From a virus: DNA of 64,000 nt. The DNA lies in the IMG/VR virus record IMGVR_UViG_3300033047_000025, positions 1 through 64,000 of that record, one strand, 5' to 3'. The position numbers and the translations under genes are program-made. The notes beneath the pieces are model-generated. The model had not been told where the DNA came from. It worked only from the letters and a program-made list of their open reading frames with translations, and ran no database searches. This document shows, piece after piece, positions 1-64,000 of this stretch; position 1 is the first letter of the stretch; every line of letters begins with the position of its first letter.

Positions 1-1
1 C

Positions 2-385
2 AACCTGACCGGCGCCAATCTGATCGGCGCCGATCTTCACGACGCCAATCTGACCGGCGCCAACCTAACCTACGCCGACTTGATCGACGCCGACCTAACC
101 AACGTCAACCTGACCGGCGTCAACCTGACCGGCGCCAATCTGACCGGCGCCAATCTGACCGGCACTAGGATTCTATCCGGTCACTCCGACTACGAATGGC
201 ACACTGTTCCTGGCCATGACGGCAGGATTCTACACTATGGCTGCGAGCGTCGTACGATCGCATATTGGCGCGAACATGTGACCGAGATATGTGTCGAGCA
301 CGAACCAGTGAGGGCTGACCACTTCGAGCGTCAAATCCTAGAAATCATTGCGCTCTGCGAAACACTTGACGGTGAGGTGAGGTGA
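2..385 (+). CDS. Pentapeptide-repeat protein, 5' end outside window
   Basis: The gene enters the window in frame at base 2, so its start is missing. The first 55 or so visible residues are tandem pentapeptide repeats of the A(D/N)LxG type (NLTGA, NLIGA, DLTNV units), a pattern known to fold as a right-handed quadrilateral beta helix. A non-repeat tail of about 70 residues follows, rich in His and Glu, ending in TGA. Studied bacterial relatives (Qnr, MfpA) mimic DNA and bind gyrase; whether this one does is unknown. The coding DNA is a near-perfect 15-bp direct repeat, so copy number may vary or be misassembled. It heads a run of small plus-strand genes. Confidence 0.85.
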   Translation, partial: NLTGANLIGADLHDANLTGANLTYADLIDADLTNVNLTGVNLTGANLTGANLTGTRILSGHSDYEWHTVPGHDGRILHYGCERRTIAYWREHVTEICVEHEPVRADHFERQILEIIALCETLDGEVR

Positions 386-386
386 A

Positions 387-665
387 GTGATGACAATCAG
401 GACCAGACAACCGACACTATTAAATCCATTGGCGACCGTGGAAATAACGGTCGCTGGAGTCTACCGTGCCGCCGCGACTAACGGCATTGCGTCAGCGACT
501 ACCGTCAGTATTCGGCCCGGCAGCGCGATCGCTAGAGCTCTGTCCGATCTTCGCATGGACTATCCCGAAACATCTAGTATCGCCGTCGTCTCTTGGGCAT
601 CGGTGCACGATGACGACGTTCGCGAATGGGCTGGCCGATCCGTTTCTTGTGTGGGGGTGGAGTGA
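387..665 (+). CDS. Hypothetical protein, 92 aa
   Basis: Starts at GTG 387, or equally well at ATG 390, two bases after the previous stop. The protein is rich in Ala, Thr and Ser and has no recognised domain, signal peptide or membrane segment. Its TGA overlaps the next ATG as TGATG, which suggests translational coupling. I do not recognise the family. Confidence 0.6.
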   Translation: MMTIRTRQPTLLNPLATVEITVAGVYRAAATNGIASATTVSIRPGSAIARALSDLRMDYPETSSIAVVSWASVHDDDVREWAGRSVSCVGVE

Positions 666-1288
666 TGCCATACTTGTTTCGCTCGCCGGCAAAGGTAGTT
701 TTTTCTCACAACGAACTAGGTGATTGCCCCGAACGAGGAGTGTCCACGGCTTGCATGAGAAATCTTGAAACGCACGAATGCCAAGAAACGAGCGAGTGGG
801 TAACTACCTGGTTTAATGATGAACACACCAAGCACGGACTAGATCTGACCGGTTTGAACTGGTCGTACGGACCGGAGCAAGGTGACGGTGCCGGCCTATC
901 GGTCGACGTAGACGACTTATCCGCATACCTTGCATGGAGATGCGACGATCGCAACATAATCCGCCGATTACTATGGCTCAATCGTAACGGTGACGTGTCT
1001 CTGAGTTTCGTAGCCGTTGGCGGTCACTACAACGGAACACGTCGGAACCTGGAAGCTATCGAATCTTGCTGGCCGACGAAAGGTTTGCGAACGGCCATTG
1101 AGTGGCTGGAGGCAGACGCAGAACTATGTGCCAGAGAATTGGAATCGTGGATCATGGAGAAGATCATGGTCGATATTGACGAAGTAGGTAGCGTCAACAG
1201 ACTTAAGTGCGATCTTGAAGCGAACAATGCAGGAATCGACGAATACGGAAACTTTTACTCCTTATCGGAGTGCGAAAAAAAGGAGTAA
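665..1288 (+). CDS. Hypothetical protein with a QGDGAG motif, 207 aa
   Basis: ATG 665 is chosen because it overlaps the upstream stop (TGATG); the reading frame is open further upstream but that part lies inside the previous gene. An aromatic stretch followed by QGDGAG lies at residues 65-77. A similar QGDGA pattern occurs in a family of small phage proteins of unknown function, so this is a weak resemblance only. The C-terminal half is acidic and probably helical. A strong ribosome-binding site for the next gene overlaps its last codons. Confidence 0.65.
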   Translation: MPYLFRSPAKVVFSHNELGDCPERGVSTACMRNLETHECQETSEWVTTWFNDEHTKHGLDLTGLNWSYGPEQGDGAGLSVDVDDLSAYLAWRCDDRNIIRRLLWLNRNGDVSLSFVAVGGHYNGTRRNLEAIESCWPTKGLRTAIEWLEADAELCARELESWIMEKIMVDIDEVGSVNRLKCDLEANNAGIDEYGNFYSLSECEKKE

Positions 1289-1292
1289 CGCA

Positions 1293-2018
1293 ATGACTGA
1301 CGAAAACGCCATAAACGATACCGTCGCGGACGCAATTCTTGATTGCTTGGTATGCGAGGTACAGAGACGTAGCATCAATCTCCAGCAAGAGAGAACAATG
1401 ACACCAGACAAGCAAACCAAACTCTTCTCTATCAACAGCAACATACCAGGATGCATGCCGGACACCGAGGCCGAGCTGTTCCTTGAGTTCAACGACGCCA
1501 GACAATGCCTGATTGAGGCAATCATGGCCTACAACGAAGAGCACCCCAACTGGGAGATCGAAGGGGAGCCGGAGGCATCTATCGAGGCGGTGAAGTGCAA
1601 TGAAGAGGCGCCATTTATCGCGATGTTCCATGGTCGAGCGTTTTGCCTCGACTCGGTCCCCGTAGAGCCAGAAGACGAACGACGGATAGCCGTCGCTATG
1701 TCCGTCGACTGCTCAATATCCGAAGCCAACGACGCGAAGTACGGAGGCGGCGAATATGTCGAAGCTGATGGTGGCGAATATCGCGTGATGACTGATTCGG
1801 AAGCCAACGAAGCTTGGGATGAATCACTAGATAGCTATATTGATGATTTCATCATTCCTGAGATCGGTAACGATACGCTCAAGCAATACTTCGATATCGA
1901 ATCTTGGAAGCAAGACGCACGGTATGATGGTCGTGGGCATTGCCTAAATTGCTACGACGGGAGCGAAGAGTGCGAGACCGTCAACGGAATTGATTATTAC
2001 GTTTACAGGACAAACTAG
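1293..2018 (+). CDS. Hypothetical acidic protein, 241 aa
   Basis: ATG 1293 is preceded by AAAGGAG at good spacing, the clearest ribosome-binding site in this cluster; the upstream extension of the frame lies inside the previous gene. The protein is strongly acidic. Near the C-terminus it has a small Cys cluster (HCLNC, then C six residues on) that could bind a metal. No family recognised. The next gene begins two bases after its stop. Confidence 0.65.
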   Translation: MTDENAINDTVADAILDCLVCEVQRRSINLQQERTMTPDKQTKLFSINSNIPGCMPDTEAELFLEFNDARQCLIEAIMAYNEEHPNWEIEGEPEASIEAVKCNEEAPFIAMFHGRAFCLDSVPVEPEDERRIAVAMSVDCSISEANDAKYGGGEYVEADGGEYRVMTDSEANEAWDESLDSYIDDFIIPEIGNDTLKQYFDIESWKQDARYDGRGHCLNCYDGSEECETVNGIDYYVYRTN

Positions 2019-2019
2019 G

Positions 2020-2388
2020 ATGCCAACTATCAATATAGTTAATGGTGGAGATGCTAGTTTTACTAGCAACCGATTCGTTCTCTGGTTCGGAAACGTAGGA
2101 TCAACCTACCTGATGGTTTGGGCTGACCACTTGGATGAGGCTTTCGACGAGGCAATGGATTGGATTGCCGAAAACGAACCTGGATACCTTTGCGACGAAC
2201 AAGTCACCGAATCCTTCCTCGAGGCCAAGGCCGAAGGTAGGTCAGATGATGATGCGTTTGAGGATTCTTTGATAGACGTTTCAACCGGCGGAAACTCCGG
2301 GAATCATGTTAATTCGTGGGAATGGGGGATTGCATTGGACAATCCCAGTCGTGAGCAGATACTCGAACTGCAAGGGCGCCCGTGGTGA
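2020..2388 (+). CDS. Hypothetical acidic protein, 122 aa
   Basis: Starts at ATG 2020 directly after the upstream TAG. The central part is very acidic and helical (many Asp and Glu around residues 35-75), with several Trp. No family recognised. Its TGA overlaps the next ATG as TGATG. Confidence 0.6.
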   Translation: MPTINIVNGGDASFTSNRFVLWFGNVGSTYLMVWADHLDEAFDEAMDWIAENEPGYLCDEQVTESFLEAKAEGRSDDDAFEDSLIDVSTGGNSGNHVNSWEWGIALDNPSREQILELQGRPW

Positions 2389-2444
2389 TGGTTCTCGTAG
2401 GGCTTGCTGTTTTGGTCATCTGTAGAAACAGGGCGGAGCGATGA
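2388..2444 (+). CDS. Possible 18-aa membrane peptide
   Basis: A very short frame whose ATG overlaps the previous stop and whose TGA overlaps a further ATG at 2441. Its first 11 residues are all hydrophobic (VLVGLAVLVI core) followed by a basic tail, as in a minimal membrane peptide. It may be real or merely a coupling element that hands ribosomes on to the next gene. Confidence 0.3.
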   Translation: MVLVGLAVLVICRNRAER

Positions 2445-2497
2445 AACACAAAGATATATGCGGAGACTCATGGCCACTAGTTAAGGAGGGCCGTGCA

Positions 2498-2590
2498 ATG
2501 AAGAACCGGCTACGATCGCTCGCCGTGTTCCTCGCGTGCGTGGCCATGGGGCTCGTTTGCGGTTGGTGTTGTACCCAGGGGCTTTTATGA
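2498..2590 (+). CDS. Small membrane peptide, 30 aa
   Basis: ATG 2498 follows a near-perfect ribosome-binding site, AAGGAGGG at 2483-2490. The peptide has a basic N-terminus (MKNRLR), then a single hydrophobic segment with four Cys. An alternative in-frame ATG at 2441 overlaps the preceding stop and would add 19 residues. The TGA overlaps the next gene's ATG. Role unknown; the layout fits a small membrane-active phage protein. Confidence 0.5.
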   Translation: MKNRLRSLAVFLACVAMGLVCGWCCTQGLL

Positions 2591-2811
2591 CTTACACTCT
2601 TTTCCTCATGGTGGGTACCCAAGAACCGTCAGAAGGCCTTCGGACCCTATGCGAGATAGAGCATAAAAGTCTGGCCGAGGCTAAGCTAGAAGGCCGCGAA
2701 TGGCATGAAGCTGGACGACATAGGTACGCTAGCATCGTGAGCGACACGGGATCCGTATGGGAAGATGACGAAAAGGGTAAGTGGCATTCCTGTTTGCGGA
2801 CCCGGCAATAA
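2587..2811 (+). CDS. Hypothetical protein, 74 aa
   Basis: ATG 2587 overlaps the stop of the small membrane peptide (ATGA). The protein is short and charged, with no recognised motif. Its TAA stop lies in the loop of a GC hairpin followed by eight T residues, so transcription of this gene string probably ends, at least partly, right at the stop codon. Confidence 0.6.
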   Translation: MTYTLFLMVGTQEPSEGLRTLCEIEHKSLAEAKLEGREWHEAGRHRYASIVSDTGSVWEDDEKGKWHSCLRTRQ

Positions 2812-2826
2812 TACCCGGTTTTTTTT
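2802..2826 (+). terminator. Candidate intrinsic terminator
   Basis: Two CCGG tetramers (2802-2805 and 2815-2818) can pair with a 9-base loop and are followed directly by T8 at 2819-2826. The stem is short, so efficiency may be low. It overlaps the end of the 2587 gene. Confidence 0.4.
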
Positions 2827-2919
2827 CTCGGTTTGCTCGTGACTGGAAGTAGATCGGTCGATAGATTCCTGGCCATGACGAGTAAACAAACGATCAGCGA
2901 AGCTAAGCAAGGACGCAAG

Positions 2920-3138
2920 ATGAACACTCTCTACACGCCAGTGACGGAACTGCCCGCTAGCTTTCCCCGATCTCTCGCCGAGGCCGAAGCACTCTCTACT
3001 CGCGACCTTCTTCGCGTAGAAAGCTACGCTAGTCGCTATCCGTATGACGCGAACGATGTCCGATTCGTGGCGATAGAGCTCAGCGGTTACTTCGCGAACG
3101 CGATCCTCGCGGAACGCGAAAACGGTGGGCCGCTCTAA
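2920..3138 (+). CDS. Hypothetical protein, 72 aa
   Basis: ATG 2920 has an AAGGA-type ribosome-binding site. The frame is open upstream to 2833, but that part crosses the T-run of the candidate terminator and has no better start. The protein is probably helical with a conserved-looking acidic and aromatic middle. No family recognised. Confidence 0.55.
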   Translation: MNTLYTPVTELPASFPRSLAEAEALSTRDLLRVESYASRYPYDANDVRFVAIELSGYFANAILAERENGGPL

Positions 3139-3224
3139 CCTGCTTCGCCTCGCCCTCGTAAAGGGCCTCATTCCGTACGCTGCCGGTCGCAGCGCAACCC
3201 AGCAACCCAGCAACGAAAGAGAAG

Positions 3225-3620
3225 ATGGACAACAAAAACAAACGAGTAGTAATCACAATGACCAACGATTCCCCGGTCAGTATCGTGGCGTCAGACTGGC
3301 CGATTATCGCCGAATCCAGCGGCGATAGCTATTCTGGTTCCGACTATTGCCGGCACCAGCAAGCGCTAGGCCAGGGCGAGTGTGACACCTACTGGATTAG
3401 AGTTCGGCAGCACCAAGATGGGCGTGCGATCATCTACGCGTCATGCGACGGTGCCACGGCGTGGACGGAATCGGAATCGTGGCGAGCGGGCCAGATGGTA
3501 GACTCTGGCGATGACATCATCGGAGCGATCACAGAGGTGGCCACGGGATGCGAGCCACCGTTGCCGGAATCGGTAACGCGTGAAATATTCGAGGATCTGC
3601 CGGCGAGAAACCTGGATTAG
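3225..3620 (+). CDS. Hypothetical protein, 131 aa
   Basis: The N-terminal 20 residues are basic and beta-like; the middle has several Trp and Tyr and a GxGECDTYW stretch; the C-terminus is acidic. No signal peptide or membrane segment. Last gene before the 837-bp non-coding region and followed within 30 bp by a hairpin terminator. Not recognised. Confidence 0.6.
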   Translation: MDNKNKRVVITMTNDSPVSIVASDWPIIAESSGDSYSGSDYCRHQQALGQGECDTYWIRVRQHQDGRAIIYASCDGATAWTESESWRAGQMVDSGDDIIGAITEVATGCEPPLPESVTREIFEDLPARNLD

Positions 3621-3646
3621 AGCCGGGAACAAGTGACGGAGAGTAG

Positions 3647-3676
3647 CTGGCCACATCGCGTGGCCGGTGTCTTTTT
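3647..3676 (+). terminator. Intrinsic terminator after first plus-strand gene block
   Basis: CTGGCCAC (3647-3654) pairs with GTGGCCGG (3660-3667) around a 5-base loop, with one G-T pair, and is followed four bases later by T5 (3672-3676). It lies just after the stop of the 3225-3620 gene and separates that block from the non-coding region. Confidence 0.6.
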
Positions 3677-3835
3677 GTACCTAGTTCGAGCGCTTGTAGC
3701 GTCGTCTGCTTGCCGATCGTCATTGGCATGCAATGACACGTCTAGCTAGAGATCGTAGCGCACAGCGCAACGTTGGGAGCCTTGTTCGCGGAAGACGGCC
3801 TTAAGGGGACTACAGGGGCGAAACTAAGGGGGTGA

Positions 3836-3867
3836 GACAAGTTGTCGTAGGCTTCAGACAAATTGTC
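3836..3867. promoter_or_regulatory. Paired 11-bp palindromes, operator-like
   Basis: Two copies of GACAA-N-TTGTC occur, at 3836-3846 and 3857-3867. Their centres (3841 and 3862) are exactly 21 bp apart, two DNA turns, so bound dimers would sit on the same face. This is the usual layout of a repressor operator pair. The binding protein is not known; the 4458 gene product is one candidate. Confidence 0.55.
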
Positions 3868-3877
3868 TGCGGTTACT

Positions 3878-3891
3878 ACTACCTAGGTAGT
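3878..3891. repeat. Perfect 14-bp palindrome
   Basis: ACTACCTAGGTAGT reads identically on both strands. It lies 10 bp downstream of the operator-like pair and could be a further protein-binding site. Confidence 0.45.
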
Positions 3892-3928
3892 TTTGCCAAG
3901 CTTTTGCCACGTTTTCAGTCCCAAAGGG

Positions 3929-3963
3929 GTCCCGTTATTGAGACTGAGTCTCAATAGTGGGAC
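3929..3963. repeat. Long inverted repeat / hairpin
   Basis: TATTGAGACT (3936-3945) and AGTCTCAATA (3947-3956) flank a single central base. The dyad extends outward through two G-T wobble pairs to GTCCC (3929-3933) and GGGAC (3959-3963), giving 17 pairs in RNA. A further half-site ATTGAGACT is at 3967-3975. No T-run follows, so it is not an obvious terminator; a replication or regulatory site is more likely. Confidence 0.55.
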
Positions 3964-3982
3964 TGGATTGAGACTAGGCGAA

Positions 3983-4052
3983 TCGACCCGAATCGACCGG
4001 GAATCGACCCGGCGAGTCGACCGGCATCGACCGGCGAGTCGACCGAGTCGAC
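3983..4052. repeat. Seven TCGAC iterons with about 11-bp phasing
   Basis: TCGAC begins at 3983, 3993, 4004, 4017, 4027, 4039 and 4048: spacings of 10, 11, 13, 10, 12 and 9, mean 10.8 bp, close to one helical turn. The flanks are (A/G)(A/T)TCGACC-like. Phased short repeats next to inverted repeats are typical of replication-initiator or partition-protein binding sites. Function inferred only. Confidence 0.5.
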
Positions 4053-4182
4053 GCGACGTAGCCGCGATCGCCGACAAGGATCGTGCCAGTCGATTGGAGC
4101 CGACACACAGAACCGTGAGCGCAACATAATGACCCTTATCAGAGCATAGCCGTTACGCCATTGTTACACGGCCTAGTCGAGC

Positions 4183-4283
4183 CGTTACAAACATGTTGCA
4201 AGATATTGCAGGTATGGGACAACTGGCGTTACAAACATGTTGCAAGATATTGCAGGTATGGGACAACTGGCGTTACAAACATG
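4183..4283. repeat. 44-bp tandem repeat, 2.3 copies
   Basis: A 44-bp unit beginning CGTTACAAACATG occurs at 4183-4226 and 4227-4270 with no mismatch, followed by the first 13 bases of a third copy (4271-4283). Each unit contains the palindrome AACATGTT and the inverted pair TGCAA/TTGCA. Lone GTTAC copies also occur at 4152 and 4163. A C-rich tract follows (4291-4350). Candidate iterons. Confidence 0.6.
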
Positions 4284-4419
4284 GGACATCCCCCCCCCGT
4301 CCCGACCGACCGACCACCTCCCCCCTTCGACCCCCAGGCCCCCCTAGCCGTAAACATTACTTATTCAGAACACCCTATGCACACCGCCCTACAGACCAAG
4401 AAGTTCCGGGCTAACACCC

Positions 4420-4448
4420 TTGACGGACCTCCAAAAGTAGTGTATAAG
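4420..4448 (+). promoter_or_regulatory. Sigma70-type promoter
   Basis: TTGACG (4420-4425), a 17-bp spacer and TATAAG (4443-4448) match the bacterial housekeeping consensus at the ideal spacing. The start codon of the next gene (4458) is only nine bases past the -10 box, so the transcript is predicted to be leaderless or nearly so. No ribosome-binding site is present before that ATG, which agrees. Confidence 0.65.
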
Positions 4449-4457
4449 TAAATATTC

Positions 4458-5054
4458 ATGAGTAAAAAGAGCCCTCTACGACCCGTGCCTCCCCCGGACG
4501 GCTACGTAAGGATGGTCCGTAGGCGAACTCCGAGCAGGGCTTACGCCTGCAGGGTGTGCTCACACCCGATTGCCAGGGACTCGGTCTACGAGTTTTGCAG
4601 GGCCAAGGAAGTATTTGAGACGACCAACATCTCCTACAACAAGTTCCTGACTCAGTATGTCGAAGGCGTCATCGGTTTTCCGATCAACTACCAGTCGTTC
4701 ATGACGCATGTGAACAACCATGTTCGGCCGGCTCTGCGTCGAGAGATGAGGGAAGTCGAGATCGAGCGCAACCGCGTTGATGACATGGAATGGAAGCCGC
4801 CAGACCTGAGCGACTTCCTGGTGTCGAGTAAGGATGGGGCACCCCTTCCCTACGAGCACTCGGGCCGTCCACCCGCAGTCATAGCCAACGACAAAGGGCT
4901 AGAGCCAACCGAAGACCTCGACCCAGTGACCCACCCAGAGTTTGACGACGTTCCCAAGAAGGATTGGGACCCAGAAGTTGACCAATGCGCTTCTACCTAT
5001 GCTAGGTTCTGGCGTGAGCAGGGCGATGACAAGATGCAGAAGGAAGACGAATGA
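4458..5054 (+). CDS. Putative zinc-dependent DNA-binding protein, 198 aa
   Basis: Residues 31-35 are CRVCS followed by HP, and about 45 residues later comes a helix with HVNNH. This CxxC(S)HP...HxxxH layout resembles a group of phage and archaeal small DNA-binding proteins in which the Cys and His pairs bind zinc beside a helix-turn-helix-like helix pair. The C-terminal half is acidic and probably disordered. It is the first gene after the structured non-coding region and is driven by the promoter at 4420-4448 on a near-leaderless transcript, so a regulatory or origin-binding role is plausible but inferred. The stop is TGA; the same frame continues into a methyltransferase fragment. Confidence 0.65.
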   Translation: MSKKSPLRPVPPPDGYVRMVRRRTPSRAYACRVCSHPIARDSVYEFCRAKEVFETTNISYNKFLTQYVEGVIGFPINYQSFMTHVNNHVRPALRREMREVEIERNRVDDMEWKPPDLSDFLVSSKDGAPLPYEHSGRPPAVIANDKGLEPTEDLDPVTHPEFDDVPKKDWDPEVDQCASTYARFWREQGDDKMQKEDE

Positions 5055-5231
5055 GCAAGCATCAAACTATCTGGCTGTAAGCCTGGAGACACGGTGTATG
5101 ATCCGTTCATGGGAAGTGGGACGACACTAGTCGCTGCTTACACCCTTGGTATGCATGGTATTGGAACTGATACCGATGAAGGCTACGTCGGCCATGCTGT
5201 AGATCGCCTTAAAAAAGTGAGCACCCAATGA
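5051..5231 (+). pseudogene. DNA methyltransferase remnant with internal deletion
   Basis: ATG 5051 overlaps the previous stop (ATGA) and opens a frame that dies after nine codons (MSKHQTIWL). In another frame, the bases from about 5073 to the TGA at 5229-5231 encode the C-terminal end of a beta-class amino-methyltransferase, with SAM-binding motif DPFMGSGTT. That TGA overlaps the next gene's ATG (ATGA). Both gene ends and both couplings survive, while the central part, including the expected DPPY catalytic motif, is gone. The simplest reading is a gene that suffered an internal out-of-frame deletion. An intact methyltransferase exists at 56810-57868. Confidence 0.7.
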
Positions 5232-5707
5232 GCAACGTATACGTCATAGGCGACCTCCACCTGGGCCACCGCAAATTGGCGGAGATTCGAGGATTCCCGA
5301 ACACCGAAGAACACGATCTAACAATCCTGAATCGGTGGAATGAGACAGTGCATAAACGTGACGTCGTCTACCTACTAGGTGACGCTTGCTTCGGCAACCT
5401 GAACGCCCTAACTCGCCTGAACGGCACCAAGAAACTGGCGATGGGCAACCACGACAAGAACGCGTCGGCTTACGTGGACATTTTCTCCCAGGTTCGCGCC
5501 ATGTACCAGTTCGACGGGTGTCTGCTGACCCACATTCCGGTGCATCCATGTCAATTCAGGCGGTGGGAGCTGAATGTCCATGGGCATACCCACTCGCACA
5601 GCCTCGATGACGACCGATACGTCAATGTGAGTGCTGAAGAGATCAATCTGAGGCCAGTATTGCTTCGACAGTTGATTCACGAGCGCCGAACCAGTAGGAT
5701 GCTGTGA
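5228..5707 (+). CDS. Calcineurin-like metallophosphoesterase, 159 aa
   Basis: All metal-binding and catalytic motifs of the family are present in order: GDLHLGH (D9, H11), GD (G51-D52), GNHD (N74, H75, D76), TH (H102) and GHTH (H120, H122). The protein is a compact single domain, like small phage and bacterial phosphoesterases acting on nucleotides or phosphodiesters; the substrate cannot be read from sequence. ATG overlaps the end of the methyltransferase remnant (ATGA), so expression was probably coupled to it. A HAD phosphatase and a second phosphoesterase follow nearby. Confidence 0.85.
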   Translation: MSNVYVIGDLHLGHRKLAEIRGFPNTEEHDLTILNRWNETVHKRDVVYLLGDACFGNLNALTRLNGTKKLAMGNHDKNASAYVDIFSQVRAMYQFDGCLLTHIPVHPCQFRRWELNVHGHTHSHSLDDDRYVNVSAEEINLRPVLLRQLIHERRTSRML

Positions 5708-6051
5708 TGGACGAACAACTACAAGCCGAATTGATCTCGATACTGCGCGAACTGAAAAACGGAGCATCGCCCGCGTTCCAAGAGATTCTCGCCCAGCGGG
5801 TGACCTATTGCTGGGTGCAGACGGCGATGTACTGCACTTGGATCATCCTGTCCTTGGTGTGTGTGTGTTGGTCCGAGAGGGTGACCCGTGGAAAGGCTTG
5901 GGTGGATGGTGAGCAACTTGGCCCGAGGATGATATTTGGCGCCACCATCGTATTCGCTCTCTTAACGACACCATCATTCCTCAACGACGTATTCGAAAGC
6001 TTCGGCGAAGCCATCGCCCCCCTCGGCCGCGTGATGGAGATTATGCGATGA
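5707..6051 (+). CDS. Membrane protein with two hydrophobic segments, 114 aa
   Basis: ATG 5707 overlaps the upstream TGA (TGATG). Two probable membrane helices lie at about residues 37-57 and 77-95, separated by a basic loop, with an N-terminal amphipathic helix. No holin or transporter family recognised. The stop overlaps the next ATG (ATGA), so it is part of a coupled string. Confidence 0.6.
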   Translation: MDEQLQAELISILRELKNGASPAFQEILAQRVTYCWVQTAMYCTWIILSLVCVCWSERVTRGKAWVDGEQLGPRMIFGATIVFALLTTPSFLNDVFESFGEAIAPLGRVMEIMR

Positions 6052-6452
6052 AACACCCCCTAATCATCGGCGTCGACTTCGACGGCACTATCGTCAAGCA
6101 CGAGTATCCCGGCATAGGCGGTGTCGTCCCTGGTGCGATCGAGACGATGGAGGCCTGCGCCGACTATGGCGCGAAGCTGATCCTATGGACCATGCGTAGC
6201 AATCAGACCCTTGACGATGCCATTGCATTCCTTGATGATCACGATGTCCCCATATTTGCCGTGAACCGAAACCCCGAGCAAGAAGTATGGACAAGCAGCC
6301 CGAAGGCTCACTGCCACGTCTACATCGACGACTTGGCATTCGGATGTCCGCTGGTCTACCCCGATTACCTGGGAGGGCAACCGTATGTCGACTGGTCTAA
6401 GGTGGCGCCTAAGCTGATTGCCATGGCAGGAATGGGTGGCAACTATGCGTAG
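6048..6452 (+). CDS. HAD-superfamily phosphatase, 134 aa
   Basis: The four HAD motifs are visible: motif I VDFDGT (D10, D12), motif II Thr in LWTMR (T48), motif III Lys (K86) and motif IV YIDD (D94, D95). The small cap-less form fits phage phosphohydrolases that act on nucleotides or 3'/5' phosphate ends. The protein lies between a membrane protein and small unknown genes, with ATGA coupling upstream. Substrate unknown. Confidence 0.8.
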   Translation: MKHPLIIGVDFDGTIVKHEYPGIGGVVPGAIETMEACADYGAKLILWTMRSNQTLDDAIAFLDDHDVPIFAVNRNPEQEVWTSSPKAHCHVYIDDLAFGCPLVYPDYLGGQPYVDWSKVAPKLIAMAGMGGNYA

Positions 6453-6633
6453 CGCAGAAGAATGGCACAAGGAGCGGCTGTCTAGCTCGGACTGCTTCAA
6501 CCCTGAGTGGATTCGAAATATCCAGCGCGAGGCGTTTGATGCTGGGGTGGAGGCGATGGCTGAAGCTTCCGTTGCGCAATTTTCAGAACAGCTCCAAGAA
6601 TTGAGTCCGCTGATCAAAGAGGCCCGACCGTGA
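6445..6633 (+). CDS. Hypothetical helical protein, 62 aa
   Basis: ATG 6445 overlaps the end of the phosphatase gene by eight bases; the longer frame to 6418 lies within that gene. The protein is helical and acidic, with an AFDAGVEAMAEAS segment typical of small phage proteins of unknown function. The next gene starts with a GTGA overlap. Confidence 0.55.
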   Translation: MRSAEEWHKERLSSSDCFNPEWIRNIQREAFDAGVEAMAEASVAQFSEQLQELSPLIKEARP

Positions 6634-6917
6634 ATATCACTGAACTCAGAAAGCTAGAGGTTGCGTCCCAACCAAAAAGGGGGTCTGATGAAACTAGTCA
6701 AGTGAGCGAACCAATCTGTCAAACCTGCCGACGTCCCGAGGACGAGCATTGTGTTTTCATCCCGCTAGCCGTTCCTAGCGGCTGTATGTGTGATGTCTTC
6801 GAGTGGGGTGATCGCATCACTGATGTGTGTGAGGATTTCTTACACACTGAAGCAGGGGCTGGTCGGTGCGAAAATTGCGAGCACGACAGGGCTTGCCATA
6901 AGGGTTCGGTTAAGTGA
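6630..6917 (+). CDS. Hypothetical Cys-rich, probably zinc-binding protein, 95 aa
   Basis: GTG 6630 overlaps the previous stop (GTGA). Cys and His residues occur in pairs (CQTC, CMC, CENC with a downstream CH), suggesting one or two zinc sites. No named family. GTGA coupling to the next gene. Confidence 0.55.
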   Translation: MNITELRKLEVASQPKRGSDETSQVSEPICQTCRRPEDEHCVFIPLAVPSGCMCDVFEWGDRITDVCEDFLHTEAGAGRCENCEHDRACHKGSVK

Positions 6918-7168
6918 GTGAATCGAGGAGAGTCCGTACCATAGAGTTTAGGACCGTGAAAACTGCCGTATCACAATTCATCAGAGTAGCAAACGACACA
7001 GGAGAGGACATCGTAAGCCTGTCACTGGAATGCGAAGATAAGGATGGCAAGATGGTGAAGGCCAAGCTTATTTTCGCCGCAGGGGACGTAGCTGCTGACG
7101 CTATGGGGCACGCAATCAGGATGATTGATTCTATTCGTGGTAGAGTTCATGGTACGCCGGTAACATAA
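6914..7168 (+). CDS. Hypothetical protein, 84 aa
   Basis: GTG 6914 overlaps the previous stop. Mixed alpha/beta composition without recognised motif. Followed one base later by the DUF551-like gene. Confidence 0.5.
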   Translation: MSESRRVRTIEFRTVKTAVSQFIRVANDTGEDIVSLSLECEDKDGKMVKAKLIFAAGDVAADAMGHAIRMIDSIRGRVHGTPVT

Positions 7169-7169
7169 A

Positions 7170-7469
7170 ATGACACGCATAAAGAGTAGCACATCAGAGA
7201 AAAACAAGTGGCACTCAATGGACCTGACCCCTATCCCTCTCAGCCATGAAAAAGTCGAAGGTAAGTCAGTGAGAGTGTTGGTATTCTCCAAGTCAAGTGG
7301 AATCCTTGCCGGGGTATGCTGGATACGTGAATACTTTATGGATAAGGATGACTTTGCCGAGTATTACTGGTCGGCATATTACAGCTATGGACTTTTCGGT
7401 GAACGAACTGACGGAGACATAACACACTGGATGTATATGCCAGGGGAGCCAAAGACACATGAAGAGTAG
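7170..7469 (+). CDS. DUF551-like protein, 99 aa
   Basis: The C-terminus ITHWMYMPGEP closely matches the conserved ITHWMPLPEPP ending of DUF551, a small domain common in phages and prophages, and the N-terminal region (DLTPIPLSHEKV...VRVLVFS) matches the usual first strand. Function of DUF551 is unknown. The end overlaps the start of the following phosphoesterase gene by 11 bases. Confidence 0.65.
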   Translation: MTRIKSSTSEKNKWHSMDLTPIPLSHEKVEGKSVRVLVFSKSSGILAGVCWIREYFMDKDDFAEYYWSAYYSYGLFGERTDGDITHWMYMPGEPKTHEE

Positions 7470-8649
7470 TCTTAGAGAAGAAATCTACAACCTGCTTGAC
7501 GAAAAGATGGGTATGCGTCCCATCGCCGCCAGACTAGGGATCACTGAGTGGCAAGTCAGGAAGGCCAAGCAGCTCCGCATGGACCATACTAGGATCGGCA
7601 ACAAGGCCGACCGAAGGTCGCATCGATCCGAGACGGCTATAGAGCTGCTGAACCAAGAGGTTCTCTCTGCGCTGAAGGAGATCGGTGGGCGCCTGACAAC
7701 AAAGGGTCGTCGTAGCGGTAAACTGAACCCTAAAAAATCGGTGGCCGTTGTACACCTGTCCGATCACCACTGCAACGAGCTGATCTCAACACCCAACAAC
7801 ACCTTCGACTTCAAGGTTGCAGCTAGGCGACTGCAACTGCTAGCGATAAAAATCAAGCTGTATTGCGAGGCCGCTGGCGTGGAGCGTATCGTTATTGCGT
7901 TCGGTGGCGACTTAATCAGCTCCGATCGTCGCATTGACGAGGTAACGAACATGGCGACCAACCGTAGTCGTGCCATGGTTCTAACCGTTCATATCTACCG
8001 TCAGTTCGTGGAAGATATTCGGGAGCACTACTTTGTCGACTGTTTCGGTATCACTGGAAACGAAGGTCGGGCCAAGCAGGAGTTATCCTGGTCGGATCCA
8101 GGTGTGACTGACAGCTATGATGCTTCGATCTACTACATGCTTCAGAGTATAATGGACGTAGCCGGCGATAAGGGGTTGAGATTCCACGAGCTACAGGGTA
8201 ACGAGACGGTATTCTCGATCCACCAAGAGACCTTCCTCTTGCTTCATGGGCACCAGATAAACATGTCCGACCAGAAGAAAGTTCAAGCGATGATCGGCAA
8301 ACATTCCGCTATGGCAGGCACAAGGATTACCCATGTGCTGGCAGGGCACATTCACACGGCGATGGTTGGTGATTACGCTAGCAGGAATGCGTCTCTATCT
8401 GGTGGCAATGCCTACTCAGAGGAGGCACTTGGATTCTGCTCCAAGGCATCTCAAAACCTTCACATCGTGCATAAGGAGTCTCAAAACCATCCAGGGTCTC
8501 TCGATGGGATCAAGATCGACCTCCAAAACACCGATGGGGTGGTCGGCTACAACATCATTGCTCAGCTCGAGCGCCACGATGCTCGCGGAACCCAGAAGGC
8601 AGCGCAGGCAGCGATCAACCAGCCTAGGCGTCGAGTGGTGGTGGTTTGA
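7459..8649 (+). CDS. HTH-linked calcineurin-like phosphoesterase, 396 aa
   Basis: Residues 1-40 look like a helix-turn-helix (GMRPIAARLGITEWQVRKAK). From about residue 95 a metallophosphoesterase domain follows: DHH (D102, H104), GGD (D151), GNEGR in place of the usual GNHD/E (N201), HGH (H263, H265) and AGHIH (H297, H299). The family occurs in phages and may act on DNA or nucleotides; the GNEGR variant changes the catalytic His position, so activity may differ. DNA targeting through the N-terminal domain is an inference. TTGA coupling to the next gene. Confidence 0.75.
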   Translation: MKSSLREEIYNLLDEKMGMRPIAARLGITEWQVRKAKQLRMDHTRIGNKADRRSHRSETAIELLNQEVLSALKEIGGRLTTKGRRSGKLNPKKSVAVVHLSDHHCNELISTPNNTFDFKVAARRLQLLAIKIKLYCEAAGVERIVIAFGGDLISSDRRIDEVTNMATNRSRAMVLTVHIYRQFVEDIREHYFVDCFGITGNEGRAKQELSWSDPGVTDSYDASIYYMLQSIMDVAGDKGLRFHELQGNETVFSIHQETFLLLHGHQINMSDQKKVQAMIGKHSAMAGTRITHVLAGHIHTAMVGDYASRNASLSGGNAYSEEALGFCSKASQNLHIVHKESQNHPGSLDGIKIDLQNTDGVVGYNIIAQLERHDARGTQKAAQAAINQPRRRVVVV

Positions 8650-9014
8650 GCAATGGTAGCAGCGATGCCGTAGAGTCAGTCAGAGACTTCGTGCGCTTCC
8701 TCCGCATCGAGATGCCGACAGTCAAACCTGTGAGGGTGTACTTCCGCACGGAAGACAGTATGCCAGATGCCGACGAAATACCGGGCACTAGCCTTGATGG
8801 ACTATGTGTATCAGTGAGCGTTAGAAATAGGGAGCACTACCATTCGATCTTCATCCTAATAGGGACTCAGCGCGAGATGCTGGACACCCTAAAACATGAG
8901 TGGGCGCACGCACTAACATGGACTAGGAGAGAAGTAAACGCCCCAGAGCACTGCTACAGGTGGGGCCGAGCGATGACGAAAGTACAGCTAGCGTTCGAGA
9001 AGTGGGTCAGCTAG
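8646..9014 (+). CDS. HEXXH metalloprotein, SprT/peptidase-like, 122 aa
   Basis: TTG 8646 overlaps the stop of the phosphoesterase gene. LKHEWAHAL at residues 82-90 is a zinc-protease HEXXH motif (H84, E85, H88). Small phage proteins with this motif belong to SprT-like or related peptidase folds; a third zinc ligand is not obvious (H97 in a later HCY is a candidate). Substrate unknown. Confidence 0.6.
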   Translation: MSNGSSDAVESVRDFVRFLRIEMPTVKPVRVYFRTEDSMPDADEIPGTSLDGLCVSVSVRNREHYHSIFILIGTQREMLDTLKHEWAHALTWTRREVNAPEHCYRWGRAMTKVQLAFEKWVS

Positions 9015-9368
9015 TTGTCGACATGTGCGTCCTGCTCAGCACAGCGAACGTCAAAAATGAAGCGCAGCCGGTGTAACGCATGCACCAACGCTAGATCACG
9101 TCGGCTCAGGCAGCGCAAGGAGCGCTCTAGGGGCACGCACACGAAGGAGCAGTTGTGGCGCATATACATAGACCAAAGGGCGTCATGCCACTATTGCGGC
9201 ATCCACATTCTATACTGGGGGCCGAGCAGCCACGTCGACCATGTGACTCCGCTATCGAAAGGCGGTAGTAACTCGATTGAAAACCTGGTATGGGCTTGCG
9301 CCGCGTGCGATGAATCGAAGTCGGACCTGTTAGTCTGCGACTGGCCGGGTAGTAGGTGGGTCGGATAG
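9015..9368 (+). CDS. HNH endonuclease, 117 aa
   Basis: Starts at TTG 9015 directly after the upstream stop; ATG 9057 is a weaker alternative that would lose the first CxxC. The N-terminus holds a zinc pair set (CASC, CNAC), then CHYC (C58, C61), the core VDHVTPLSKGG (D75, H76), N90 and CAAC (C95, C98). This is a complete HNH domain. Phage HNH proteins may be free-standing homing nucleases or packaging helpers; the terminase is about 4 kb away, so no role is assigned. It converges on the minus-strand cluster. Confidence 0.8.
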   Translation: MSTCASCSAQRTSKMKRSRCNACTNARSRRLRQRKERSRGTHTKEQLWRIYIDQRASCHYCGIHILYWGPSSHVDHVTPLSKGGSNSIENLVWACAACDESKSDLLVCDWPGSRWVG

Positions 9369-9381
9369 ATTCGGTTGTTTC

Positions 9382-9639
9382 TCATGCCTGATATTCTTCA
9401 CCTATCAGGTGGGCCTTGAGAATCCCCGGCGTAACGTAGCAATTGTAGATTTTTCGCGAGATACAGCCATTATCAGACTTGGATAGGGTCACGACGCCCC
9501 AATCCTTAATGCCACGTCGGATAGCGCCACTTGGTGGTGTGGTCAGATTCTCATTGAGTGTGATACTGCTGATAACCTCAGAGTCTGGGAGGGATTCCAA
9601 AATGTTGCTGAGTTCATTGATCAAGTCCTGTCGCTTCAT
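9382..9639 (-). CDS. Hypothetical protein, 85 aa
   Basis: Last gene of the minus-strand cluster 12653-9382. Helical N-terminus, beta-like C-terminal half. No recognised family. Its ATG overlaps the stop of the upstream gene (ATGA). No terminator is visible in the 13 bp between its stop and the converging HNH gene. Confidence 0.55.
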   Translation of the reverse strand: MKRQDLINELSNILESLPDSEVISSITLNENLTTPPSGAIRRGIKDWGVVTLSKSDNGCISRKIYNCYVTPGILKAHLIGEEYQA

Positions 9640-9938
9640 AGGTTCACCTTTGGCCTGTCAGGCAGGTAATCTACACCCATGCATTGGATAATCTCAGGCA
9701 TGAGTTCAGCGTCCCTTTGTCGGATCATGAAAGACCCTTTGACCCTGCCATCGCAGGACGACAGGAGAGCATAGTACGGCACACCTTCGAGGTGTGGCGG
9801 CGATAAAAGACTTCCAGGATTACGCCTCACAACGTGGTAGAGGTATTCCCTTCTCCTACGTCGTCCTGTAAAGTGGTACGACTTGATGAGGTCGCCGTGC
9901 ATGAACTCTCGGCCTTTCTTGTCGTAGACTGGGCTCAT
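9636..9938 (-). CDS. Small basic protein, possible SH3/KOW-like fold, 100 aa
   Basis: Starts VYDKKGREFMHGDLIKSYHF, then an Arg-rich stretch and YLYHVV. A DxxGxxxxxGDxI opening of this kind is common in small phage and plasmid proteins with an SH3-like barrel. Function unknown. ATGA overlaps on both sides. Confidence 0.55.
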   Translation of the reverse strand: MSPVYDKKGREFMHGDLIKSYHFTGRRRRREYLYHVVRRNPGSLLSPPHLEGVPYYALLSSCDGRVKGSFMIRQRDAELMPEIIQCMGVDYLPDRPKVNL

Positions 9939-10135
9939 GCTTTATATCTATCCGATAATCCGTTTCTTAGCATGAGTCGACCCCTGTGACTCACCACGAT
10001 ACCAACCCACAGGTGGAAGATCATGAACCCGTAGAAGAGTGGCGTCCGATGAAGCATGGTTTGGATCGCATCGTCGGCCCGCTGCACACTAAGACCCCAC
10101 TGGAACCTGAATCCGATCTTGTCTTTGATTTTCAT
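9935..10135 (-). CDS. Small membrane protein, 66 aa
   Basis: One hydrophobic segment at about residues 32-50 (LFYGFMIFHLWVGIVV) flanked by basic residues. ATG overlaps the stop of the 58-aa gene upstream. No family recognised. Confidence 0.5.
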   Translation of the reverse strand: MKIKDKIGFRFQWGLSVQRADDAIQTMLHRTPLFYGFMIFHLWVGIVVSHRGRLMLRNGLSDRYKA

Positions 10136-10308
10136 GTAGATTTCTTGGAAAGATTTTGAATGACTGACTCGACATATTCGTCGTAGTCAGGGTGTATTTG
10201 CTTGAAATAATGGAGTGACGAAGTTGTATGTGTCGCACCAGCGATGAAGGCATCTTTGATAATCTTCCGAAGATCAGGTTCGGATAACTGCAATTTATCA
10301 CATGCCAT
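10132..10308 (-). CDS. Small helical phage protein, 58 aa
   Basis: ATG is at the complement of 10306-10308 and overlaps the previous stop (TAATG); its TGA overlaps the next ATG. The product starts MACDKLQLSEPDLRK and contains DAFIAGATH, a pattern often seen in short phage proteins of unknown function. A longer frame on the same strand (10089-10301) has poor composition and no coupling and is judged a shadow. Confidence 0.6.
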   Translation of the reverse strand: MACDKLQLSEPDLRKIIKDAFIAGATHTTSSLHYFKQIHPDYDEYVESVIQNLSKKST

Positions 10309-10736
10309 TAGTGGAAGTCTCCATATGATATATCCCCACCTCCGCCTTCATCCAAGTCGCAAAGCTCCATAGCATGCCAGGAGTCGGTAGCGTCCCATTT
10401 TTCCGATCGGGACTTATCGCGAAACATCTCAGCTTGAGCCTCGACGCTATCCACATCGGCGCCGAGGATTTTACAGACGGATAGTAGGGTTTCGTTCGCG
10501 CCGATATATTCGTCACATTGACCGCGTGACTCAGCCAGCAATTCAATACCCCCGGCGACTGTCCCGGCTTTCGCAAGGTCGCGGGTCAGTTCTTCACACG
10601 CCTGAATCGCCTTGATGTTGGTTGCGTCATCAGGCCGAGTGTTTAGCACCTTCACTATGACTCCAGCACGCTCCACGAGGCGGTTCCACGCCGCTACCGC
10701 CAATTCACCTCCCTCGTTATTTCTACTGTGACCCAT
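10308..10736 (-). CDS. Hypothetical protein, 142 aa
   Basis: ATG 10736 is preceded by GAGGG; a TTG 15 bases upstream is possible. Mostly helical, with an acidic Gly-rich C-terminus. Several short blocks (AWNRLVERA) look like the N-terminal part of Lar/restriction-alleviation-like small phage proteins, but the zinc motif is absent. Function unknown. Confidence 0.5.
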   Translation of the reverse strand: MGHSRNNEGGELAVAAWNRLVERAGVIVKVLNTRPDDATNIKAIQACEELTRDLAKAGTVAGGIELLAESRGQCDEYIGANETLLSVCKILGADVDSVEAQAEMFRDKSRSEKWDATDSWHAMELCDLDEGGGGDISYGDFH

Positions 10737-10980
10737 AGTATCCCTCTTCAATCATTTTTTCGACATGGGGTCTCGCGCCCTCGGTAACGAATCTTGCCGC
10801 GTCACTGCTAGACATTCCTATGATCTCATTACCACTAACGTAAGCGGTGGTTTGAATGACGCGAGACCATGCTATGTCAGCCTCATCATCGTCTAAGTAT
10901 CCGTCGATTGTCGGTATCTCTGCTGAGACATGGACCCTGATCCGAGCTATAGACAGAACAGACTTAAGGTCGGGATCCAA
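10723..10980 (-). CDS. Hypothetical protein, 85 aa
   Basis: TTG 10980 lies right after the upstream TAG and has AAGGAAGG at eight-base spacing. ATG 11004, inside the previous gene, has no ribosome-binding site. The product contains DDDEADIAW and ends in a helical EKMIEEGYYG. Not recognised. Confidence 0.5.
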   Translation of the reverse strand: MDPDLKSVLSIARIRVHVSAEIPTIDGYLDDDEADIAWSRVIQTTAYVSGNEIIGMSSSDAARFVTEGARPHVEKMIEEGYYGSQ

Positions 10981-10981
10981 T

Positions 10982-11284
10982 CTACTTACCTTCCTTTGCA
11001 CCATGCTCGGACGCCATGGTGTGGGCGATGTATGCACCTGACGACGCCAGATCGAACACAGCGTATACCTTGCCGGTGATGGTGATATCGGTGTGTGGGA
11101 ATCCCTTTAGGGACTTATCACGAATCGCTCTAATAAACGACTGGGCATCCTCGTGATTTTTGAACACGGACATTGGGTCACCGCCACCTTGTTCTCCGAT
11201 GGTGGCTTGACTGTCGGCGCGTGCGCCCTTTGATGCTTCGGATAGCTCATGGTCGAGGACTTGTTGCCGTGTAGATTCTTGCAT
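10982..11284 (-). CDS. Hypothetical protein, 100 aa
   Basis: The N-terminal 40 residues are polar and probably disordered; the C-terminal part (VFKNHEDAQSFIRAI...) is alpha/beta. No recognised family. Lies 9 bases after the dCMP deaminase gene. Confidence 0.5.
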   Translation of the reverse strand: MQESTRQQVLDHELSEASKGARADSQATIGEQGGGDPMSVFKNHEDAQSFIRAIRDKSLKGFPHTDITITGKVYAVFDLASSGAYIAHTMASEHGAKEGK

Positions 11285-11293
11285 CTCAGCAGG

Positions 11294-11761
11294 CTAACCG
11301 ACATCGACTGTATTTTCAAGCTTCGACTCATCAAGAATTGTAACCAGGATGTCAGCTTCATTGAGCGTCTCTTCGGCTCGCTTTACTGGCTCGATCCACC
11401 GGACCGGCAACTCAGGCCCACAGGCGACCACTGCCCTGATGCCGGCCTGTATGAGGTGCTTAGTGCAATTCCTGCAAGGGGCGGACCGAAAGCCATACAG
11501 GAAGAGCGTGCAGCCACGAGCATCCTTCCCGGCATCTAGGAGTGCGTTCATTTCTGCGTGGATGATCAACTCGTATTTTTCAGTTCTCAGGTTTAGCCGA
11601 TCGTCATCGGCAATACCGCAGGGGAATCCATTGAAGCCGGTTCCTACTACTCGTCGCCCACGGACCAGAACTGCACCAACCTTGGTAGAGGGGTCTTTGC
11701 TCTGCATGGATGCCAGCTTGGCTGACAGCATGAAATATCGAGCCCATCGAATGTCGTCCAT
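11294..11761 (-). CDS. dcd-like (ComE/dCMP deaminase family): dCMP deaminase, 155 aa
   Basis: Zinc-dependent cytidine/deoxycytidylate deaminase fold with HAE (H68, E70) and PCRNC (C96, C99), the catalytic glutamate and three zinc ligands. Length is normal for the family. It converts dCMP to dUMP, the substrate of thymidylate synthase, and a ThyX gene is present at 52088-52894. ATG 11761 lies two bases after the kinase stop; a TTG at 11773 is less likely. Same operon as the nucleotide kinase. Confidence 0.85.
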   Translation of the reverse strand: MDDIRWARYFMLSAKLASMQSKDPSTKVGAVLVRGRRVVGTGFNGFPCGIADDDRLNLRTEKYELIIHAEMNALLDAGKDARGCTLFLYGFRSAPCRNCTKHLIQAGIRAVVACGPELPVRWIEPVKRAEETLNEADILVTILDESKLENTVDVG

Positions 11762-11763
11762 GG

Positions 11764-12348
11764 CTACGACCAACTGGTGTTTACTAGGTGGACCACCTGA
11801 CTCTGAAGCTCATCCAGAGATCCATCGTTAAGGATCGTGTGAGACCTGACCTTCGGGCTATGCCAGTAGCTTCGTGAGTCGTTTTTGAAGTCTTTGCCCG
11901 GTCGCTTGATATGCACAATATGAATATCGTTCGGCCTGAACATCTCGATAATCGGAGAAGCCTCATGGCTGAACCCGCTATCGGTCACCACGACAGTCCT
12001 TCCGATATCGTTCCTCCCCATGGTGTTCAGGAGGATCCTTCCGAATGTGTCGTAACCGAACTTCTTTTTCACCCAGTCTTCGGACAGACTGATGGCTATC
12101 TGTCGACGGGTGAACCCGAACAGATTATTGGACGGCTCACCCTTATCCATGCCATCGACGCAGGACACGCCGAACATAGCCTGCATACCGTCAATGATCG
12201 GCTGCGCAAACTTTCGCAGTGAGACGTGAACGCACTGCTCAGCAATCATTAGCCCGACTGTGTCTTTACCGCATCGTGGTGGGCCATTGAGAAGGATGAC
12301 CTTAGGCGTGAGGGGCGTCGTTACGGTTCGTTTCGAGGTGACGGCCAT
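11764..12348 (-). CDS. Deoxynucleoside monophosphate kinase, 194 aa
   Basis: P-loop kinase with Walker A GPPRCGKDT at residues 22-30; this pattern and the overall length resemble T4-type dNMP kinases that phosphorylate dNMPs for phage DNA synthesis. A middle DSGF followed by HEA resembles the nucleotide-binding part of that family. ATG 12348 overlaps the upstream stop (TAATG). Adjacent dCMP deaminase supports a role in dNTP supply. Exact base preference is unknown. Confidence 0.7.
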   Translation of the reverse strand: MAVTSKRTVTTPLTPKVILLNGPPRCGKDTVGLMIAEQCVHVSLRKFAQPIIDGMQAMFGVSCVDGMDKGEPSNNLFGFTRRQIAISLSEDWVKKKFGYDTFGRILLNTMGRNDIGRTVVVTDSGFSHEASPIIEMFRPNDIHIVHIKRPGKDFKNDSRSYWHSPKVRSHTILNDGSLDELQSQVVHLVNTSWS

Positions 12349-12617
12349 TACTCTGACTCCTTGTCGATCTGATAAATGAGACGACCCAGTGCTACCTGTA
12401 GCGACCAACCTGTGACGGAAGTCTCTCCGTGAGTTGCAGTCCAATTATTGTCAGCCCTGGTGATCATGATCTCGTCGGGAAGTGCGGTCAGTAGCGTATT
12501 TAGCCAGATGGGTGACGAGACGAAGTTGTGCATCCCGTCCCATCCGAGGATCTTCTGGATAACTTTGTCCATGTGTCGCTCGTATCGCTTGTGATCGGTA
12601 ACCGTGTTCTTAGGCAT
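12348..12617 (-). CDS. Hypothetical protein, 89 aa
   Basis: First gene of the minus-strand cluster. ATG 12617 is chosen; a TTG at 12653 would add 12 residues and no ribosome-binding site distinguishes them. Rich in His, Trp and Met, with no recognised family. The divergent late operon begins at 12716, so promoters for both directions should lie in the short gap. Confidence 0.5.
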   Translation of the reverse strand: MPKNTVTDHKRYERHMDKVIQKILGWDGMHNFVSSPIWLNTLLTALPDEIMITRADNNWTATHGETSVTGWSLQVALGRLIYQIDKESE

Positions 12618-12715
12618 GTGAACGATGGTAGCGAGAGTTTCGGCGCATTTCAAGGGCCTATCTAAGCGTTGCTAACCCACCTGTCAGGGAGGCGCAGTCA
12701 GTCATAGTCTCTCTG

Positions 12716-13108
12716 ATGATGGAAACCCCAACCAATCAGATCGTGCAGACCAGCTTCAGTCAACTTATCAGCATCCTGTGTGCCGAGTCAGGATCTTTCG
12801 CCCAGGCTTTGAACAAGGCTGTCATGGAAGACTCAGGCATGACCAGCGAAGACATCAAAGAACTAGATGCCGAGAAAGCGACCACCTTGCAAAGGTCTGT
12901 AGCTGCAGTAGACCACCTCGACGTGGTTGAGGCTGCTGTCTCCGCTAACCCACGTCTCGCAGCTCGCGCTATCCTGCCAATGATCTACCTAACAAGCGCC
13001 GCGTTCTCGGCGCAAGAGCGCCCGGAAAGGACTGCCAATATCCTGCCAGGACCGAAGGCGGAAAAGGAGTCGAAGGACGTGCCCGACGAATCGGTAGGGG
13101 CGGAGTAG
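12716..13108 (+). CDS. Hypothetical protein at start of late operon, 130 aa
   Basis: Two adjacent ATG codons (12716, 12719). Helical, moderately acidic protein with a polar Lys/Glu-rich C-terminal tail. It lies directly upstream of the small terminase gene, a place often held by unknown phage proteins. No family recognised. Confidence 0.6.
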   Translation: MMETPTNQIVQTSFSQLISILCAESGSFAQALNKAVMEDSGMTSEDIKELDAEKATTLQRSVAAVDHLDVVEAAVSANPRLAARAILPMIYLTSAAFSAQERPERTANILPGPKAEKESKDVPDESVGAE

Positions 13109-13113
13109 CGAAG

Positions 13114-13587
13114 TTGGCTGGTAGATCGCGGGATCCATTCTACCCCAGTGAGGTGGACCGAGCCAACTTCATTAAGACTGTTGAAGCCGGGTTGCCGGTG
13201 GAGACTGCTGCTGCTGCTGTAGGATGGACTAAGTCAGAGCTAGCATCCTTGCGTGCCGGTGACAAGGAAATCAACAGGCAGATTTCGAAGCATGCAGCGC
13301 GGGCTGAAATCAAGCTGTTCACAAAGATGATGGAGTCCGGTCAGGCAGACTGGAGGTGCGTCCAATCTGCGCTCGAACGCATGCACCCAGAGAAGTATGC
13401 CCGACCTGAAATCCAGGTGCAGCTCGCCGCATCAAAGATCGACGCTAACGATATCTGCGAGGCGATGAAAGAGTGGCTCACGATCGCTGAGCAACGTCAT
13501 AGTGGTATTACCATTGACGAAGCTCGTGGTGAAAGTATACCTGTGACTATTGAGATCGGAGAGCCGAGGGAAGACGATGAGAAGTAG
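13114..13587 (+). CDS. terS: Terminase small subunit, 157 aa
   Basis: TTG 13114 follows the previous stop by five bases. The N-terminal half holds a helix-turn-helix-like segment (ETAAAAVGWTKSELASLR, residues 29-46) followed by a helix with many charged residues, as in the DNA-recognition subunits of packaging terminases. Length and position directly before the large subunit agree. It is expected to bind the packaging site and stimulate the large subunit. Confidence 0.75.
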   Translation: MAGRSRDPFYPSEVDRANFIKTVEAGLPVETAAAAVGWTKSELASLRAGDKEINRQISKHAARAEIKLFTKMMESGQADWRCVQSALERMHPEKYARPEIQVQLAASKIDANDICEAMKEWLTIAEQRHSGITIDEARGESIPVTIEIGEPREDDEK

Positions 13588-15034
13588 GGACAGAAACGCA
13601 CTAGACATGCGTTCGGCTTCTGGACGTATCATCATGAAGTCTCACGAGCAACGAGACAGGTTTTTGAAGTCTCGCTGTAGGTTTGATGTCCTAGCCTGTG
13701 GCCGTAGATCAGGAAAAACTTCCGAGGCGAGGTGGCGACTAATAGCCGGTACCAGGCACCGTGGAGGCGTCCATTACGGATGCCTAACACCGCCCCCAGG
13801 CATCAAGGAGCCAACGTTTGTATACGCAGCCCCTACGTACTCACAGGCAAAGCGCGTCGTGTGGGAGGCGTTCAAGAGTGAGGTGCCCGATTGGATGGTC
13901 CTAAAGAAGTCCGAGTCTGAGCTGACCATGAACTTCCGCACAGGGGCTCGATTGATTATTGCCGGCATGGATAAGCCAGAGCGAATCGAGGGAATCGCCA
14001 TCGACGGAGTCGTGCTAGATGAGTTCGCCGACATGAAGCCGTCCGCATGGACATCGTCTATCAGGCCGGCGCTCTCAACATTCGGGCGACCACCAGGATG
14101 GGCCTTGTTTATCGGCAGACCGAGAGGCAAGAACCACTTCTATCGCATGCACGAGCTAGCGAAGACGAGACAAGACTGGGGCACCTACCACCCATGGCCA
14201 TCATGGCTGATCATGGAGCCTGAGGAGGTCGAGGCAGCCAGGGACGACTTGGATGCAAGATCATTCGACCAGGAATACGGGGGGATATTCATCGACTCAT
14301 CAGGAACAGCATACTACCAGTTTGGCGAGCACAACATAACTCAAATTGATTACAATCCTGATAAGGACCTGCAGTTCTCGTTCGACTTCAATGTGAATCC
14401 TGGAGTCGCGTTAGTCTCACAAGACCAAGAGACGAAGACGCACTTCTACGAGTGCCCTCAGTGCGACATGGTTGTGGACTTGGACTCTGGCGAGGAGTGT
14501 CCGACATGCCGATACCTATTCCCTATGGAGCGCATCACTGGGGTGATTGGCGAGGTATTCCGTTGGGATATCGACTCCAACACCAGGCTCGTATGCGAGG
14601 AGCTGGTAGAGGGATGGGGTGCACGCCACCGTGGGGCTATCGTGTGTTACGGAGACGCCACCGGCGGCGCCCGAAGGACCAGCTCTGAGCGAAGCGACTG
14701 GCAGATCATCGAGGCACACCTTGCCTTGTGTTGGCCGGATATGACCATTGATGTCAGTCGAACGAACCCTAATGTCCGTGACAGGCTAGTAACGACCAAT
14801 AGTAGATTCCAGAGCGCCAACGGTAACATTCGAATACTCATCGATAAAGAGAAGGCGCCAAACCTGGTTCTCGACCTTGAGTCCACAACTCTAAAAGGCA
14901 ACGGAGACCTAAACCCTGGACCCGAAGGCAAGTTCTCGCACATAAGCGACGCGCTAGGATACCTTGTATGCCAGAGGTATGGTTCGTTACTATACACCGA
15001 CAACTACTTCGAGGACGACTTCACTCTCCTGTAA
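13577..15034 (+). CDS. terL: Terminase large subunit with inserted zinc ribbon, 485 aa
   Basis: ATG 13577 overlaps the small-subunit stop. ATPase domain: Walker A ACGRRSGKT (residues 40-48), Walker B VVLDEFAD (D148, E149). Nuclease domain: acidic residues D270 (FDFN), D360 (YGDATGG) and D458 (ISDALGY), typical of the RNase-H-like nuclease. Between the first and second of these is C293-x2-C296-x11-C308-x2-C311, a zinc ribbon not part of the common terminase core. The protein packages DNA into proheads at the portal. The insert may bind the portal, DNA or the small subunit. Confidence 0.9.
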   Translation: MRSRDRNALDMRSASGRIIMKSHEQRDRFLKSRCRFDVLACGRRSGKTSEARWRLIAGTRHRGGVHYGCLTPPPGIKEPTFVYAAPTYSQAKRVVWEAFKSEVPDWMVLKKSESELTMNFRTGARLIIAGMDKPERIEGIAIDGVVLDEFADMKPSAWTSSIRPALSTFGRPPGWALFIGRPRGKNHFYRMHELAKTRQDWGTYHPWPSWLIMEPEEVEAARDDLDARSFDQEYGGIFIDSSGTAYYQFGEHNITQIDYNPDKDLQFSFDFNVNPGVALVSQDQETKTHFYECPQCDMVVDLDSGEECPTCRYLFPMERITGVIGEVFRWDIDSNTRLVCEELVEGWGARHRGAIVCYGDATGGARRTSSERSDWQIIEAHLALCWPDMTIDVSRTNPNVRDRLVTTNSRFQSANGNIRILIDKEKAPNLVLDLESTTLKGNGDLNPGPEGKFSHISDALGYLVCQRYGSLLYTDNYFEDDFTLL

Positions 15035-15040
15035 CTCAAC

Positions 15041-16573
15041 ATGATCGATCACACTTCACACTTGTTTCGTTACTCCAGCTATCAGCCAGGTGGGATCATT
15101 GGTTCCAGGGACGGGGCGCCAGTCGGCGACTATGGCGGGGAGGCAGGGCCAGAAACTCCAAGGCCAGCTCTCGTCAATATGATCGAGGCGGCTGAGCTTA
15201 CTGACGACCTTATGGGCGGCAATCGCGCCATGCGTAAGTCATCATACAAGTGGCTGCCGCGAGAAACAGAGGAGACGATCCAGAATCATAATATCCGAGT
15301 GGGACGGGCCACGTGCTTTCCGTTCTACAAGGACACTGTGAAGGACTTGGCTGGTAAGCCATTCGTCCGCCCAGTAGTTGTTGATGGCATCAACGAGAAG
15401 TTTAGCGAGTTCATGCGTGACGTAGATGGCACAGGCCAGAACCTCACGGTGTTCACTGATGATCTGATGGGTGGATCGATCCATCGGGGCATGTATCACG
15501 TCCTCGTAGACGCTCAAGGTACTGGAGAAACAGAAGCCGCAACAAATGATCGCCGTGTGTACGTTCGAAAGATCGACCCGGTCGACATGCTGGACATCCG
15601 TGACTCCGCCGACGACGCGGGCAGAATGCACGTTGACTACTGTAGGTTCAGCGTGTCTCGTGCCGTGGATTCAGACTCATTCTCACAGGAGATCGAGGTG
15701 GTCATCATCGAGCTAGAGAGACCTATTGGTCAAGAGATCGGTACGAAGATCGAATACAAGCACAGCAAGGACGTTGGTAAGTGGGTAGAGTTCAAGAGGG
15801 AGGCATACAATCCTGGGGGCAACGGCATACCGTTATTTACGCACTACACAAACCAGACTGGATACTTCGAGGCTGAGCCGGCCATGGAAGACCTTGCTTG
15901 GGTAAATCTTGCACACTACCAGAGCCGCGCCGACCATGCTCACGTCATGCGCGTGGCAAGGCTGGTGACGCTGGTTACTACCGGGTTCAAGTCAGCGTCA
16001 CGAACAACTAAGCCAGAAAACAAGGGGAAGGACAAGATTGCACTAGGCCCATTAAGTCGCATCAATAGTGCAAACGATGCTGCTAAGGTATTCTTCCTTG
16101 AGCCAAGCGGTAGGTCTATCGAGCTGTCCATGGAAGACATGGGTCAGCTTGAGAAGGAGGCTAAGCGTTTGGGTGCTCGTCACCATAGCAGCGATAAGTC
16201 ACACGTGACTGCTGAGTCAGTAATCACTGACAATCAGAAGCTATCTAACAACCTGAATGGGTTCTGTGTCAGGATGGAGACCACTATCCAACACGTCATT
16301 GAGGCCGTGGGAGAGTGGATCAACGCCACTACTGACAATATCGAAGTGACCATCTACAAAGACTTCGACGCAAAGATGGACTTTGACGGTGGTGCTAAGT
16401 CGATTCAGGCATTGTCTGACGTGCTCACTCCTCGGCAGAAGCTGATCGAAGCCGAGCGATACGGGATGCTTCGTCCAGGATTTCCCATCGAGGAGAACCT
16501 TGCTGGCCTTGAGGATATCCAAAAGTCTGTCGAAGAGGATCTCAATAGAAGCATCGACAAGGTAGAGGACTAA
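15041..16573 (+). CDS. Portal protein, DUF4055-like, 510 aa
   Basis: Matches the DUF4055 portal type: KWLPRETEE near residue 70, RVGRATCFPFYKDTVKDLAGKPF at about residues 87-109, a conserved HVLVDA and VRKIDPVDMLDIR in the clip/stem part, and a long C-terminal helical region. Portals form the dodecameric ring for DNA entry and head-tail joining. The order terminase, portal, MuF protein is standard. TAATG couples it to the next gene. Confidence 0.8.
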   Translation: MIDHTSHLFRYSSYQPGGIIGSRDGAPVGDYGGEAGPETPRPALVNMIEAAELTDDLMGGNRAMRKSSYKWLPRETEETIQNHNIRVGRATCFPFYKDTVKDLAGKPFVRPVVVDGINEKFSEFMRDVDGTGQNLTVFTDDLMGGSIHRGMYHVLVDAQGTGETEAATNDRRVYVRKIDPVDMLDIRDSADDAGRMHVDYCRFSVSRAVDSDSFSQEIEVVIIELERPIGQEIGTKIEYKHSKDVGKWVEFKREAYNPGGNGIPLFTHYTNQTGYFEAEPAMEDLAWVNLAHYQSRADHAHVMRVARLVTLVTTGFKSASRTTKPENKGKDKIALGPLSRINSANDAAKVFFLEPSGRSIELSMEDMGQLEKEAKRLGARHHSSDKSHVTAESVITDNQKLSNNLNGFCVRMETTIQHVIEAVGEWINATTDNIEVTIYKDFDAKMDFDGGAKSIQALSDVLTPRQKLIEAERYGMLRPGFPIEENLAGLEDIQKSVEEDLNRSIDKVED

Positions 16574-17508
16574 TGTCCTCGACCTCTATCCCTCCTCGCG
16601 ATGCGGATGAAGAGTGGCTAGACGAGGCTATCCTCGTAGCCATCCTGGGCATCCAATTCGGTAACGCGGCAGGAAGGCGAGCAACCAAGGTAATGTCAGA
16701 TTCTGTTCGCAGCGAGGTTCTCGAAGCGATCAGGGCCATGGGGCGAAATCCTAGCGCCGCACGTGTAAGGGCTACACTGGCAAGGATCGACAGAGCATTC
16801 AATAGGTCGATCAATGCGGTCAGGCGATCCATCTTCAGGGATTCGAGAACCCTTATCGGGGTCGAGAGGAGTAACCTCCCGGATGGAATCGACAAGCCAA
16901 CAACGGCCTCCATGGTTGCTGCTCTAGGGTCGAGACTCATTGTAGGACGGACACTGGACGACTATCTGGAAACGTGGATACGCCAGGGAGCGCTGGGTAG
17001 GGTCAGGGCCATCGTTCGTCAGCTATCGGCATCTGGGTCATCCCCCGCAGCCATCGCCGCCAGGGTGTCTGTGGACATGGTCAAAACGACGCTGGCGGTC
17101 GGATCCATAACCAAGACGGTAATGGCCGACACTTCTGTGATGGTTCGAAGCACGGCAGCTAATGGCCGTCGACTCGTGTGGATTTCTGTCCTGGACGATA
17201 GGACCACGGTTCAGTGTATCAATCTGGATGGCGACACTTGGATCGAGGGAGAGCCTCACGTCATCCCTCCTATCCACATAAACTGTAGGTCTACGATCGG
17301 TATCTTCATGGGTAGCGGAACCGGGGCCAATATGCCGAAGTACGTCGAATGGCTAAGGCGCCAGGGAAGTGCTGTTCAAAATACTGTGCTTGGCGTGGAG
17401 AGAGCAATTGCTTGGCGCGCAGGCAGCCTGTCGATCTCCCAAATGGTCGACGCCACAAGAACCAGGACACTAACCCTGGATGCCCTTAGAAAACTGGGTC
17501 GGCTGTGA
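16573..17508 (+). CDS. Head morphogenesis protein, MuF/SPP1 gp7-like, 311 aa
   Basis: ATG 16573 overlaps the portal stop (TAATG). The C-terminal region has WISVLDDRTTVQCINLDG followed by PPIHINCRST at about residues 205-242, the signature of the MuF/gp7 minor head domain. The N-terminal 180 residues are helical. Relatives sit inside the prohead and on the portal. No toxin-like C-terminal extension is present. Confidence 0.8.
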   Translation: MSSTSIPPRDADEEWLDEAILVAILGIQFGNAAGRRATKVMSDSVRSEVLEAIRAMGRNPSAARVRATLARIDRAFNRSINAVRRSIFRDSRTLIGVERSNLPDGIDKPTTASMVAALGSRLIVGRTLDDYLETWIRQGALGRVRAIVRQLSASGSSPAAIAARVSVDMVKTTLAVGSITKTVMADTSVMVRSTAANGRRLVWISVLDDRTTVQCINLDGDTWIEGEPHVIPPIHINCRSTIGIFMGSGTGANMPKYVEWLRRQGSAVQNTVLGVERAIAWRAGSLSISQMVDATRTRTLTLDALRKLGRL

Positions 17509-17593
17509 TGCTAACACCAGTAGAACGGAGTGGACATATTTGCTCTACTCCATTGCAGATACCGAAAATCCCCATTACGGTTAGACATACACA

Positions 17594-18457
17594 ATGAAGA
17601 TCAAGATTCGAATCGACTCCCTTGAAACTGTAAGTGAAGAGCTTCGCGGCTTCTATGAGGAGGACTCCGTCAACGGAGGTTTCATCCTACAGGCAGAGCC
17701 TGACGCCAAGGGTCTTGCTATCGGCCCACTTGCATCTCTACGAGGCAAGCTAGAAGAGTCGCAGAAGAAGGAGATTAAGGTCAAGGGCATGCTCCTGACT
17801 AAGGACGATGACTCACTGTGGTCTTTGGAGGAGGTCAACGGCATCGTCCAAGAGCTGGCTCATGCCAAGGAGGCGAACACTCTCCTTTTATCCAAGAACA
17901 AAGGGGGCGACGAGCTGCTTCAGCAGCAAGTAGCTGCAGCTAAGGGGCCACTCCAGAAGGAGAACACTGAGCTGAAGGCAAAGGTCGACGCGTACCGTAA
18001 GACGGTCTATGCCGGCGAGTCTGCCCGTCAGGTCGACAGCGTGCTCAAAGCCATGCGCCCGAAGAAAGAGTGGGAAGACCTTCTCCGCCAGGAGATTTCA
18101 CGGCACGTTTCAGTCGAGGAAATCGATGGAAACCTCAAGTCTACATTCATTGATCCCTCGACCGGCGTGGCGCTGTTCAGCTCCGGCCACGATAACGATG
18201 GCCCTATGGACCTCAAGGAGTTCGCGGAGAGCACGGACATCCGTACTCGATACGCACAATGTCTTGAGGGCGACGGCAAGGTCGGCGCTAATATCAAGCC
18301 AGACGATACATCTCGAAATAAGCAGCGAACCGCAGACAAGAAGTTCGGCGCAAAGGACGTGGCTATCACGTCCGAAGATGCGGACGACTTCACAATGTTT
18401 GTGGAGGCTAGCAATAAGGCGACAAAGCAAGGCGGAACCGTAGTCATCGTTGACTAG
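17594..18457 (+). CDS. Capsid scaffold protein, 287 aa
   Basis: Position before the coat gene, highly charged Lys/Glu/Gln-rich coiled-coil middle (residues 95-150) and acidic N-terminus fit a scaffolding protein that guides coat assembly. No protease motif is seen, so there is no sign of a scaffold/protease fusion. Sequence similarity to named scaffolds is weak, so the call rests on position and composition. Confidence 0.65.
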   Translation: MKIKIRIDSLETVSEELRGFYEEDSVNGGFILQAEPDAKGLAIGPLASLRGKLEESQKKEIKVKGMLLTKDDDSLWSLEEVNGIVQELAHAKEANTLLLSKNKGGDELLQQQVAAAKGPLQKENTELKAKVDAYRKTVYAGESARQVDSVLKAMRPKKEWEDLLRQEISRHVSVEEIDGNLKSTFIDPSTGVALFSSGHDNDGPMDLKEFAESTDIRTRYAQCLEGDGKVGANIKPDDTSRNKQRTADKKFGAKDVAITSEDADDFTMFVEASNKATKQGGTVVIVD

Positions 18458-18581
18458 GTCGAGCATGACTTGCAGTTGATGGGCGTGGTGATTCCGCCTG
18501 TTAGCTAGAGAAAGGTTGAGCCAGACCATAACCGGCTAGTGTTAGTGGTGATACCTGACGCGAACTACCTTGGGGGACCGG

Positions 18582-18674
18582 GTGGATGATAAGGCTTTGA
18601 AGGAGGCGTTGGTACGTCGCCGGGCCGCAGGCATGCAGAATGGCGGTCGTCCGCTAAGGTCTCGTAAGATATAG
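18582..18674 (+). CDS. Possible 30-aa basic peptide before coat gene
   Basis: GTG 18582 is preceded by TTGGGGGA. The peptide (starts MDDKALKEALVRRRAAG) is helical at first and ends in a basic RPLRSRK tail. It occupies part of the 229-bp gap between scaffold and coat, which otherwise holds no gene or clear promoter. Evidence is only the frame, the purine-rich upstream site and composition. Confidence 0.35.
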   Translation: MDDKALKEALVRRRAAGMQNGGRPLRSRKI

Positions 18675-18686
18675 TAGGAATCACAA

Positions 18687-19850
18687 ATGGCTAGCACACT
18701 TAACAACTACAATCCACAGTACTGGGCTAACCAAGCCCTGATGCTGCTCACGACCCGTAAGGGTTACGCCTCGCGGATCTTCCGTGGTTACGAGGGCGAG
18801 CGCGAGTCGTTCGGTCGCGGTGACGTGATCAACTTCCGTAAGCCGATGAAGTTTACGGCCGAGGATATCTTTTCTTCGGCTCCAACCGCTATCGACCTGG
18901 ACCCGCCAAAGTCGAGCCTGACTCTCGATAGCCACTTCGCTGTCCGGTTCAAGGTCTCAGACAAGGATCTCGTTTTTGCTGGTGATCGACTGGTCACTGA
19001 GCATATCGCGCCGGCGGTTGATGCTCTAGCTCAGAAGCTCGATCTTGACGTCGCCACGATGTTCACGAACAAGATTCCTCACGTTGTTGCCACCACGCTG
19101 TCGACTACGAACGCGGCTACGCTGCTCTCGAACGTCCGCAAGAAGATGGTCGAGAACTTGGTGCCACGCGACGGTAAGCCGCTGACGTACGTTGCCTCGC
19201 CGGCAACCATGGCTCTGATGCTGCAGAACACCGCGTTCACGCAGTTCCAAGGCGCTGATGGCGCTGGTGTTGCCGCTCAGACTAGTGGTGACCTCGGCAT
19301 GAAGTTCGGATTTAGCTGGTTCGAAACGACCAACATCATCACTGGCCGTGCCGTTACTGTCCCGAATGATACAACCGGAGCCCTGTCTGCGGCTCATCTG
19401 TCGAGCGTGACCAGCATTGCTGTAGACAACTTCGGAACTTCTGAGGTTATCGCCGCAGGTCAGATCCTCACGATCGCCGGAGATTCGTACGTCGTGAAGA
19501 CGGGTGCGACGATGTCAAGTGGTGCGGGCACCCTCGTATTGGAGGTTCCCACTCGTCAGGCATACGCCAACAACGCCGTTGTTTTGCTGACTTCGGACGT
19601 CACGACCGCTGTTGATAACGACATCGCGTTCCACCCGAGTGCTGCTGCCCTTGTGGTTGCCCCGCTCCCGATGCATGCCAGCTCCCTGGGCGCTAGCATC
19701 TACACCGCGACGGACCCGGCCAGTGGCCTGTCGGTCCGAGCACGCCTCAACTACGACAACGTAGCGGGCGATGTCAATGTCATCCTCGACGTGCTCTACG
19801 GTATGGCGATTATCGATCAAGACCTCGCTGTCCGCGTCGAAATCGCCTAA
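18687..19850 (+). CDS. Major capsid protein, P22-coat-like, 387 aa
   Basis: The N-terminus (STLNNYNPQYWANQALMLL) and the block around residues 85-110 (FAVRFKVSDKDLVFAG) match the P22-type coat family of HK97-fold proteins. A Ser/Thr/Val-rich segment at about residues 225-305 looks like an inserted beta domain. The gene has a TAGGAA ribosome-binding site and likely high expression, with many favoured codons. It forms the icosahedral shell. Confidence 0.85.
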   Translation: MASTLNNYNPQYWANQALMLLTTRKGYASRIFRGYEGERESFGRGDVINFRKPMKFTAEDIFSSAPTAIDLDPPKSSLTLDSHFAVRFKVSDKDLVFAGDRLVTEHIAPAVDALAQKLDLDVATMFTNKIPHVVATTLSTTNAATLLSNVRKKMVENLVPRDGKPLTYVASPATMALMLQNTAFTQFQGADGAGVAAQTSGDLGMKFGFSWFETTNIITGRAVTVPNDTTGALSAAHLSSVTSIAVDNFGTSEVIAAGQILTIAGDSYVVKTGATMSSGAGTLVLEVPTRQAYANNAVVLLTSDVTTAVDNDIAFHPSAAALVVAPLPMHASSLGASIYTATDPASGLSVRARLNYDNVAGDVNVILDVLYGMAIIDQDLAVRVEIA

Positions 19851-19933
19851 GCCTGACTAGCGGCGTCCAGCATATAGCTATTCGTCGCTATCACCGCTTC
19901 ATAGGTGGGGGGTGTCATAATACAGTCTCCACC

Positions 19934-20182
19934 ATGCTAAAAACTGTACGCATGGTCAACGGCGACGGGCTCGTTCGTTTCGTTTCGGTCGGACTTGAGG
20001 CATCTTTTCTAAAAAAGAACAAGGGCTTCAAAATCGTGACCGATCCCACTGTTGACAAGGCCGTGGTCAAGCCATCCGCAAAGATGGTCAACAGCCGAGA
20101 TCCCGACCGAAAGACACAGGAGCGCAAGTTAAAGGAAAACAGTCAACCAAACGAGGCTGGGGGGGCTTCTTCTGGTAGATAA
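19934..20182 (+). CDS. Hypothetical basic protein after coat gene, 82 aa
   Basis: The first 50 residues look like a small beta domain (TVRMVNGDGLVRFVSVGLEA...), the rest is Lys/Arg/Asn-rich and disordered. Position between coat and decoration-type genes suggests a head or head-tail role, but no family is recognised. A GC hairpin follows directly after the stop. Confidence 0.55.
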   Translation: MLKTVRMVNGDGLVRFVSVGLEASFLKKNKGFKIVTDPTVDKAVVKPSAKMVNSRDPDRKTQERKLKENSQPNEAGGASSGR

Positions 20183-20187
20183 TGCAC

Positions 20188-20202
20188 GCCCCGCAATGGG
20201 GC
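20188..20202 (+). repeat. GC hairpin after 82-aa gene
   Basis: GCCCC, loop GCAAT, GGGGC. No T-run follows, so it is more likely an RNA-stability or partial pause element between the coat region and the 1042-aa gene than a full terminator. Confidence 0.4.
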
Positions 20203-20263
20203 ACCCGGCTGGCATGGTAACCCCGTGTCAGCCACTTTAGTGTCAGGATAGGAAAGCATCAGG

Positions 20264-23200
20264 ATGGCGAAAACCCACGTTTACGGTCTGTTTGGCGACG
20301 CACATGTCCGTGGTAACAGTGGGTCTGATGCGGGTAGCTCTCCGCCTGTCGTGCTGGGTCCAGCAGAGCAGATCCTGTTTTTCTTCGGGAGCCACAATCT
20401 AGTAGCTGGTACCGACGAGAATACTACGATTGAGCAGACGATCGCGGCGGCTGCTACTGACGTTCGTGCGAGGGTGGTCGCCATCCCTAGCGCGTCGACT
20501 GTCATCGTAGAGCCAATCGTACCGTCTACTACTGCCCTGTATCCAGCTCAGCTAAATGCAGAGCGTAGGATCATGTGGAGTTCAACGGACGCAATCACAT
20601 TCAATAGGGGTGCTCCACAAGGCTTAAGAGTCTTCTCTTACACGAACTCGCAGTTGATTGAGCAGCTCAACGACGATGAGTTACTAAAGCCAACTGAAGA
20701 TAGTGTATTCTGGGACCCGAATGCTCGTTTAGCCCGTACGGTCAGCATCGAAAACTTCGACGGGTCCGGGTCAGAAGCGGTATACCCAGGAGACAAGCTT
20801 ACTGCATCTAGCGGAGGAGACTTCCTGGTAGTTGGTGTGAGTAATGTAGACAATGCCGCGAAGACGGCTACGCTTCACGTAGCAAACTGGAATGGGTCAA
20901 TTGCTAACGGCGATACTCTGGCGACTGACCATACCACGCCGAACCAGTCTTGGACAGGTGTGTCTATTGTTGCGTCCACAGGAATCGGCGCCGCACAATC
21001 AGCAGGGTCGTGGGTCCCGCACTGTGCCTCTCCATCTCTAGGATTCACGATAGAGCAGCTTGAGAGTGACACTGTTGATGTTACTGTAGGTAGCATGTGG
21101 GAAGTTCCCCCAAGGGGAAACGGTAATATTAACTCCACCAAGTCTACCTCTCCACAGCTAGGGCCAGATACCAAAATCGTTCGCAACGCGATTCGAACTT
21201 ATGAGAACCTAGAGAGTGACGATCAGGGCATCCGACTTGTCAAGTTCGGATCGAATGAGACGACACTCACAGACACTGGAGGCCTAGGTGGCGTCACGCT
21301 GCAATACGTATCGGTATCCTCACCATCTGGTACATACACCACAGGAGAGGTAGTTACTTCTGATGACGCAGTACCATGGTCTGCAAAGGTAGCTGGATAC
21401 TTCGGTAGCATTCTCTATGTGCACACCACGAACGGTGAGGTTCTAGGTGCATCAAAGACTATCACGGGCGCCACATCGGGTGTGACATCGACCTCCGCAG
21501 GCGCCGCAGTCGGCTGGCAGAAGGGATCCTCATACTGGAACGCCATGGCGGCAGAGCGCACATCTGCAGAGGGTGCAACAGGCTTCCTACATAACGGATC
21601 TGCAGCGAAGTGGGAGCGCATCTTCCTGATGGTCTGGGAAGGTGAGGTTGGCCCGTATTCGATCCTGTATGGGGCCGACGCAGCGGCTGGGTATGCAATG
21701 TCTATAGAGATGACACTGACTTCCCAAGCAGCGCGTCGTGCACAATGGACCACGTTTGCTGCGGATCTGAGGGCTCTGCTTGACCCTTCAGGGGGTGTTA
21801 GTATGCACATCCGTACCTGGGTCCACCATAGCGGGTCTCAGTCTGAGTCGATGACTCCTACCCTTGGTTTAGGAGTAGTCTCTGCAGCTACTCGTGCAAA
21901 TATCCTTGAGCTTCCATCATACGTGACAAACTTCTCGGTTGTAGACTCCGAGCAGCGCGGCCACCTAATGGAAAGCGGTAGAAGTGCAAGCTACGGTGCA
22001 GGAGATACTGATACCGACCTTTTCCTAAGAACTAGTGACTACATTGACCTAGGTCAGGCACTGTGGGATGGGAGGTCGAACAGGGCAATCACTGCGCCGG
22101 CCGGAAACCTTCAGATCCTACCTATCGGGGTCATTAGTGGAAGCCAGTCACAGATGCTGGGAACGGCCAATTACAACAGTGGGGTATCTGGCGTAGCCTA
22201 TATCGACAGAGACCCTGAGAAGTACGCATCGGCGAGCTTCCTGGCTCATGGTAATACCGTCATCGACACCACGGATTCGAATGCTGTCGTATTCAACTTC
22301 CAGGAAGATGAATTGGAAACGTGGGATGTGAACCTGAATGAGAACACGTTCAACATCGCGGCCACGGCCATAGGAACAACTGGGCCTTGCCCACCCATCG
22401 TTCAGCGCATGAAGATGAGGTACGGTTCTGGTGGAACATCCGGCCTGTTCGGATTGTTCAAGGCCGTTGTGGGTGGGTCATGCCTCAACCCTGATATCCG
22501 AGTCGCTACCGGGTGCTGGCAGCCGCTCCTGACTTCCAGACCCAGCACAGGGCCGGTGTCGACCGTTGTGACTCACGTCAACAACAAAGCAGTCTTCACT
22601 GCTGCAGGAGCATTCAGCACGTTTGGTAGCGCCGACTACACTGTCGTCATCACGGGCGGTGCCCTATTCCAGGGAGCCATGGGAAGAAACACAGTTCTTC
22701 ATGGTATCAATATCGCCAGTAACATCACGTCTAACTCGTTCGAGATTGACGACGCATCTGGACTCATCGAGAACGGGACAGAGACACTCACCTTCACATT
22801 CGGTCCGCCGCCACTTTGGCCTACCATGGAAGCCAAGTGGAAGCTGTTCGTTGCGGACTGTATTCAGAAGGGCTACATACCACGGCCAGTGTGGCTATTG
22901 CAGGACCAGGGCGAGAGCGACATGTTGGAGGTATCTAGCTACAAGCAATACCTAGACGAGTTCTGGACCGCCTTCGAGGACCTGTGTGATATGCGGGAGT
23001 CTACTTCCGACTCCGACATTGCCAAGTGCATCGTGCAGGTACATAAATACTCTCCGTTCGGTAATACGCCAATCGCTGATATTAACACGATTAGGGGTCT
23101 CCAGTCGACTAAGTCCAGCACACTTGCAAACTGCGTTCTTGTAGACCCGACGCCCCTGTCACTAGAGGTTAGTGCAGATAGCCCTACTCCTAATATCTCT

Positions 23201-23392
23201 GTGCCGCCATGGCCACGTAGGTACAGGCTTGAGAATGGTATCCACCTAACGTTGTTCGCCATGCAAACGAAGGGCTACATGATCGACGCAGCACTCGGCT
23301 CTCTTTCGTCTATCCCATCGCACCCCAACGCTGACGTGTCCGTAGGCTATGGAGCTTCCGATGGCACGGGCAGGCTGGAGCAACAGGCATGA
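20264..23392 (+). CDS. Large virion protein with SGNH (sialate acetylesterase-like) domain, 1042 aa
   Basis: The C-terminal 420 residues resemble SGNH/SASA carbohydrate esterases: block I GSQSQM with likely nucleophile S629, WLLQDQGESD at residues 877-886 matching the typical WxQGESD, and GIH with H994 in the final block. The Asp normally three residues before that His is Asn991 here, so activity is not certain. Residues 1-600 are beta-rich, with repeated Thr/Ser/Gly segments as in virion appendages. The gene sits between coat and connector genes, so it may be a head fibre or decoration that removes acetyl groups from host surface sugars. This location is unusual for an esterase. Confidence 0.7.
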   Translation: MAKTHVYGLFGDAHVRGNSGSDAGSSPPVVLGPAEQILFFFGSHNLVAGTDENTTIEQTIAAAATDVRARVVAIPSASTVIVEPIVPSTTALYPAQLNAERRIMWSSTDAITFNRGAPQGLRVFSYTNSQLIEQLNDDELLKPTEDSVFWDPNARLARTVSIENFDGSGSEAVYPGDKLTASSGGDFLVVGVSNVDNAAKTATLHVANWNGSIANGDTLATDHTTPNQSWTGVSIVASTGIGAAQSAGSWVPHCASPSLGFTIEQLESDTVDVTVGSMWEVPPRGNGNINSTKSTSPQLGPDTKIVRNAIRTYENLESDDQGIRLVKFGSNETTLTDTGGLGGVTLQYVSVSSPSGTYTTGEVVTSDDAVPWSAKVAGYFGSILYVHTTNGEVLGASKTITGATSGVTSTSAGAAVGWQKGSSYWNAMAAERTSAEGATGFLHNGSAAKWERIFLMVWEGEVGPYSILYGADAAAGYAMSIEMTLTSQAARRAQWTTFAADLRALLDPSGGVSMHIRTWVHHSGSQSESMTPTLGLGVVSAATRANILELPSYVTNFSVVDSEQRGHLMESGRSASYGAGDTDTDLFLRTSDYIDLGQALWDGRSNRAITAPAGNLQILPIGVISGSQSQMLGTANYNSGVSGVAYIDRDPEKYASASFLAHGNTVIDTTDSNAVVFNFQEDELETWDVNLNENTFNIAATAIGTTGPCPPIVQRMKMRYGSGGTSGLFGLFKAVVGGSCLNPDIRVATGCWQPLLTSRPSTGPVSTVVTHVNNKAVFTAAGAFSTFGSADYTVVITGGALFQGAMGRNTVLHGINIASNITSNSFEIDDASGLIENGTETLTFTFGPPPLWPTMEAKWKLFVADCIQKGYIPRPVWLLQDQGESDMLEVSSYKQYLDEFWTAFEDLCDMRESTSDSDIAKCIVQVHKYSPFGNTPIADINTIRGLQSTKSSTLANCVLVDPTPLSLEVSADSPTPNISVPPWPRRYRLENGIHLTLFAMQTKGYMIDAALGSLSSIPSHPNADVSVGYGASDGTGRLEQQA

Positions 23393-23961
23393 CATCTGGA
23401 ACACCAGGAGTAGGAAACATCGTTATCGAGGATGGTACTGGTTACGACAACTCGGACAGCATCGCTTCGGTGACGTTTGCCGACACGTTCCTCCTAATTA
23501 CTGACCCATCATCGATGTGGCATAACGTCTCGACTACAGACGTCATGAAGGGATCAGCTCTCCGAAAGGCAACCATGGAGTGGATGGAGGGTCAATACCA
23601 GGACTCTCTACGCGGAAGGATTTCTGTCCTGGACCAGTTTTTATCTATGCCTAGAATTGGGTTGTTCGATGATTCTGGACGCACTGTCGGATCAGCAGAG
23701 ATCCCTGTCAAAATGCAGCAAGCCATCGCGATGATTGCCCATGACATCGTGATCAACAGTACTACTGTTCTACCTACAGGCGTACAAAGGTCTTCGTCGA
23801 TCACTGAGGAGACCAGTAAGATTGGGCCTATGAGTAAAACCACCAGGTGGAATAATCAGGGTTCGGACACCGAATCGTCTCTTGTAGCTTATCTGGCTGC
23901 GGAGGCTCTATTCTATCCCTACATTGACAATGATGGTCTGAATACCGTGGTGTTGTCCTAG
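23389..23961 (+). CDS. Head-tail connector, gp6-like (DnaT-like family), 190 aa
   Basis: Residues 60-115 contain ATMEWMEGQYQDSLRGRI followed by PRIGLFDDSG and EIPVKMQQAIAMIA, the pattern of phage head-tail connector proteins that databases often label DnaT-like. These form a ring under the portal. ATGA overlaps the previous gene, and the stop overlaps the next start. Confidence 0.75.
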   Translation: MTSGTPGVGNIVIEDGTGYDNSDSIASVTFADTFLLITDPSSMWHNVSTTDVMKGSALRKATMEWMEGQYQDSLRGRISVLDQFLSMPRIGLFDDSGRTVGSAEIPVKMQQAIAMIAHDIVINSTTVLPTGVQRSSSITEETSKIGPMSKTTRWNNQGSDTESSLVAYLAAEALFYPYIDNDGLNTVVLS

Positions 23962-24353
23962 TGGGATTCGGCACGGAAATGCAGCTAGCGGTGTTGGGTT
24001 TGATCCACGATACCGGAGGTTTCGGTCACAGGATCAGCGTAAAGTTCAACAGTCGCACGGCCAATGTGACCACTGGTAGTGTTGCCGTGTCTACGGTTAC
24101 ACAGGAGACCGTTGGCGCCGTAACTGGATCCATAGACATGGAGTCGTTCTTTGGGCATTCCACGCTTACCGCGATGTCCACTTCTGTCGTGCTTTCTCCC
24201 AGTGACATTTCGGACGTTCCTGAGCTTCACGACGAGATTGCGGTTGAGAGCGGCGTATATCTTCGCGTCCTTGATGTCAACAAGATCATCGCGCCAGATG
24301 ATCTGACGTCATACCCAGTCATAGTGGCTTACGTTGTAGCCCTAGGAACGTAA
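23961..24353 (+). CDS. Head closure / head-tail joining protein candidate, 130 aa
   Basis: GTG 23961 overlaps the connector stop by one base. Beta-rich small protein in the position normally held by the stopper or head-closure protein. No direct sequence motif; the call rests on gene order and size. Confidence 0.5.
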   Translation: MGFGTEMQLAVLGLIHDTGGFGHRISVKFNSRTANVTTGSVAVSTVTQETVGAVTGSIDMESFFGHSTLTAMSTSVVLSPSDISDVPELHDEIAVESGVYLRVLDVNKIIAPDDLTSYPVIVAYVVALGT

Positions 24354-24886
24354 TGGGCGTCAACTCCCGTAACGCTAGCAAATACGAGAGGGAGCTTCGT
24401 AAGATGGCTCAGAATGTGGGCGATGTGATCATCATGCCTATCGTTCGTGAGGCTGTTGCAGACATCGTCGAGGTTGCCGCATCCCTGGCTCCGTACAATC
24501 TTGGGCATCTAAGGTCTGCCTTTACGGCCACAGTCAATGGATCAGGACGACTCCCAGGTAGCGCCAACATTGACAAGATCCGAGCTACAGCAGTCAGAAA
24601 CCTGAGACGTGCCCGGTTAAGCGACGTTATCACCGTCGAAAACCAGGTTCCATACTCTGAGACGTATGAGTACGGACTGTTCGAGCCGGCTACTCCTGAA
24701 TATGCCAAGCTTGGTGGTAGTGAAGCTCGTCATGTTCCCAAGTCACGCAAGCACGAGAAGCTTGGAAAGGTTCTGATCGTCAGCGGTTTCAATGTAACTG
24801 CTCCGAACGGCATGGTGTCTGAAGCATTGCAGATCGTAAACTCCCGTATCGCCGCAGGCAAGTACAAGCAGGGGTCATTCAAGTGA
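24353..24886 (+). CDS. Tail completion protein, HK97-gp10-like, 177 aa
   Basis: Has the layout of gp10/minor tail proteins: a helical N-terminus, SLAPYNLGHLRSAFTATV at about residues 42-59 (the APxxTGxLRxS-like motif) and a VPYSETYEYGLF block near residue 100. Such proteins help join head and tail. Overlaps neighbours by one and four bases. Confidence 0.7.
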   Translation: MGVNSRNASKYERELRKMAQNVGDVIIMPIVREAVADIVEVAASLAPYNLGHLRSAFTATVNGSGRLPGSANIDKIRATAVRNLRRARLSDVITVENQVPYSETYEYGLFEPATPEYAKLGGSEARHVPKSRKHEKLGKVLIVSGFNVTAPNGMVSEALQIVNSRIAAGKYKQGSFK

Positions 24887-25728
24887 CAATCGCTGACGTG
24901 GAAAACTCTCTGCGTGTGGCTGCCTCCGTATGGGCGACAGCAAACAACATCCAGTTCGAGTTTGATAACTCAGTGTCTGCTAGTGTGTCTAACCCGACCA
25001 CGCCAATTCTCATGTGGGGGTTCAGCGAGATGTCCCGCGATCGAATCTCTAGTGCTCATGTCCTTGTTGAGGGGGAATGCCGTGGCACAATCCTGATACC
25101 TGTCACGCCAGACGACGGGACTAGCCAGCCTGTCAAGGAACATATTGAACTGGTTGAGTCCCTGCTGGATAATTTCCGTGGCAAGACGGACTCTAACGAT
25201 ACTTTTTCTCTAAGTGAATCCCGACTTGAGTATGGGTCCAACATAGGATCGATGCGGGCCATTACCGCCGTGATCGAGTGGCAGTGGACAGATAATAGGT
25301 ACGTGTCAGGATCAGTAACTGCACCACTGGCCACGAAAGGCGTCGATAAGGCTTATGAGATTCTAAGGTCCGTATGGGGGTCAAGAGTTCAGTCCACAAT
25401 ATCGACCAATACATTCTTTGACGGCACTCCGGGGTTAGCTATTGCACTACCGGCTTGCATATGTTCGTTCTCAGTACTCAAGGGGCGTTCCCTAGAGATG
25501 AACTCTACCAAGTCAACTGGACAAGTTAATGTCGACCTACATTACCCCCTAGGTACCGGCGTTACCTCTATGCAGTTGGATACTGAACTGATCATTCAGT
25601 CTTTCGATTCTATCGAAGGTGGTGGTGTAGTATTCGAGACCCCACAGGTCTCACGCATCGGCAGGACAACCGAGGAAACATGGCACGTAAATGTCCGCAT
25701 GCCATTTACCTTTCAGGACATCTCATAA
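24883..25728 (+). CDS. Tail terminator, apparently a tandem-fused dimer, 281 aa
   Basis: GTG 24883 overlaps the previous stop (GTGA). The C-terminal half (about 148-281) shows the tail-terminator pattern: VNVDLHYPLGTGVTSMQLD, a helix, VFETPQVSRIGRT and WHVNVRMPFTFQ. The N-terminal half (5-140) repeats the same order: GTILIPVTPDDGTSQPVKE, a helix, LSESRLEYG and MRAITAVIEWQW. Terminators of siphophages are normally about 130-150 aa and act as hexamers, so this looks like an internal duplication able to form a pseudo-hexamer from three chains. Its place before the tail tube gene agrees. Confidence 0.65.
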   Translation: MTIADVENSLRVAASVWATANNIQFEFDNSVSASVSNPTTPILMWGFSEMSRDRISSAHVLVEGECRGTILIPVTPDDGTSQPVKEHIELVESLLDNFRGKTDSNDTFSLSESRLEYGSNIGSMRAITAVIEWQWTDNRYVSGSVTAPLATKGVDKAYEILRSVWGSRVQSTISTNTFFDGTPGLAIALPACICSFSVLKGRSLEMNSTKSTGQVNVDLHYPLGTGVTSMQLDTELIIQSFDSIEGGGVVFETPQVSRIGRTTEETWHVNVRMPFTFQDIS

Positions 25729-25731
25729 AAA

Positions 25732-27123
25732 ATGGCAACCATCAAGAAAAATGCAGGTCTTGGCTTTTACGTCGAGGCCGTCATCGGAACCTGCCCGACA
25801 CTTTCCGCATCGAATCCCATTCGAGTCACTCGACTTGTCAGTGAAGACCTAAACGCGAGCTTCTCGCGAGACGAATCCAATGAGGTTCGTGGCGATGCGC
25901 AGACTGCAGGATCTGTCATTACGGGGGTATCGGGGTCAGGATCGATATCGATTCAGTACTCTATGGAGACCTATGATGACTTACTCGCCGGCCTACTGTT
26001 TGCCCACGGCACCGTAGATGGTGACGACGAGTTGTCAGGATGGGAGGGACCCGATAGTGGATTTGTTGCGAGCGGCGCTTCGGTACCGAACAACATGGGA
26101 ACATGGGAACTGGCGGGTAACGTTCTGACTCTTGACACGGGTGACGTGGCTACGTTAGCGATCGCTGACGATGAGTATGTCCAGATTAGCGGTAGTGGAA
26201 ACGCGAACCTTGACGGTGTCTGGCGCCAGGTATTCACTGGAGAGGATGTCACACTTGAATCTCCGAACCCGACTCAAACGGTAGCTCAGTACACGGGTCT
26301 ATCTGGAACCCTTACGACTACAGCTATGACCATTACGCCGCTAGACGGTGTATCGGCAAATGGAACCCAGGACCGCTCATTCGGGTTTGCCAGGTTCTAC
26401 TCGGACTCGTCACTTGCCGGGGATAACTCGTCGAGCACTGTCAACCTGGCTAGCGCGTGCGACATCGCAATCTTCCGGGGCGGATTTATCACCTCCATGC
26501 AGCTTTCGGTCGCTCCTGGGCAAGCTGGCTGGACAGGCTCGTTCTCTGTGCTTCACGCCGGCGAGGAGAGTACTACAGTAGCCACCACTGTGGCTCAGAC
26601 GCCTCTTTCGAGTTTCGTTATGCCTACGTGGGACGTGAGCGTGGCTCCGAACACCAATCCACTACCAGACGCTATCCTTGGTGTCTCGAACGTTAAGCTC
26701 CGAAAGATTGGGGTAGCCAACGGCGCGCGCATTGACCCTTTGTCGCTCAACTTGACGATCTCGAACAACTCATCTGAGGTATCGGCTCTTCGCAATAGGG
26801 GTGCATTTGCTATCATTCAGGGCACTACCAGTGCGACTGTCGACATGGAAGTCATCTATGAGGACAACCTTCTGCACACCTCAATGGAGGACGACGATGC
26901 GTATGAGATCGAGATTGCGGTCGTAGACTCGGACGACAAGTGTCAGCTTATCCGATTGCCAAAGTGCCGACTCACTTCCGAGCGACCGAACCCTGGCAAG
27001 AACGCTCCTATCGTCCAACGGTTGAGCTTCACGGCTGAGCCAGGTGGCACTGACTTCGAAGGAGTCGCTAACGCAAAGATGGTCGAGATTCTCCGGTTCT
27101 ACACCCCGACAGCGTACAGCTAA
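25732..27123 (+). CDS. Major tail tube protein, 463 aa
   Basis: N-terminus (KNAGLGFYVEAVIGTCP) and the block at residues 48-90 (NEVRGDAQTAGSVITGVSGSGSISIQY...ETYDDLLAGLL) match the tail-tube protein family of siphophages. It is longer than most tube proteins; residues 95-200 appear to be an inserted Ig-like or beta domain that would project from the tube. Followed by a 121-bp gap with two hairpins and then the chaperone genes. Confidence 0.8.
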   Translation: MATIKKNAGLGFYVEAVIGTCPTLSASNPIRVTRLVSEDLNASFSRDESNEVRGDAQTAGSVITGVSGSGSISIQYSMETYDDLLAGLLFAHGTVDGDDELSGWEGPDSGFVASGASVPNNMGTWELAGNVLTLDTGDVATLAIADDEYVQISGSGNANLDGVWRQVFTGEDVTLESPNPTQTVAQYTGLSGTLTTTAMTITPLDGVSANGTQDRSFGFARFYSDSSLAGDNSSSTVNLASACDIAIFRGGFITSMQLSVAPGQAGWTGSFSVLHAGEESTTVATTVAQTPLSSFVMPTWDVSVAPNTNPLPDAILGVSNVKLRKIGVANGARIDPLSLNLTISNNSSEVSALRNRGAFAIIQGTTSATVDMEVIYEDNLLHTSMEDDDAYEIEIAVVDSDDKCQLIRLPKCRLTSERPNPGKNAPIVQRLSFTAEPGGTDFEGVANAKMVEILRFYTPTAYS

Positions 27124-27129
27124 CAAGAC

Positions 27130-27192
27130 GGAGAACGCTTCTCCAGATAACCGATTAGACCGCCCTGGCGAACAGCGAAAGCTGTCGCTGGG
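27130..27192 (+). repeat. Two RNA hairpins between tail tube and chaperone genes
   Basis: Hairpin 1: GGAGAA/TTCTCC with CGC loop (27130-27144). Hairpin 2: ACAGC/GCTGT closed by a GAAA tetraloop (27172-27185), extended by GCG/CGC around one bulged A, and by CCC/GGG further out (27163-27192). GAAA is a stable GNRA loop. No T-run follows, so they probably act in RNA stability, processing or lowering translation of the next gene. Confidence 0.5.
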
Positions 27193-27244
27193 TCGTTTCT
27201 ATGGGTTAGCCATGGATTGCCCCGGCAGAGATAGGATCTGAGGG

Positions 27245-27682
27245 ATGCAACCCCAGCTATTCAAGTCACTACGCACGGACCCGAAGAAGACCGAAGAGGG
27301 CATCTGGTTCACCAACCTAGAGTCGGGCGATAAGCTCCGCATTCGCCCCCTGATGTGCTCTCAGCAGATCAAGGCCTATATCGAGGCTCTCGACGATTAC
27401 GTCGACCAGCGCGGCGAGGATAAGCGTGAGAGCGAAGGTGCTGAGAAGCACGCCGAGGCGTTCTCCACTGCAGTCGGCCAGATTACCGACTGGAACCTTA
27501 AGGACTACCCAGACACCAAGTATGACCCGGCTCGGATGGCTGCGGCCCTGGCTGACCCGGAGCTTGAGGATCTTCGCATCTGGATTCGTTCTTGCAGCCT
27601 GCGGAAGAGCAAGTTCCGCCCAGAGGTGGTCGCGGGAAAGTCAGTGAGTACCTCCGATGGTGGAGGGTCAACGGCAGAGTGA
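27245..27682 (+). CDS. Tail assembly chaperone, lambda gpG-like, 145 aa
   Basis: Lies between tail tube and tape measure genes, the fixed place of the G/GT chaperone pair. Ordinary translation ends at 27682. Near the 3' end is the slippery heptamer GGGAAAG at 27634-27640, and a second open frame in the -1 register runs on to 27978. The short form is the expected abundant product that coats the tape measure protein during tail assembly. Confidence 0.75.
   Translation: MQPQLFKSLRTDPKKTEEGIWFTNLESGDKLRIRPLMCSQQIKAYIEALDDYVDQRGEDKRESEGAEKHAEAFSTAVGQITDWNLKDYPDTKYDPARMAAALADPELEDLRIWIRSCSLRKSKFRPEVVAGKSVSTSDGGGSTAE
27634..27640 (+). promoter_or_regulatory. Programmed -1 ribosomal frameshift site GGGAAAG
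   Basis: In the zero frame the codons are GGA AAG preceded by G, i.e. G_GGA_AAG, which fits X_XXY_YYZ. It is the same heptamer as in the lambda G-T gene. Slippage by -1 joins residue 132 of the short chaperone to the downstream frame. Confidence 0.8.
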
Positions 27683-27978
27683 TTGAACAGATGGAGCAGC
27701 GGGAGAAGATGAACGAGACGCGCGAGCGTAAAGGCATGCCACCTCTCCGCATGCACTCGTCATGGACCGACCGCCCGAAGATGAACCCTGCCGAGTGGTC
27801 TATCTTCGTTGACTTCACGAGCTTCTCATCATTGTGTGGCGGCGAGATTACCCCCCAAGCATTGTCTGCGTGGTTCGATATGAACCGCGTGAACGATGAC
27901 GACCGCGACTGGATGATAAAGGTGTATACAAGGCTGTCTTCAGTTATCAGGGAGCCGGCGCAGGAATCTGAGCAGTAG
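27640..27978 (+). CDS. T extension of tail assembly chaperone (made by -1 frameshift)
   Basis: Open from before the slippery site to TAG 27978, without a convincing start of its own. A -1 slip at 27640 would give a 244-residue fusion. The extension is helical and basic at first, then holds WSIFVDFTSFSSLCGG and ALSAWFDMNRVNDDDRDWMIKVY. By analogy with lambda gpGT the extension recruits the tail tube subunit to the tape measure complex. Confidence 0.75.
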   Translation, partial: VSEYLRWWRVNGRVIEQMEQREKMNETRERKGMPPLRMHSSWTDRPKMNPAEWSIFVDFTSFSSLCGGEITPQALSAWFDMNRVNDDDRDWMIKVYTRLSSVIREPAQESEQ

Positions 27979-27987
27979 GGTAATCGA

Positions 27988-30900
27988 ATGGGACTGAAGA
28001 TTGTACTCGACACCAGGGAAGCCTCGCGGAACGCGGACGAGTTTGCAAAGGCTATCGCTCGCGTAGCTCAGGCTACCGGGCTCGCAGGCAAGTCAGCCGA
28101 CGAGCTTATGCGCCTGACTGCGAAGATGTCGAGACGGTTCGGTCGTATCGGTTCTAGCGCGGATAAAGCCGGTTCGTCTGTCGCAACGATGGGCCAGAAC
28201 ATGGGTATGGCCTCGGCAAAGATCGGCAAGTTCGGCGACGTAAGCGGCCGAGCTGTCGGAAACACAGACAAGCTATCCAAGAGTGTCAAGCGGCTCGCCT
28301 TGGGTTTCATCGGCCTCAGGACCATCACTGCGTCAGTGTCTACCTTAGCGAAGCTTGAGCAAGGCATCGTCACCCTAGGCACTGTGACGGGCAAGACTGG
28401 TAAGGAACTCAAGGAGCTTCAGAGGATATCCGTAGGCGTAGCGCAGGCTACAAAGTTCACGCCCACGGAGGCCATCGCAGCTCTACTGGAGCTTAGCCGT
28501 GCAGGCCAGAGTGCCTCGGTAGCAGCAAAGTCCCTTAAGAGCGTTGCAGACCTTGCCGCTGCCGGCGTGCTTGACTTGGGTAGCGCCGCAGGTTTAGTGG
28601 CCGCGTCGATGGCCCAGTTTAACAAGCAGGGACTCGGTGCTGCTGAGGCGGCTGGTATCCTTGTAGCTGTTGCAGACCGGACGAAGTCCACGGTAGCATC
28701 GCTCGGATCAGCACTCTCGCAAGCTGGTCAGGCTGCCGCGTCATTCAACATTGACATGACTCAGGCTACGGCAGCCTTGGGTGTATTGCAGACGGCTGGT
28801 GTCCAAGCTTCTCGTACTGGTCGTTCGTTGAAGACGATCCTCACATCACTAGTCGTCAATGTGAAAACAGAGAAAGGCAAGAACGCTCTTGACGTTCTAG
28901 GACTTTCTGCCGAAGACCTGACAGCTAAAGAGGGTGACCTCATCGGCATGCTGAAGAGGCTTAGAGGTGCCCTCCTCAACTTGTCTGATACCCAGCAGGT
29001 CGATGTTCTAAACACATTAGTTGGCAAGGATTTCCTTGCGAACCTTGCGACTCTATCTAACGATGTAGAGGACATCGAAGCAATCGTCGGCAAGACTAGG
29101 GAGGCTCTCGCCTCAGATGAGCTTGGCAGCAAAGCCGCCATTCAGAACGAGACGCTGTCCGGCTCTATCAAGGATGTGTCTGCTGCCTACCAAGAGATGC
29201 TACTTGTCGTGGGTGACGGTGGTGCTACTGGAGCAATGAAGGGGTTCTTCCGGTCGTTAGCCGACGCGGTTAGAATCCTAGGTGGTGTGGATGGCGCCAT
29301 GGGGAAAGCATCCACATCAGCCAAGGCGTTTGCGTCCGTAATGAAGGGTATCGGTGCAGCACTGGCACTCAGGGCCATCATCTCAGTGGGCGCTAGCGCA
29401 CTCGGAACTCTACTAGGAATAAAGCGCGCAATGATGGGTGTGGCCACAGCTCAAGGTGCGGTCAGCAGGTCCTCCCCTTGGGGACTTATCACTATTGGTA
29501 TCACTGCAGCTATTTTCGCTCTTGATAAACTCAGTGAGAAGGAGAGAGAGAGAGCTGAGAGGCAAAAGGAGGCGAAGCGTGAGGCTGATTCTGCACAAAC
29601 AATTGGAGCTAGGGTAGCAGAAGCTGTTGAGACGCGCGCCTTCTCAGTTACAAGGAGAGGGCATGAGCGTCTCGGGCCTGAAAAGTCTAACTTACTGCAA
29701 GGGTCTGATATAGAAACCGGAAGGCAAGGCCTAGAATCTCTAGTAAGCAGGTTCAAGGATGAGAGGGATAAAACCAAGTCTCTCTCAGCGGATCTAATAA
29801 ATAACCTACGTAGGTTTATGACCTCAGAGCAGAAGGTCATAATCGACAACGCTAGAGAGGCTGCAAAGAGGGTCGCTACACTAATCAAACAGGCAAGGGA
29901 TACAGCATCTAAGGGTATTGGGAAATCTTTAAGTGGTGCGAATGGAGCTGGCAGGAAGCGCTATGCCGATGCGTTGAAAGAAATTGAGAGGCTGGAAAGC
30001 ATTCCTAAGTTCAACGTTCCTAGAGAGTTTGAGGTACAGCTCGTCAAGCAGGCGGAGGACGCGCTGGCACTAGCCGAATCAAACCTAAAGAAGAGCCGCG
30101 ATAAGAATAGGATATCAGGAGAAGAAGTCAAACCAAAATCGGAAGCGGCAAAGTCCCTGGGCATCGACCTAGAGATCGAGAAGGCCACCATCAAGCTTAG
30201 GGATTTCCGGCGTCAGTTCAAAGAAGCCGTGGCGGACCAGACTAAGTCGTTCGTCCTTAAGGTCGGTACTCCTACGCCAGAAGAACTCAAAAAGCTTATC
30301 GGTGACGTGAATGTCCAGCTCGCCGAGATACGGGGTGCCGACTTCGATCAGGATCCTGATCTTGCAAACCTGACTCGAAAGATATCCGACTTGAAGGTCG
30401 ATGAAATTGCATCACTAGAAAAAGCTAGAACCCTAAAGAAGATCGCCAGGGATCTCGATACAGAATCCAGAGCCCAGGGAAGGAAGGGTGATGCTGCGAA
30501 GATCGCTGCTGAGAAGAAGGTAAAGAAAGAGCTGATGGATCAGCTAGCTATCCGCAAGAAGATGGCAAAGTTCAGCCTTGCCACGGACCTAAAGAAGGTC
30601 ACAGACGGTTTTGGTGACGACCTTCGTGAGCAAGCAGAAGCCGCAATCTCAAAGTTCAACGATGCTCGCAATGCTGGTTTTAACGAGGAGGAGTCTCGCA
30701 GATTCGGGCTAGACGCCGCTGACAGCGTAAGTATCGTACAGGCCGAAGAGGCCGCATCGGACCTTCGATCTGAGAAGTTCAGAATACTTATCGATGAGTT
30801 CAATGACAGGAGGCAAACTCTTGAGCGTATAGGTTTACAGTTTGGTAACAGTTTCTCGCAGGCCTTGCTTTCTTTGGCGAACAATTCAAAGTCAGCCAAG

Positions 30901-31425
30901 GAAGCTTTTGGAGATATGGCAAAGACTATCATCGCCCAGATTATCCGGATACAAGCAGCCAAGGGCTTCGCCTCTCTGTTCTCGTTTGCGGCTGGCCCGA
31001 AGCCGGTAGAGGAATCCGCCACGACAGAAAGCGGAATCAGCAGCCTGATCCCAAACCTCATGTCATGGTTAGGGTCTTTCGGCGGAGGGGCGACAGGCAA
31101 TCAGATGGGGGGACTCATCCCAGCCCAACAGGGGCGTATCATTTCCAGTCCGACCGTCTTGCGACGCGGGGGTAAGAACTTCTCCGTCTCGGAGGGCGGT
31201 GGATCCACTCCTGAGGGCGTATTTCCCTTGACCAAGAACGCCAGGGGTCAATTGTCGATCAACGCTGTGGGGGCTAGTGGCGGGACCTACAACCTGTCGT
31301 TCCCAGGTATTCGCAACTCCGCCGACGCAAAAGCAGCCAAGCGAACTATCGGACAGACTGTCGGCGCGTTGATCGCCTCCAGTGAATCCAAGAAGAACAG
31401 GATGGGCATGAGGCCGAAGAAGTAA
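27988..31425 (+). CDS. Tail tape measure protein, 1145 aa
   Basis: The longest tail gene, directly after the chaperones. The N-terminal third has the TP901-type core (KELKELQRISVGVAQATKFTPTEAIAALLELSRAG), a hydrophobic region lies at about residues 450-515, and a long Lys/Glu coiled coil follows; the C-terminus has a FGDMAKTIIAQIIRIQAAKG helix typical of the family. At about 1.5 Angstrom per residue the tail would be near 170 nm. TAATG couples it to the next gene. Confidence 0.9.
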   Translation: MGLKIVLDTREASRNADEFAKAIARVAQATGLAGKSADELMRLTAKMSRRFGRIGSSADKAGSSVATMGQNMGMASAKIGKFGDVSGRAVGNTDKLSKSVKRLALGFIGLRTITASVSTLAKLEQGIVTLGTVTGKTGKELKELQRISVGVAQATKFTPTEAIAALLELSRAGQSASVAAKSLKSVADLAAAGVLDLGSAAGLVAASMAQFNKQGLGAAEAAGILVAVADRTKSTVASLGSALSQAGQAAASFNIDMTQATAALGVLQTAGVQASRTGRSLKTILTSLVVNVKTEKGKNALDVLGLSAEDLTAKEGDLIGMLKRLRGALLNLSDTQQVDVLNTLVGKDFLANLATLSNDVEDIEAIVGKTREALASDELGSKAAIQNETLSGSIKDVSAAYQEMLLVVGDGGATGAMKGFFRSLADAVRILGGVDGAMGKASTSAKAFASVMKGIGAALALRAIISVGASALGTLLGIKRAMMGVATAQGAVSRSSPWGLITIGITAAIFALDKLSEKERERAERQKEAKREADSAQTIGARVAEAVETRAFSVTRRGHERLGPEKSNLLQGSDIETGRQGLESLVSRFKDERDKTKSLSADLINNLRRFMTSEQKVIIDNAREAAKRVATLIKQARDTASKGIGKSLSGANGAGRKRYADALKEIERLESIPKFNVPREFEVQLVKQAEDALALAESNLKKSRDKNRISGEEVKPKSEAAKSLGIDLEIEKATIKLRDFRRQFKEAVADQTKSFVLKVGTPTPEELKKLIGDVNVQLAEIRGADFDQDPDLANLTRKISDLKVDEIASLEKARTLKKIARDLDTESRAQGRKGDAAKIAAEKKVKKELMDQLAIRKKMAKFSLATDLKKVTDGFGDDLREQAEAAISKFNDARNAGFNEEESRRFGLDAADSVSIVQAEEAASDLRSEKFRILIDEFNDRRQTLERIGLQFGNSFSQALLSLANNSKSAKEAFGDMAKTIIAQIIRIQAAKGFASLFSFAAGPKPVEESATTESGISSLIPNLMSWLGSFGGGATGNQMGGLIPAQQGRIISSPTVLRRGGKNFSVSEGGGSTPEGVFPLTKNARGQLSINAVGASGGTYNLSFPGIRNSADAKAAKRTIGQTVGALIASSESKKNRMGMRPKK

Positions 31426-32471
31426 TGACAGTATCTTGGGACAACGTAATTCTCGATCCGATCTACTCGTACGGCTTCACTGGTGGACCTGGATTCGGGA
31501 CCCGAGTAGTGCAGACTGACGGTGGCGGGGAAGAGCGCGTCCAGATCCTGGCTGAGCCTATCTGGTCCTGGTCTGCCGAGAGGGAGAACGTGGGCGCCCT
31601 GGCTGACGTGAATGGCCTGAGGGACTTCTTCCTGGCGAGGCGCGGTGCGCTGTACGGGTTCCTGTTTGTTGACCCAGTGGACTTCTCCACTGGGTCGGAC
31701 GGTACAGGAGCCCCATCGCAGCTCGACGAAGTCGTAGGGTACGGCGACGGCACGACCACCACGTTCACGATGCGTAAGACCTACGTCGACCCTGGTGGGC
31801 AGACCAGCAGGGACTACGCCAGGAGGATCATCCCGATCACAGGCACTGCGACGGCGGCGATGGCTGCGCTGTTTCCCGGTGTGTCCACGGGGGACTCGAT
31901 CAACCCGGTCGTGTGGGTCAACGGAGTCCTCCAAGTGTTCGGGACTGACTACGCCATATCTGCGGCAGGCAAGATAATCTTCGCCACTGCTCCAGCGGAA
32001 ACATACCAGATTATCGCCGGTTGCTACTTCACTACGCCCGTCAGGTTCTCAGAGGACACCGACATCGCCTTTGACATGACGGCTGACTCGTTCCAAGGTG
32101 ACTCCGCATCATACGGCATCGTATCGCTTCCCTATGATGAGGAGGTTCCAGTGATTCCCGGCTCTACTGAGTATGGTTTTGTAGATTGGTCTGCGTCCAC
32201 CAAGAGCCTGGACTCCCTGGAGTCCCACTGGTACAGATACACCGGATCCACGGTGACCACCGCATACCTCCCATCGACTGGGTACTACCCCCTTGGAGGG
32301 CCTCACTTCCGAATCATCAACGATGGAACTTCGTCCGGCGTTATCACTCTCAAGGACTCGTCAGGAGACACCATCTCCACTATAGATACCACTGAGGCAG
32401 CGGTAGTCTACATCAGGGAAAACGAAGCCGGTGCTAGAGTTCCTGCTGTAGTGAAATACAACAAGGTGTAG
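31425..32471 (+). CDS. Distal tail protein, DUF2460, 348 aa
   Basis: The first 190 residues match DUF2460: VVQTDGGGEERVQILAEPIW, LRDFFLARRGALYGFLFVDPVDF and GDGTTTTFTMRKTY. This family occupies the distal-tail position in gene-transfer-agent-like tails. After the domain (from about residue 235) comes a short beta-rich extension (STEYGFVDWSASTKSLD...) of unknown role. Confidence 0.8.
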   Translation: MTVSWDNVILDPIYSYGFTGGPGFGTRVVQTDGGGEERVQILAEPIWSWSAERENVGALADVNGLRDFFLARRGALYGFLFVDPVDFSTGSDGTGAPSQLDEVVGYGDGTTTTFTMRKTYVDPGGQTSRDYARRIIPITGTATAAMAALFPGVSTGDSINPVVWVNGVLQVFGTDYAISAAGKIIFATAPAETYQIIAGCYFTTPVRFSEDTDIAFDMTADSFQGDSASYGIVSLPYDEEVPVIPGSTEYGFVDWSASTKSLDSLESHWYRYTGSTVTTAYLPSTGYYPLGGPHFRIINDGTSSGVITLKDSSGDTISTIDTTEAAVVYIRENEAGARVPAVVKYNKV

Positions 32472-32472
32472 A

Positions 32473-33909
32473 ATGGCAGACTCACTAATAGAGCTAGGAC
32501 ACTTCGGAGGATGGGCCAACAAGGGAATCGTCGATAGCGTTTCATCTGCTGTGTCATGGGGTGACCCAATGGCCAGGAATGTAGAGATAACACCTACTGA
32601 CGATACCACGGCTGGATTCGTGTACCTAAAGCTTCCAGACGAGGCACGTGTTACTGTTGGCGCAGAGTACAATATCTTCGTTTACAACAATATGTATTCG
32701 GGGATCGCAGTAGGCCCGACTGCGATGACATGCCATGTTAATGGAGCACTCCTGAACTACTCGTCAGACTTCCAGTCATCTGGCTTCGAGATTGGAATGA
32801 CCGTTACGGTCTCGGGGTTCCCATCACCAGGAAACAACAGCGATAGGGTCATAGCATCGTTCGTTCCTCAGGGGCCAACCGGAGAAGCCATGGTGTTTAC
32901 CAGTAGCTCTGGGATGGTGTCTGAGGCCGGAGACGGCGATGAGTTAGTGGTGCTGATCAACACAAACTCGACGACTAAGGCCAAACTGCAGATCCAGGAC
33001 TATGGAGGGACCAACATCACCCGCCCAGACACGAGTAACTTGCTGATCGACCCAAGCATACCGGGGCAGGGAGAGATGATAACCATGGTATACGATGGGT
33101 CAAACTGGGTGATCAGTGGCCCCTACATGTCCGGGTCACCTGACAAGACGGCCGAGTACACCAAGCCCACTAACGACGGATCGTACCCGACATCCGGTAT
33201 CGTGATCGACTTGTATCAGGATGTGGCAAACCTGGTCGCTGCAAATATTGCTTCATCGAACGGTTACAATGGCACGGACGGATACAGAATAGTGCTTCGA
33301 TGCCACAATATGACTATAGGCTCTTCGTCCAAGAATGCATTTGCGTTCAGCACAGGTATAGGATGGGGACTAAACTGCAGCGTTCACCTGGAGCTGATCA
33401 ATTCTACAGTATCAGGTTTCGGAGGCTTCGGAGGGTCCACTGCTGCTGGCGGGGTGGAGGTCGCTCCCGGTGACGGCGGAGGTGCTCTGGCTGCCTTCAT
33501 TCCATTGCTAGTCATCGCTGACGATACCTCTAGGATAACTGCTGGGGGAGGTGGAGGACCAACTAACGCACTCCAGTATGGTGGCGGAGGAGGCAACGGC
33601 GGGAACATGACGTCAGGAGGGGCGTTAGTAGGCAGTGTAGGTGGGTCAGGGGACCCAGGAGTGGTAGGTGGCTATAACGGCTCTGAAGGCGGTATAGTAG
33701 ATGGGGGGCTATCAGGCGGCGCTCTCGCATTCAACGGTGCTAACTGGGGGGGGGGAGTAACTGGTGGTTCCTTCTCTTCATACGGAGGATGGCTTGCGGC
33801 GTCGCAGGGGGAAACTCCAATAACATGGTCGGTAACGCCAGGATTCAGGTGGGGTAAGAATGGGACCGCGACAACCCTCCCCGCCCTACCAGAGACGGTG
33901 AGTTTCTAA
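32473..33909 (+). CDS. Glycine-rich tail-tip protein, 478 aa
   Basis: Residues 1-310 are beta-rich. Residues 311-445 contain many poly-Gly runs (GGGGGPTN, GGGGGNGGN, GGSGDPG) alternating with Thr, Ser and Asn. Similar glycine-rich segments in some phage adhesins and tail-hub proteins form polyglycine-helix bundles that carry specificity loops. Its place between DUF2460 and DUF2163 genes fits a tail-tip protein. No catalytic motif. The role in host binding is inferred. Confidence 0.55.
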   Translation: MADSLIELGHFGGWANKGIVDSVSSAVSWGDPMARNVEITPTDDTTAGFVYLKLPDEARVTVGAEYNIFVYNNMYSGIAVGPTAMTCHVNGALLNYSSDFQSSGFEIGMTVTVSGFPSPGNNSDRVIASFVPQGPTGEAMVFTSSSGMVSEAGDGDELVVLINTNSTTKAKLQIQDYGGTNITRPDTSNLLIDPSIPGQGEMITMVYDGSNWVISGPYMSGSPDKTAEYTKPTNDGSYPTSGIVIDLYQDVANLVAANIASSNGYNGTDGYRIVLRCHNMTIGSSSKNAFAFSTGIGWGLNCSVHLELINSTVSGFGGFGGSTAAGGVEVAPGDGGGALAAFIPLLVIADDTSRITAGGGGGPTNALQYGGGGGNGGNMTSGGALVGSVGGSGDPGVVGGYNGSEGGIVDGGLSGGALAFNGANWGGGVTGGSFSSYGGWLAASQGETPITWSVTPGFRWGKNGTATTLPALPETVSF

Positions 33910-34856
33910 TGGCGCTCAGAGGGAACCACTTTCTCGGGGAAGCTCAGATAGAGCGACTGAGGCCTCGTGTCACGTTCCGACTGGCATCCCTATGGAAGAT
34001 AGCTCGAAAGGACGGTAAGACCATTCGTCTGGCGACCACGGACAAGGACGTATACTTCCAGGGGGAGTGGTTTCTTGCATCCGGCCCGTCATCGTCCGAC
34101 CTTGAGCAAGGCGAGGCTGCAGCGGAGTCGGACTTCGAGGTCTCGGGGATTTTAGACCACAAGAACATACTGGTGACCGACCTATACGCCGGAAAGTACG
34201 ACAAAGCAAATATCGATCACTGGGTTATCGATCTGGAACGGCCATGGGTTTGGTTCCGGCACCACAAATGGTGGATCAAGCAAGTCATTTCCTTCAACGG
34301 TATGTTCAAGGCGGAGGTCGTAGGTGTCGAGAAGTTTCTAACCATCCCGATTGGTCGTCGATACGAGAAGGATTGCGACAAGGTTCTCGGTTCATTGGAG
34401 TGCGGAGCAGAGATCGTATCGTTTACAGGGACGATATTGAGCGTTCCGACTAACACACCAAGTGGGTTGATCGTATCGAGCACTAGGGACACAGTCGCAT
34501 TCACGATATATCAGGCATCAGGCCTACCACTGGTTACGGCCACTGGTCTGGACCCTACGTGGAGCTTTGGCAACGTAGAGTTCAAGGATGGAGCAAACGC
34601 TGGCGTAACTAGGGAGATAGGGTTCGCTAACAGGATCGGAAACACGATGTCGGTAGTCCTATCCCACGGGGCACCATTCAATATGGTTGTAGGGGACACC
34701 GTCAAGGTAAGTGGAGGTTGTGACGGAACCAAGGCTACATGCACTGTCACCTTCGACAACCTGATAAACTTCGGTGGTCAATTCAACATGCCAAACACAT
34801 CATCACTTTACGAGTCACCCGAGCAGGTCGATTCGGAAGCGTTCACCAGTCCATGA
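33909..34856 (+). CDS. Tail tip hub protein, DUF2163/BR0599 family, 315 aa
   Basis: The pattern DVYFQGEWFLASG, a Trp-rich WVWFRHHKWWIKQV, a Cys pair around CDKVLGSLECGAE and a C-terminal CDGTKATCTVTFDNLINFGG matches the DUF2163 and BR0599 families that always sit next to the NlpC/P60 gene in such tails. Stop overlaps the next gene as ATGA. Confidence 0.85.
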   Translation: MALRGNHFLGEAQIERLRPRVTFRLASLWKIARKDGKTIRLATTDKDVYFQGEWFLASGPSSSDLEQGEAAAESDFEVSGILDHKNILVTDLYAGKYDKANIDHWVIDLERPWVWFRHHKWWIKQVISFNGMFKAEVVGVEKFLTIPIGRRYEKDCDKVLGSLECGAEIVSFTGTILSVPTNTPSGLIVSSTRDTVAFTIYQASGLPLVTATGLDPTWSFGNVEFKDGANAGVTREIGFANRIGNTMSVVLSHGAPFNMVVGDTVKVSGGCDGTKATCTVTFDNLINFGGQFNMPNTSSLYESPEQVDSEAFTSP

Positions 34857-35269
34857 TTCTTGGAGCTGAGATAGCCAAGCAGGCAGAGACCCTTATCGGT
34901 AGTAGGTGGCAGAGAAATGGTAGAGGCCCCATCGGTTACGACTGCTCTGGACTTGTCGTGTGCTCAGCTAGGAACGCAGGCCTCGAAATAGAGGACTGTA
35001 GCAACTATGATGTTAGGTGCGTACCGGACGGCCTCATAGAGGATTTCTGCGCTAGGAATGGAACTATAGGATCACCTGTAGAAAGATCGCCAGGAACCGT
35101 GTTCCTCATGAAGGCGGACGGCTCAGTAGGTGTTAGCCACATGGGCATCATCTCTACATACGATCGTGTGATTCACATGGACGCATCGAAACACAGGGTT
35201 GTTGCTGAAAGCTTTGCTTGGCTTGAGTCAAGATGTGCTATGACAATGAAGCTCCATGGGGTCTTGTAA
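34853..35269 (+). CDS. NlpC/P60-type tail peptidase, 138 aa
   Basis: ATG 34853 overlaps the DUF2163 stop; the frame is open further upstream but only inside that gene. Catalytic Cys in YDCSGLV (C31) and His in SHMGII (about residue 101) are both present. Such tail proteins cut peptidoglycan peptides during DNA entry. No separate endolysin was found, so it might also help in lysis, but that is speculation. Confidence 0.85.
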   Translation: MILGAEIAKQAETLIGSRWQRNGRGPIGYDCSGLVVCSARNAGLEIEDCSNYDVRCVPDGLIEDFCARNGTIGSPVERSPGTVFLMKADGSVGVSHMGIISTYDRVIHMDASKHRVVAESFAWLESRCAMTMKLHGVL

Positions 35270-38200
35270 ATGGCATCCCTGGTCATATCTGGAACAAGCG
35301 CATACCTTACCGCAGCCTACCCATCTGCTACCGTGGCTATCAACATCGCTTCTGCTGTGGCTGCCACTGCTGCCTACGCATATATCGATCAGCCGTACAT
35401 AATCCCCGCCCTGTTCGGTGAGGAGTCAGGAACAAAAGACCAGAATAGGGTAGGGAATCTAAAGCTACCAACAACGAACCCTGGTGAACCTAGGTATAGG
35501 GTGTATGGGCGAGAGGCATATGTCCCTGGTCACTTTCTATGGATCAAGAACCAAAAAGTCCTCACCACAACGTCTGGAGGAGGTAGCGGGAAAGGTGCCA
35601 CAGCTCTAAGTTCTGTGTCCGAGAGGTTCGCTGATATCGGTATAGCCGTGTGCGATGGACCGATCATGAACATCGTCTCGGCAATGTCTAACCGATCCGT
35701 GTTCTACGGGGAGAGATCCGTTTCAGGTTCGGTTTTCTCGGACCCTAGAATCGCTATGGCTAGCTCGTACTACTCAGAGTACTACGGGACAAGGGCCGAT
35801 AACTGGGACCTTCCCACCGTCCTGGCTTGGGGTAACGAGCCGAGGAAGAACATCCTAAGAGTTGAGATAAACCCATCATTCGGTGTGACCGAATTGATGT
35901 CAGACCACTTTGACGCAGGCGACGTGGTAGAGTTGTTTAATGTAGGTGAGGGAGACCAGAGGTTTCAGTCGTCTGTCGGCGGCGGCGGGTTGCGTGAAGG
36001 CATCTACGCGGTATTATTCCTTGGCAAGGATCAGAATGCTGCATTCGTAGACTACATGGAGCTACTCCCCCTGGCCGGACAGAATGTTTATGGCCTACCT
36101 GGAGGAATCCTGAGGGAAGACACAGAGATTGATCCTGTAGTTATAAAGCGTGTAGACGAATGTGTGTGTGGGTATACCGTCTCTTTCAATAATCCGTTTC
36201 CGTTATATCTGCCAGGAATAAGCACTTTTAATTTCAAGAGAAACGGTATATCTTCTGTTATTACTACCTTAACGGACTATGAGATATATGCTACCCCATT
36301 CGGCTCTAGCGGTCCGAGGCCAGAGATACTGTTCAGCATAGAGGTGTGCGGATCCCACGGTGGCTACCAGGAGATCCCCGTAAACATTAACCTTAATAGG
36401 TTTGATGCCGTTCTCAGTAGGCCATTCACAAAAATGGGCAGGGGCAGGCTTAGGCAAGGAAATAACTACGAGCTTCAAGGGTTCTGCAACGTAGCAGGAC
36501 TCAGGTCATTGCAAAGCATAACTGCTAGACTGGACAGAGTGCTAGATATGCCACCAGGTTCCGGTGGTGACCTCTTAATCCAGTCTCCTCGTTTTAACAA
36601 TACATATACTAACCCTGGTAAGAGATACGTCCTTGAGTTTAGGTGCTATCAGGACGAGATGCAGTCGATAATTGACGAGCTTGCCACAGGTGGCTCTGCG
36701 ACTGTCGGGACAAAGCTGTATCCCGGTAACGGTCAGTTCAACCCATACAAGATAGACCCACTAGCGTCCGTACCGACACTGCCCTCAAACGTGAATGCTG
36801 GGTCTCTGGCCGACCTTTCAGTAAGCGGGGCACCAGTGACTGATACATCACTTGCTGGTGTTATAGTGACATCAGGTGACCCATATGGGCTAAGTGCTAC
36901 CCCTCTACGACGAGGAGGAGCATCCCCGAGCGAAAGAGGTGGACTTGGCGACGTTGGTTTCTGTATCTTGCCTATCCGGCAGGGGAACTTTACGTATAGG
37001 ACATCACTCACTGGCCCAAACATCGGTCCACAGTCATCTGAGTTTAACAACGGATCCTCGACTCAGCAACCAATAACAAACTCTGAAGGTATATCCTACA
37101 GGGGTCTAGCTCACGTTTCTTTCACAGACTTGAATCTATACCAGTTTGGGAATGCAATCCCACAGGCATCGTTCAAGGTTAGGGAGTCAGAATACCGTAG
37201 CGTAGGAGACATAGTCACCAGTATGATCGAGGAGTCGGCCCCATTCGGGTCCGTCCTACCTGGTTTCTCGACATCTCTCCCCTCATACGGATACTCAGTT
37301 GCAGGGGGAACTCCTACTAAGCAAGCCATCCAACCTCTTGCGGTAGCATACGGGTTCTCCATGCAGGAACGAGCTGGCAAGCTTGCTATGTTGCAAGACT
37401 CTGAGCTGCCGATAATTGATGTCCCGCCTACGAAACTCAACGCTAGAGAGTATGGTGGCTCAGAAGGACTCATGAAGGGTCTGCAAATATCCCAGATAGA
37501 CTCAGATGACCTTCCTCAACGTGTAGTCGTAAAATACCTAGCGGTAGGATCAGGAAACGAGGAGGCTAGAGCAGCCGGGATACGATCTCCAGGGTCGTTA
37601 AAATCAGGAGAACGAGACACTATCGAGTATAACTTGCGACCTCTAGTGATGACCAACGGTTATGCAAAAACCAGGGCGCAGCAGCTACTCAACAAGTCTA
37701 GGACTGAGTCCTCTACGAGCAGCACAGTACTGCCCCCATCTCGAATGGATGTTCTTCCTGGAACTGTAATATCAACAGGTAGTAACAACGACGCTGCGAC
37801 TGCTCCAAGCACATCTACAGAAACGCTGATAGGTCTGTCGGATAGTAAAGGTGACGTGATCCCAGGGAGCGTATCTGTCAATCTAAGGCTTCTAAAGGTG
37901 ACCGGAACGTTCTCTGGCGGTAACTACGCAGAAGAGATACTGTCTGTGAGGCTGGTCGATGACGGCGATGGCTTACTCATAGGGTTACCGAATGGAATCA
38001 CTTTCACGTCGAATGTTGATTACACGTCATCAGGGCAGTGGCTTATTACTACTGTTACTACATCTGGAGTTACAATCATTGATCCTTCCATGGTCGAGAT
38101 TAGGTATCAGTACTTCACCACCAGGACTTTCAGGGCCACCAAGGCAACTCTTAGCGGTTACGATTTCACGGTAGCTACGCCACTCGTTTCCACCCTACAC

Positions 38201-39373
38201 GACCATACGTTTCCTTCTTACCAGCACAACATCACATTCGAACTGCCACCTTACCAGGAGGGTGGCGGTCAGAATGCGTTTATCCGTCCATCCGATGATC
38301 CATCCGTAAATGGCCCATGGGGGGACCAGCCAGAGATCGGCATCGCGCTGGTGGCCCCTACCAGTGGTGGAGCGACTATTTACGAGTCCGAAGATGGAGT
38401 CTCAGACTGGACCGAGCTGGGCCAGATTTTCGGAAGCGCCAGAAACTTCACTATCGACTCTATCTCGACACTGCAAACCACTTTCTCTCACCTTCCGAGG
38501 TGGGAGACCAGTAGCACTGTTGAGTCATGGGTTGACTACGGTCTCACCATAGTTATCAGCGGTGTTGATTGGCCACCAGCTAACAGCGGAACAGTGACCG
38601 TCCGACAGGTGGTCGAGGGACATAACAACTTCCTCGTGAACGGCGAGGTCATTGGGGCCACGACAGTCCTTGACGCGGCGCCTATAACCATCCTGCAGGG
38701 CATTATTCGCGGCCTGCGGGGAACCAGGTATGCAGCCGGACGCCATGCTGTCGGAGACGAAGTTGTCCACCTTCCTAGGGACGACAATCCAGGGATCGGT
38801 CACTTTAGCCCTGCGGCAGGACACGCTGGCACGGCCTCATCACGCTTCTTGAGGGCCGTTGTCCCAGGGAGCACCCTTTCCCTGGCTCCGACTCAGACCG
38901 TCGTCACAAGAGGCACAAGAGCGCTCCCTGGAGCGCCACTGATTGATGGGTACAGCCTAACACTCATCGCCGCTACCGATGCAGTTTCGCCAGAAGCCAT
39001 ACTGTTCAAATGGGGACGACCACCGACTGCCCCTACGCCAATATTCGGGCTCGATCCTCTGCCCTCGACCTACAACGAGCAGTATGAGGTCTACGCATTC
39101 CAGGTTACTGACATCGACAGCACGCTGACCGGGCTAGCGCTAGACAAAGACATCATAGACAAGTCTTTTGCAGTCTGGAACGTCGGCAGTCAGAACACTG
39201 GATCCACAGTGATGATAGATCGGGAGATCGTCTATACACGATCTGAACAACTGTCTGACGGATTCGTTCGCGGAAGCGAGATATCTATGATGTGTTTTGC
39301 CGTGTCACCTTCAGGTAGAGGACCTAGATGCTATCCTAGATTCGACGAAGCATTCGTCACAGTCCCATCGTAG
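35270..39373 (+). CDS. Central tail hub / host specificity protein J-like, 1367 aa
   Basis: The N-terminal 40 residues are hydrophobic and Ala-rich, as in lambda gpJ and GTA relatives. Residues 690-850 match the phage-tail_3 type hub (LAMLQDSELPIIDVPPTKLN, then a TMTNG-like segment PLVMTNGYAKTRAQQLL). The C-terminal 500 residues hold fibronectin-like beta domains. The order DUF2163, NlpC/P60, J is typical. Probably the main receptor-contact platform. Confidence 0.8.
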   Translation: MASLVISGTSAYLTAAYPSATVAINIASAVAATAAYAYIDQPYIIPALFGEESGTKDQNRVGNLKLPTTNPGEPRYRVYGREAYVPGHFLWIKNQKVLTTTSGGGSGKGATALSSVSERFADIGIAVCDGPIMNIVSAMSNRSVFYGERSVSGSVFSDPRIAMASSYYSEYYGTRADNWDLPTVLAWGNEPRKNILRVEINPSFGVTELMSDHFDAGDVVELFNVGEGDQRFQSSVGGGGLREGIYAVLFLGKDQNAAFVDYMELLPLAGQNVYGLPGGILREDTEIDPVVIKRVDECVCGYTVSFNNPFPLYLPGISTFNFKRNGISSVITTLTDYEIYATPFGSSGPRPEILFSIEVCGSHGGYQEIPVNINLNRFDAVLSRPFTKMGRGRLRQGNNYELQGFCNVAGLRSLQSITARLDRVLDMPPGSGGDLLIQSPRFNNTYTNPGKRYVLEFRCYQDEMQSIIDELATGGSATVGTKLYPGNGQFNPYKIDPLASVPTLPSNVNAGSLADLSVSGAPVTDTSLAGVIVTSGDPYGLSATPLRRGGASPSERGGLGDVGFCILPIRQGNFTYRTSLTGPNIGPQSSEFNNGSSTQQPITNSEGISYRGLAHVSFTDLNLYQFGNAIPQASFKVRESEYRSVGDIVTSMIEESAPFGSVLPGFSTSLPSYGYSVAGGTPTKQAIQPLAVAYGFSMQERAGKLAMLQDSELPIIDVPPTKLNAREYGGSEGLMKGLQISQIDSDDLPQRVVVKYLAVGSGNEEARAAGIRSPGSLKSGERDTIEYNLRPLVMTNGYAKTRAQQLLNKSRTESSTSSTVLPPSRMDVLPGTVISTGSNNDAATAPSTSTETLIGLSDSKGDVIPGSVSVNLRLLKVTGTFSGGNYAEEILSVRLVDDGDGLLIGLPNGITFTSNVDYTSSGQWLITTVTTSGVTIIDPSMVEIRYQYFTTRTFRATKATLSGYDFTVATPLVSTLHDHTFPSYQHNITFELPPYQEGGGQNAFIRPSDDPSVNGPWGDQPEIGIALVAPTSGGATIYESEDGVSDWTELGQIFGSARNFTIDSISTLQTTFSHLPRWETSSTVESWVDYGLTIVISGVDWPPANSGTVTVRQVVEGHNNFLVNGEVIGATTVLDAAPITILQGIIRGLRGTRYAAGRHAVGDEVVHLPRDDNPGIGHFSPAAGHAGTASSRFLRAVVPGSTLSLAPTQTVVTRGTRALPGAPLIDGYSLTLIAATDAVSPEAILFKWGRPPTAPTPIFGLDPLPSTYNEQYEVYAFQVTDIDSTLTGLALDKDIIDKSFAVWNVGSQNTGSTVMIDREIVYTRSEQLSDGFVRGSEISMMCFAVSPSGRGPRCYPRFDEAFVTVPS

Positions 39374-39415
39374 GGGTTAGCGCACCATTCCATCCCATAG
39401 AATACTATTCCCTGA

Positions 39416-39760
39416 ATGGCCGATCCAGCTCTAGGACTCCCTGAACTACTACAGGGAGATCCGTCCGCATACCTGAACCAAAACAACCGTAACCTGGTTG
39501 TCGCTCGCCTCCTGGCCCCGGTTCTCAAGGTATCAGCTCGTCAGACTACTGTCCCGACCGCAGACCGAGGTGACATGTTCCTGGTGGGGTCTGCTACATG
39601 GACGGCCACAGTCTGGCCGAACGCATCTACCGATGATATCGCGATCGCCCTTAGCGACAACCCTACCGCTGCCGAAGGGTGGTCTCTGATTACCCCCATT
39701 AAGGGGATGCGTGTCCATGACGGTACCAACGTGCTCAACTATCTGACTAGCTGGACCTAG
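39416..39760 (+). CDS. DUF2793-like tail protein, 114 aa
   Basis: LPELLQGDPSAYLNQNNRNLVVARLLAPVL followed by DRGDMFLVGSATWT and GWSLITPIKGMRVHD matches the layout of DUF2793, found in tail proteins downstream of J-like genes. The function is unknown; it may be an adaptor for fibres. Confidence 0.55.
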   Translation: MADPALGLPELLQGDPSAYLNQNNRNLVVARLLAPVLKVSARQTTVPTADRGDMFLVGSATWTATVWPNASTDDIAIALSDNPTAAEGWSLITPIKGMRVHDGTNVLNYLTSWT

Positions 39761-39782
39761 TCAAAAACGACTCAAAAAAATC

Positions 39783-40229
39783 ATGGCTCAGGTTACAAAC
39801 GCAATCGCTATCGTGCAGTGTAATGCTGCTGTTGACCCAATCGATGTAGGTACTGCAAACCTAAAAGGTATCCTACGATTCTACAGCGGGACTCCACCGA
39901 TCAACCCAGATACGGCGCTCAGCGGTAACACTTTGCTGGCGGAATGCCTGTTTAGCGATCCAGCCTTCGGAGGTGCATCGGACCAGTCACCCGGAGCCAT
40001 GGCGACGGCAAGCGCCATCGCAGACGACGCATCAGCCAACGCTGGTGGGGTGGCTACCTTCGCAAGAAGCTTCAGCAGGGACGATAATGTTGTAGGACAA
40101 TACACCGTGGCCGGATCCACCGGCGGAGTTGCTGAGATCCTCATTACTTCGTCGGATGCCAACGCTACGATCGTCATCAGTCTGCCAGTAAGTGTGTCGT
40201 CGTTCACTTACACTCAACCGGAAGCATAG
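39783..40229 (+). CDS. Tail-associated beta protein, 148 aa
   Basis: Contains LRFYSGTPPINPDTALSGN, LLAECLFSDPAFG and DSSAN/ADGTATF-like segments, a recurrent pattern of small proteins downstream of tail hub genes in many phages. Preceded by an A-rich stretch instead of a ribosome-binding site. Probably a fibre-attachment or tip decoration protein. Confidence 0.55.
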   Translation: MAQVTNAIAIVQCNAAVDPIDVGTANLKGILRFYSGTPPINPDTALSGNTLLAECLFSDPAFGGASDQSPGAMATASAIADDASANAGGVATFARSFSRDDNVVGQYTVAGSTGGVAEILITSSDANATIVISLPVSVSSFTYTQPEA

Positions 40230-40232
40230 TCC

Positions 40233-41738
40233 ATGGCGACCGGCGCAGCAATCGGCTTGATCGGTGTTGCTGCAGGTGTTGGCGAACAGGTCATATCAAA
40301 CGCCACCGGCCTGATCGGCGTAGCTTCTGGCATCAGCAACCAGACCTTCACTGTAACGGTTGTGGCTACGGGGCTGCTTGCTGTTGTATCTGGTTCCGCC
40401 GGCAACAACATTGCCCAACCTGTAGGTCTACTTGCAACTGCATCTGTAGTTGCAACTCAAACACGTGAAGCTATTGCTGCTGTGACCGGACTACTGGGCG
40501 TTGCCGAAGCCAACCCATCTGTTGCCTACGCGAAGAACATACGTGTAGCCAGGGTCGTAGAGGACAATCGCGCAAAGCTGCTACCGGGTGACAGCGGGTC
40601 CACTAGGGAGATCAACTCATTCGCAATCAGGCCGCTAGAAAATACTGCATACGGAGAGATATCCGTTAATGAGAACGGCACCGTGTCTCTGGACGCGAAT
40701 CTTACATCGATATCAGCACTGGGAACGACTGGTGACAGGATTGCCTATACCACGGCGCCGGATACTTGGGCTGAGACCGCCCTAACGGTGTTCATGAGGA
40801 CATTGCTAGACGACACCACGGGTGCCGCAGCACTGATAACGCTCAACGCACAGCCTAATCACCCAGGACTAACATCGATAGCTAGCGTGTCCATGGGGAC
40901 CAATAGCATACTGGTCGGATCGGGCACTGACGCCTACACCAAGGTGACCATGTCGCCTTTCTTTCAGACGCTCGTAGGAGATACTACAGCCTCTTCCGCT
41001 CTATCGACTCTGGGCGGACAGACATCAAACGCTAATCTTACTGCACTGGCACTCGTCACCATCGCAACCGACGAGATGATCTATGGGCTGTCAGATAGTA
41101 CGTGGCGGACGACTGCTCTGACTTCGGCGGCGCGCGAACTGCTTGATGATGCGAGTGCAAGTGCGATGCGAACGACGCTTGGTCTCGGCACGATCGCATT
41201 GCTGAACAGCATCGCGAACTCGAACCTTGCGAACATGGCCAACGCGACCGTCAAAGGTCGCACGTCTACCGGTAGCGGGGTTCCCGAAGATGTCACGATG
41301 ACGCAGTTGCGCGCGATGCTCAAGCCCGTGTTGCGATGCCCGTTCCATGCCTATGCAACCGGCACGGCGCAGCTAGGAACACATCCGTCAACCGCACAGT
41401 TCCTGCTAAACGCGAGCCAGAATATCCAGCTTGCCGATCTAGCGAACTACTCGCAGTGCCGGATCTTCCACCGCACGATTACAAACAGTGCGAGCACAAA
41501 CACGCCACGTCTGATCGCGAGGTACGTGACCAGCTACACGTCGACCGTCGCAAGCTGGCTTGACATTGGGACGTCTGAAGTATCTTCCAGCCTCGCGAGT
41601 TATGGCGTGCAAAACTCTGGATGGATGGACTTGGCTGCGGGCGCCAAGGCTGATGACGTCTACATTTCGATCATCCAAATTGGCGGCGACGGCACCGCGA
41701 CTCCGCGCGTGGCAAGCGTCTTCATCGAGTTTAGGTAG
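40233..41738 (+). CDS. Tail fibre protein, 501 aa
   Basis: Residues 1-95 hold five GLIGVA/GLLAVV-type repeats about 20-24 residues apart. From about residue 155 come fibre-shaft repeats of the kind LTVFMRTLLDDTTGAAALITL (three copies), then a C-terminal tip. From roughly base 41100 onward codon choice shifts to GCG and CGC/CGA with few AGG codons, unlike the rest of the late operon, suggesting an exchanged tip domain. Expected to recognise the host surface. Confidence 0.75.
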   Translation: MATGAAIGLIGVAAGVGEQVISNATGLIGVASGISNQTFTVTVVATGLLAVVSGSAGNNIAQPVGLLATASVVATQTREAIAAVTGLLGVAEANPSVAYAKNIRVARVVEDNRAKLLPGDSGSTREINSFAIRPLENTAYGEISVNENGTVSLDANLTSISALGTTGDRIAYTTAPDTWAETALTVFMRTLLDDTTGAAALITLNAQPNHPGLTSIASVSMGTNSILVGSGTDAYTKVTMSPFFQTLVGDTTASSALSTLGGQTSNANLTALALVTIATDEMIYGLSDSTWRTTALTSAARELLDDASASAMRTTLGLGTIALLNSIANSNLANMANATVKGRTSTGSGVPEDVTMTQLRAMLKPVLRCPFHAYATGTAQLGTHPSTAQFLLNASQNIQLADLANYSQCRIFHRTITNSASTNTPRLIARYVTSYTSTVASWLDIGTSEVSSSLASYGVQNSGWMDLAAGAKADDVYISIIQIGGDGTATPRVASVFIEFR

Positions 41739-41747
41739 GATAAAAAG

Positions 41748-41951
41748 ATGCAAGAACAATCTTGGAGGGAGTATAAGCTTCTAGTGATGTCCGAACTAAA
41801 CAGGTTGGCAAGGTCAATCAATTCTATCGACAAGAAGCTTGACTCTATTCGTGAAGACGTAATCGCGCTCAAAGTCAAGGCCGGAATCTGGGGCCTCGTC
41901 GGTGGTATCATACCGGCTACGGTCGCAATCATTGTTAGCAGAGGTAATTAG
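41748..41951 (+). CDS. XhlA-like small membrane protein, 67 aa
   Basis: A charged helical or coiled N-terminus (residues 8-45) followed by VKAGIWGLVGGIIPATVAIIV and a short basic tail. This matches the layout of XhlA/hemolysin-type phage proteins linked to lysis. It follows the fibre gene, a common place for lysis genes. Confidence 0.65.
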   Translation: MQEQSWREYKLLVMSELNRLARSINSIDKKLDSIREDVIALKVKAGIWGLVGGIIPATVAIIVSRGN

Positions 41952-41953
41952 TT

Positions 41954-42265
41954 ATGAGTAAGTGGATCAAATTGGCGGCGATTCTGACAGCATGTTCTCT
42001 GTTGGGGTCTTGTGCGGCTGCATCGCAGGCTACGCGAGACGTTCTTGACAAACTGGTCAGCGATGGCGCTATGACCACCGTTACACGCGACGCGATCATG
42101 TCCTCAATGTCGAGCGGTTGGCAGGTGTTAGCTGACTACGCAATCAACATTGTCGGAGGTGCAATCCTGGCCTACACTGGCATCACCATCCGACGGGGTG
42201 CCCCAGCCGTTGGGTCAGAACGCGAGGCTCGCAATGCAGCCAGGAAAGCATCGAAATCAGTCTAG
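41954..42265 (+). CDS. Lipoprotein-signal membrane protein, lysis candidate, 103 aa
   Basis: N-terminal signal with lipobox LLGSC (Cys about residue 20), then a second hydrophobic segment near residues 58-80 and a basic C-terminus. Could be a holin or spanin-like protein; the two features together do not match one named family. The stop codon shares bases with the stop of the converging RusA gene (42262-42265). Confidence 0.5.
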   Translation: MSKWIKLAAILTACSLLGSCAAASQATRDVLDKLVSDGAMTTVTRDAIMSSMSSGWQVLADYAINIVGGAILAYTGITIRRGAPAVGSEREARNAARKASKSV

Positions 42266-42747
42266 ATAACCAACGTCAACTGGTCTTCGCTACGAAATAT
42301 CCTGATCTTGCACCCTGTAGCGCCGTGCTTAGGGGCGTACCTCTTGTACACGTGAAGGTCCTGAACTTGGCAGTCGTCAAACCACACTCTACCTGAGTCG
42401 GTCAGCGCGTCCATGACGGCCTTGGTCAGGTTGTCGATGTCCGGTGATGCTACGTGTGATACGACTCCATCGGTATCCTTCTTGCGCATAAGCCTACCCG
42501 GCCTCTTGAGTAGGAAGGTTAGCTCAAGACTTAGAGGCCCACCGAGAGGACCTCTGGGACCAATCCTTAGGCCATCTACTGTGCTCATCTCCAGTACGCT
42601 ATCTCTTACGGCTGTCTTCCAAGCTTCGGCGCTAGACGGCGTATAGATACGGATGAATCCGCCTCGATTCGTAGCCCTCGGTCTAGGCTGAGGCTTTGGG
42701 TGACCGATGGCGAACCCACATACTAACTGGTCCTCGTTGCAGATCAC
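42262..42747 (-). CDS. rusA: RusA-like Holliday junction resolvase, 161 aa
   Basis: Contains PRATNRGGFIRIYTP, and SPDIDNLTKAVMDAL (D103, D105, K109, D113) with WFDDCQV (D124, D125): the acidic and Lys residues of RusA. It would cut branched DNA from recombination or before packaging. GTG overlaps the upstream stop (GTGA). Last gene of the long minus-strand operon. Confidence 0.85.
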   Translation of the reverse strand: MICNEDQLVCGFAIGHPKPQPRPRATNRGGFIRIYTPSSAEAWKTAVRDSVLEMSTVDGLRIGPRGPLGGPLSLELTFLLKRPGRLMRKKDTDGVVSHVASPDIDNLTKAVMDALTDSGRVWFDDCQVQDLHVYKRYAPKHGATGCKIRIFRSEDQLTLVI

Positions 42748-43403
42748 CGAGACTCCAGGTGATGTGGGGAGATCGATTCGTTGAGAACTCCCTTCTCGAT
42801 TTCGTCATCACTTAAAAGTGAAACATGATAAAGAAGGCTCGGGTCGCTCGGCATTCTGCCGATATGCTTAGCTATCGCTGACGACGTGTTGATCTCACGT
42901 ATCTGATGGCTGTTAAGGCCGACTTTTTCGGTCATGTCTGGGAACGCAACCTCCATTTTGACACCGCTGGATTCCGATTCACACAAGCGACGTATGGTTC
43001 GCAGTAGTTCCTTGTTGTGGCGGATCCTAGCCTTTTCTACCTTTATGAATTGTATGTTCATGATGTACTCCCAAAAAATCTTGCTACCTCGTGGCATTGG
43101 CCTGCTGGGGCCAAATGTCTTGCGCGCATGGCTACGCTCCATCTTATCGATCTCGTCATTATACCCTTGTTTCAGTCGCTGTGGGGCAATTTCCTTCTGC
43201 AGGCAGAGATCCATCATCTGCTCAATCACTTCTTCCGGCAAGTCACCAGGATCATCCTTGCCGTCACGTGATACCTCACACCTCTTGGAGCAGTAGCCCC
43301 ATATCTGAGGACCCTCGAAGTCGACTCCACACGTGGAGCAGTGTTGTCGCCACTTCGTGGCTCGGCGCTTCTCCTTAGGCCACCTAAACGGTCGTGGCAT
43401 CAT
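42744..43403 (-). CDS. Zinc-ribbon protein of unknown function, 219 aa
   Basis: ATG 43403 or the adjacent ATG 43400; both lie in the end of the upstream gene. Near the N-terminus CSTCG and CSKRC form a zinc ribbon. The rest is helical and basic, with KMEVAFPDMTEKVGLNSHQIREINTSSAIAKHIGRMP suggesting a DNA-binding helix-turn-helix. Probably a DNA-metabolism or regulatory protein; not recognised. Confidence 0.5.
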   Translation of the reverse strand: MMPRPFRWPKEKRRATKWRQHCSTCGVDFEGPQIWGYCSKRCEVSRDGKDDPGDLPEEVIEQMMDLCLQKEIAPQRLKQGYNDEIDKMERSHARKTFGPSRPMPRGSKIFWEYIMNIQFIKVEKARIRHNKELLRTIRRLCESESSGVKMEVAFPDMTEKVGLNSHQIREINTSSAIAKHIGRMPSDPSLLYHVSLLSDDEIEKGVLNESISPHHLESR

Positions 43404-43737
43404 CGTCGCCTCCCGGATCGAATCTCTTAATCTCCCCATCCTTGCCCATGGCGATCATCGCCCCCCCGGACAAGGCGCCAACCACTCTGTTGGTTTTCTC
43501 TATGTGAGATACGATGTCATTGATTGCAATCTCGGTGTCAGCCTGTCGTTTCTTTATAGCCTCATGGATAACTGCGCTTGATTGGTGTAGATAGGAAAGC
43601 TGATGAATAAGTTTCATGCACTCATTGTTCTTGGAGCAATTATCCCTAGCCGAGTCCATCGCCCGTAGCGCAAGCCAGATAGCTACGATCGTGTTGAAAA
43701 AAACGATGATCGTCAAATACATAGCGGATCCGTCCAT
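43384..43737 (-). CDS. Membrane-anchored coiled protein, 117 aa
   Basis: One N-terminal membrane helix (about residues 6-25) followed by a helical, probably coiled-coil region and a polar tail. No family recognised. Confidence 0.55.
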   Translation of the reverse strand: MDGSAMYLTIIVFFNTIVAIWLALRAMDSARDNCSKNNECMKLIHQLSYLHQSSAVIHEAIKKRQADTEIAINDIVSHIEKTNRVVGALSGGAMIAMGKDGEIKRFDPGGDDDATTV

Positions 43738-43767
43738 GGATCAAATGCTAAGGCCTATTCTATCCCT

Positions 43768-44082
43768 TCACAACCCTGGACCAAGAAGAAGCCTCGCTTC
43801 TGCCCTGGTAGAAGCGGCGTCGCATTCAATCTCAGTATCAGCCCTGTCCATTAGGACGAAATACTTCTCCACGTCCCAGATAGGCATTCTGAATGTGTCC
43901 ACTACCATATTCGCGTTACGGTAGGCAAGGGCCTTTAGGCAAGAAGTCGAGCATGTCGTTCTGAGCTGATTATTTACGCCCATTGGCGTAATCGTGCCGC
44001 AGTTTCTACACTCGATGCTTTTCTTTCCTCCTATAAACTTGCGCTTTGTATTTTGACAACTTGGCCCTTTAGGCTTTCGCAT
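43768..44082 (-). CDS. Small zinc-finger protein, 104 aa
   Basis: CRNCG and CSTSC separated by about 17 residues form a likely zinc finger, followed by a helical C-terminus. ATG 44082 lies 52 bases inside the end of the exonuclease gene. A strong AGGAGG occurs exactly at that gene's stop, but no ATG, GTG or TTG in frame follows at proper distance, so the true start is uncertain. Confidence 0.5.
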   Translation of the reverse strand: MRKPKGPSCQNTKRKFIGGKKSIECRNCGTITPMGVNNQLRTTCSTSCLKALAYRNANMVVDTFRMPIWDVEKYFVLMDRADTEIECDAASTRAEARLLLGPGL

Positions 44083-45101
44083 ACCGCCTCGACTGTTTTC
44101 GTTTTTAGCAGAGAGTTTGGCCCCTCCGTAAAATACTTTCCGCTTGGGAACTTCCAATCTACTTCTCTCGCATCCTTGTCAGCTTTGACGATCTCTGCGT
44201 TCGTGATACCCGGCAACGTAATGTGCATATGGCAACCATTCCGCTGCTCCTTAGAATCAAGCAACTTCTTATTTAGGTCACAAGAGAACGTCCTGTCGAC
44301 ACCAACTGAACAGTCTAGGCACGTCCTACAGGACATCTCTGCGTTATCCTCATTGTGGCAAAGATCGAAGTGCGTGCAAGGATATTCAACACCCTCCTTG
44401 GACCTATAGAGGCAGGGCGCAAAACTTCGGTCCATTCGGTCTGGGGCCGAGGCTAGGACTGAGATACCTTTTACCCGGTCTAGTGCTGCCTGAGCCTTCA
44501 CCTCGTCAAAGGCTAGGAACTCGCAGTGCAGCTCGTCGGTATCCTTCTCGACAGCCATGTAGAAGGCATATTTGAGACCAGTGCCGAGCATGTAGATTTG
44601 CATCTGGATCCAGTGCTCACGCTTGCCGGACCTAACACCCTTGCTCTTGACGCGGGCAAAGGACTTCTTTGAGTGCGTCTTGAACTCCAGCAGTACTTCC
44701 TGACCCTCAAATAGTCCTGGGAAGATAGCAATGCCGTCTAAAGACCCTCCAACGTGCCCCCATCGAACACGGAACTGCTCTTTCGTGTCTGGGTCGACAT
44801 CGTTCACGGTAACGCCGGCAGCGCGAAGCTCTTTTACAAACCTGTCCTCCTCTAGGTGTCCGCGATCGAACAACCGAAGAAGCTGGTGACCGTGATCTGG
44901 ATCTGTAGCCCATCTAAAGTCTAGCCATATCTTACGATCGCAACTATGGCCTGCCCCACTCGCACCTAGATGGTCCCTGCGGAAATCACCTTCCCCGGCC
45001 TTTCGAGCAGCGAATACTTCGATCATGACAGACTCAGATGCCTGTGCGAGCTTGTCTTTTAGACTGACCTTAGACTTTTCCTTGAGCTTTACTTTTGCCA
45101 T
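44031..45101 (-). CDS. PD-(D/E)XK exonuclease, 356 aa
   Basis: ATG 45101 begins MAKVKLKEKS. Core nuclease motif: GGSLDG (D122), LLEFKTHS (E139, K141) and QMQIY (Q166, Q168). A Cys-rich stretch lies near residues 235-285. Lies with a DUF669 protein and a Sak4-like ATPase, so it probably supplies the exonuclease of a recombination module. A terminator lies just upstream, so it may have its own promoter or be reached by read-through. Confidence 0.75.
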   Translation of the reverse strand: MAKVKLKEKSKVSLKDKLAQASESVMIEVFAARKAGEGDFRRDHLGASGAGHSCDRKIWLDFRWATDPDHGHQLLRLFDRGHLEEDRFVKELRAAGVTVNDVDPDTKEQFRVRWGHVGGSLDGIAIFPGLFEGQEVLLEFKTHSKKSFARVKSKGVRSGKREHWIQMQIYMLGTGLKYAFYMAVEKDTDELHCEFLAFDEVKAQAALDRVKGISVLASAPDRMDRSFAPCLYRSKEGVEYPCTHFDLCHNEDNAEMSCRTCLDCSVGVDRTFSCDLNKKLLDSKEQRNGCHMHITLPGITNAEIVKADKDAREVDWKFPSGKYFTEGPNSLLKTKTVEAVCESLKGQVVKIQSASL

Positions 45102-45118
45102 AATCTCATTGTGTTCGT

Positions 45119-45157
45119 AAAAAAACGGGGAGCGACATACCAAAGAATCGCTCCCCG
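45119..45157 (-). terminator. Strong intrinsic terminator, minus strand
   Basis: On the minus strand CGGGGAGCGA (complement of 45148-45157) pairs with TCGCTCCCCG (complement of 45126-45135) around a 12-base loop; T7 follows (complement of 45119-45125). It lies between the DUF669 gene and the exonuclease gene and would reduce expression of the genes 45101-42262. A second hairpin (AAGGACC/GGTCCTT type, 45160-45192) precedes it. Confidence 0.75.
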
Positions 45158-45194
45158 TAAAGGACCGCTAGGATAGCGGCGGCTGGTCCTTAGA

Positions 45195-45668
45195 CTACCA
45201 GGGCAAAGGCTTCTTCTGACCGACGGATTGTGTCACAGGGGCAGGAGTGTCATTCTCCGTTGGGACGGGTCCGATGTCACGGACATCATTACCTGCAGGG
45301 TAGTCTCCCTTTGCAGGCTTCTCGATAACCTTAACGCCAACGTGTGCGCCAAGAAAGTCTTCGGCGTTCTGGGGGTTTCGTCCCGACACAATGGCGATGC
45401 GAGACATGTGCTTCTTGGCGATGTTGCGGGCAGTGTCGTTGGCGCTACCGTAAACGAAGCTCGCAAAGATGAGGCGGTTGATGTGCTGACCAGATTGGAC
45501 CATGAAGGTGACACTTAGCATCTTGTCACCGGCCTTCGTGTCCTTCATCTCAGCTCGGTCGATCTTGGTGTCATACCAGCCTGCGGGCAGTGGGGTGAAG
45601 TCACCACCTCCCGTCTCTACAGTCGCAATAGCCTCATCGGTGAGGTCGAATCCAAACATGTTTGTCAT
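45195..45668 (-). CDS. DUF669 protein, likely single-strand DNA-binding, 157 aa
   Basis: PLPAGWYDTKIDRAEMKDTKAGDKMLSVTFMV, then IFASFVYG...ARNIAKKHMSRIAIVSG match DUF669, which accompanies phage Sak4-type recombinases and is thought to bind single-stranded DNA. C-terminus ends in a Pro-rich tail with a final KPLPW. Followed by the strong terminator. Confidence 0.75.
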   Translation of the reverse strand: MTNMFGFDLTDEAIATVETGGGDFTPLPAGWYDTKIDRAEMKDTKAGDKMLSVTFMVQSGQHINRLIFASFVYGSANDTARNIAKKHMSRIAIVSGRNPQNAEDFLGAHVGVKVIEKPAKGDYPAGNDVRDIGPVPTENDTPAPVTQSVGQKKPLPW

Positions 45669-45743
45669 ATCGTGTTTTCCTTTACTGTCTTTGAAATGGT
45701 TCTGCGAGCCCAGACTACAGGCTCACGTGTGTGATGTCAACAA

Positions 45744-46466
45744 CTACGCTCGCAGTCCAGTCTCTAATTCTGACCACGATAGCGGGATGGTTGGCGGCAG
45801 GTTGTACCGATTCTTCGCAGTCCAAGCGGCCTTCTCTACGGTGTGAAGCACGCGCTTACCGGTGCTGATGCCACGCTTACGCTCGCTGTTGTTTGTCGAC
45901 ACAACGTTGGTTTCGTGGTTCGCGAACAGGATGGCGTCGGCCCAGTCACACAGTAGGGCCTTGGCTCGCTTGTGGAGTCTCAGATCCCATCTGTCGTAGC
46001 CGTCGGAGTCCGGTGATTCGAACCGAACCACGGTAGAGTGCGCGATCATAATGATCATCATTCCTTTGTCACGCAAGATGTCGAGACCCTTAAGAAGGTC
46101 TCGCCAGATATCGCCAGCCTTGTCATAGCCCTTACCGTATCCGAAGTCGGCGATCGACTCCTTGCCGTCGGCTTCGCATACGTTTGCCCACACCATAGGC
46201 TCCATGGCGTCGGCGCAGTCGATCACTAGGGTTTCGTAGTCGTGATCCTCGGAGATCAACGAACCGATATCTTCCCTCACTTCGCTTAGAGACTTCGGCT
46301 GAGGGAACGCATCGACATCGAGCGAGCACAGACCGTCCTCGATAGGGATGAATACTGGCTTCGGTGCGGCGGCGGCAATGGTGGTCTTTCCGACACCAGG
46401 GACGCCATAGATGACTAAGCGCGGTGGCTTGGCGAGATTCTTTTGGATGCTTGCTAGGTTACTCAT
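45744..46466 (-). CDS. Sak4-like RecA-fold ATPase, 240 aa
   Basis: Walker A GVPGVGKTT (residues 21-29), Walker B VIDCAD (D83), followed by a core as in AAA_24/Sak4 phage proteins. Such proteins promote single-strand annealing or exchange together with an SSB-like partner. Its neighbours, DUF669 and the exonuclease, support this. Confidence 0.8.
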   Translation of the reverse strand: MSNLASIQKNLAKPPRLVIYGVPGVGKTTIAAAAPKPVFIPIEDGLCSLDVDAFPQPKSLSEVREDIGSLISEDHDYETLVIDCADAMEPMVWANVCEADGKESIADFGYGKGYDKAGDIWRDLLKGLDILRDKGMMIIMIAHSTVVRFESPDSDGYDRWDLRLHKRAKALLCDWADAILFANHETNVVSTNNSERKRGISTGKRVLHTVEKAAWTAKNRYNLPPTIPLSWSELETGLRA

Positions 46467-46515
46467 GTTTGGTTTTGCCTGCTCTAACGTTACAGGCTGA
46501 TCCCCAAAAAATCAA

Positions 46516-48753
46516 CTAATTCTTCCGCGATCTGTATGTCGTCGCTGGCCGGCCATCACCCGTCGATACGACTTCCTCAACGTCGCCTGCTTCGATCAGG
46601 TGAGAGAGGGCATCCGAGCGCTGCTTTGCGGTCGAAGTCCTAACGGCTCGTGCGAGATTGCTACGAGTCGCGCCCTTCCTGGGGTGCTTAGCGATCTCCT
46701 TGAGCAGGCATCGCTGGAGTACTTCGTGGTCGTTATCGCCTCCCGCTAGCGACATCTCAGACTTCGTGCGGTTTATGCTCCACCGTACGAACAGCTCAGC
46801 CATTCCGACATGCCTCAGTGTGACCTCACTAGTCTTCTCGCCGCAAGCGAACACCGTGGCCACCCGACGAATTGTCTCTGGCGCGCGAACCCAAAGGCCA
46901 GCACCGTCAGACTGCGATCCTGACGTGGCCTCCTTGCGGCGAAGTTCTTTTACTTCCTCGCTAATCTCGGTCAGTCGGTCAGTAGATTCTTTGCTATACG
47001 TAGCAACGATAGGTGTCCAGTTACCACCTGAGTCAGCTACAAATCCCTTTGGTCTCAACCAGCTTGCAACGTCCTCTAGGCGATTTATAATGGCCCCACG
47101 ACTTTTGCCCATGGATCTCTTTTCTTCCGACACGCTGTCAGGTATGTCGTTGTCGACTCGGATGAACAGTAGGCGATTTGTCAATCCGTCTATATTCGAC
47201 CTAGCGCCTAGCGACTCGTAGACCTTATTCGGCGTGCTGACTCCATAGATGGTCAGGCAGGGGGCCGTGAGACTTACGGACGGTCGGGACTTAGGGTCTG
47301 CATACGCGACACCGCTAATCACCTTGTCGGTCGACGAACCCCAGACTTCCATGAACAGCGAGCGCATCTGCCGCTTGTTTGTGTTGGCGCCATCATTGGC
47401 TACACTGAGCCAGTCGCCAAACTCATCGATCGCAGCCACTCGACCGAACCTTGTGTAGGTGTCTGTGTCCTGGTTGGATAGCTCTCTCCTCAGTGCAGCG
47501 TCGGATGTCCAGTCGCTTGAGCATACGATACCGCCGCAACCGATCTCGGTGAGAAGGGACGAAACAGCGTTCTTGCTGGCGTCCTTGCCGCAACCAGACT
47601 CACCGAGCCCGACGATATACAGGTGGTTGAAGCGACCGTCGCCAGTTCGGACGATTGAACCCATCAAACCGTTCACGATGGCCATAGCAGCGCCAAAACC
47701 TAGCGCCGGCTGCGGGAAATCATCGTTTACGTGGCCAATGTAGTGGGTCAGATCACCGATCAGTCCCGGCACGTTGAGCAGTTCGGACGGGAACTTCTCC
47801 TTACCTTTCTCGATATGTTCGAACAGCTTGGATGCATCTTCAGACGGCTGGTAAGGCTCATCAGGAAGGCCAGAAGCATCGATCCAACCGCTCTCTTTGG
47901 CGCGATGGAACATCGACCCAAGGGTTACCTCAGACCCGTCAAGACGAAGCTCTCGGAACGATTGCCAGCGTAGCCTGCACTCACGTTCGTCGAACGCTCC
48001 ATAGTTGTGCGATGACCACTCCGACCAAAGTGAGTAAGCTTGGGACTTGGCGAACGTGCTCTTGAGAGCCATGCCAACCATTACCCACGTGTCGTGGTCG
48101 TGGTTATCGATCTCCGATAGGGCAGACCTTATCCTTGCGACCTCGCCGTCACTCATCTTCATCGCCTTACCGGAATCTATGCCGACCGACGAAGATGGGC
48201 CACGACATGCAACCACGATATCGAGGACCCACTGTGGGGCCTGCGTAATGGCGCTAGTCCCATCCTCCTCCTCCTCCTCGAACGGGTCACCCTCCGCCCA
48301 CTCTCGGCCAGGATCAGACGGGCTAGGCACGATGAAGTAGCCACCGTCGCCACGGCAGTCGATACCGGAGTCCTTGATCACGTTGTTTGTGGTCGTGATC
48401 CGCTGCCCAGGGTGGATGTAGACGATATGGCTACCCCCAGACGGGGTAGAAGCCATCAGTCCACGGTTATCATCCCCGAAATCCTGCTGGGCGAACTCCC
48501 ACGCTTGCACGCCGTCCCGAGCGTTACCGTGGTTTCTGTCCAGGTCAATGACGAATATGCCCGACTTGAGACAGGCTACACCGATACCGGCAGACCCCCA
48601 CTTGCCCCACCATTCTTTAATCTGGTCCGGGCAAGTCGTCGCCGCGTGGAATCCGGTGGCAACCAGAGGGCGCTTATCCGGGCCTACCGGGAAAACTGAC
48701 CATCCGATCTCCGCATACTGCAGCGCGGAAAGAAGCTGAGGGTGGTCAGTCAT
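46516..48753 (-). CDS. Primase-polymerase with fused helicase-like ATPase, 745 aa
   Basis: ATG 48753 starts MTDHPQLLSALQYAEIGW; the longer frame crosses a hairpin and is rejected. Residues 8-190: bifunctional primase/polymerase (AEP) domain with DLD catalytic pair (D70, D72) and GGSH (H109). Residues about 205-300: a PriCT-2 type linker. Residues 345-620: DUF3987-like ATPase with Walker A GLGESGCGKD (382-391). C-terminal winged helix (KHPRKGATRSNLARAV). It probably primes and unwinds at the phage origin and may copy DNA; no other polymerase is visible. Confidence 0.85.
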   Translation of the reverse strand: MTDHPQLLSALQYAEIGWSVFPVGPDKRPLVATGFHAATTCPDQIKEWWGKWGSAGIGVACLKSGIFVIDLDRNHGNARDGVQAWEFAQQDFGDDNRGLMASTPSGGSHIVYIHPGQRITTTNNVIKDSGIDCRGDGGYFIVPSPSDPGREWAEGDPFEEEEEDGTSAITQAPQWVLDIVVACRGPSSSVGIDSGKAMKMSDGEVARIRSALSEIDNHDHDTWVMVGMALKSTFAKSQAYSLWSEWSSHNYGAFDERECRLRWQSFRELRLDGSEVTLGSMFHRAKESGWIDASGLPDEPYQPSEDASKLFEHIEKGKEKFPSELLNVPGLIGDLTHYIGHVNDDFPQPALGFGAAMAIVNGLMGSIVRTGDGRFNHLYIVGLGESGCGKDASKNAVSSLLTEIGCGGIVCSSDWTSDAALRRELSNQDTDTYTRFGRVAAIDEFGDWLSVANDGANTNKRQMRSLFMEVWGSSTDKVISGVAYADPKSRPSVSLTAPCLTIYGVSTPNKVYESLGARSNIDGLTNRLLFIRVDNDIPDSVSEEKRSMGKSRGAIINRLEDVASWLRPKGFVADSGGNWTPIVATYSKESTDRLTEISEEVKELRRKEATSGSQSDGAGLWVRAPETIRRVATVFACGEKTSEVTLRHVGMAELFVRWSINRTKSEMSLAGGDNDHEVLQRCLLKEIAKHPRKGATRSNLARAVRTSTAKQRSDALSHLIEAGDVEEVVSTGDGRPATTYRSRKN

Positions 48754-48766
48754 AGGGGTGAAAACT

Positions 48767-48795
48767 CCCGTACGGCCATGAAAAAACCGTACGGG
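48767..48795 (-). terminator. Hairpin in leader of primase gene (terminator or attenuator)
   Basis: CCCGTACGG (48767-48775) and CCGTACGGG (48787-48795) form a 9-bp stem. On the minus strand a TTTTTT lies in the loop and AGTTTT follows the stem before the start codon at 48753. It may end transcripts from the helicase gene or control the primase leader. Confidence 0.5.
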
Positions 48796-48864
48796 ACGGG
48801 CGAGGTCAAAAATTGACACTCACGACCGGAGAGGTGCAAACCCTAACGACTCCTGGGACCATTG

Positions 48865-49113
48865 TCAAGCGTTGGTTGCTCTCTCCTCGCGCAAGGATTC
48901 GATCACGCCGCCCGGAACGTAAAACCCCTGCTCACTCAGAAATTGTAGGCGGTCGGCGCACTCACCGGGAGTGCCATCCAGGAACGTCTCGCCAGCGTGC
49001 TCTTTGTCGATGACAACAAACAAGTCGCTCCTATTATATAGGTCCAGTCGTTGCCCTGCAACATGTGTGACCTAGTATCCGTCTACATGCTCATATACAT
49101 AAACATCGCTCAT
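48865..49113 (-). pseudogene. Small gene interrupted by an in-frame amber codon
   Basis: ATG 49113, ten bases after the helicase stop, opens MSDVYVYEHVDGY and then TAG (complement of 49072-49074). The same frame continues without another stop to TGA at 48865-48867, with a protein-like sequence containing DLFVVIDKEHAGETF and ESLREERA. TTG 49023, preceded by AGGAG, could start a 52-aa product. So either a nonsense mutation, readthrough, or internal reinitiation. It fills most of the 369-bp gap between helicase and primase genes. Confidence 0.5.
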
Positions 49114-49122
49114 GACATTCTA

Positions 49123-50844
49123 CTAAAACGGCAGGTCTTCGAGGTCACCAAGGACCAATGGACCCGGCTCGTCCTCGGTCTCATCTCCGGCTTCGCGCTC
49201 GATATAGAGACGATCGGTCACTGACGGAAATGATCCGCTCTCATTCACGCGCAGATGTGTCGGTGGTGTTAGTTCGGACAGTCGGTCCATCGCTTCGTCC
49301 GTGCTCTCCGGCGCCGGCATATCGCCGCCGAGCGAGCCCCATGCCTGACTGGCCTTACGTCGCATAAAGTCGCCATGACTGAAGCAGAGCCACTCGCTGA
49401 CATCGGTGACCATATTGATGGTGTAAGTAATCCTTAGAGAGTCAGGCTTGCCGGCCTTCTGATGGCGCCTAGTCCTCATGTTCTGTACGCTGACCGCTGG
49501 GATTTCCGCTGGGCCAACATCATCGCTGATAACCGCAAGATACGACGGGCTAGCTTCGTGCTTGACTATTTCCCTGTCGGGAAACTCGTGCCCGCATGCT
49601 GGACAGACAAGCACGCCGGAAGGGCACAGTTCCTGACACTTGGGGCACTCTTTGACGGGTGGCGTGCCGTCCCCTTCGCCGGGCTCCCGAACACGGATGT
49701 TGTCCAGTGGACCATGGCGCTCAATGTTTCCGGCAAAATCTAAAATCAAGCAATTTGATTTTTCTGGAGCAGTGCGTAGCCCACGCCCCACGATCTGAAC
49801 GTGAAGCCCCGGAGACATGGTTGGACGCATTAGGGCGATCAGGTCAACGTGCGGCGCATCGAATCCAGTCGTCAGGACGCCAACCGAGACCATGGCCCTG
49901 ACTTTCTGGGCCTTGAAGTCCGCGATCATGTCGCGTCGCTCGGCCTTCGGAGTGTGACCCATGACTAACGAGCACGTGTAGCCGCGCCGCTTGACTTCGT
50001 CCACGATCATCTCAGCGTGCTTGCGACCCGAAGCGAAGAACAACCAACCTTTGCGACTCTCTCCCCTGGAAATCACCTCGTCGACAGCGCTGGAGACATT
50101 ATCTCCATCCATAGCTGCGCCTTCTAGCTGACCACTATTGAAGTCACCGCCGGACTTTGCTACGCCCTCGACGTTGATCCTGCTCTTCGTGGCCTTGCTA
50201 GTGACTCGACACAGGTGGCCACGATCCATCAGTTCTAGCAGCGGAATGTCGTAGACGAGTTCGTCAAACAGCTTGCCGACACCCTTGTGAAGGTATCCGC
50301 TGTCGGTTCGGAATGGTGTCGCTGTCAGGCCGATTACGCGCATGTTTGGACGCATCGTTCGGAGGGCTTTGAATACCGATAGGTATTGTCCGCTACCTTT
50401 CTTTGGAATTAAATGCGCCTCATCGACAATCACGAAGTCTGCTGCGCCTATCTTGCCAAGCGCCCGACTACCAGACTGGATCCCAGCGAACAAGATCGGA
50501 GCCTCGTGCTCCTTGCGGCCTAGACCAGCAGAAAAAACACCGACAGGAGCGTCAGACCAGTATGACTTGAGCGCCGCTTCATTCTGCTCAATCAGCTCCT
50601 TGACGTGCGTCAACATCATGATGCGCGTACCTGGTTTCATCTTCCACGCCTCGTGACAGATGCCGGCAAGAATCATCGACTTGCCTGATCCTGTCGGAGC
50701 CGAGATCAGAGGATTGCCAGTCGATGTGTTGCGCATGTAGTCCCACACCGCCTCGATGGCGTCGGACTGGTAATCGCGAAGCGTGATGCCTGGGGACGGG
50801 GGAGCGTAACCAGACCAGTTGTCGTAGATACTCGGTAGCTTCAT
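49123..50844 (-). CDS. SF2 DEAD/DEAH-type helicase, 573 aa
   Basis: Helicase motifs: I APTGSGKS (49-56), II VDEAH (141-144), III GLTATPFR, VI QIVGRGLR. After the second RecA domain comes a zinc ribbon (CPKCQELCPSGVLVCPACGHEF). The type matches phage replication/recombination helicases of the SSL2/RadD group. Probably unwinds DNA at forks or recombination intermediates. Confidence 0.85.
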   Translation of the reverse strand: MKLPSIYDNWSGYAPPSPGITLRDYQSDAIEAVWDYMRNTSTGNPLISAPTGSGKSMILAGICHEAWKMKPGTRIMMLTHVKELIEQNEAALKSYWSDAPVGVFSAGLGRKEHEAPILFAGIQSGSRALGKIGAADFVIVDEAHLIPKKGSGQYLSVFKALRTMRPNMRVIGLTATPFRTDSGYLHKGVGKLFDELVYDIPLLELMDRGHLCRVTSKATKSRINVEGVAKSGGDFNSGQLEGAAMDGDNVSSAVDEVISRGESRKGWLFFASGRKHAEMIVDEVKRRGYTCSLVMGHTPKAERRDMIADFKAQKVRAMVSVGVLTTGFDAPHVDLIALMRPTMSPGLHVQIVGRGLRTAPEKSNCLILDFAGNIERHGPLDNIRVREPGEGDGTPPVKECPKCQELCPSGVLVCPACGHEFPDREIVKHEASPSYLAVISDDVGPAEIPAVSVQNMRTRRHQKAGKPDSLRITYTINMVTDVSEWLCFSHGDFMRRKASQAWGSLGGDMPAPESTDEAMDRLSELTPPTHLRVNESGSFPSVTDRLYIEREAGDETEDEPGPLVLGDLEDLPF

Positions 50845-50870
50845 GGTCTCTTACATTACTTACTTACAGC

Positions 50871-51170
50871 TCACTCGTCAAACTTTATTTCATGTATTGG
50901 TGTTCCTAGTCGCTTTCTCATGCTCTTCATGTCCTCACCAGGGACAAAGTCTTCAAGGGTGAGAGGCCGAGCGATGATCCACTTCTGGCTAGCGAGTATG
51001 AATGCCTTCTTCTTCCTCGCCTTGATTCTTTGGGCGAAGATCAAGCGATCTGCTTTTCGGCACCTTTTGCAGTACTTATGCCTGCTTAGGCCACTGTCCC
51101 TATTCTTCTGATGGAACATATGGAGACCTCCTACGAAGCCGCACCGTAGGCATTCCTTGGTCTCATCCAC
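50871..51170 (-). CDS. Zinc-binding protein, endonuclease VII/HNH-like N-terminus, 99 aa
   Basis: CLRCG, HMFH, then YCKRC with a following basic helix resembles the zinc part of HNH and endonuclease-VII type proteins, but the DH catalytic pair and the second Cys set are lacking. It may be a small DNA-binding protein or a nuclease remnant. GTG 51170 overlaps the upstream stop by one base. Confidence 0.5.
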   Translation of the reverse strand: MDETKECLRCGFVGGLHMFHQKNRDSGLSRHKYCKRCRKADRLIFAQRIKARKKKAFILASQKWIIARPLTLEDFVPGEDMKSMRKRLGTPIHEIKFDE

Positions 51171-51418
51171 TACCGGCTACGGACTTCCTTCATCAGATTC
51201 ATCCCTTCGACCCCAGCAGTGTAGTCACTCAAGATCGTCGACTCTGCGTCGGATCCCCTGAGTCCGTAGAAGCCCAACTGAGCCTCTATGCACTTCCAGC
51301 CTTTCATCAGATCATCCATGTCGAGGGCATCAGCTAGAGCCTCCGTGAGAGCGCTGTCAATGACGTCAGCATTCGACATCGAACGAGGTGCGTAGATGTT
51401 TGGTTCGTCGTCGTCCAT
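51170..51418 (-). CDS. Hypothetical acidic protein, 82 aa
   Basis: Helical and acidic with no recognised motif. Its start overlaps the lipoprotein gene stop by one base. Confidence 0.5.
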   Translation of the reverse strand: MDDDEPNIYAPRSMSNADVIDSALTEALADALDMDDLMKGWKCIEAQLGFYGLRGSDAESTILSDYTAGVEGMNLMKEVRSR

Positions 51419-51792
51419 TACAGGTAAATGACAAATTGTCCGAACTGAGTGGAGAGCAACACTTGTCCGTTCAAGACGATAGTGTTCCAGTTTCCAGTGG
51501 ATCCGTCACCCTGAGTAATGAACGTGCCTTCGCCGTTGTAGTAGACTGACCCGTAAAAAAACTCGGACCCATAAGCGGCCGAATACGATCCAGATGTGTC
51601 ACTGGATGAGTAGATGACCAGCTCCGCGCCAGCCGAGTAGTAAGGGCCACCTGAGATCGTGGCCACGTCAGCAAACCCGTCTGGTCGCAAACCTCCAGAG
51701 TAAGTGACGACGTAAGTGGTTTTTGGCTGGTCATCCCTGCAAGAGGGTAATGCGACCAGGGTGAGGAAGGCGAGCATTCTGATGATGTTCAT
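51418..51792 (-). CDS. Exported lipoprotein, 124 aa
   Basis: ATG 51792 gives MNIIRMLAFLTLVALPSC: a short signal with lipobox LPSC, so Cys18 is probably lipidated. The mature part is beta-rich with many Tyr, Ser and Gly. Starts further upstream would destroy the signal. No family recognised. A surface role such as superinfection exclusion is possible but unproven. Confidence 0.65.
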   Translation of the reverse strand: MNIIRMLAFLTLVALPSCRDDQPKTTYVVTYSGGLRPDGFADVATISGGPYYSAGAELVIYSSSDTSGSYSAAYGSEFFYGSVYYNGEGTFITQGDGSTGNWNTIVLNGQVLLSTQFGQFVIYL

Positions 51793-51882
51793 TTGTGTCA
51801 TTCTACAGGCTATCGACCTCCTGGTCAATGCTTCTTTAGCTTGATCACTGGCGATCAGTTTCCGGGTGAAATGCCCGATTGT

Positions 51883-51898
51883 CGATCGCATGCGATCG
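51883..51898. promoter_or_regulatory. Perfect 16-bp palindrome
   Basis: CGATCGCATGCGATCG reads the same on both strands. It lies in the 159-bp gap upstream of the lipoprotein gene, together with an outer CCCGAT/ATCGGG pair and a TGATC/GATCA pair at 51842-51858. Likely a protein-binding site or the stem of a structured leader. Confidence 0.5.
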
Positions 51899-51909
51899 GG
51901 TGAATAATC

Positions 51910-51961
51910 GTCGAGGGCTAGGAATCGAACCTAGCGACCTCCCTCTCTGAGCTACCTCGAC
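51910..51961 (-). tRNA. tRNA-like element lacking an anticodon arm (tRNA remnant)
   Basis: On the minus strand the 52 bases begin GTCGAGG and end CCTCGAC, a 7-bp acceptor helix. A perfect T arm is present: CTAGG, loop TTCGATT, CCTAG (complement of 51918-51934), preceded by AGGTCG as in a variable loop. After TAGCTC, the normal start of a D arm, there are only about 17 bases before the T arm, where a normal tRNA has about 39; the anticodon stem-loop is missing. No CCA is encoded. Probably a tRNA gene with an internal deletion, or a special tRNA-like RNA. It overlaps the stop of the 51952-52086 gene. Confidence 0.5.
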
Positions 51962-52086
51962 TTATTGTCACCCTTACCGTTGCCGATTACTTCCACCAGA
52001 AACCAAGCGACTAGCACCGGAATGACGACCATGGATAGAAGTAATAGAGCGTCTATGAGTCGGGAACGCTCAGGCAAAGATTCCAT
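51952..52086 (-). CDS. Small membrane protein, 44 aa
   Basis: ATG 52086 lies one base after the ThyX stop and has GGGGGAG before it. One membrane helix (ALLLLSMVVIPVLVAWFLV) and a polar, basic tail. Its last codons lie in the tRNA-like element. Confidence 0.55.
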   Translation of the reverse strand: MESLPERSRLIDALLLLSMVVIPVLVAWFLVEVIGNGKGDNKSR

Positions 52087-52087
52087 G

Positions 52088-52894
52088 CTACTCCCCCAGG
52101 TGATACCGCACCGACTGCCATCCATCGAACACGCCATACCTGCCTTCGACAGGTGTGACAACGTGTTCCATAGGAGAAGCGTGCTTGTCCTGCTCTAGCC
52201 TACGGAACAACTGCAGGTCGGACTCAGCGTCGCGATTACCGAAAAAGTTAAGGTAGCTGGCTCGAGCACATCTTGCCGCGCTGCATCGGGGCTGTTCGTC
52301 CTTAGGAATGTGAAACAACTCATTCGGCAACAGGAACGGAAGGTGCCAATCGTCCTTCTTCTTTACGGCTGGGCGAGAGGCAGCCTGCGCCTGCTTCATC
52401 TTCTGCGCTAGGTTCTGGATCTCGGGCTGCGCGTCATGTGCCAGTCGCAGTCCGTAGAAATGATCCATCCAAGGACCATTGAAAGTGAAAACAGCGGAGA
52501 TCGTGAGGAACGGCTCAAGGATACGGTTAGCATGCTGCTTGTGCACGTTAGCATCAACCAGCGACTGGGCGGAAGATGCTGCAGATCGAGACGCTCGGAT
52601 CCACTCGCGCCGAGCAGTTTCAGGGCTGGTGACCTCCGTGCCGGCAACCATGCCTCGCTGATTCGAAAGGAAGTGAATCGGCACAACCGGGTCTGTTAAA
52701 ACCTGATGGATCATCCTCTGCACAGGTACGGCACGGGATGACTGAGCATTGCGCGCACACATCCGGTGCGACATCATCTGAGGATGGATGAACCGAGGGT
52801 AGCGCAACAGGAACGTAGTAACGCGGGATGACAACTTTTCGTTGACGGAGTCCGCAATTACCTCAGCACTCACGTGGTCGTATATCTCGATCAT
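52088..52894 (-). CDS. thyX: FAD-dependent thymidylate synthase, divergent ThyX, 268 aa
   Basis: The ThyX signature RHRxxSxNxxSxR appears as SHRMCARNAQSSR at residues 42-54: H43, R44, N49, Q51, S52 and R54 are kept, while the first Arg and the sixth-position Ser are replaced by Ser and Ala. The overall length and helical layout fit ThyX. It makes dTMP from dUMP using methylene-tetrahydrofolate and FAD; dCMP deaminase at 11294-11761 would supply dUMP. ATGA overlaps between it and the upstream gene. Confidence 0.75.
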   Translation of the reverse strand: MIEIYDHVSAEVIADSVNEKLSSRVTTFLLRYPRFIHPQMMSHRMCARNAQSSRAVPVQRMIHQVLTDPVVPIHFLSNQRGMVAGTEVTSPETARREWIRASRSAASSAQSLVDANVHKQHANRILEPFLTISAVFTFNGPWMDHFYGLRLAHDAQPEIQNLAQKMKQAQAASRPAVKKKDDWHLPFLLPNELFHIPKDEQPRCSAARCARASYLNFFGNRDAESDLQLFRRLEQDKHASPMEHVVTPVEGRYGVFDGWQSVRYHLGE

Positions 52895-53151
52895 AGGCTG
52901 GCCTTACACCTAAGGTGGCCAACAAGAGTGACTAGATCGGTATCTTGAAACATGTACATGCCACACCCAGTCAATTCAAACGCGGCACATCGGTCATTAG
53001 TACAACCTCCACCGGCGGTCATCACTTCCCAGGAGTTGATCGACATTTTGACATAGGTCCCTTTTTCAGATGGATGAATGAACACAGACTTAACGCCAAG
53101 CGTCGACAACGGCACGCGCTCACAGGTTTGTTCGATAGATATCTTAAGCAT
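52891..53151 (-). CDS. Hypothetical Cys-containing protein, 86 aa
   Basis: Beta-rich small protein with four Cys (GGGCTNDRC, TGCGMY). Overlaps ThyX by four bases, so probably co-translated with it. Not recognised. Confidence 0.5.
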   Translation of the reverse strand: MLKISIEQTCERVPLSTLGVKSVFIHPSEKGTYVKMSINSWEVMTAGGGCTNDRCAAFELTGCGMYMFQDTDLVTLVGHLRCKASL

Positions 53152-53365
53152 GGTTTCTCTTAGGGTGAATTGATCCGTCTTGGGATCGTGAATTGATGAT
53201 CTCCATGATGTCGATCACATATGCTACACGGCTCATGAACCACGAGTCGTCTTCGTCGGCCTTCCTCCAAACCATTGTCCCGTATGAATCAACACAGATT
53301 CCTGTCCGCCCGTTCTCCATGACAATGTCGCCGCTCTTGGCGCCTTCTGATCCGGTCCTAAACAT
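53144..53365 (-). CDS. Hypothetical protein, 73 aa
   Basis: Starts with a KSGDIVMENGRTGICVD stretch that looks like a small beta barrel, followed by a helix. Overlaps both neighbours by eight bases. Not recognised. Confidence 0.5.
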   Translation of the reverse strand: MFRTGSEGAKSGDIVMENGRTGICVDSYGTMVWRKADEDDSWFMSRVAYVIDIMEIINSRSQDGSIHPKRNHA

Positions 53366-53552
53366 AGTGCATGGCCGCGATTCCTAGCGAGAAGATCAAG
53401 AGCATAGCGAAGATCCCCTGGATGTTGATGATAGAGTTATCCAATTTCATCGGAAATATATGGGACTTTCTGATGACCTCGCAGAGCAGGCAGAGTGACA
53501 GTAGGACGATGCTAACAGCTAGGGACCAGTAGGTGCTAATGGCTTCAATCAT
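53358..53552 (-). CDS. Small two-helix membrane protein, 64 aa
   Basis: Two membrane segments at about residues 8-26 and 42-62. Overlaps its neighbours. Could be a small holin-like or host-membrane protein, but the place in the early operon argues against a lysis role. Confidence 0.5.
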   Translation of the reverse strand: MIEAISTYWSLAVSIVLLSLCLLCEVIRKSHIFPMKLDNSIINIQGIFAMLLIFSLGIAAMHYV

Positions 53553-53935
53553 TACCCACCCATGTAGATGTGATCTCCAGTCCGCGTGATCAAGCCCTCT
53601 AGGATCATATCGTCTACGGCCTTGTCGAACTCCTCGCGCGGCCGGTAGGAACCGATGGCAACCTTGATCCGAGCAATCTTGACGTGCTTGCCTTTTGGAG
53701 CAATCTTGTTCATGTGGCGCTCAATCAGGTCCTCCATTTTTGTTCGCGGGCGCCCGTGCCGGCCTCGGCGTGGCCCGCGAACCATGCTTGTGATGTAGGC
53801 CTTGAGTCGCGCTAGGTTGTCCTTCTGACCCCTGCTCCTGCAGGAGGTAGGCACAGTGTTGACGATGGTCTCCACGGCCTTTAGGACCCGTGGCGGAAAG
53901 TCTTCTTCTGAATCAGTCATCGACACAGCATACAT
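53552..53935 (-). CDS. Putative winged-helix DNA-binding protein, 127 aa
   Basis: ATG 53935 or ATG 53920; the open frame to 54178 runs antiparallel into the upstream gene and is rejected. The middle is very basic (GPRRGRHGRPRTK), and the C-terminal 50 residues (KIARIKVAIGSY...AVDDMILEGLITRTGDHIYM) have the layout of a winged helix. Probably binds DNA. Confidence 0.5.
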   Translation of the reverse strand: MYAVSMTDSEEDFPPRVLKAVETIVNTVPTSCRSRGQKDNLARLKAYITSMVRGPRRGRHGRPRTKMEDLIERHMNKIAPKGKHVKIARIKVAIGSYRPREEFDKAVDDMILEGLITRTGDHIYMGG

Positions 53936-53961
53936 GGCGAAGTGCAAAAAACAATCAATAA

Positions 53962-54546
53962 CTACCCGATGACGAAAATGTTCTCGTCGCTGACGTAGAG
54001 ATGCATCCCAGGTTCTAGCCTGTAGCTCTGGACGCTGACGACTGCCCCCAAAAGAAGGGCAGTCGGTGGTATGCGGACCGTAAGGAAAGATGCCTGCCAA
54101 CCAGAAGGGGGCGAGACTATCGAGTAATCGTCCCAGGGAGACGGACCAAGCCACTCTAAGGTTGAAGTTGCCAGCCACAGCGCGGAAGGATACCCGAATA
54201 CCACATTGTGGCCCACCACCGCGTAAGGTAGGTTGTAGGATACAGAGCTTAGCCAGACCAATGAGAACCAGTGCATCAGGTCGGCGTGCGGCTGGTAGGT
54301 CGGGACGGGGAGGTCAGCTAGAGCGGCTGAGAACAGATAGGTCGTGCCTCCTATCCTGGCACGTCGACCTAGACCATTATCAGGCAACGTATTGCCTGCC
54401 TCGGCGACGATTCTCACACGTTGCTGATTCGGCGTGCCCCCTGATTGAGTTCTAAGCGTGACCCCTACCCTGACGGCGTTAAGTGGTGCCTGCGCATGGA
54501 TGGCGCTAGCAAAAGATAGAACTGCGCAAATTATTGCTGCCCGCAT
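53962..54546 (-). CDS. Exported protein with signal peptide, 194 aa
   Basis: MRAAIICAVLSFASAIHAQ is a clear Sec signal with cleavage after AxA near residue 18. The mature part is beta-rich and ends in HLYVSDENIFVIG, similar in style to secreted beta-sandwich proteins. AGGGAG precedes the ATG. No phage structural family recognised. One of three exported proteins in this operon. Confidence 0.6.
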   Translation of the reverse strand: MRAAIICAVLSFASAIHAQAPLNAVRVGVTLRTQSGGTPNQQRVRIVAEAGNTLPDNGLGRRARIGGTTYLFSAALADLPVPTYQPHADLMHWFSLVWLSSVSYNLPYAVVGHNVVFGYPSALWLATSTLEWLGPSPWDDYSIVSPPSGWQASFLTVRIPPTALLLGAVVSVQSYRLEPGMHLYVSDENIFVIG

Positions 54547-54657
54547 GACTGTCTCCCTGGTATCTTATTCTGAGTTCACTCCTGATTCCGTAATGGTTGT
54601 GTGTCCCTGGTGCATTTTCTATTGTGTTTTGTTTTAGGTTCCGATCCTATCTGTGTC

Positions 54658-54948
54658 CTATGCAGAACCGGGCTTAGACCCAAGGTGATGTTCTAAAGTA
54701 TCCGGGTATATGAATGGCTTCGTCCATTCAAGTGGATCCCCCACTACCTGGGTATACTTCTCCACGACCCACGGACTGCTTTTCTTTGATGGCTCAAAGT
54801 TGATTACAGGCATACATCTCTTCATAATTGAACGAAGATCATATATTGCGTCTAAGCATTGGTTGATTCGATTCTTGTCACTCGATTCAGCAATCTCATC
54901 GATCAGAAACTCTATAGCAAGTTTGATGCTTTCGATCTCGTTGGACAT
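54658..54948 (-). CDS. Hypothetical protein, 96 aa
   Basis: ATG 54948 overlaps the stop of the large exported protein (TAATG). Helical N-terminal half, polar C-terminal half. Not recognised. The 111-bp gap downstream precedes the 53962-54546 gene. Confidence 0.5.
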   Translation of the reverse strand: MSNEIESIKLAIEFLIDEIAESSDKNRINQCLDAIYDLRSIMKRCMPVINFEPSKKSSPWVVEKYTQVVGDPLEWTKPFIYPDTLEHHLGSKPGSA

Positions 54949-56813
54949 TACATCACCCCAGGTGGAATCCAGCCACCGCCACCTTCTGTCACCTGCTCCC
55001 ATATCTCCAGGGCGACAGCGTGATATGGTTCATGGAGCAAGATTACTGCAATGCCGGGAATCGCCCAAGTGCGTTCGTACCAGCCGGTCCGGTGACCCCC
55101 GAGGCCCTCCACCAGCTCAGATGCCGGCACGATCTCGCCGTTCCGCCATCCGGTATGGTCCCAGTGAATCCATCGGCCATCGGTCTGCTTGCGCCAAGCA
55201 TGGGCAAGGACAGCCTTCGCCGCTCGCAAAGCCAGATGGGAGCCCTCGACAGGCCCAAGTCGCGAGCATCCCAGATCGAGCCCATAGGCACCGAGAGACT
55301 GCTGATAATTCTGCTGTCCATATTGGTATCCGGTGAGCCCGCCAGTGATACGAGGGTCGCTCCTCGGGTCCCAGATGTCACCGGGCTTGTCGGTGAACGC
55401 CGGGATATAGACCTTTTCGACCCGGTCGCGCCACCGCTGTCGGACATGCAGGGCCATGTCGCGATCTTCGAGATTGTCCCAAAGGTGAACAGCGATGATG
55501 CCGGCATACCCGACAGCACGAGCCGCCCCTGGTGACGATGTTGCCTTGGCCGGGTCGACGGTTTCACCCATCAAAAAAAGTAGGGCTTGATTCCTTAACA
55601 GGTACTGAAGCGCTGGCGATCCAGTGTAGCGGGCTCCTGCAGTGAGGGTATTTGCTAACCAGTGCTGGCGATCCGGTCCCATCCAACCGCCAGAGGTGTC
55701 CCAGCCAGCGATAGCCCGGTTCTTTCCGAGTTGGTCTGAGCCAGAAGAATGGGGTCGACCTCCCCAAAGAACAAGGTTCGGGTGCGCGGCAGGATCGATC
55801 TGAGATCCGTCTGCTTCCAGGTAGTGGCTCGGACGGTTGGCCCACTTGCATGCGGACATGTAGACAACCCACTCAGCCCCTGCGGATCCCGGTAGCATAG
55901 GTTCTCCTCGTGCAAATAGCTGCTCCTCCTGAGCGCCTGACTGCCCGCTGTCTGCAGCGATAGCGAACGTTGGTCCCCAATCGTGAAGCCGTTCGGAAGC
56001 TGACGGGAAATGGGATCGAGCCCAGGAACGACCATCATACCCTTCGGGGTAAGTGGGGTTCCCGTCCATCAACAGGTTGCTAATACCGACCGCTCCGAGA
56101 CCCATGGCCATTACCACTTGAGCGCTAGACCAGCTCTCTACATCGAGGTGCCTGAGAAATAGCACAGTGAACGGCACGACCCTAGCCTGCCCATCCGCAA
56201 ACCGGGTCGCGTCGACAAGCGGTTGCCAGAACTGGCGCCCCATACCAATCACAACGCCATCACCGATTGTTAAGCGCATGTCTTCTGCAACTTCGAATAC
56301 GCCAGGAACGTTCGGGTTGCTCGAGGTGATCATAGCCTCACCGTGAACGTAGGGTTCACCTGGGTAGTGCCGAAGCCAAACGTCGGCACACATAGTGGCG
56401 CCAGTTCGGGCTCGCATATGAACGAGCCACGCTGCCCCATCGGCTCGTAGGCTGATCCATTCCATGGGGTCACCGTTCAGGAGCATCGGCCCGCCAGTCC
56501 AATCCACCCCACGGGGGGGTGCTAGCCGGAACCCAGACGGCGAGGCGTCGGAGAGGTCAATCACCTTCTCTTGCCCTGGAGACAGTGTGACGCGCAGGTC
56601 TACGACCCGAACATCACGGCCAACCTTCCGGCCAACCACGTAGTCGACGCCAGATACAGTACCAGCGTTATGTTCCGGGAACACGTCAATCGTAGTCCGC
56701 TTCCAGCCACTGAACGTGGTCGTGCCGTGATTTACCACGGTGACAGACTGCGCTGCGAGTGCGCCGGAGAGTAGGACGAGGAGGGGCAGTCTTTTCATAA
56801 TGGGTTCGATCAT
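54948..56813 (-). CDS. Large secreted protein, possible polysaccharide-active enzyme, 621 aa
   Basis: ATG 56813 overlaps the methyltransferase stop (ATGA); ATG 56798 is an alternative. The N-terminus MKRLPLLVLLSGALAAQ is a Sec signal. The first half is beta-rich (HYPGEPYVHGEAMITSSNP); the second has repeated Trp/Gly helices (WDTSGGWMGPDRQHWL...SPALQYLLRNQALLFLMG) as in alpha/alpha-toroid lyases and hydrolases such as exo-rhamnogalacturonan lyase relatives. That likeness is from pattern only; no catalytic residue can be named. Such a large exported enzyme within the replication operon is unusual. Confidence 0.5.
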   Translation of the reverse strand: MIEPIMKRLPLLVLLSGALAAQSVTVVNHGTTTFSGWKRTTIDVFPEHNAGTVSGVDYVVGRKVGRDVRVVDLRVTLSPGQEKVIDLSDASPSGFRLAPPRGVDWTGGPMLLNGDPMEWISLRADGAAWLVHMRARTGATMCADVWLRHYPGEPYVHGEAMITSSNPNVPGVFEVAEDMRLTIGDGVVIGMGRQFWQPLVDATRFADGQARVVPFTVLFLRHLDVESWSSAQVVMAMGLGAVGISNLLMDGNPTYPEGYDGRSWARSHFPSASERLHDWGPTFAIAADSGQSGAQEEQLFARGEPMLPGSAGAEWVVYMSACKWANRPSHYLEADGSQIDPAAHPNLVLWGGRPHSSGSDQLGKNRAIAGWDTSGGWMGPDRQHWLANTLTAGARYTGSPALQYLLRNQALLFLMGETVDPAKATSSPGAARAVGYAGIIAVHLWDNLEDRDMALHVRQRWRDRVEKVYIPAFTDKPGDIWDPRSDPRITGGLTGYQYGQQNYQQSLGAYGLDLGCSRLGPVEGSHLALRAAKAVLAHAWRKQTDGRWIHWDHTGWRNGEIVPASELVEGLGGHRTGWYERTWAIPGIAVILLHEPYHAVALEIWEQVTEGGGGWIPPGVM

Positions 56814-57868
56814 GGGGTTGATGGTGATGCGTCCGCTAACCTGGACTTGGAGATTTCTACGTATTCTTTGTTCATTTCGATGCCTGTGAAATCCACACCT
56901 TCTTTGATGCACGCTACGCCAGTAGAGCCGGATCCCATGAACGGGTCTAGGATTACGGTGTCCGATGGCATGCGCACCATACGGACTAGCCACTGCATTA
57001 ACGCTAAGGGCTTGACCGTAGGGTGGGTGTTGCCTTCGCCACGATCCTTCTTGGATGCCTTGGCGCAGTAAAAGAATCTGGACGCTGACTTGGTGTTTTC
57101 TGACCGTGCGGTCTTGGCATAGGGGGGTCCCATTTTTCCATAGCAGACATTGGTCTGACGATCTCTACCGTTGGCCTTCAAGTCGCCCTGCTGCCCTGGC
57201 GCTTCGGGGAAAGCATCCAACACTTCATCGCTGCCATCATGCACTACGTTGGCGGGCCAGCGACCGGCAGGCTGATCGAACGCCACGTCAGCCGTCTTAC
57301 CTGGGGCCATCATTCCGGCAGAGGTATCTGATCGTGATGCGCCAGGAATATCACTTCTATTTCCCTGCTGCCCGTAAGCTCCCCCATTCAGGTTATCGTC
57401 AGTAGCCACCCGACACCCATCCACGTTGATACCCGCCACACCATGCTCTAGTGCATTCGTAGCGAAGGTGCCTTTAAGCGGCTTCATGGCCAGGACGATC
57501 GGTTCCCATGCTGGCTTGAGGGCGGTGCCGTAGCCTTGCCACCCGTTGACCTTCTTGCCTATGTTGTGCGACTTCGGGAACCCTGAACCGTAGAGCCACA
57601 TGAGGCAATCACGAATCTGGAACCCGGCATCTTCGATGCTGCACGTCAGACGGTGGTAAGTTCGTGTGCCACCGAACACTAGCGCTATACCCCCAGGTTT
57701 GAGAACACGCAAAGCTTCGCGCCAGATATCGCTAGAAGGCAGAACTTTATCCCACCCCTTACCCATGAATTGGAGTGCATAGGGAGGATCGGTAACGATG
57801 GATGTCACCGAATTGCTCGGCATGTCCCGCATCGCGTCGAGACAGTCACCGTGTATAATTTCTATCAT
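56810..57868 (-). CDS. DNA amino-methyltransferase (N6-A or N4-C), 352 aa
   Basis: ATG 57868 starts MIEIIHGDCLDAM, the normal start of this family. Catalytic DPPY at residues 27-30 comes before the SAM-binding DPFMGSGST at 308-316, the beta-class order, with the HPTVKP block in between. The middle part is a target recognition domain. It probably protects phage DNA from host restriction. No cognate restriction gene is visible. The frame is open upstream for another 78 codons, up to the previous gene and beyond, but no start is convincing. Confidence 0.85.
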   Translation of the reverse strand: MIEIIHGDCLDAMRDMPSNSVTSIVTDPPYALQFMGKGWDKVLPSSDIWREALRVLKPGGIALVFGGTRTYHRLTCSIEDAGFQIRDCLMWLYGSGFPKSHNIGKKVNGWQGYGTALKPAWEPIVLAMKPLKGTFATNALEHGVAGINVDGCRVATDDNLNGGAYGQQGNRSDIPGASRSDTSAGMMAPGKTADVAFDQPAGRWPANVVHDGSDEVLDAFPEAPGQQGDLKANGRDRQTNVCYGKMGPPYAKTARSENTKSASRFFYCAKASKKDRGEGNTHPTVKPLALMQWLVRMVRMPSDTVILDPFMGSGSTGVACIKEGVDFTGIEMNKEYVEISKSRLADASPSTP

Positions 57869-58022
57869 CTGTCTGTCCCGTGAACTGTGTAAGAAATCCT
57901 CCGGCTGCGCCACATTGGTCTGTGCGCGCTGCTCAGGTGGGTGGTCTACGCCCTGCTTGGTCAGCAAGCCAAGAGCACCGGAGGGTGACAAGGTGATCTT
58001 GCCAGAATGTTGTCGTATCGGG

Positions 58023-58313
58023 CTACCAATCGTAGTTGGAAGCCTCAGTCTCTGCCATTGAAATCGCCTCCTTTCGGGTCTTGGCTTGCCACTCCTCACC
58101 ACTCCACCAGATATCCGATGGCAGGACCTTGGTCAGTAGCTGGCATCGCCAGCGCTGACTAGACGGCACCCTGGTGATCGGACATATCAGCTTGTCGATA
58201 TCGCAAGACCATACCGCGCCCCATGTTCCTCCAATCTTTCGCAGCGTGGCGTTCGGCCTTGTTACCTCGCACGACCTGAGGACGGAGATCTTTTGCTTGT
58301 CGCTGAGCCTCAC
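58023..58313 (-). CDS. Hypothetical protein, 96 aa
   Basis: GTG 58313 overlaps the upstream stop. Many Trp, Cys and Arg; mixed structure. Not recognised. The 154 bp between its stop and the methyltransferase start hold no clear gene. Confidence 0.5.
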   Translation of the reverse strand: MRLSDKQKISVLRSCEVTRPNATLRKIGGTWGAVWSCDIDKLICPITRVPSSQRWRCQLLTKVLPSDIWWSGEEWQAKTRKEAISMAETEASNYDW

Positions 58314-58567
58314 AGCTCGATCACCCTGCCCTCTGGTTGTAAGGGCTTTAGCTTTATCGACTCGATGCGGCCGATTTTATCAAGGCGTAAGCGATCAGGC
58401 ATGTAGATACAGCTATCGACAAGGCTGAAACAGGCGATTTCCGACTGGTCGGGCGTAGAGCTAAGGTAAACTTCACCGTAATCTATTACGACCATTACGG
58501 ATGTTGGCCCAGCGTCTGTTCCTTCAGAGACAATATCGCCCTTTTTGAACACTTGTTTTGATGTCAT
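58310..58567 (-). CDS. Hypothetical small beta protein, 85 aa
   Basis: VFKKGDIVSEGTDAGPTSVMVV suggests an SH3-like barrel, as in several other small proteins of this phage. Overlaps on both sides by four bases. Function unknown. Confidence 0.5.
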   Translation of the reverse strand: MTSKQVFKKGDIVSEGTDAGPTSVMVVIDYGEVYLSSTPDQSEIACFSLVDSCIYMPDRLRLDKIGRIESIKLKPLQPEGRVIEL

Positions 58568-58791
58568 TTCTTACCCTCAATGTCTATCGCGTCGCACATG
58601 TCGCGGATGTCGGCAATGGCCCATTCTAAGTGGAGATTTCCGTAGTAAAGTTCCTCATCCGAATACCTTTCAGGGTACATCGAAACCAATGTGTCTTGGA
58701 TGGCTCTTTGTGCAGCGGGCCATGCGGGATTTGGAGAAGGCCCGATAAAGTGGGGATCGATATTGTCTATGCAACGCAAAGACGCACTCAA
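58564..58791 (-). CDS. Hypothetical protein, 75 aa
   Basis: Starts at TTG 58791, six bases after the previous stop. Acidic helical C-terminal half. Not recognised. Confidence 0.45.
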   Translation of the reverse strand: MSASLRCIDNIDPHFIGPSPNPAWPAAQRAIQDTLVSMYPERYSDEELYYGNLHLEWAIADIRDMCDAIDIEGKK

Positions 58792-58797
58792 GGCGGG

Positions 58798-58932
58798 TCA
58801 GCCAACCCCTGAAACCACAAGTCTAAATAGGAACTTTTTCCTATCGCTCTGAATAAGTAATTCTACGTTATTCAAGCTGACTCGGATGGAGTCCGTTACG
58901 CCTGCATCACCAAGAAGTCCATATTTACTCAT
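58798..58932 (-). CDS. Small protein, 44 aa
   Basis: ATG 58932 overlaps the stop of the 58929-59201 gene (ATGA). Starts MSKYGLLGDAGVTDSIRVS and ends in a basic, then hydrophobic stretch. It fills an otherwise unexplained 137-bp gap. Not recognised. Confidence 0.5.
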   Translation of the reverse strand: MSKYGLLGDAGVTDSIRVSLNNVELLIQSDRKKFLFRLVVSGVG

Positions 58933-59201
58933 TCGAGAGCTCCGATCAGAATTGATCCATCCTCAAAGTGGTCTCGTGCCCATTCTAGCGTGGTCGATTC
59001 GACGCACTCCTCGATAGCCTCGTGACCGTATGCGCCGATAAACTCGTACGAGTCCGATATGACCGCCGACTTAATGTCCACGTCTGTATAGGCGCGAGCG
59101 CCAGGACTAGCAATCGACTCGACCTTATCGAACCCGATCAGAACTCCGCTAATCTCAACCTTGTGGTCCGAATCATTGTTCTCGTAGGGGTCGATACTCA
59201 T
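58929..59201 (-). CDS. Hypothetical acidic protein, 90 aa
   Basis: Acidic alpha/beta protein without recognised motif. A five-codon frame (MAEKR) directly upstream ends with TGA overlapping its ATG, which may be a tiny leader or chance. Confidence 0.5.
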   Translation of the reverse strand: MSIDPYENNDSDHKVEISGVLIGFDKVESIASPGARAYTDVDIKSAVISDSYEFIGAYGHEAIEECVESTTLEWARDHFEDGSILIGALE

Positions 59202-59274
59202 CGTTTTTCAGCCATGTTGAAAACTACTGTAGAAAGGTATAGTGAAGTAAAGGTTGGCCTTCACGGCATGAACT

Positions 59275-59889
59275 CTACACAGACGCGCCCCAAGAAACAA
59301 GTTCTTTCTTGATGATTTCTCGACGGTAAGTCATGTTGCAGATGTCAAGCATCTTGCCGAGCCAAAGCACCGTCGCCGCCCTGACGGACTCGTAGTTGTC
59401 GTCATCATCCTTATCGACTCTCCCGTCATACAGTCCTGGGTGTGCGATCTCAAAGCAATCGGGGCACCATCTCTTCCCATTATGGACCAGCTTCAAGTAT
59501 CGAGTCGTATGGCCAACTTTGCATAGGCCGCTTTGGAAGCGTATATCTACTTTCGATCCTCGCTGGTATACCCATGCGGTCTTGAGGCCCAGTTTACTGG
59601 CGATCTGTCGCCCGGTCTTTCCTTGCTTCGCTAGCTTTCTGATCTCGGCGTCATACTTTGAGCCCCGAAATACAGGTGACAAACCGCGAGCCTTGTCGAT
59701 GGCTCGCAACGCCTTGATCCGTCTAGTATGGTAGCCAGTGCTTGCTTGCGATACAAGTTTGTAGTACTTGTCGCCAAGGAGCACCTTAAGGCTAGGTGAT
59801 GGCAGGGACGCGATAAAGTCGGCAAGACGCTTCTTCTCCTTGGCTATTCTAGCATTGAAGTACCGTAGCTTTTGTTCGGCGCTAACCAT
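59275..59889 (-). CDS. Helix-turn-helix and zinc-finger protein, 204 aa
   Basis: ATG 59889 overlaps the upstream gene end by eight bases. Residues 82-115 hold a helix-turn-helix (KLAKQGKTGRQIASKLGLKTAWVYQRG). A CKVGH...WCPDC segment (about 125-150) is a likely zinc site. It probably binds DNA; it could be a regulator or an HNH-type nuclease missing its core. Confidence 0.55.
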   Translation of the reverse strand: MVSAEQKLRYFNARIAKEKKRLADFIASLPSPSLKVLLGDKYYKLVSQASTGYHTRRIKALRAIDKARGLSPVFRGSKYDAEIRKLAKQGKTGRQIASKLGLKTAWVYQRGSKVDIRFQSGLCKVGHTTRYLKLVHNGKRWCPDCFEIAHPGLYDGRVDKDDDDNYESVRAATVLWLGKMLDICNMTYRREIIKKELVSWGASV

Positions 59890-61129
59890 TGGCGATCTCA
59901 ATCTCATTCCTGAAGACTCCGAATGGCTTAGATTTCTCACCGTCTAGGACTACCCTGTAATGGAAAAAGTCTCCTTGGTTTCCACGCACTATGACGGTGC
60001 CAATTCGGAGTGACCTGGATTCGACATTCACCCTCACCTTATCACCAACCTTGAAATCTAACTTTTCAGGCGTATGCTCTAATTGGTCTGACTCTACGGA
60101 GAAAGGAATACTAAGCATCTGAGACCCTTGAACATGAATTATGTCGGTTCGCACAACTCTGAGGTATAGGCCAGTGCTCTTACTCTTGACGATGTCGCCA
60201 ACTTTGAAGGGTGGCTTAGGGGAAGGTCTTATCTTCTTTAACATGGGGTCGCACTCATTTTTAGGTTGGTGGGGATTGGGTTGAGGGTTATACATTTTTG
60301 ATCCTTGTAAGTAAGAGACCGGCGAGAGTGCCCCGTTTTCGATGGCCCTACGCAAATCGATTACCGCCTGATTAGTTTTCAGGTTGTGGCGGTTTCCAGT
60401 AGTCTGCTCTTCCCATGTGTTAAGAGTAATCTGACACAGAACTGCCTTTGATGCCTCAATTAACGCACTCGAAGCAAACGCGGCACGCCGCTTCTCGGCC
60501 GCGCGCTCAGCGCGCAACTCCTTATTCAATGCGCGATCCTTGGACACGATGCGAATATGGCGTTGCAAGTCTTCGGTCACAGCCCGGTGACGGGTGTGCT
60601 GGATTTCCATCTCCTCATGTAGGTCTGCGACTTGAGCCCGAAGGTCGTGAACCTGATCACGTAGTCTCTCGCGCGCGTAGCCCTCCTCTATTTCATGGCC
60701 AATCGGCTCGAATCCATCCTTGGCCATGTAGTCGTCGGCCGTTTTGTCAGAGGGCCTGAGCGTGTCCTGAACGACCGTCCCGCGATTCTCTTCGGCTTTG
60801 ATGGCTTCACGAATCTTCCGCCGAATCACGGTGTTCGGATGTTCCTGCATCATGCCGTGCTCGCGCTTCCACTGGACCATCTCAGCGTTGTTGTCGTCAG
60901 TAAATGACATCCACTCATAAGCCAACTTCGCGGCCTCAAGCAACGCGCTCGAGGCGGGCTCCTGCTCGGCCTCGGCAAGGTCCTGCTTGTCATCCAGCTC
61001 GGCCAACGCATCAATGGCAATCATGTTGCCATGACTGTTCCCGTGTCGGTTACCGTTGCCTAAGCACGCCAACCTCTCCAAGACCACCCTCACGAATGGT
61101 AGTTCCGGTCTGCCTTCTAAATCACTCAT
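59882..61129 (-). CDS. Coiled-coil protein with two C-terminal SH3/KOW-like domains, 415 aa
   Basis: ATG 61129 has GGAGG at seven-base spacing, an excellent start. Residues 60-170 are acidic and helical, 165-225 form a coiled coil with many Arg/Glu, and two small barrel domains follow (FKVGDIVKSKSTGLYLRVV and FKVGDKVRVNVESRSLRIG). Such KOW-like pairs may bind nucleic acid or RNA polymerase; function unknown. Confidence 0.6.
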   Translation of the reverse strand: MSDLEGRPELPFVRVVLERLACLGNGNRHGNSHGNMIAIDALAELDDKQDLAEAEQEPASSALLEAAKLAYEWMSFTDDNNAEMVQWKREHGMMQEHPNTVIRRKIREAIKAEENRGTVVQDTLRPSDKTADDYMAKDGFEPIGHEIEEGYARERLRDQVHDLRAQVADLHEEMEIQHTRHRAVTEDLQRHIRIVSKDRALNKELRAERAAEKRRAAFASSALIEASKAVLCQITLNTWEEQTTGNRHNLKTNQAVIDLRRAIENGALSPVSYLQGSKMYNPQPNPHQPKNECDPMLKKIRPSPKPPFKVGDIVKSKSTGLYLRVVRTDIIHVQGSQMLSIPFSVESDQLEHTPEKLDFKVGDKVRVNVESRSLRIGTVIVRGNQGDFFHYRVVLDGEKSKPFGVFRNEIEIANG

Positions 61130-61298
61130 AAGTAACCTCCACCTCAATACCGTGTCTGTTAGCGAGGGCAACGAATCGGTCTGCCATGTCGGCAGGTTTC
61201 GTCGTGAATGCCCTGAAATAGTCAACTGTTGTTCCGTACCCGAGCATTCCAGAGAATATCCTTACACATATCCAGAGTCCGAGAGGATGGCCGAGCAC
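61122..61298 (-). CDS. Hypothetical small protein, 58 aa
   Basis: Likely start GTG 61298. Ends DMADRFVALANRHGIEVEVTYE and overlaps the start of the 59882-61129 gene by eight bases. The frame is open upstream to a TGA which is the stop of the next small gene, in the same frame, so both may once have been a single gene. Confidence 0.5.
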   Translation of the reverse strand: MLGHPLGLWICVRIFSGMLGYGTTVDYFRAFTTKPADMADRFVALANRHGIEVEVTYE

Positions 61299-61319
61299 GT
61301 CGGCATAAGATCGGGCTGG

Positions 61320-61445
61320 TCAACAGGTAAGTTCGATGCCGTTGATTACTACGGGGCTGCCCTTCCAGTGGCCACTATTAGTCCATTCGGCGACGATCGG
61401 CGTGGATAAAGCAGCTTTGAGCGCCCTTCGTTCGAGAGTCTGCAT
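61320..61445 (-). CDS. Hypothetical small protein, 41 aa
   Basis: ATG 61445 begins MQTLERRALKAALS. Ends GIELTC then TGA. The following gene continues in the same reading frame after the stop; translational readthrough, or a nonsense mutation in a longer gene of 107 codons, can explain this. Confidence 0.45.
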   Translation of the reverse strand: MQTLERRALKAALSTPIVAEWTNSGHWKGSPVVINGIELTC

Positions 61446-61504
61446 CTTTTTGCTCGTTATACCGTTGCCTTTCGCATCGTTTCTTCGTCGATCATGACTT
61501 GTAA

Positions 61505-61954
61505 CTACTCGCGGTCTCGCTCAACTTCCTTGGCAGGAAGTAGCTCGGCAAGCTCTTTTGTCCAGCTTTCGTGACCAGCTTGATCATGGTAGAACCAAGC
61601 GGTTTTACGGTTCACCTTCATGGCTGCTATGAGTCCCGTAGCCCATTTACTTACTTCTGGTTGGCATGCGTCACCGGAGATGGGTTGACCCTGGTGAGCC
61701 TTGAAGACGAAGGTAACTCTATCTGGGTCATACGTATCTTCTAGCCATTCTCCCAAGCCGGTCTCTCGTCGGTATGCCTCACAGGCTAGGCCGATCAAGC
61801 AAAGGCAGTCCTGGCTATCCACAACTCGCCTGAGCGTTCCATGGGTAATACCAAAGTCCTTTGAGACCTCACACATGGCATCGAGGGCGTGCTTACTGAT
61901 GTTGGTTTGTCTCATCGTGACACTCTTTTGTTGTTCTTGCTTTGATGTCTTCAT
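61505..61954 (-). CDS. Hypothetical protein, 149 aa
   Basis: A later ATG at 61912 gives a 135-aa version. The protein is alpha/beta, with AMCEVSKDFGITHGTLRRVVDS near the start that could be a helix-turn-helix. No clear family. Confidence 0.5.
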   Translation of the reverse strand: MKTSKQEQQKSVTMRQTNISKHALDAMCEVSKDFGITHGTLRRVVDSQDCLCLIGLACEAYRRETGLGEWLEDTYDPDRVTFVFKAHQGQPISGDACQPEVSKWATGLIAAMKVNRKTAWFYHDQAGHESWTKELAELLPAKEVERDRE

Positions 61955-61963
61955 GCCGAGACC

Positions 61964-62194
61964 TTACCCTGTGACCACTCGGATTGCAATGTTGGTCTCG
62001 GTGTCTCTTTGCCAACTGGATGTCATGTCGACATCAAGACCACATGACCCAACACGGTTGCCATCAGTAGCGAAAATCGCATGGGCCAACTTACCGTGAG
62101 CAGATATCTTCTCGGATGCTGCTCGGAGGATTCTCGCAATCTCCATGGGTTCCGTGGCGGTCACTTGAAGGCGGAAGGACGGGCTACTCTGCAT
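61964..62194 (-). CDS. Hypothetical protein, 76 aa
   Basis: ATG 62194 has GGGGGAG upstream, within the end of the small membrane protein gene. Contains a helical EIARILRAASEKI segment and a C-terminal beta part ending TNIAIRVVTG. Not recognised. Confidence 0.5.
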   Translation of the reverse strand: MQSSPSFRLQVTATEPMEIARILRAASEKISAHGKLAHAIFATDGNRVGSCGLDVDMTSSWQRDTETNIAIRVVTG

Positions 62195-62288
62195 CGGTCT
62201 CCCCCATGAAGCAGGCTGCCGCGCACGCGGCGATGACGATGAAGGTCAGGTAGAGCGACAGCTCGAACAGTGTTGTGGTTAGGTCCAT
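62184..62288 (-). CDS. Small membrane protein, 34 aa
   Basis: ATG 62288 (MDLTTTLFELSLY) with one membrane helix (LTFIVIAACAAACFM) and an acidic tail; the stop overlaps the next gene by 11 bases. A longer frame on the same strand (62161-62373) crosses a terminator and is His/Arg-rich; it is rejected. Confidence 0.5.
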   Translation of the reverse strand: MDLTTTLFELSLYLTFIVIAACAAACFMGETDAE

Positions 62289-62326
62289 GGGAGCAGTATC
62301 GGGCAATGGGGCTTTTGGCTTGAGAC

Positions 62327-62363
62327 AAAAAACGCCCCGGCTGGTGCTGATACACCGACCGGG
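62327..62363 (-). terminator. Intrinsic terminator, minus strand
   Basis: On the minus strand an 11-bp stem (CCCGGTCGGTG with CACCAGCCGGG, one mismatch and one G-T pair) has a six-base loop and is followed within two bases by T6 (complement of 62327-62332). It ends the short transcript of the 62460-62732 gene. Confidence 0.7.
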
Positions 62364-62459
62364 CCCATGTCATCAGTCACCCTGGAAAGGCTGACTAATC
62401 GACGATCATCACAGTAGTGCTCCTTGCGTCAAAATCTGGAAACCAGACTCTGAAATCCC

Positions 62460-62732
62460 TCACTCGATAAACCCCAACGCTGCAGCGGCAGACCCTAGTC
62501 CATTATCCCGGTCGTAGAGGGCCGGGGAGAACTCGTCACCACTAAGGTCGACTTTCATTACACGGCCATGAACGTAATCGAAGTAAGTGGTATCTTCGAG
62601 CAGAGTGTTGGCATGATCTTCCGTCATGTCCTCAGGAGTGAAGTGCAGCAGGCCGAGACCCTGCGGCTTAGCTGCGTTGTAGAGTGCAGCTAGGGTCTTG
62701 GCCTTGTTGCCCTTGATTTTGAGTTCGGTCAT
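62460..62732 (-). CDS. Conserved small phage protein, 90 aa
   Basis: ATG 62732 (MTELKIKGNKAKT). The sequence LAALYNAAKPQGLGLLHF, DMTEDHANTLL, YFDYVHGRVMKVDLS and YDRDNG follows a strongly conserved pattern of small phage and prophage proteins of unknown function. Flanked by terminators, so possibly highly expressed early. Confidence 0.7.
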   Translation of the reverse strand: MTELKIKGNKAKTLAALYNAAKPQGLGLLHFTPEDMTEDHANTLLEDTTYFDYVHGRVMKVDLSGDEFSPALYDRDNGLGSAAAALGFIE

Positions 62733-62838
62733 GTGTTTTCGCCCTTGCGTCTTCGAGAAGGTGTCTGGCTCTAGCTCTGTTGGACGATCTACTTTGAGGC
62801 GTCTCATTGCATTGTTGGAGGTAAAAGTGTCTTAGAGA

Positions 62839-62891
62839 GCCCCTTACGGGGGCCAGTCGGGCAGTTTGTCGACCGATGGGGATGCCATCGG
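62839..62891 (-). repeat. Two hairpins between first early genes
   Basis: GCCCC/GGGGC at 62839-62853 and CCGATGG/CCATCGG with five-base loop at 62873-62891. They lie downstream of the 62913-63236 gene on the minus strand. T-runs are weak, so partial termination or RNA protection is suggested. Confidence 0.45.
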
Positions 62892-62912
62892 GGGTTCGGG
62901 TGCCGGCCGTCG

Positions 62913-63236
62913 TCAGCTTCGGATGGTAGGGAGGTGAGGGGTTGGAGTCAAGAGGATTTCTTGTTGCCGCTCAATCTGGTGCATGGCGGTCTCCATGCGG
63001 ATGATGGCGGACATGATGGCGGAAACGTGTTCGGCAAGTCGGGCTAGGGTGGCGTTTTCGTCCACCTTCTCCACCTTGGCTCGCGCCACGCACCTGTAGC
63101 AGATGTCGCTAGTGTTGCCGGGTTGCGTCCTATCGATGGGGAACCTGTTGTGGTTTCGGGACAGCTTGCAGACTGCACAGGTGGACATGACCTTGGCTTT
63201 TATAGATGGTCGACCCTCGAAAATTGGCTTGTTCAT
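62913..63236 (-). CDS. Zinc-binding early protein, 107 aa
   Basis: ATG 63236 (MNKPIFEG); a GTG at 63254 adds six residues. CAVC and CYRC, about 28 residues apart, form a probable zinc site, followed by a helical, coiled-coil-like C-terminal half. First gene of the leftward operon. It could be an early regulator. Confidence 0.55.
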   Translation of the reverse strand: MNKPIFEGRPSIKAKVMSTCAVCKLSRNHNRFPIDRTQPGNTSDICYRCVARAKVEKVDENATLARLAEHVSAIMSAIIRMETAMHQIERQQEILLTPTPHLPTIRS

Positions 63237-63290
63237 GGGGAGTGACTTTGTCACAGGGAAATCAAGGGAGATAACCTATCTGGGTGATTT

Positions 63291-63338
63291 TGACCCTTAC
63301 CGACCAAGTCGAAGGAACTAAGTCGGCAAAAAGGGTCA
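63291..63338. repeat. Composite inverted repeat
   Basis: TGACCCTT (63291-63298) and CCGAC (63300-63304) are matched by GTCGG (63322-63326) and AAGGGTCA (63331-63338). A further GACCCTT copy is at 63371-63377. Candidate operator sites of the early region. Confidence 0.5.
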
Positions 63339-63565
63339 TGTAAGTCTATATATGGTAAGTGGTTATGAGCGACCCTTGCAGGCGTGGCAAAAAGTGTTTG
63401 ACGTAAGTGTATTGGTATAAGCATGTTAGATGCTTACTTCCCTCAAATCCTTTAGAATTGGCTGTTGCACAGATCCTGGTGGTGTCGGGATAGGGGTATG
63501 GGGGTTGAAGTGGCCCTAAGGAAGGAACTATGGGGTCTAAATAAGTAATGTATATATGTACTCTA

Positions 63566-63601
63566 CTCTCTCTCTCTCTCTCTCTATTCTCTATATAGAG
63601 A
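63566..63601. repeat. CT microsatellite and 14-bp palindrome
   Basis: Ten CT units (63566-63585) followed by TCTCTATATAGAGA (63588-63601), a perfect palindrome with a TATATA core. The homopurine/homopyrimidine run could form H-DNA or be a slippage site. Confidence 0.55.
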
Positions 63602-63877
63602 CTTAAGTCCTTTATTTACAAGAGTTTACATCATTCTCTATTTCTTTAGATGATAAATAAAGAAGATGAGATTGCCGGGGATACTTATCGACCATTCGGG
63701 GCAAATCCTACTTTTCGGCAAACCACTCCTAAAGCACTGCTAGTAATTGGATTACGTCAGAATCTGGCTTTCCCTTTTGGGTCGGGAACGCTTGGTCGAT
63801 AAGCATAGACCGATTTCTTCTCGATTCGGCCAAGACAAAATGGGCAGTTCTTGCTTGACCCAGATCGCTGGGGAGGT

Positions 63878-64000
63878 ATGGTCTGGGGCGTGAACAAGAA
63901 GCAAGTATTGGAAGCCATAACGCCAACCATGATTCGGGAGGCCGCAAGAGTGGTTGTGTCCGTAGACAGAGAGGAGGCGAGGAAATGGGCAGAACTCATG
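63878..64000 (+). CDS. Plus-strand gene running off right edge (partial)
   Basis: Open to the end of the window from a stop at about 63804. ATG 63878 has GGGGAGG immediately upstream; TTG 63851 is another possible start. The visible product includes GVNKKQVLEAITPTMIREA and VDREEARKWAELM, well-behaved alpha-helical sequence with the codon use of the phage. The opposite strand is also open (63757-63999) but its Ser/Thr/Ala-rich product looks like a shadow. Function unknown. Confidence 0.55.
   Translation, partial: MVWGVNKKQVLEAITPTMIREAARVVVSVDREEARKWAELM

Follow-up and report, generated by a model that had tools for sequence, protein, structure and literature searches.

A single fold is believed to have given rise, through repeated gene multiplication, to the rings of phage necks and tails. 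Single-domain siphophage terminators (lambda gpU, T5 p142, members of PHROG_179/PF13554 and the ~136-aa proteins of Nanhaivirus) carry one domain of about 120–160 aa per chain, and the known structures are hexameric rings. In T5, a hexamer of single-domain terminators is carried by a trimeric tail tube (PMC11784142), and the tube protein, pb6, holds duplicated domains and forms a pseudo-hexameric trimer (PMC9022992); duplicated domains and a pseudo-hexameric trimer have likewise been described for the baseplate-tail connector (BTC) of HFTV1 (PMC12494034). The only solved two-domain terminator that we found is gp53 of the Clostridioides phage phiCD508 (PDB 9GB5/9GB7), a hexameric, double-layered ring (PMC11948020, PMC13324602), and the open-access literature searched described no fused or trimeric terminator beyond this two-domain case. 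The question at stake is whether fusion breaks six-fold symmetry down to three-fold or adds a second stacked ring. Here we describe a 281-aa protein encoded in a 64,000-nt stretch of viral DNA (the window; positions 1–64,000 of the 66.6-kb virus contig IMGVR_UViG_3300033047_000025) and identified as a tail terminator by its gene position, its profile matches and its fold. Taken jointly, this role and an architecture of two terminator domains are very probable.

The terminator gene lies between the neck or head-completion genes and the tail tube gene, in a slot (3' of Neck1 and directly 5' of the tube) that is the same in relatives with annotated neck and tail genes. The local gene order runs from Ad1 through a 130-aa protein without assignment (in the stopper position), the Neck1/HK97-gp10-like gene, the terminator, the tube and a chaperone to the tape measure (Table 1); downstream of the latter follow GTA-like DUF2460, baseplate hub, NlpC and Phage-tail_3 genes. 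The genes around the terminator are tightly packed: its GTG start (24883) shares bases with the stop codon of the Neck1-like gene (...caaGTGAca), while the terminator TAA (ending at 25728) stands 3 bases ahead of the tube ATG at 25732. Two further features of this region were recorded. A tail assembly chaperone pair (gpG/gpGT-like) occupies 27245–27978, just 5' of the tape measure gene; its frame at 27245–27682 is overlapped by a −1 frame that ends at 27978. At 27634–27640, the heptamer GGGAAAG is in the correct phase (G GGA AAG) for −1 programmed frameshifting. The lambda G–T frameshift uses the same heptamer. Between the capsid and Ad1 genes, a 1042-aa ORF (20264–23392) without a Pfam or PHROG match contains LLQDQGESDM, reminiscent of SGNH/SASA esterase motifs, and has a 27%-identical relative in contigs like G002, introduced below.

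Table 1. Coordinates of the terminator, its domains and neighbouring head-tail genes in the window
Feature	Coordinates	Strand	Details and basis
Two-domain tail terminator	24883..25728	+	GTG start, 281 aa; ORF, gene position, profiles, homologue, AF2 model, fold matches
N-terminal gpU-like terminator domain, residues 1–138	24883..25296	+	Window + G002 N-half profile, BLASTP to G002 N-half, model fold matches
Linker, residues about 139–150, predicted disordered	25297..25332	+	pLDDT <50 at residues 140–150
C-terminal gpU-like terminator domain, residues 151–281	25333..25725	+	PHROG_179, HHalign, model fold matches
Upstream tail completion/Neck1-like gene (context)	24353..24886	+	PHROG_169 E 3.7e-5; Pfam HK97-gp10_like E 6.5e-4
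Head-tail adaptor Ad1 (context)	23389..23961	+	PHROG_477 E 2.5e-17
Tail tube protein, Phage_tube_2 (context; ring capped by terminator)	25732..27123	+	Pfam PF18906 E 1.3e-17

The C-terminal half was recognized directly. It matched the PHROG_179 tail terminator profile (E 3e-5) and, as a single sequence, 52 single-domain terminators (HHalign prob 96.8, E 2.2e-10); its Pfam PF13554 match (E 0.014, 16.1 bits) lies under the 27-bit Pfam cut-off. The N-terminal half alone gave 5.6% by HHalign against single-domain terminators, and 2 of 200 of its own shuffles scored equal or higher when it was searched as a single sequence with HMMER. Being too diverged for recognition on its own, its assignment rests on a homologue and on the fold. 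The homologue is a 271-aa protein of metagenomic contigs G002 and G003, 32% identical over residues 2–278 (E 4e-37), each half of which matches PHROG_179 alone (N E 9e-12, C E 6e-8) and whose N-terminal half aligns with that of the window protein (BLASTP E 5e-8). A comparison of the two halves, proposed as a check by the first-pass annotation, found them related through relatives and not directly: BLASTP of one half against the other gave no repeat signal (E 2.8) and profile-profile comparison a prob of only 8.8, whereas a two-member profile of the window and G002 N-halves matched the 52 single-domain terminators over 128 columns (HHalign prob 96.6, E 4.8e-10) and aligned over the full length with a set of seven of this kind (prob 95.9, E 6e-9). 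As controls, eight neighbouring window proteins reached an HHalign prob of at most 1.0 against single-domain terminators.

The predicted fold tells the same story for both halves. The AlphaFold2 (AF2) single-chain model was built from six sequences, with the N-half covered by two of them only, and has a pLDDT of 76.1. A repeated succession of strand, helix and strand motifs had been read from the sequence at first pass, and the model shows the helix/strand order of a gpU-like α/β fold (helix, strands, helix, strands) twice, in the N-domain (H3-20 E24-27 E42-55 E60-73 H85-98 E108-121 E124-137) and in the C-domain (H151-170 E176-179 E191-205 E208-222 H227-241 E249-251 E255-261 E266-279). Residues 1–142 and 150–281 were superposed separately on solved structures with VIA-align. 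The counter-case of one terminator domain joined to an unrelated one was not what emerged: both halves superpose on solved terminators, the N-half on the pyocin R2 collar (Z 11.2), T5 p142 (Z 10.5) and the lambda tail cap (Z 10.4), and the C-half on the terminators of T1 (Z 14.1), FCWL1 (14.1), RcGTA (12.1) and R4C (11.5). The top Foldseek match of the whole model was phiCD508 gp53 (9gb5_H, 272 aa, E 3.9e-7), in an alignment covering both domains. The relative placement of the two domains in the model is unreliable (pTM 0.46), and with this pTM and a poor whole-chain superposition on gp53 (rmsd 21.7 Å), a domain arrangement common to the two proteins is not to be assumed. Homologue halves, N-half profile and fold together bear out the earlier description of the protein as a fused dimer that arose by internal duplication; in relatives, the domain occurs as a single copy of 130–140 aa.

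Full-length relatives of the terminator were reached through the terminase; tblastn with the window and G002 proteins in phages and pattern searches of viral and species genomes returned none. Two groups of metagenomic contigs (G002/G003/L106 and L195/L198–L206) encode a two-domain terminator in one gene directly 5' of the tube gene. Proteins of the L195 group are about 20–25% identical to the window protein, and this type comprises ten loci, several just about 47–48% identical to L195. We also scanned the gene 5' of the tube in 80 contigs, which were the best 80 of 262 tube matches and include near-duplicates, giving a rough rate: a terminator match was present in 74/80, with one domain in 71 (L186 as a fragment only) and two domains in one frame in three (L189, L191 and L195). 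PHROG_179 independently picks out two stretches in L189 and L195. The two-domain terminator is recurrent yet uncommon, because 3/74 survey contigs, the window, the G002 group and the L195 group have it, and in contig G006 two terminator genes stand next to each other, unfused. The Nanhaivirus phages R26L, R5C and Pan1, whose major capsid protein is related, encode a terminator of about 136 aa just 5' of the tube gene; of these, the R26L and Pan1 proteins were scanned, and both match PHROG_179. The first-pass view that known siphophage terminators are half as long holds for the close relatives, lambda gpU and T5 p142, but other metagenomic phages also have two-domain versions. Among relatives whose neck and tail genes follow a similar order, the successive stages can be seen together: a single gene, a pair of neighbouring genes and one fused gene.

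In a tree of the individual domains, the window N-domain pairs with the G002 N-domain (97/99) and the window C-domain with the G002 C-domain (98/92), and the two domains have therefore long been kept distinct. As far as these sequences go, the tree appears compatible with one or with several fusion origins, neither shown nor excluded. Some related loci are longer than the window gene. L189:32-2974 is a 980-aa ORF directly 5' of the tube that joins a roughly 700-aa N-terminal region without assignment to two terminator domains, and at L103:4460-7551 (in G006) and L142:1277-2983 a long frame with abundant short G/S/A repeats closes with a terminator domain. The second terminator gene of G006 comes immediately after its G/S/A-repeat frame.

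Our best explanation is that an ancestral single-domain (gpU/PHROG_179-like) terminator was duplicated in tandem and then fused, and that the fused protein caps the finished tail tube and offers a docking surface for the head (adaptor/stopper). Our lead reading, to which we give an even chance, is that six copies would assemble into a stack of two six-fold rings, with N-domains making up one layer and C-domains the other, on the pattern of phiCD508 gp53. Capping would remain with the tube-facing layer, the opposite layer would be turned towards the stopper, and the two domains could therefore specialize. The two adjacent terminator genes of G006 are easiest to picture as two such rings. Alternatively, three copies might close into one pseudo-six-fold ring, as suggested at first pass, with N- and C-domains alternating around it and two different types of site offered to the stopper and the tube. 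This is a credible reading, although we would put it below even: each chain holds two homologous domains according to model and profiles, the duplicated T5 pb6 and HFTV1 BTC document pseudo-hexameric trimers among tail proteins, and a trimer would preserve the stopper-tube ring geometry of single-domain relatives with a homologous tube. It would give a terminator with only pseudo-six-fold symmetry, of which we found no example in the literature searched. The gp53 hexamer weighs against assuming three copies, and T5 combines a trimeric tube with a hexamer of single-domain terminators. The window tube may itself be trimeric as in T5. For the only solved tube relative, 8xan_B, the entry contains three chains; this would be in keeping with a trimeric tube and is suggestive only. 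Profile comparison of the N- and C-halves of the window tube, as a test for a fused dimer, detects no internal duplication. The window tube measures 463 aa versus 391–404 aa in most relatives and 307 aa in 8xan_B, and its AF2 model (pLDDT 41) is unusable. The terminator linker of about 13 residues fits three- and six-copy arrangements alike.

It is improbable that only one of the two domains (probably the C-domain) forms the capping ring while the N-domain is a diverging duplicate serving as outer decoration or spacer. The window N-half has indeed drifted so far that the family profile misses it alone, and no branch of the domain tree is longer than that of this half (2.37), but the G002 N-half matches PHROG_179 better than the G002 C-half does, and the N-domain is retained in every two-domain relative and confidently folded in the AF2 model. 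The idea that the fusion is only apparent, created by faulty assembly or by loss of the stop codon separating tandem genes, deserves hardly any credence. The unfused state does exist, as the tandem separate genes of G006 illustrate, but the fused full-length frame is conserved in G002, at 32% identity, and likewise in independent contigs obtained from other samples, and this conservation largely refutes the idea.

Among described systems, the single-domain siphophage terminators share with the window protein the fold of each half, the place in the operon and the profile, and differ in having one domain per chain. T5 pb6 and HFTV1 BTC have in common with it tandem homologous ring domains within one chain; they are different tail proteins, solved as trimers, whereas the window protein is known from its gene and a single-chain model. 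The G002 and L195 groups, which are uncharacterized, share the arrangement of a two-domain terminator in one gene 5' of the tube. The closest solved counterpart, phiCD508 gp53, also combines two similar terminator-fold domains in one chain (272 aa), but it belongs to a contractile-tailed phage and we found no sequence match between the two proteins. The C-terminal strand of gp53 ties to the sheath, whereas the window protein ends at residue 281, two residues past its last predicted strand, without a sheath-binding strand of this type, and no sheath gene occurs among the window tail genes scanned. The window terminator is therefore only an architectural analogue of gp53 and not a member of the gp53 type. 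The two-domain terminator principle is already known from phiCD508, and the window protein is a further case of it.

Follow-up and report, generated by a model that had tools for sequence, protein, structure and literature searches.

Phage enzymes that degrade polysaccharides are usually regarded as parts of the virion. The closest described structure to the protein analysed here belongs to PcRGLX, the exo-rhamnogalacturonan lyase of Penicillium chrysogenum that represents polysaccharide lyase family PL26 (PDB 5xq3, 5xqg, 5xqj and 5xqo; Pfam PF19501, PcRGLX_1st), and virus-encoded auxiliary carbohydrate-active enzymes form a further point of comparison. Our literature search found no relevant paper on Planctomycetota phages or secreted depolymerases. 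Here we describe a 621-aa protein encoded in a window of 64,000 nt from an IMG/VR virus record 66,647 bases long. The protein is probably an enzyme, a lyase or a hydrolase, that is exported by the Sec pathway and degrades polysaccharide of the host envelope or the matrix around it. Its family is undescribed: Pfam, PHROGs, NCBIfam and phage records do not contain it.

Gene surroundings and export signals

The genome is siphovirus-like: its plus strand carries the terminase, portal, capsid and tail genes, and replication functions are encoded on the minus strand. The gene for the 621-aa protein belongs to the replication block and not to the tail gene block; it is encoded opposite to every structural gene and is tightly packed with the genes for ThyX and the helicase, overlapping its neighbours at both ends. 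The features are as follows:

54948..56813, minus strand: 621-aa exported protein (signal peptide, aa 1-22; beta domains, about 23-243; alpha/alpha-toroid domain, about 254-621)
56748..56813, minus strand: Sec-type signal peptide of the 621-aa protein, ending ..GALAAQ (from the sequence and from alignment with relatives with and without a signal)
55422..55925, minus strand: putative active-site cleft of the 621-aa protein, residues 297-464 (the densest near-invariant polar cluster in family alignment A6)
53962..54546, minus strand: 194-aa protein with signal peptide, an orphan
51418..51792, minus strand: 124-aa putative lipoprotein with lipobox LPSC, an orphan
54658..54951, minus strand: small cytoplasmic ORF, whose start overlaps the stop of the 621-aa gene (ATGTAATG)
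56810..57868, minus strand: DNA N6/N4 methyltransferase, whose stop overlaps the start of the 621-aa gene (ATGA at 56813-56810)
52088..52894, minus strand: ThyX thymidylate synthase
49123..50844, minus strand: DNA helicase (phrog_16)

A preliminary description of this DNA had reported three exported proteins with Sec-type signals, co-directed with the helicase, ThyX and methyltransferase. All of these ORFs are present on the minus strand, and a crude signal rule, with 5 hits among 210 internal-ATG controls (2.4%), was positive for the three N-termini: that of the 621-aa protein (MIEPIMKRLPLLVLLSGALAAQ followed by SVTVVN, from the ATG at 56813, with an alternative ATG at 56798), that of the 194-aa protein (MRAAIICAVLSFASAIHAQ followed by APLN) and that of the lipoprotein (MNIIRMLAFLTLVALPSC followed by RDD, with an unusual Pro at lipobox position -2). 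The signal of the 621-aa protein has n-, h- and c-regions and small residues at the cleavage site. It is placed beyond doubt by relatives (four viral, L093, L095, L096 and L101, and two chromosomal, L097 and L098) whose hydrophobic N-termini are unrelated in sequence and all end ..AQ at the same alignment column. Sec export of the 621-aa protein is thus shown at the level of its sequence and its relatives. Export is not a property of the replication operon alone: a further exported ORF, the fourth, encodes a lipoprotein (MSKWIKLAAILTACSLLGSC) and closes the tail block at 41954-42265 on the plus strand, a position suggestive of a role in lysis.

The two small exported proteins had been grouped with the 621-aa protein as one system. 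That grouping is not supported: the 621-aa protein alone recurs in other viruses, and neither small protein was present in any relative examined, which rules out a conserved module of three. The 194-aa protein and the lipoprotein had no credible match in PHROGs, Pfam, NCBIfam or related viral loci. For the 194-aa protein, searches of viral contigs and 99 Planctomycetota genomes gave no credible relative; the two weak matches among those genomes (E = 5e-4 and 0.01) are not credible. The two genes are best explained as separate exported orphans, unrelated to the 621-aa protein.

Strand and gene overlap are what suggest that the minus-strand block is an operon and is expressed early. A promoter and terminator scan found no more sites than in shuffled sequences, an Rfam search of the early block returned chance-level matches only, and no tyrosine integrase was found in the record, whose 66.6 kb may not be the whole genome. 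Within the block, a tRNA-like sequence at 51905-51961 (minus strand) combines a D-like arm with a 7-bp acceptor stem and a T arm (CTAGG TTCGATT CCTAG), both perfectly paired. It has no anticodon arm and folds into a three-way junction (-20.8 kcal/mol, z = -1.5); ARAGORN called no tRNA there, and a tRNA relic, an attachment site and a mimic are candidate explanations. Elsewhere in the window, a 1042-aa protein encoded between the capsid and head-tail adaptor genes (20264-23392, plus strand) had no PHROG match. Its homologue (30% identity, E = 4e-95; L105:10826-14005) is in a virus that has a different terminase and also carries the 621-aa family. Just outside the window, positions G000:C1:66139-66576 (L092:2640-3077) are strongly repetitive and open in frames on both strands (RRQSDRR on the plus strand, GAGQIGAVKIG on the minus strand), possibly a pentapeptide-like repeat.

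Family, predicted fold and conserved residues

Single-sequence searches with the 621-aa protein against viral and genome contigs, and by tblastn against phages and plasmids, gave nothing real, nor was there a match in PHROGs, Pfam or NCBIfam; a search for related phages that started from the major capsid protein also yielded nothing. Alignment of the terminase identified the nearest phage (L010, which is G004; TerL 56%), which encodes a homologue of the 621-aa protein at 28-31%. From this homologue the family was grown step by step by iterated profile scans to 12 distinct sequences, namely the window protein, nine from other viruses and two from chromosomes of Planctomycetota MAGs. None of the 12 had a real Pfam match, NCBIfam gave nothing relevant and a PDB profile search was empty. 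An additional C-terminal domain of some 430 aa, itself with no Pfam match, is present in two viral members (L095:6868-8193 and the equivalent region of L096, ..GVNGHCNGRKFPILFAGR..). In L095 the gene is directly followed, near DNA polymerase A, by one for a Ro60-like protein (TROVE and vWA domains; L095:8200-9858).

The fold prediction that the preliminary description had proposed gave a confident model: AlphaFold2 with the 12-row alignment reached a pLDDT of 83.1 and a pTM of 0.87 (model m1c28806935f9), while the single-sequence fold was useless (32.9 and 0.22, respectively). The predicted architecture, N-terminal beta domains followed by an alpha/alpha toroid, is of PL26 type. In Foldseek the first PDB match was 5xqo, a PL26 lyase structure (E = 7.4e-4); behind it came GH92, GH76 and unsaturated glucuronyl hydrolases, all alpha/alpha-toroid carbohydrate enzymes. 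VIA-align superposed model residues 12-621 on 5xqg (Z = 11.0, 504 residues, rmsd 4.9). Epimerases and GH88/GH105 enzymes tie with PL26 on score over the toroid only; PL26 is the sole full-length PDB match, the other top-ranking structures covering the toroid alone. A Z near 11 for a toroid is within the range that common helical arrangements can reach, so full-length coverage and the chain of homology count for more than the Z score. This chain leads from the family (A6) to cellular Planctomycetota proteins (A8; hhalign 100%, E = 4e-48), from the N-domain of the latter to PF19501-containing proteins (A9; 97.6%) and from these to PcRGLX (E = 1e-85). Direct profile comparison of the family with the PF19501 proteins is weak (hhalign 2%), and we therefore do not file the 621-aa protein as PL26. 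Membership by sequence fails on this value and on the Pfam, NCBIfam and PDB-profile searches, none of which gave a relevant match.

Across the family, 62 positions are conserved in 11 or all 12 members, and the polar ones concentrate in residues 297-464, within the toroid. Near-invariant there are E297/Q298, R327, E333, H344, W350, H355, D360, W377, D381, R382, H384, W385, R432, R460 and R464; residue 297 is Glu in the window protein and Asp in all other members. This polar cluster has the look of an active site, and together with the modelled fold it is the ground on which we infer that the 621-aa protein is an enzyme.

Gene exchange, host and the two forms of the protein

Similarity between the 621-aa family members is at odds with similarity between the terminases of the phages that carry them. 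In the L010 virus a TerL identity of 56% goes with 28% for the putative enzyme, versus 21% (over 235 aa) and 49%, respectively, in the L099 virus, and the tree of the family pairs the window with L099 (support 100/100). The gene therefore moves between unrelated phages, and its behaviour as exchangeable mobile cargo among phages, probably those of Planctomycetota, is shown by these comparisons. The two chromosomal copies (L097 and L098; 43-45% identity) encode a single-module protein with a signal peptide and branch from within the phage part of the tree (90/95). Both lie near accD, with truD (in L097) and recB-like genes also close by; these neighbours rule out a prophage for the stretch seen. 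Indirect evidence points to Planctomycetota as the probable host phylum. Both full-length cellular copies come from it, it alone yielded full-length relatives in a single motif-based scan covering 84,980 species, and distant relatives occurred in 9 of 392 Planctomycetota genomes.

The signal peptide is present in five viral copies (the window, the L093 virus, L095, L096 and L101), as well as in both chromosomal ones, and absent from the other five (L099, L103, L105, L106 and L108), in which the frames start at the first beta strand. With half of the viral copies lacking it, export is not essential to the role of the family. Presence and absence require four changes on a tree that leaves out the signal region and in which several deep forks are unresolved. 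The location of the gene varies as well. It is among replication genes in the window and in L095; upstream of the terminase genes, on the same strand, in L105, L106, L101, L096, L108 and the L093 virus, in the last of which beta-helix/PKD spike-like genes are near; behind a beta-helix protein and upstream of the terminase in L099; and directly behind the tail-tip gene (phrog_1101), with an ATGA overlap, in L103. Early expression is thus not fixed as a family trait. Surface remodelling during the replication phase, as suggested in the preliminary description, does not extend to the family, most of whose other members lie on the terminase/tail strand and half of whose viral copies have no signal peptide.

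Proposed function and comparison with known systems

We propose that the 621-aa protein is made in the infected cell and exported by the host Sec system, and that it would then be released from the inner membrane or held outside it. The cleft in its toroid would carry the active site and cut a polysaccharide in the envelope of the host or in the matrix around it, and the loosened exopolysaccharide may allow progeny to leave or spread. Breakdown of polysaccharide was among the roles raised previously, and the predicted fold, the conserved polar cluster and the relatives all support it. The mode of cleavage (lyase or hydrolase), the substrate and the benefit are our reading of the same data.

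The same features could be accommodated by an auxiliary metabolic enzyme, that is, a secreted CAZyme with which the infected cell digests environmental polysaccharide rather than its own envelope. Planctomycetota chromosomes do carry secreted homologues at a conserved locus, PcRGLX_1st proteins are numerous in the phylum (6 of 21 genomes) and the gene is exchangeable cargo. We nevertheless consider a nutritional role unlikely, given that no tyrosine integrase was found in the possibly incomplete record, which makes a lasting benefit to a lysogen doubtful, and that signal-less copies, one of them in a tail operon, fit it poorly. Somewhat less probable still is a virion component, either a tail-associated depolymerase or a receptor-binding enzyme, with the signal peptide in the window being a relic of a host-derived gene. 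The signal-less copies in L103 (behind the tail-tip gene) and L099 (the closest copy, beside the beta-helix protein) and the spike-like neighbours in L093 speak for this, whereas the window copy has an intact, well-formed signal peptide and is encoded opposite the structural genes, overlapping the methyltransferase gene. The preliminary description had also offered receptor masking or superinfection exclusion, for which we found no specific support. An exported protein of this fold class could conceivably bind envelope glycans non-enzymatically, but 28 near-invariant polar or aromatic residues, most of them in the toroid, resemble an active site and not a drifting binding surface; pure binding is the least likely reading and, in our estimate, very improbable.

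The preferred interpretation, an exported polysaccharide-degrading enzyme, concerns the window copy; the signal-less copies, that of L103 in particular, suggest virion-borne use of the same enzyme. Tentatively, Planctomycetota phages may put it to two uses, in which the signal-less form sits on the virion tail and serves entry and the Sec-exported form clears polysaccharide outside the cell before or upon release, with gain or loss of the signal as the gene is transferred between unrelated phages. If so, infected cells themselves can become secretors of a matrix-degrading enzyme. What is new is a CAZyme-like family of Planctomycetota phages that switches between forms with a signal peptide and forms lacking one, and the family provides a handle on the phages of this phylum.

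Compared with described systems, the family resembles PL26 PcRGLX in its beta domains followed by an alpha/alpha toroid, matched over the full length, and is linked to it through cellular relatives (A8), but its members have about 600 aa rather than about 900, and they differ from it in lacking any Pfam match and in their weak direct profile comparison. With phage tail-associated depolymerases it shares a phage-encoded, putatively polysaccharide-degrading activity and, in some relatives, a signal-less gene in or beside the tail genes; its fold differs from the beta-helix spikes that adjoin some copies, and the window copy is Sec-exported and encoded away from tail genes. Like virus-encoded auxiliary carbohydrate-active enzymes, it is mobile CAZyme-like cargo with homologues in the host phylum, yet the family is previously undescribed, and its members have a signal peptide in some phages and none in others. 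The nearest cellular counterparts, the Planctomycetota homologues L097 and L098, are the same single-module, signal-bearing protein, but are chromosomal and stand beside accD, truD and recB-like genes.
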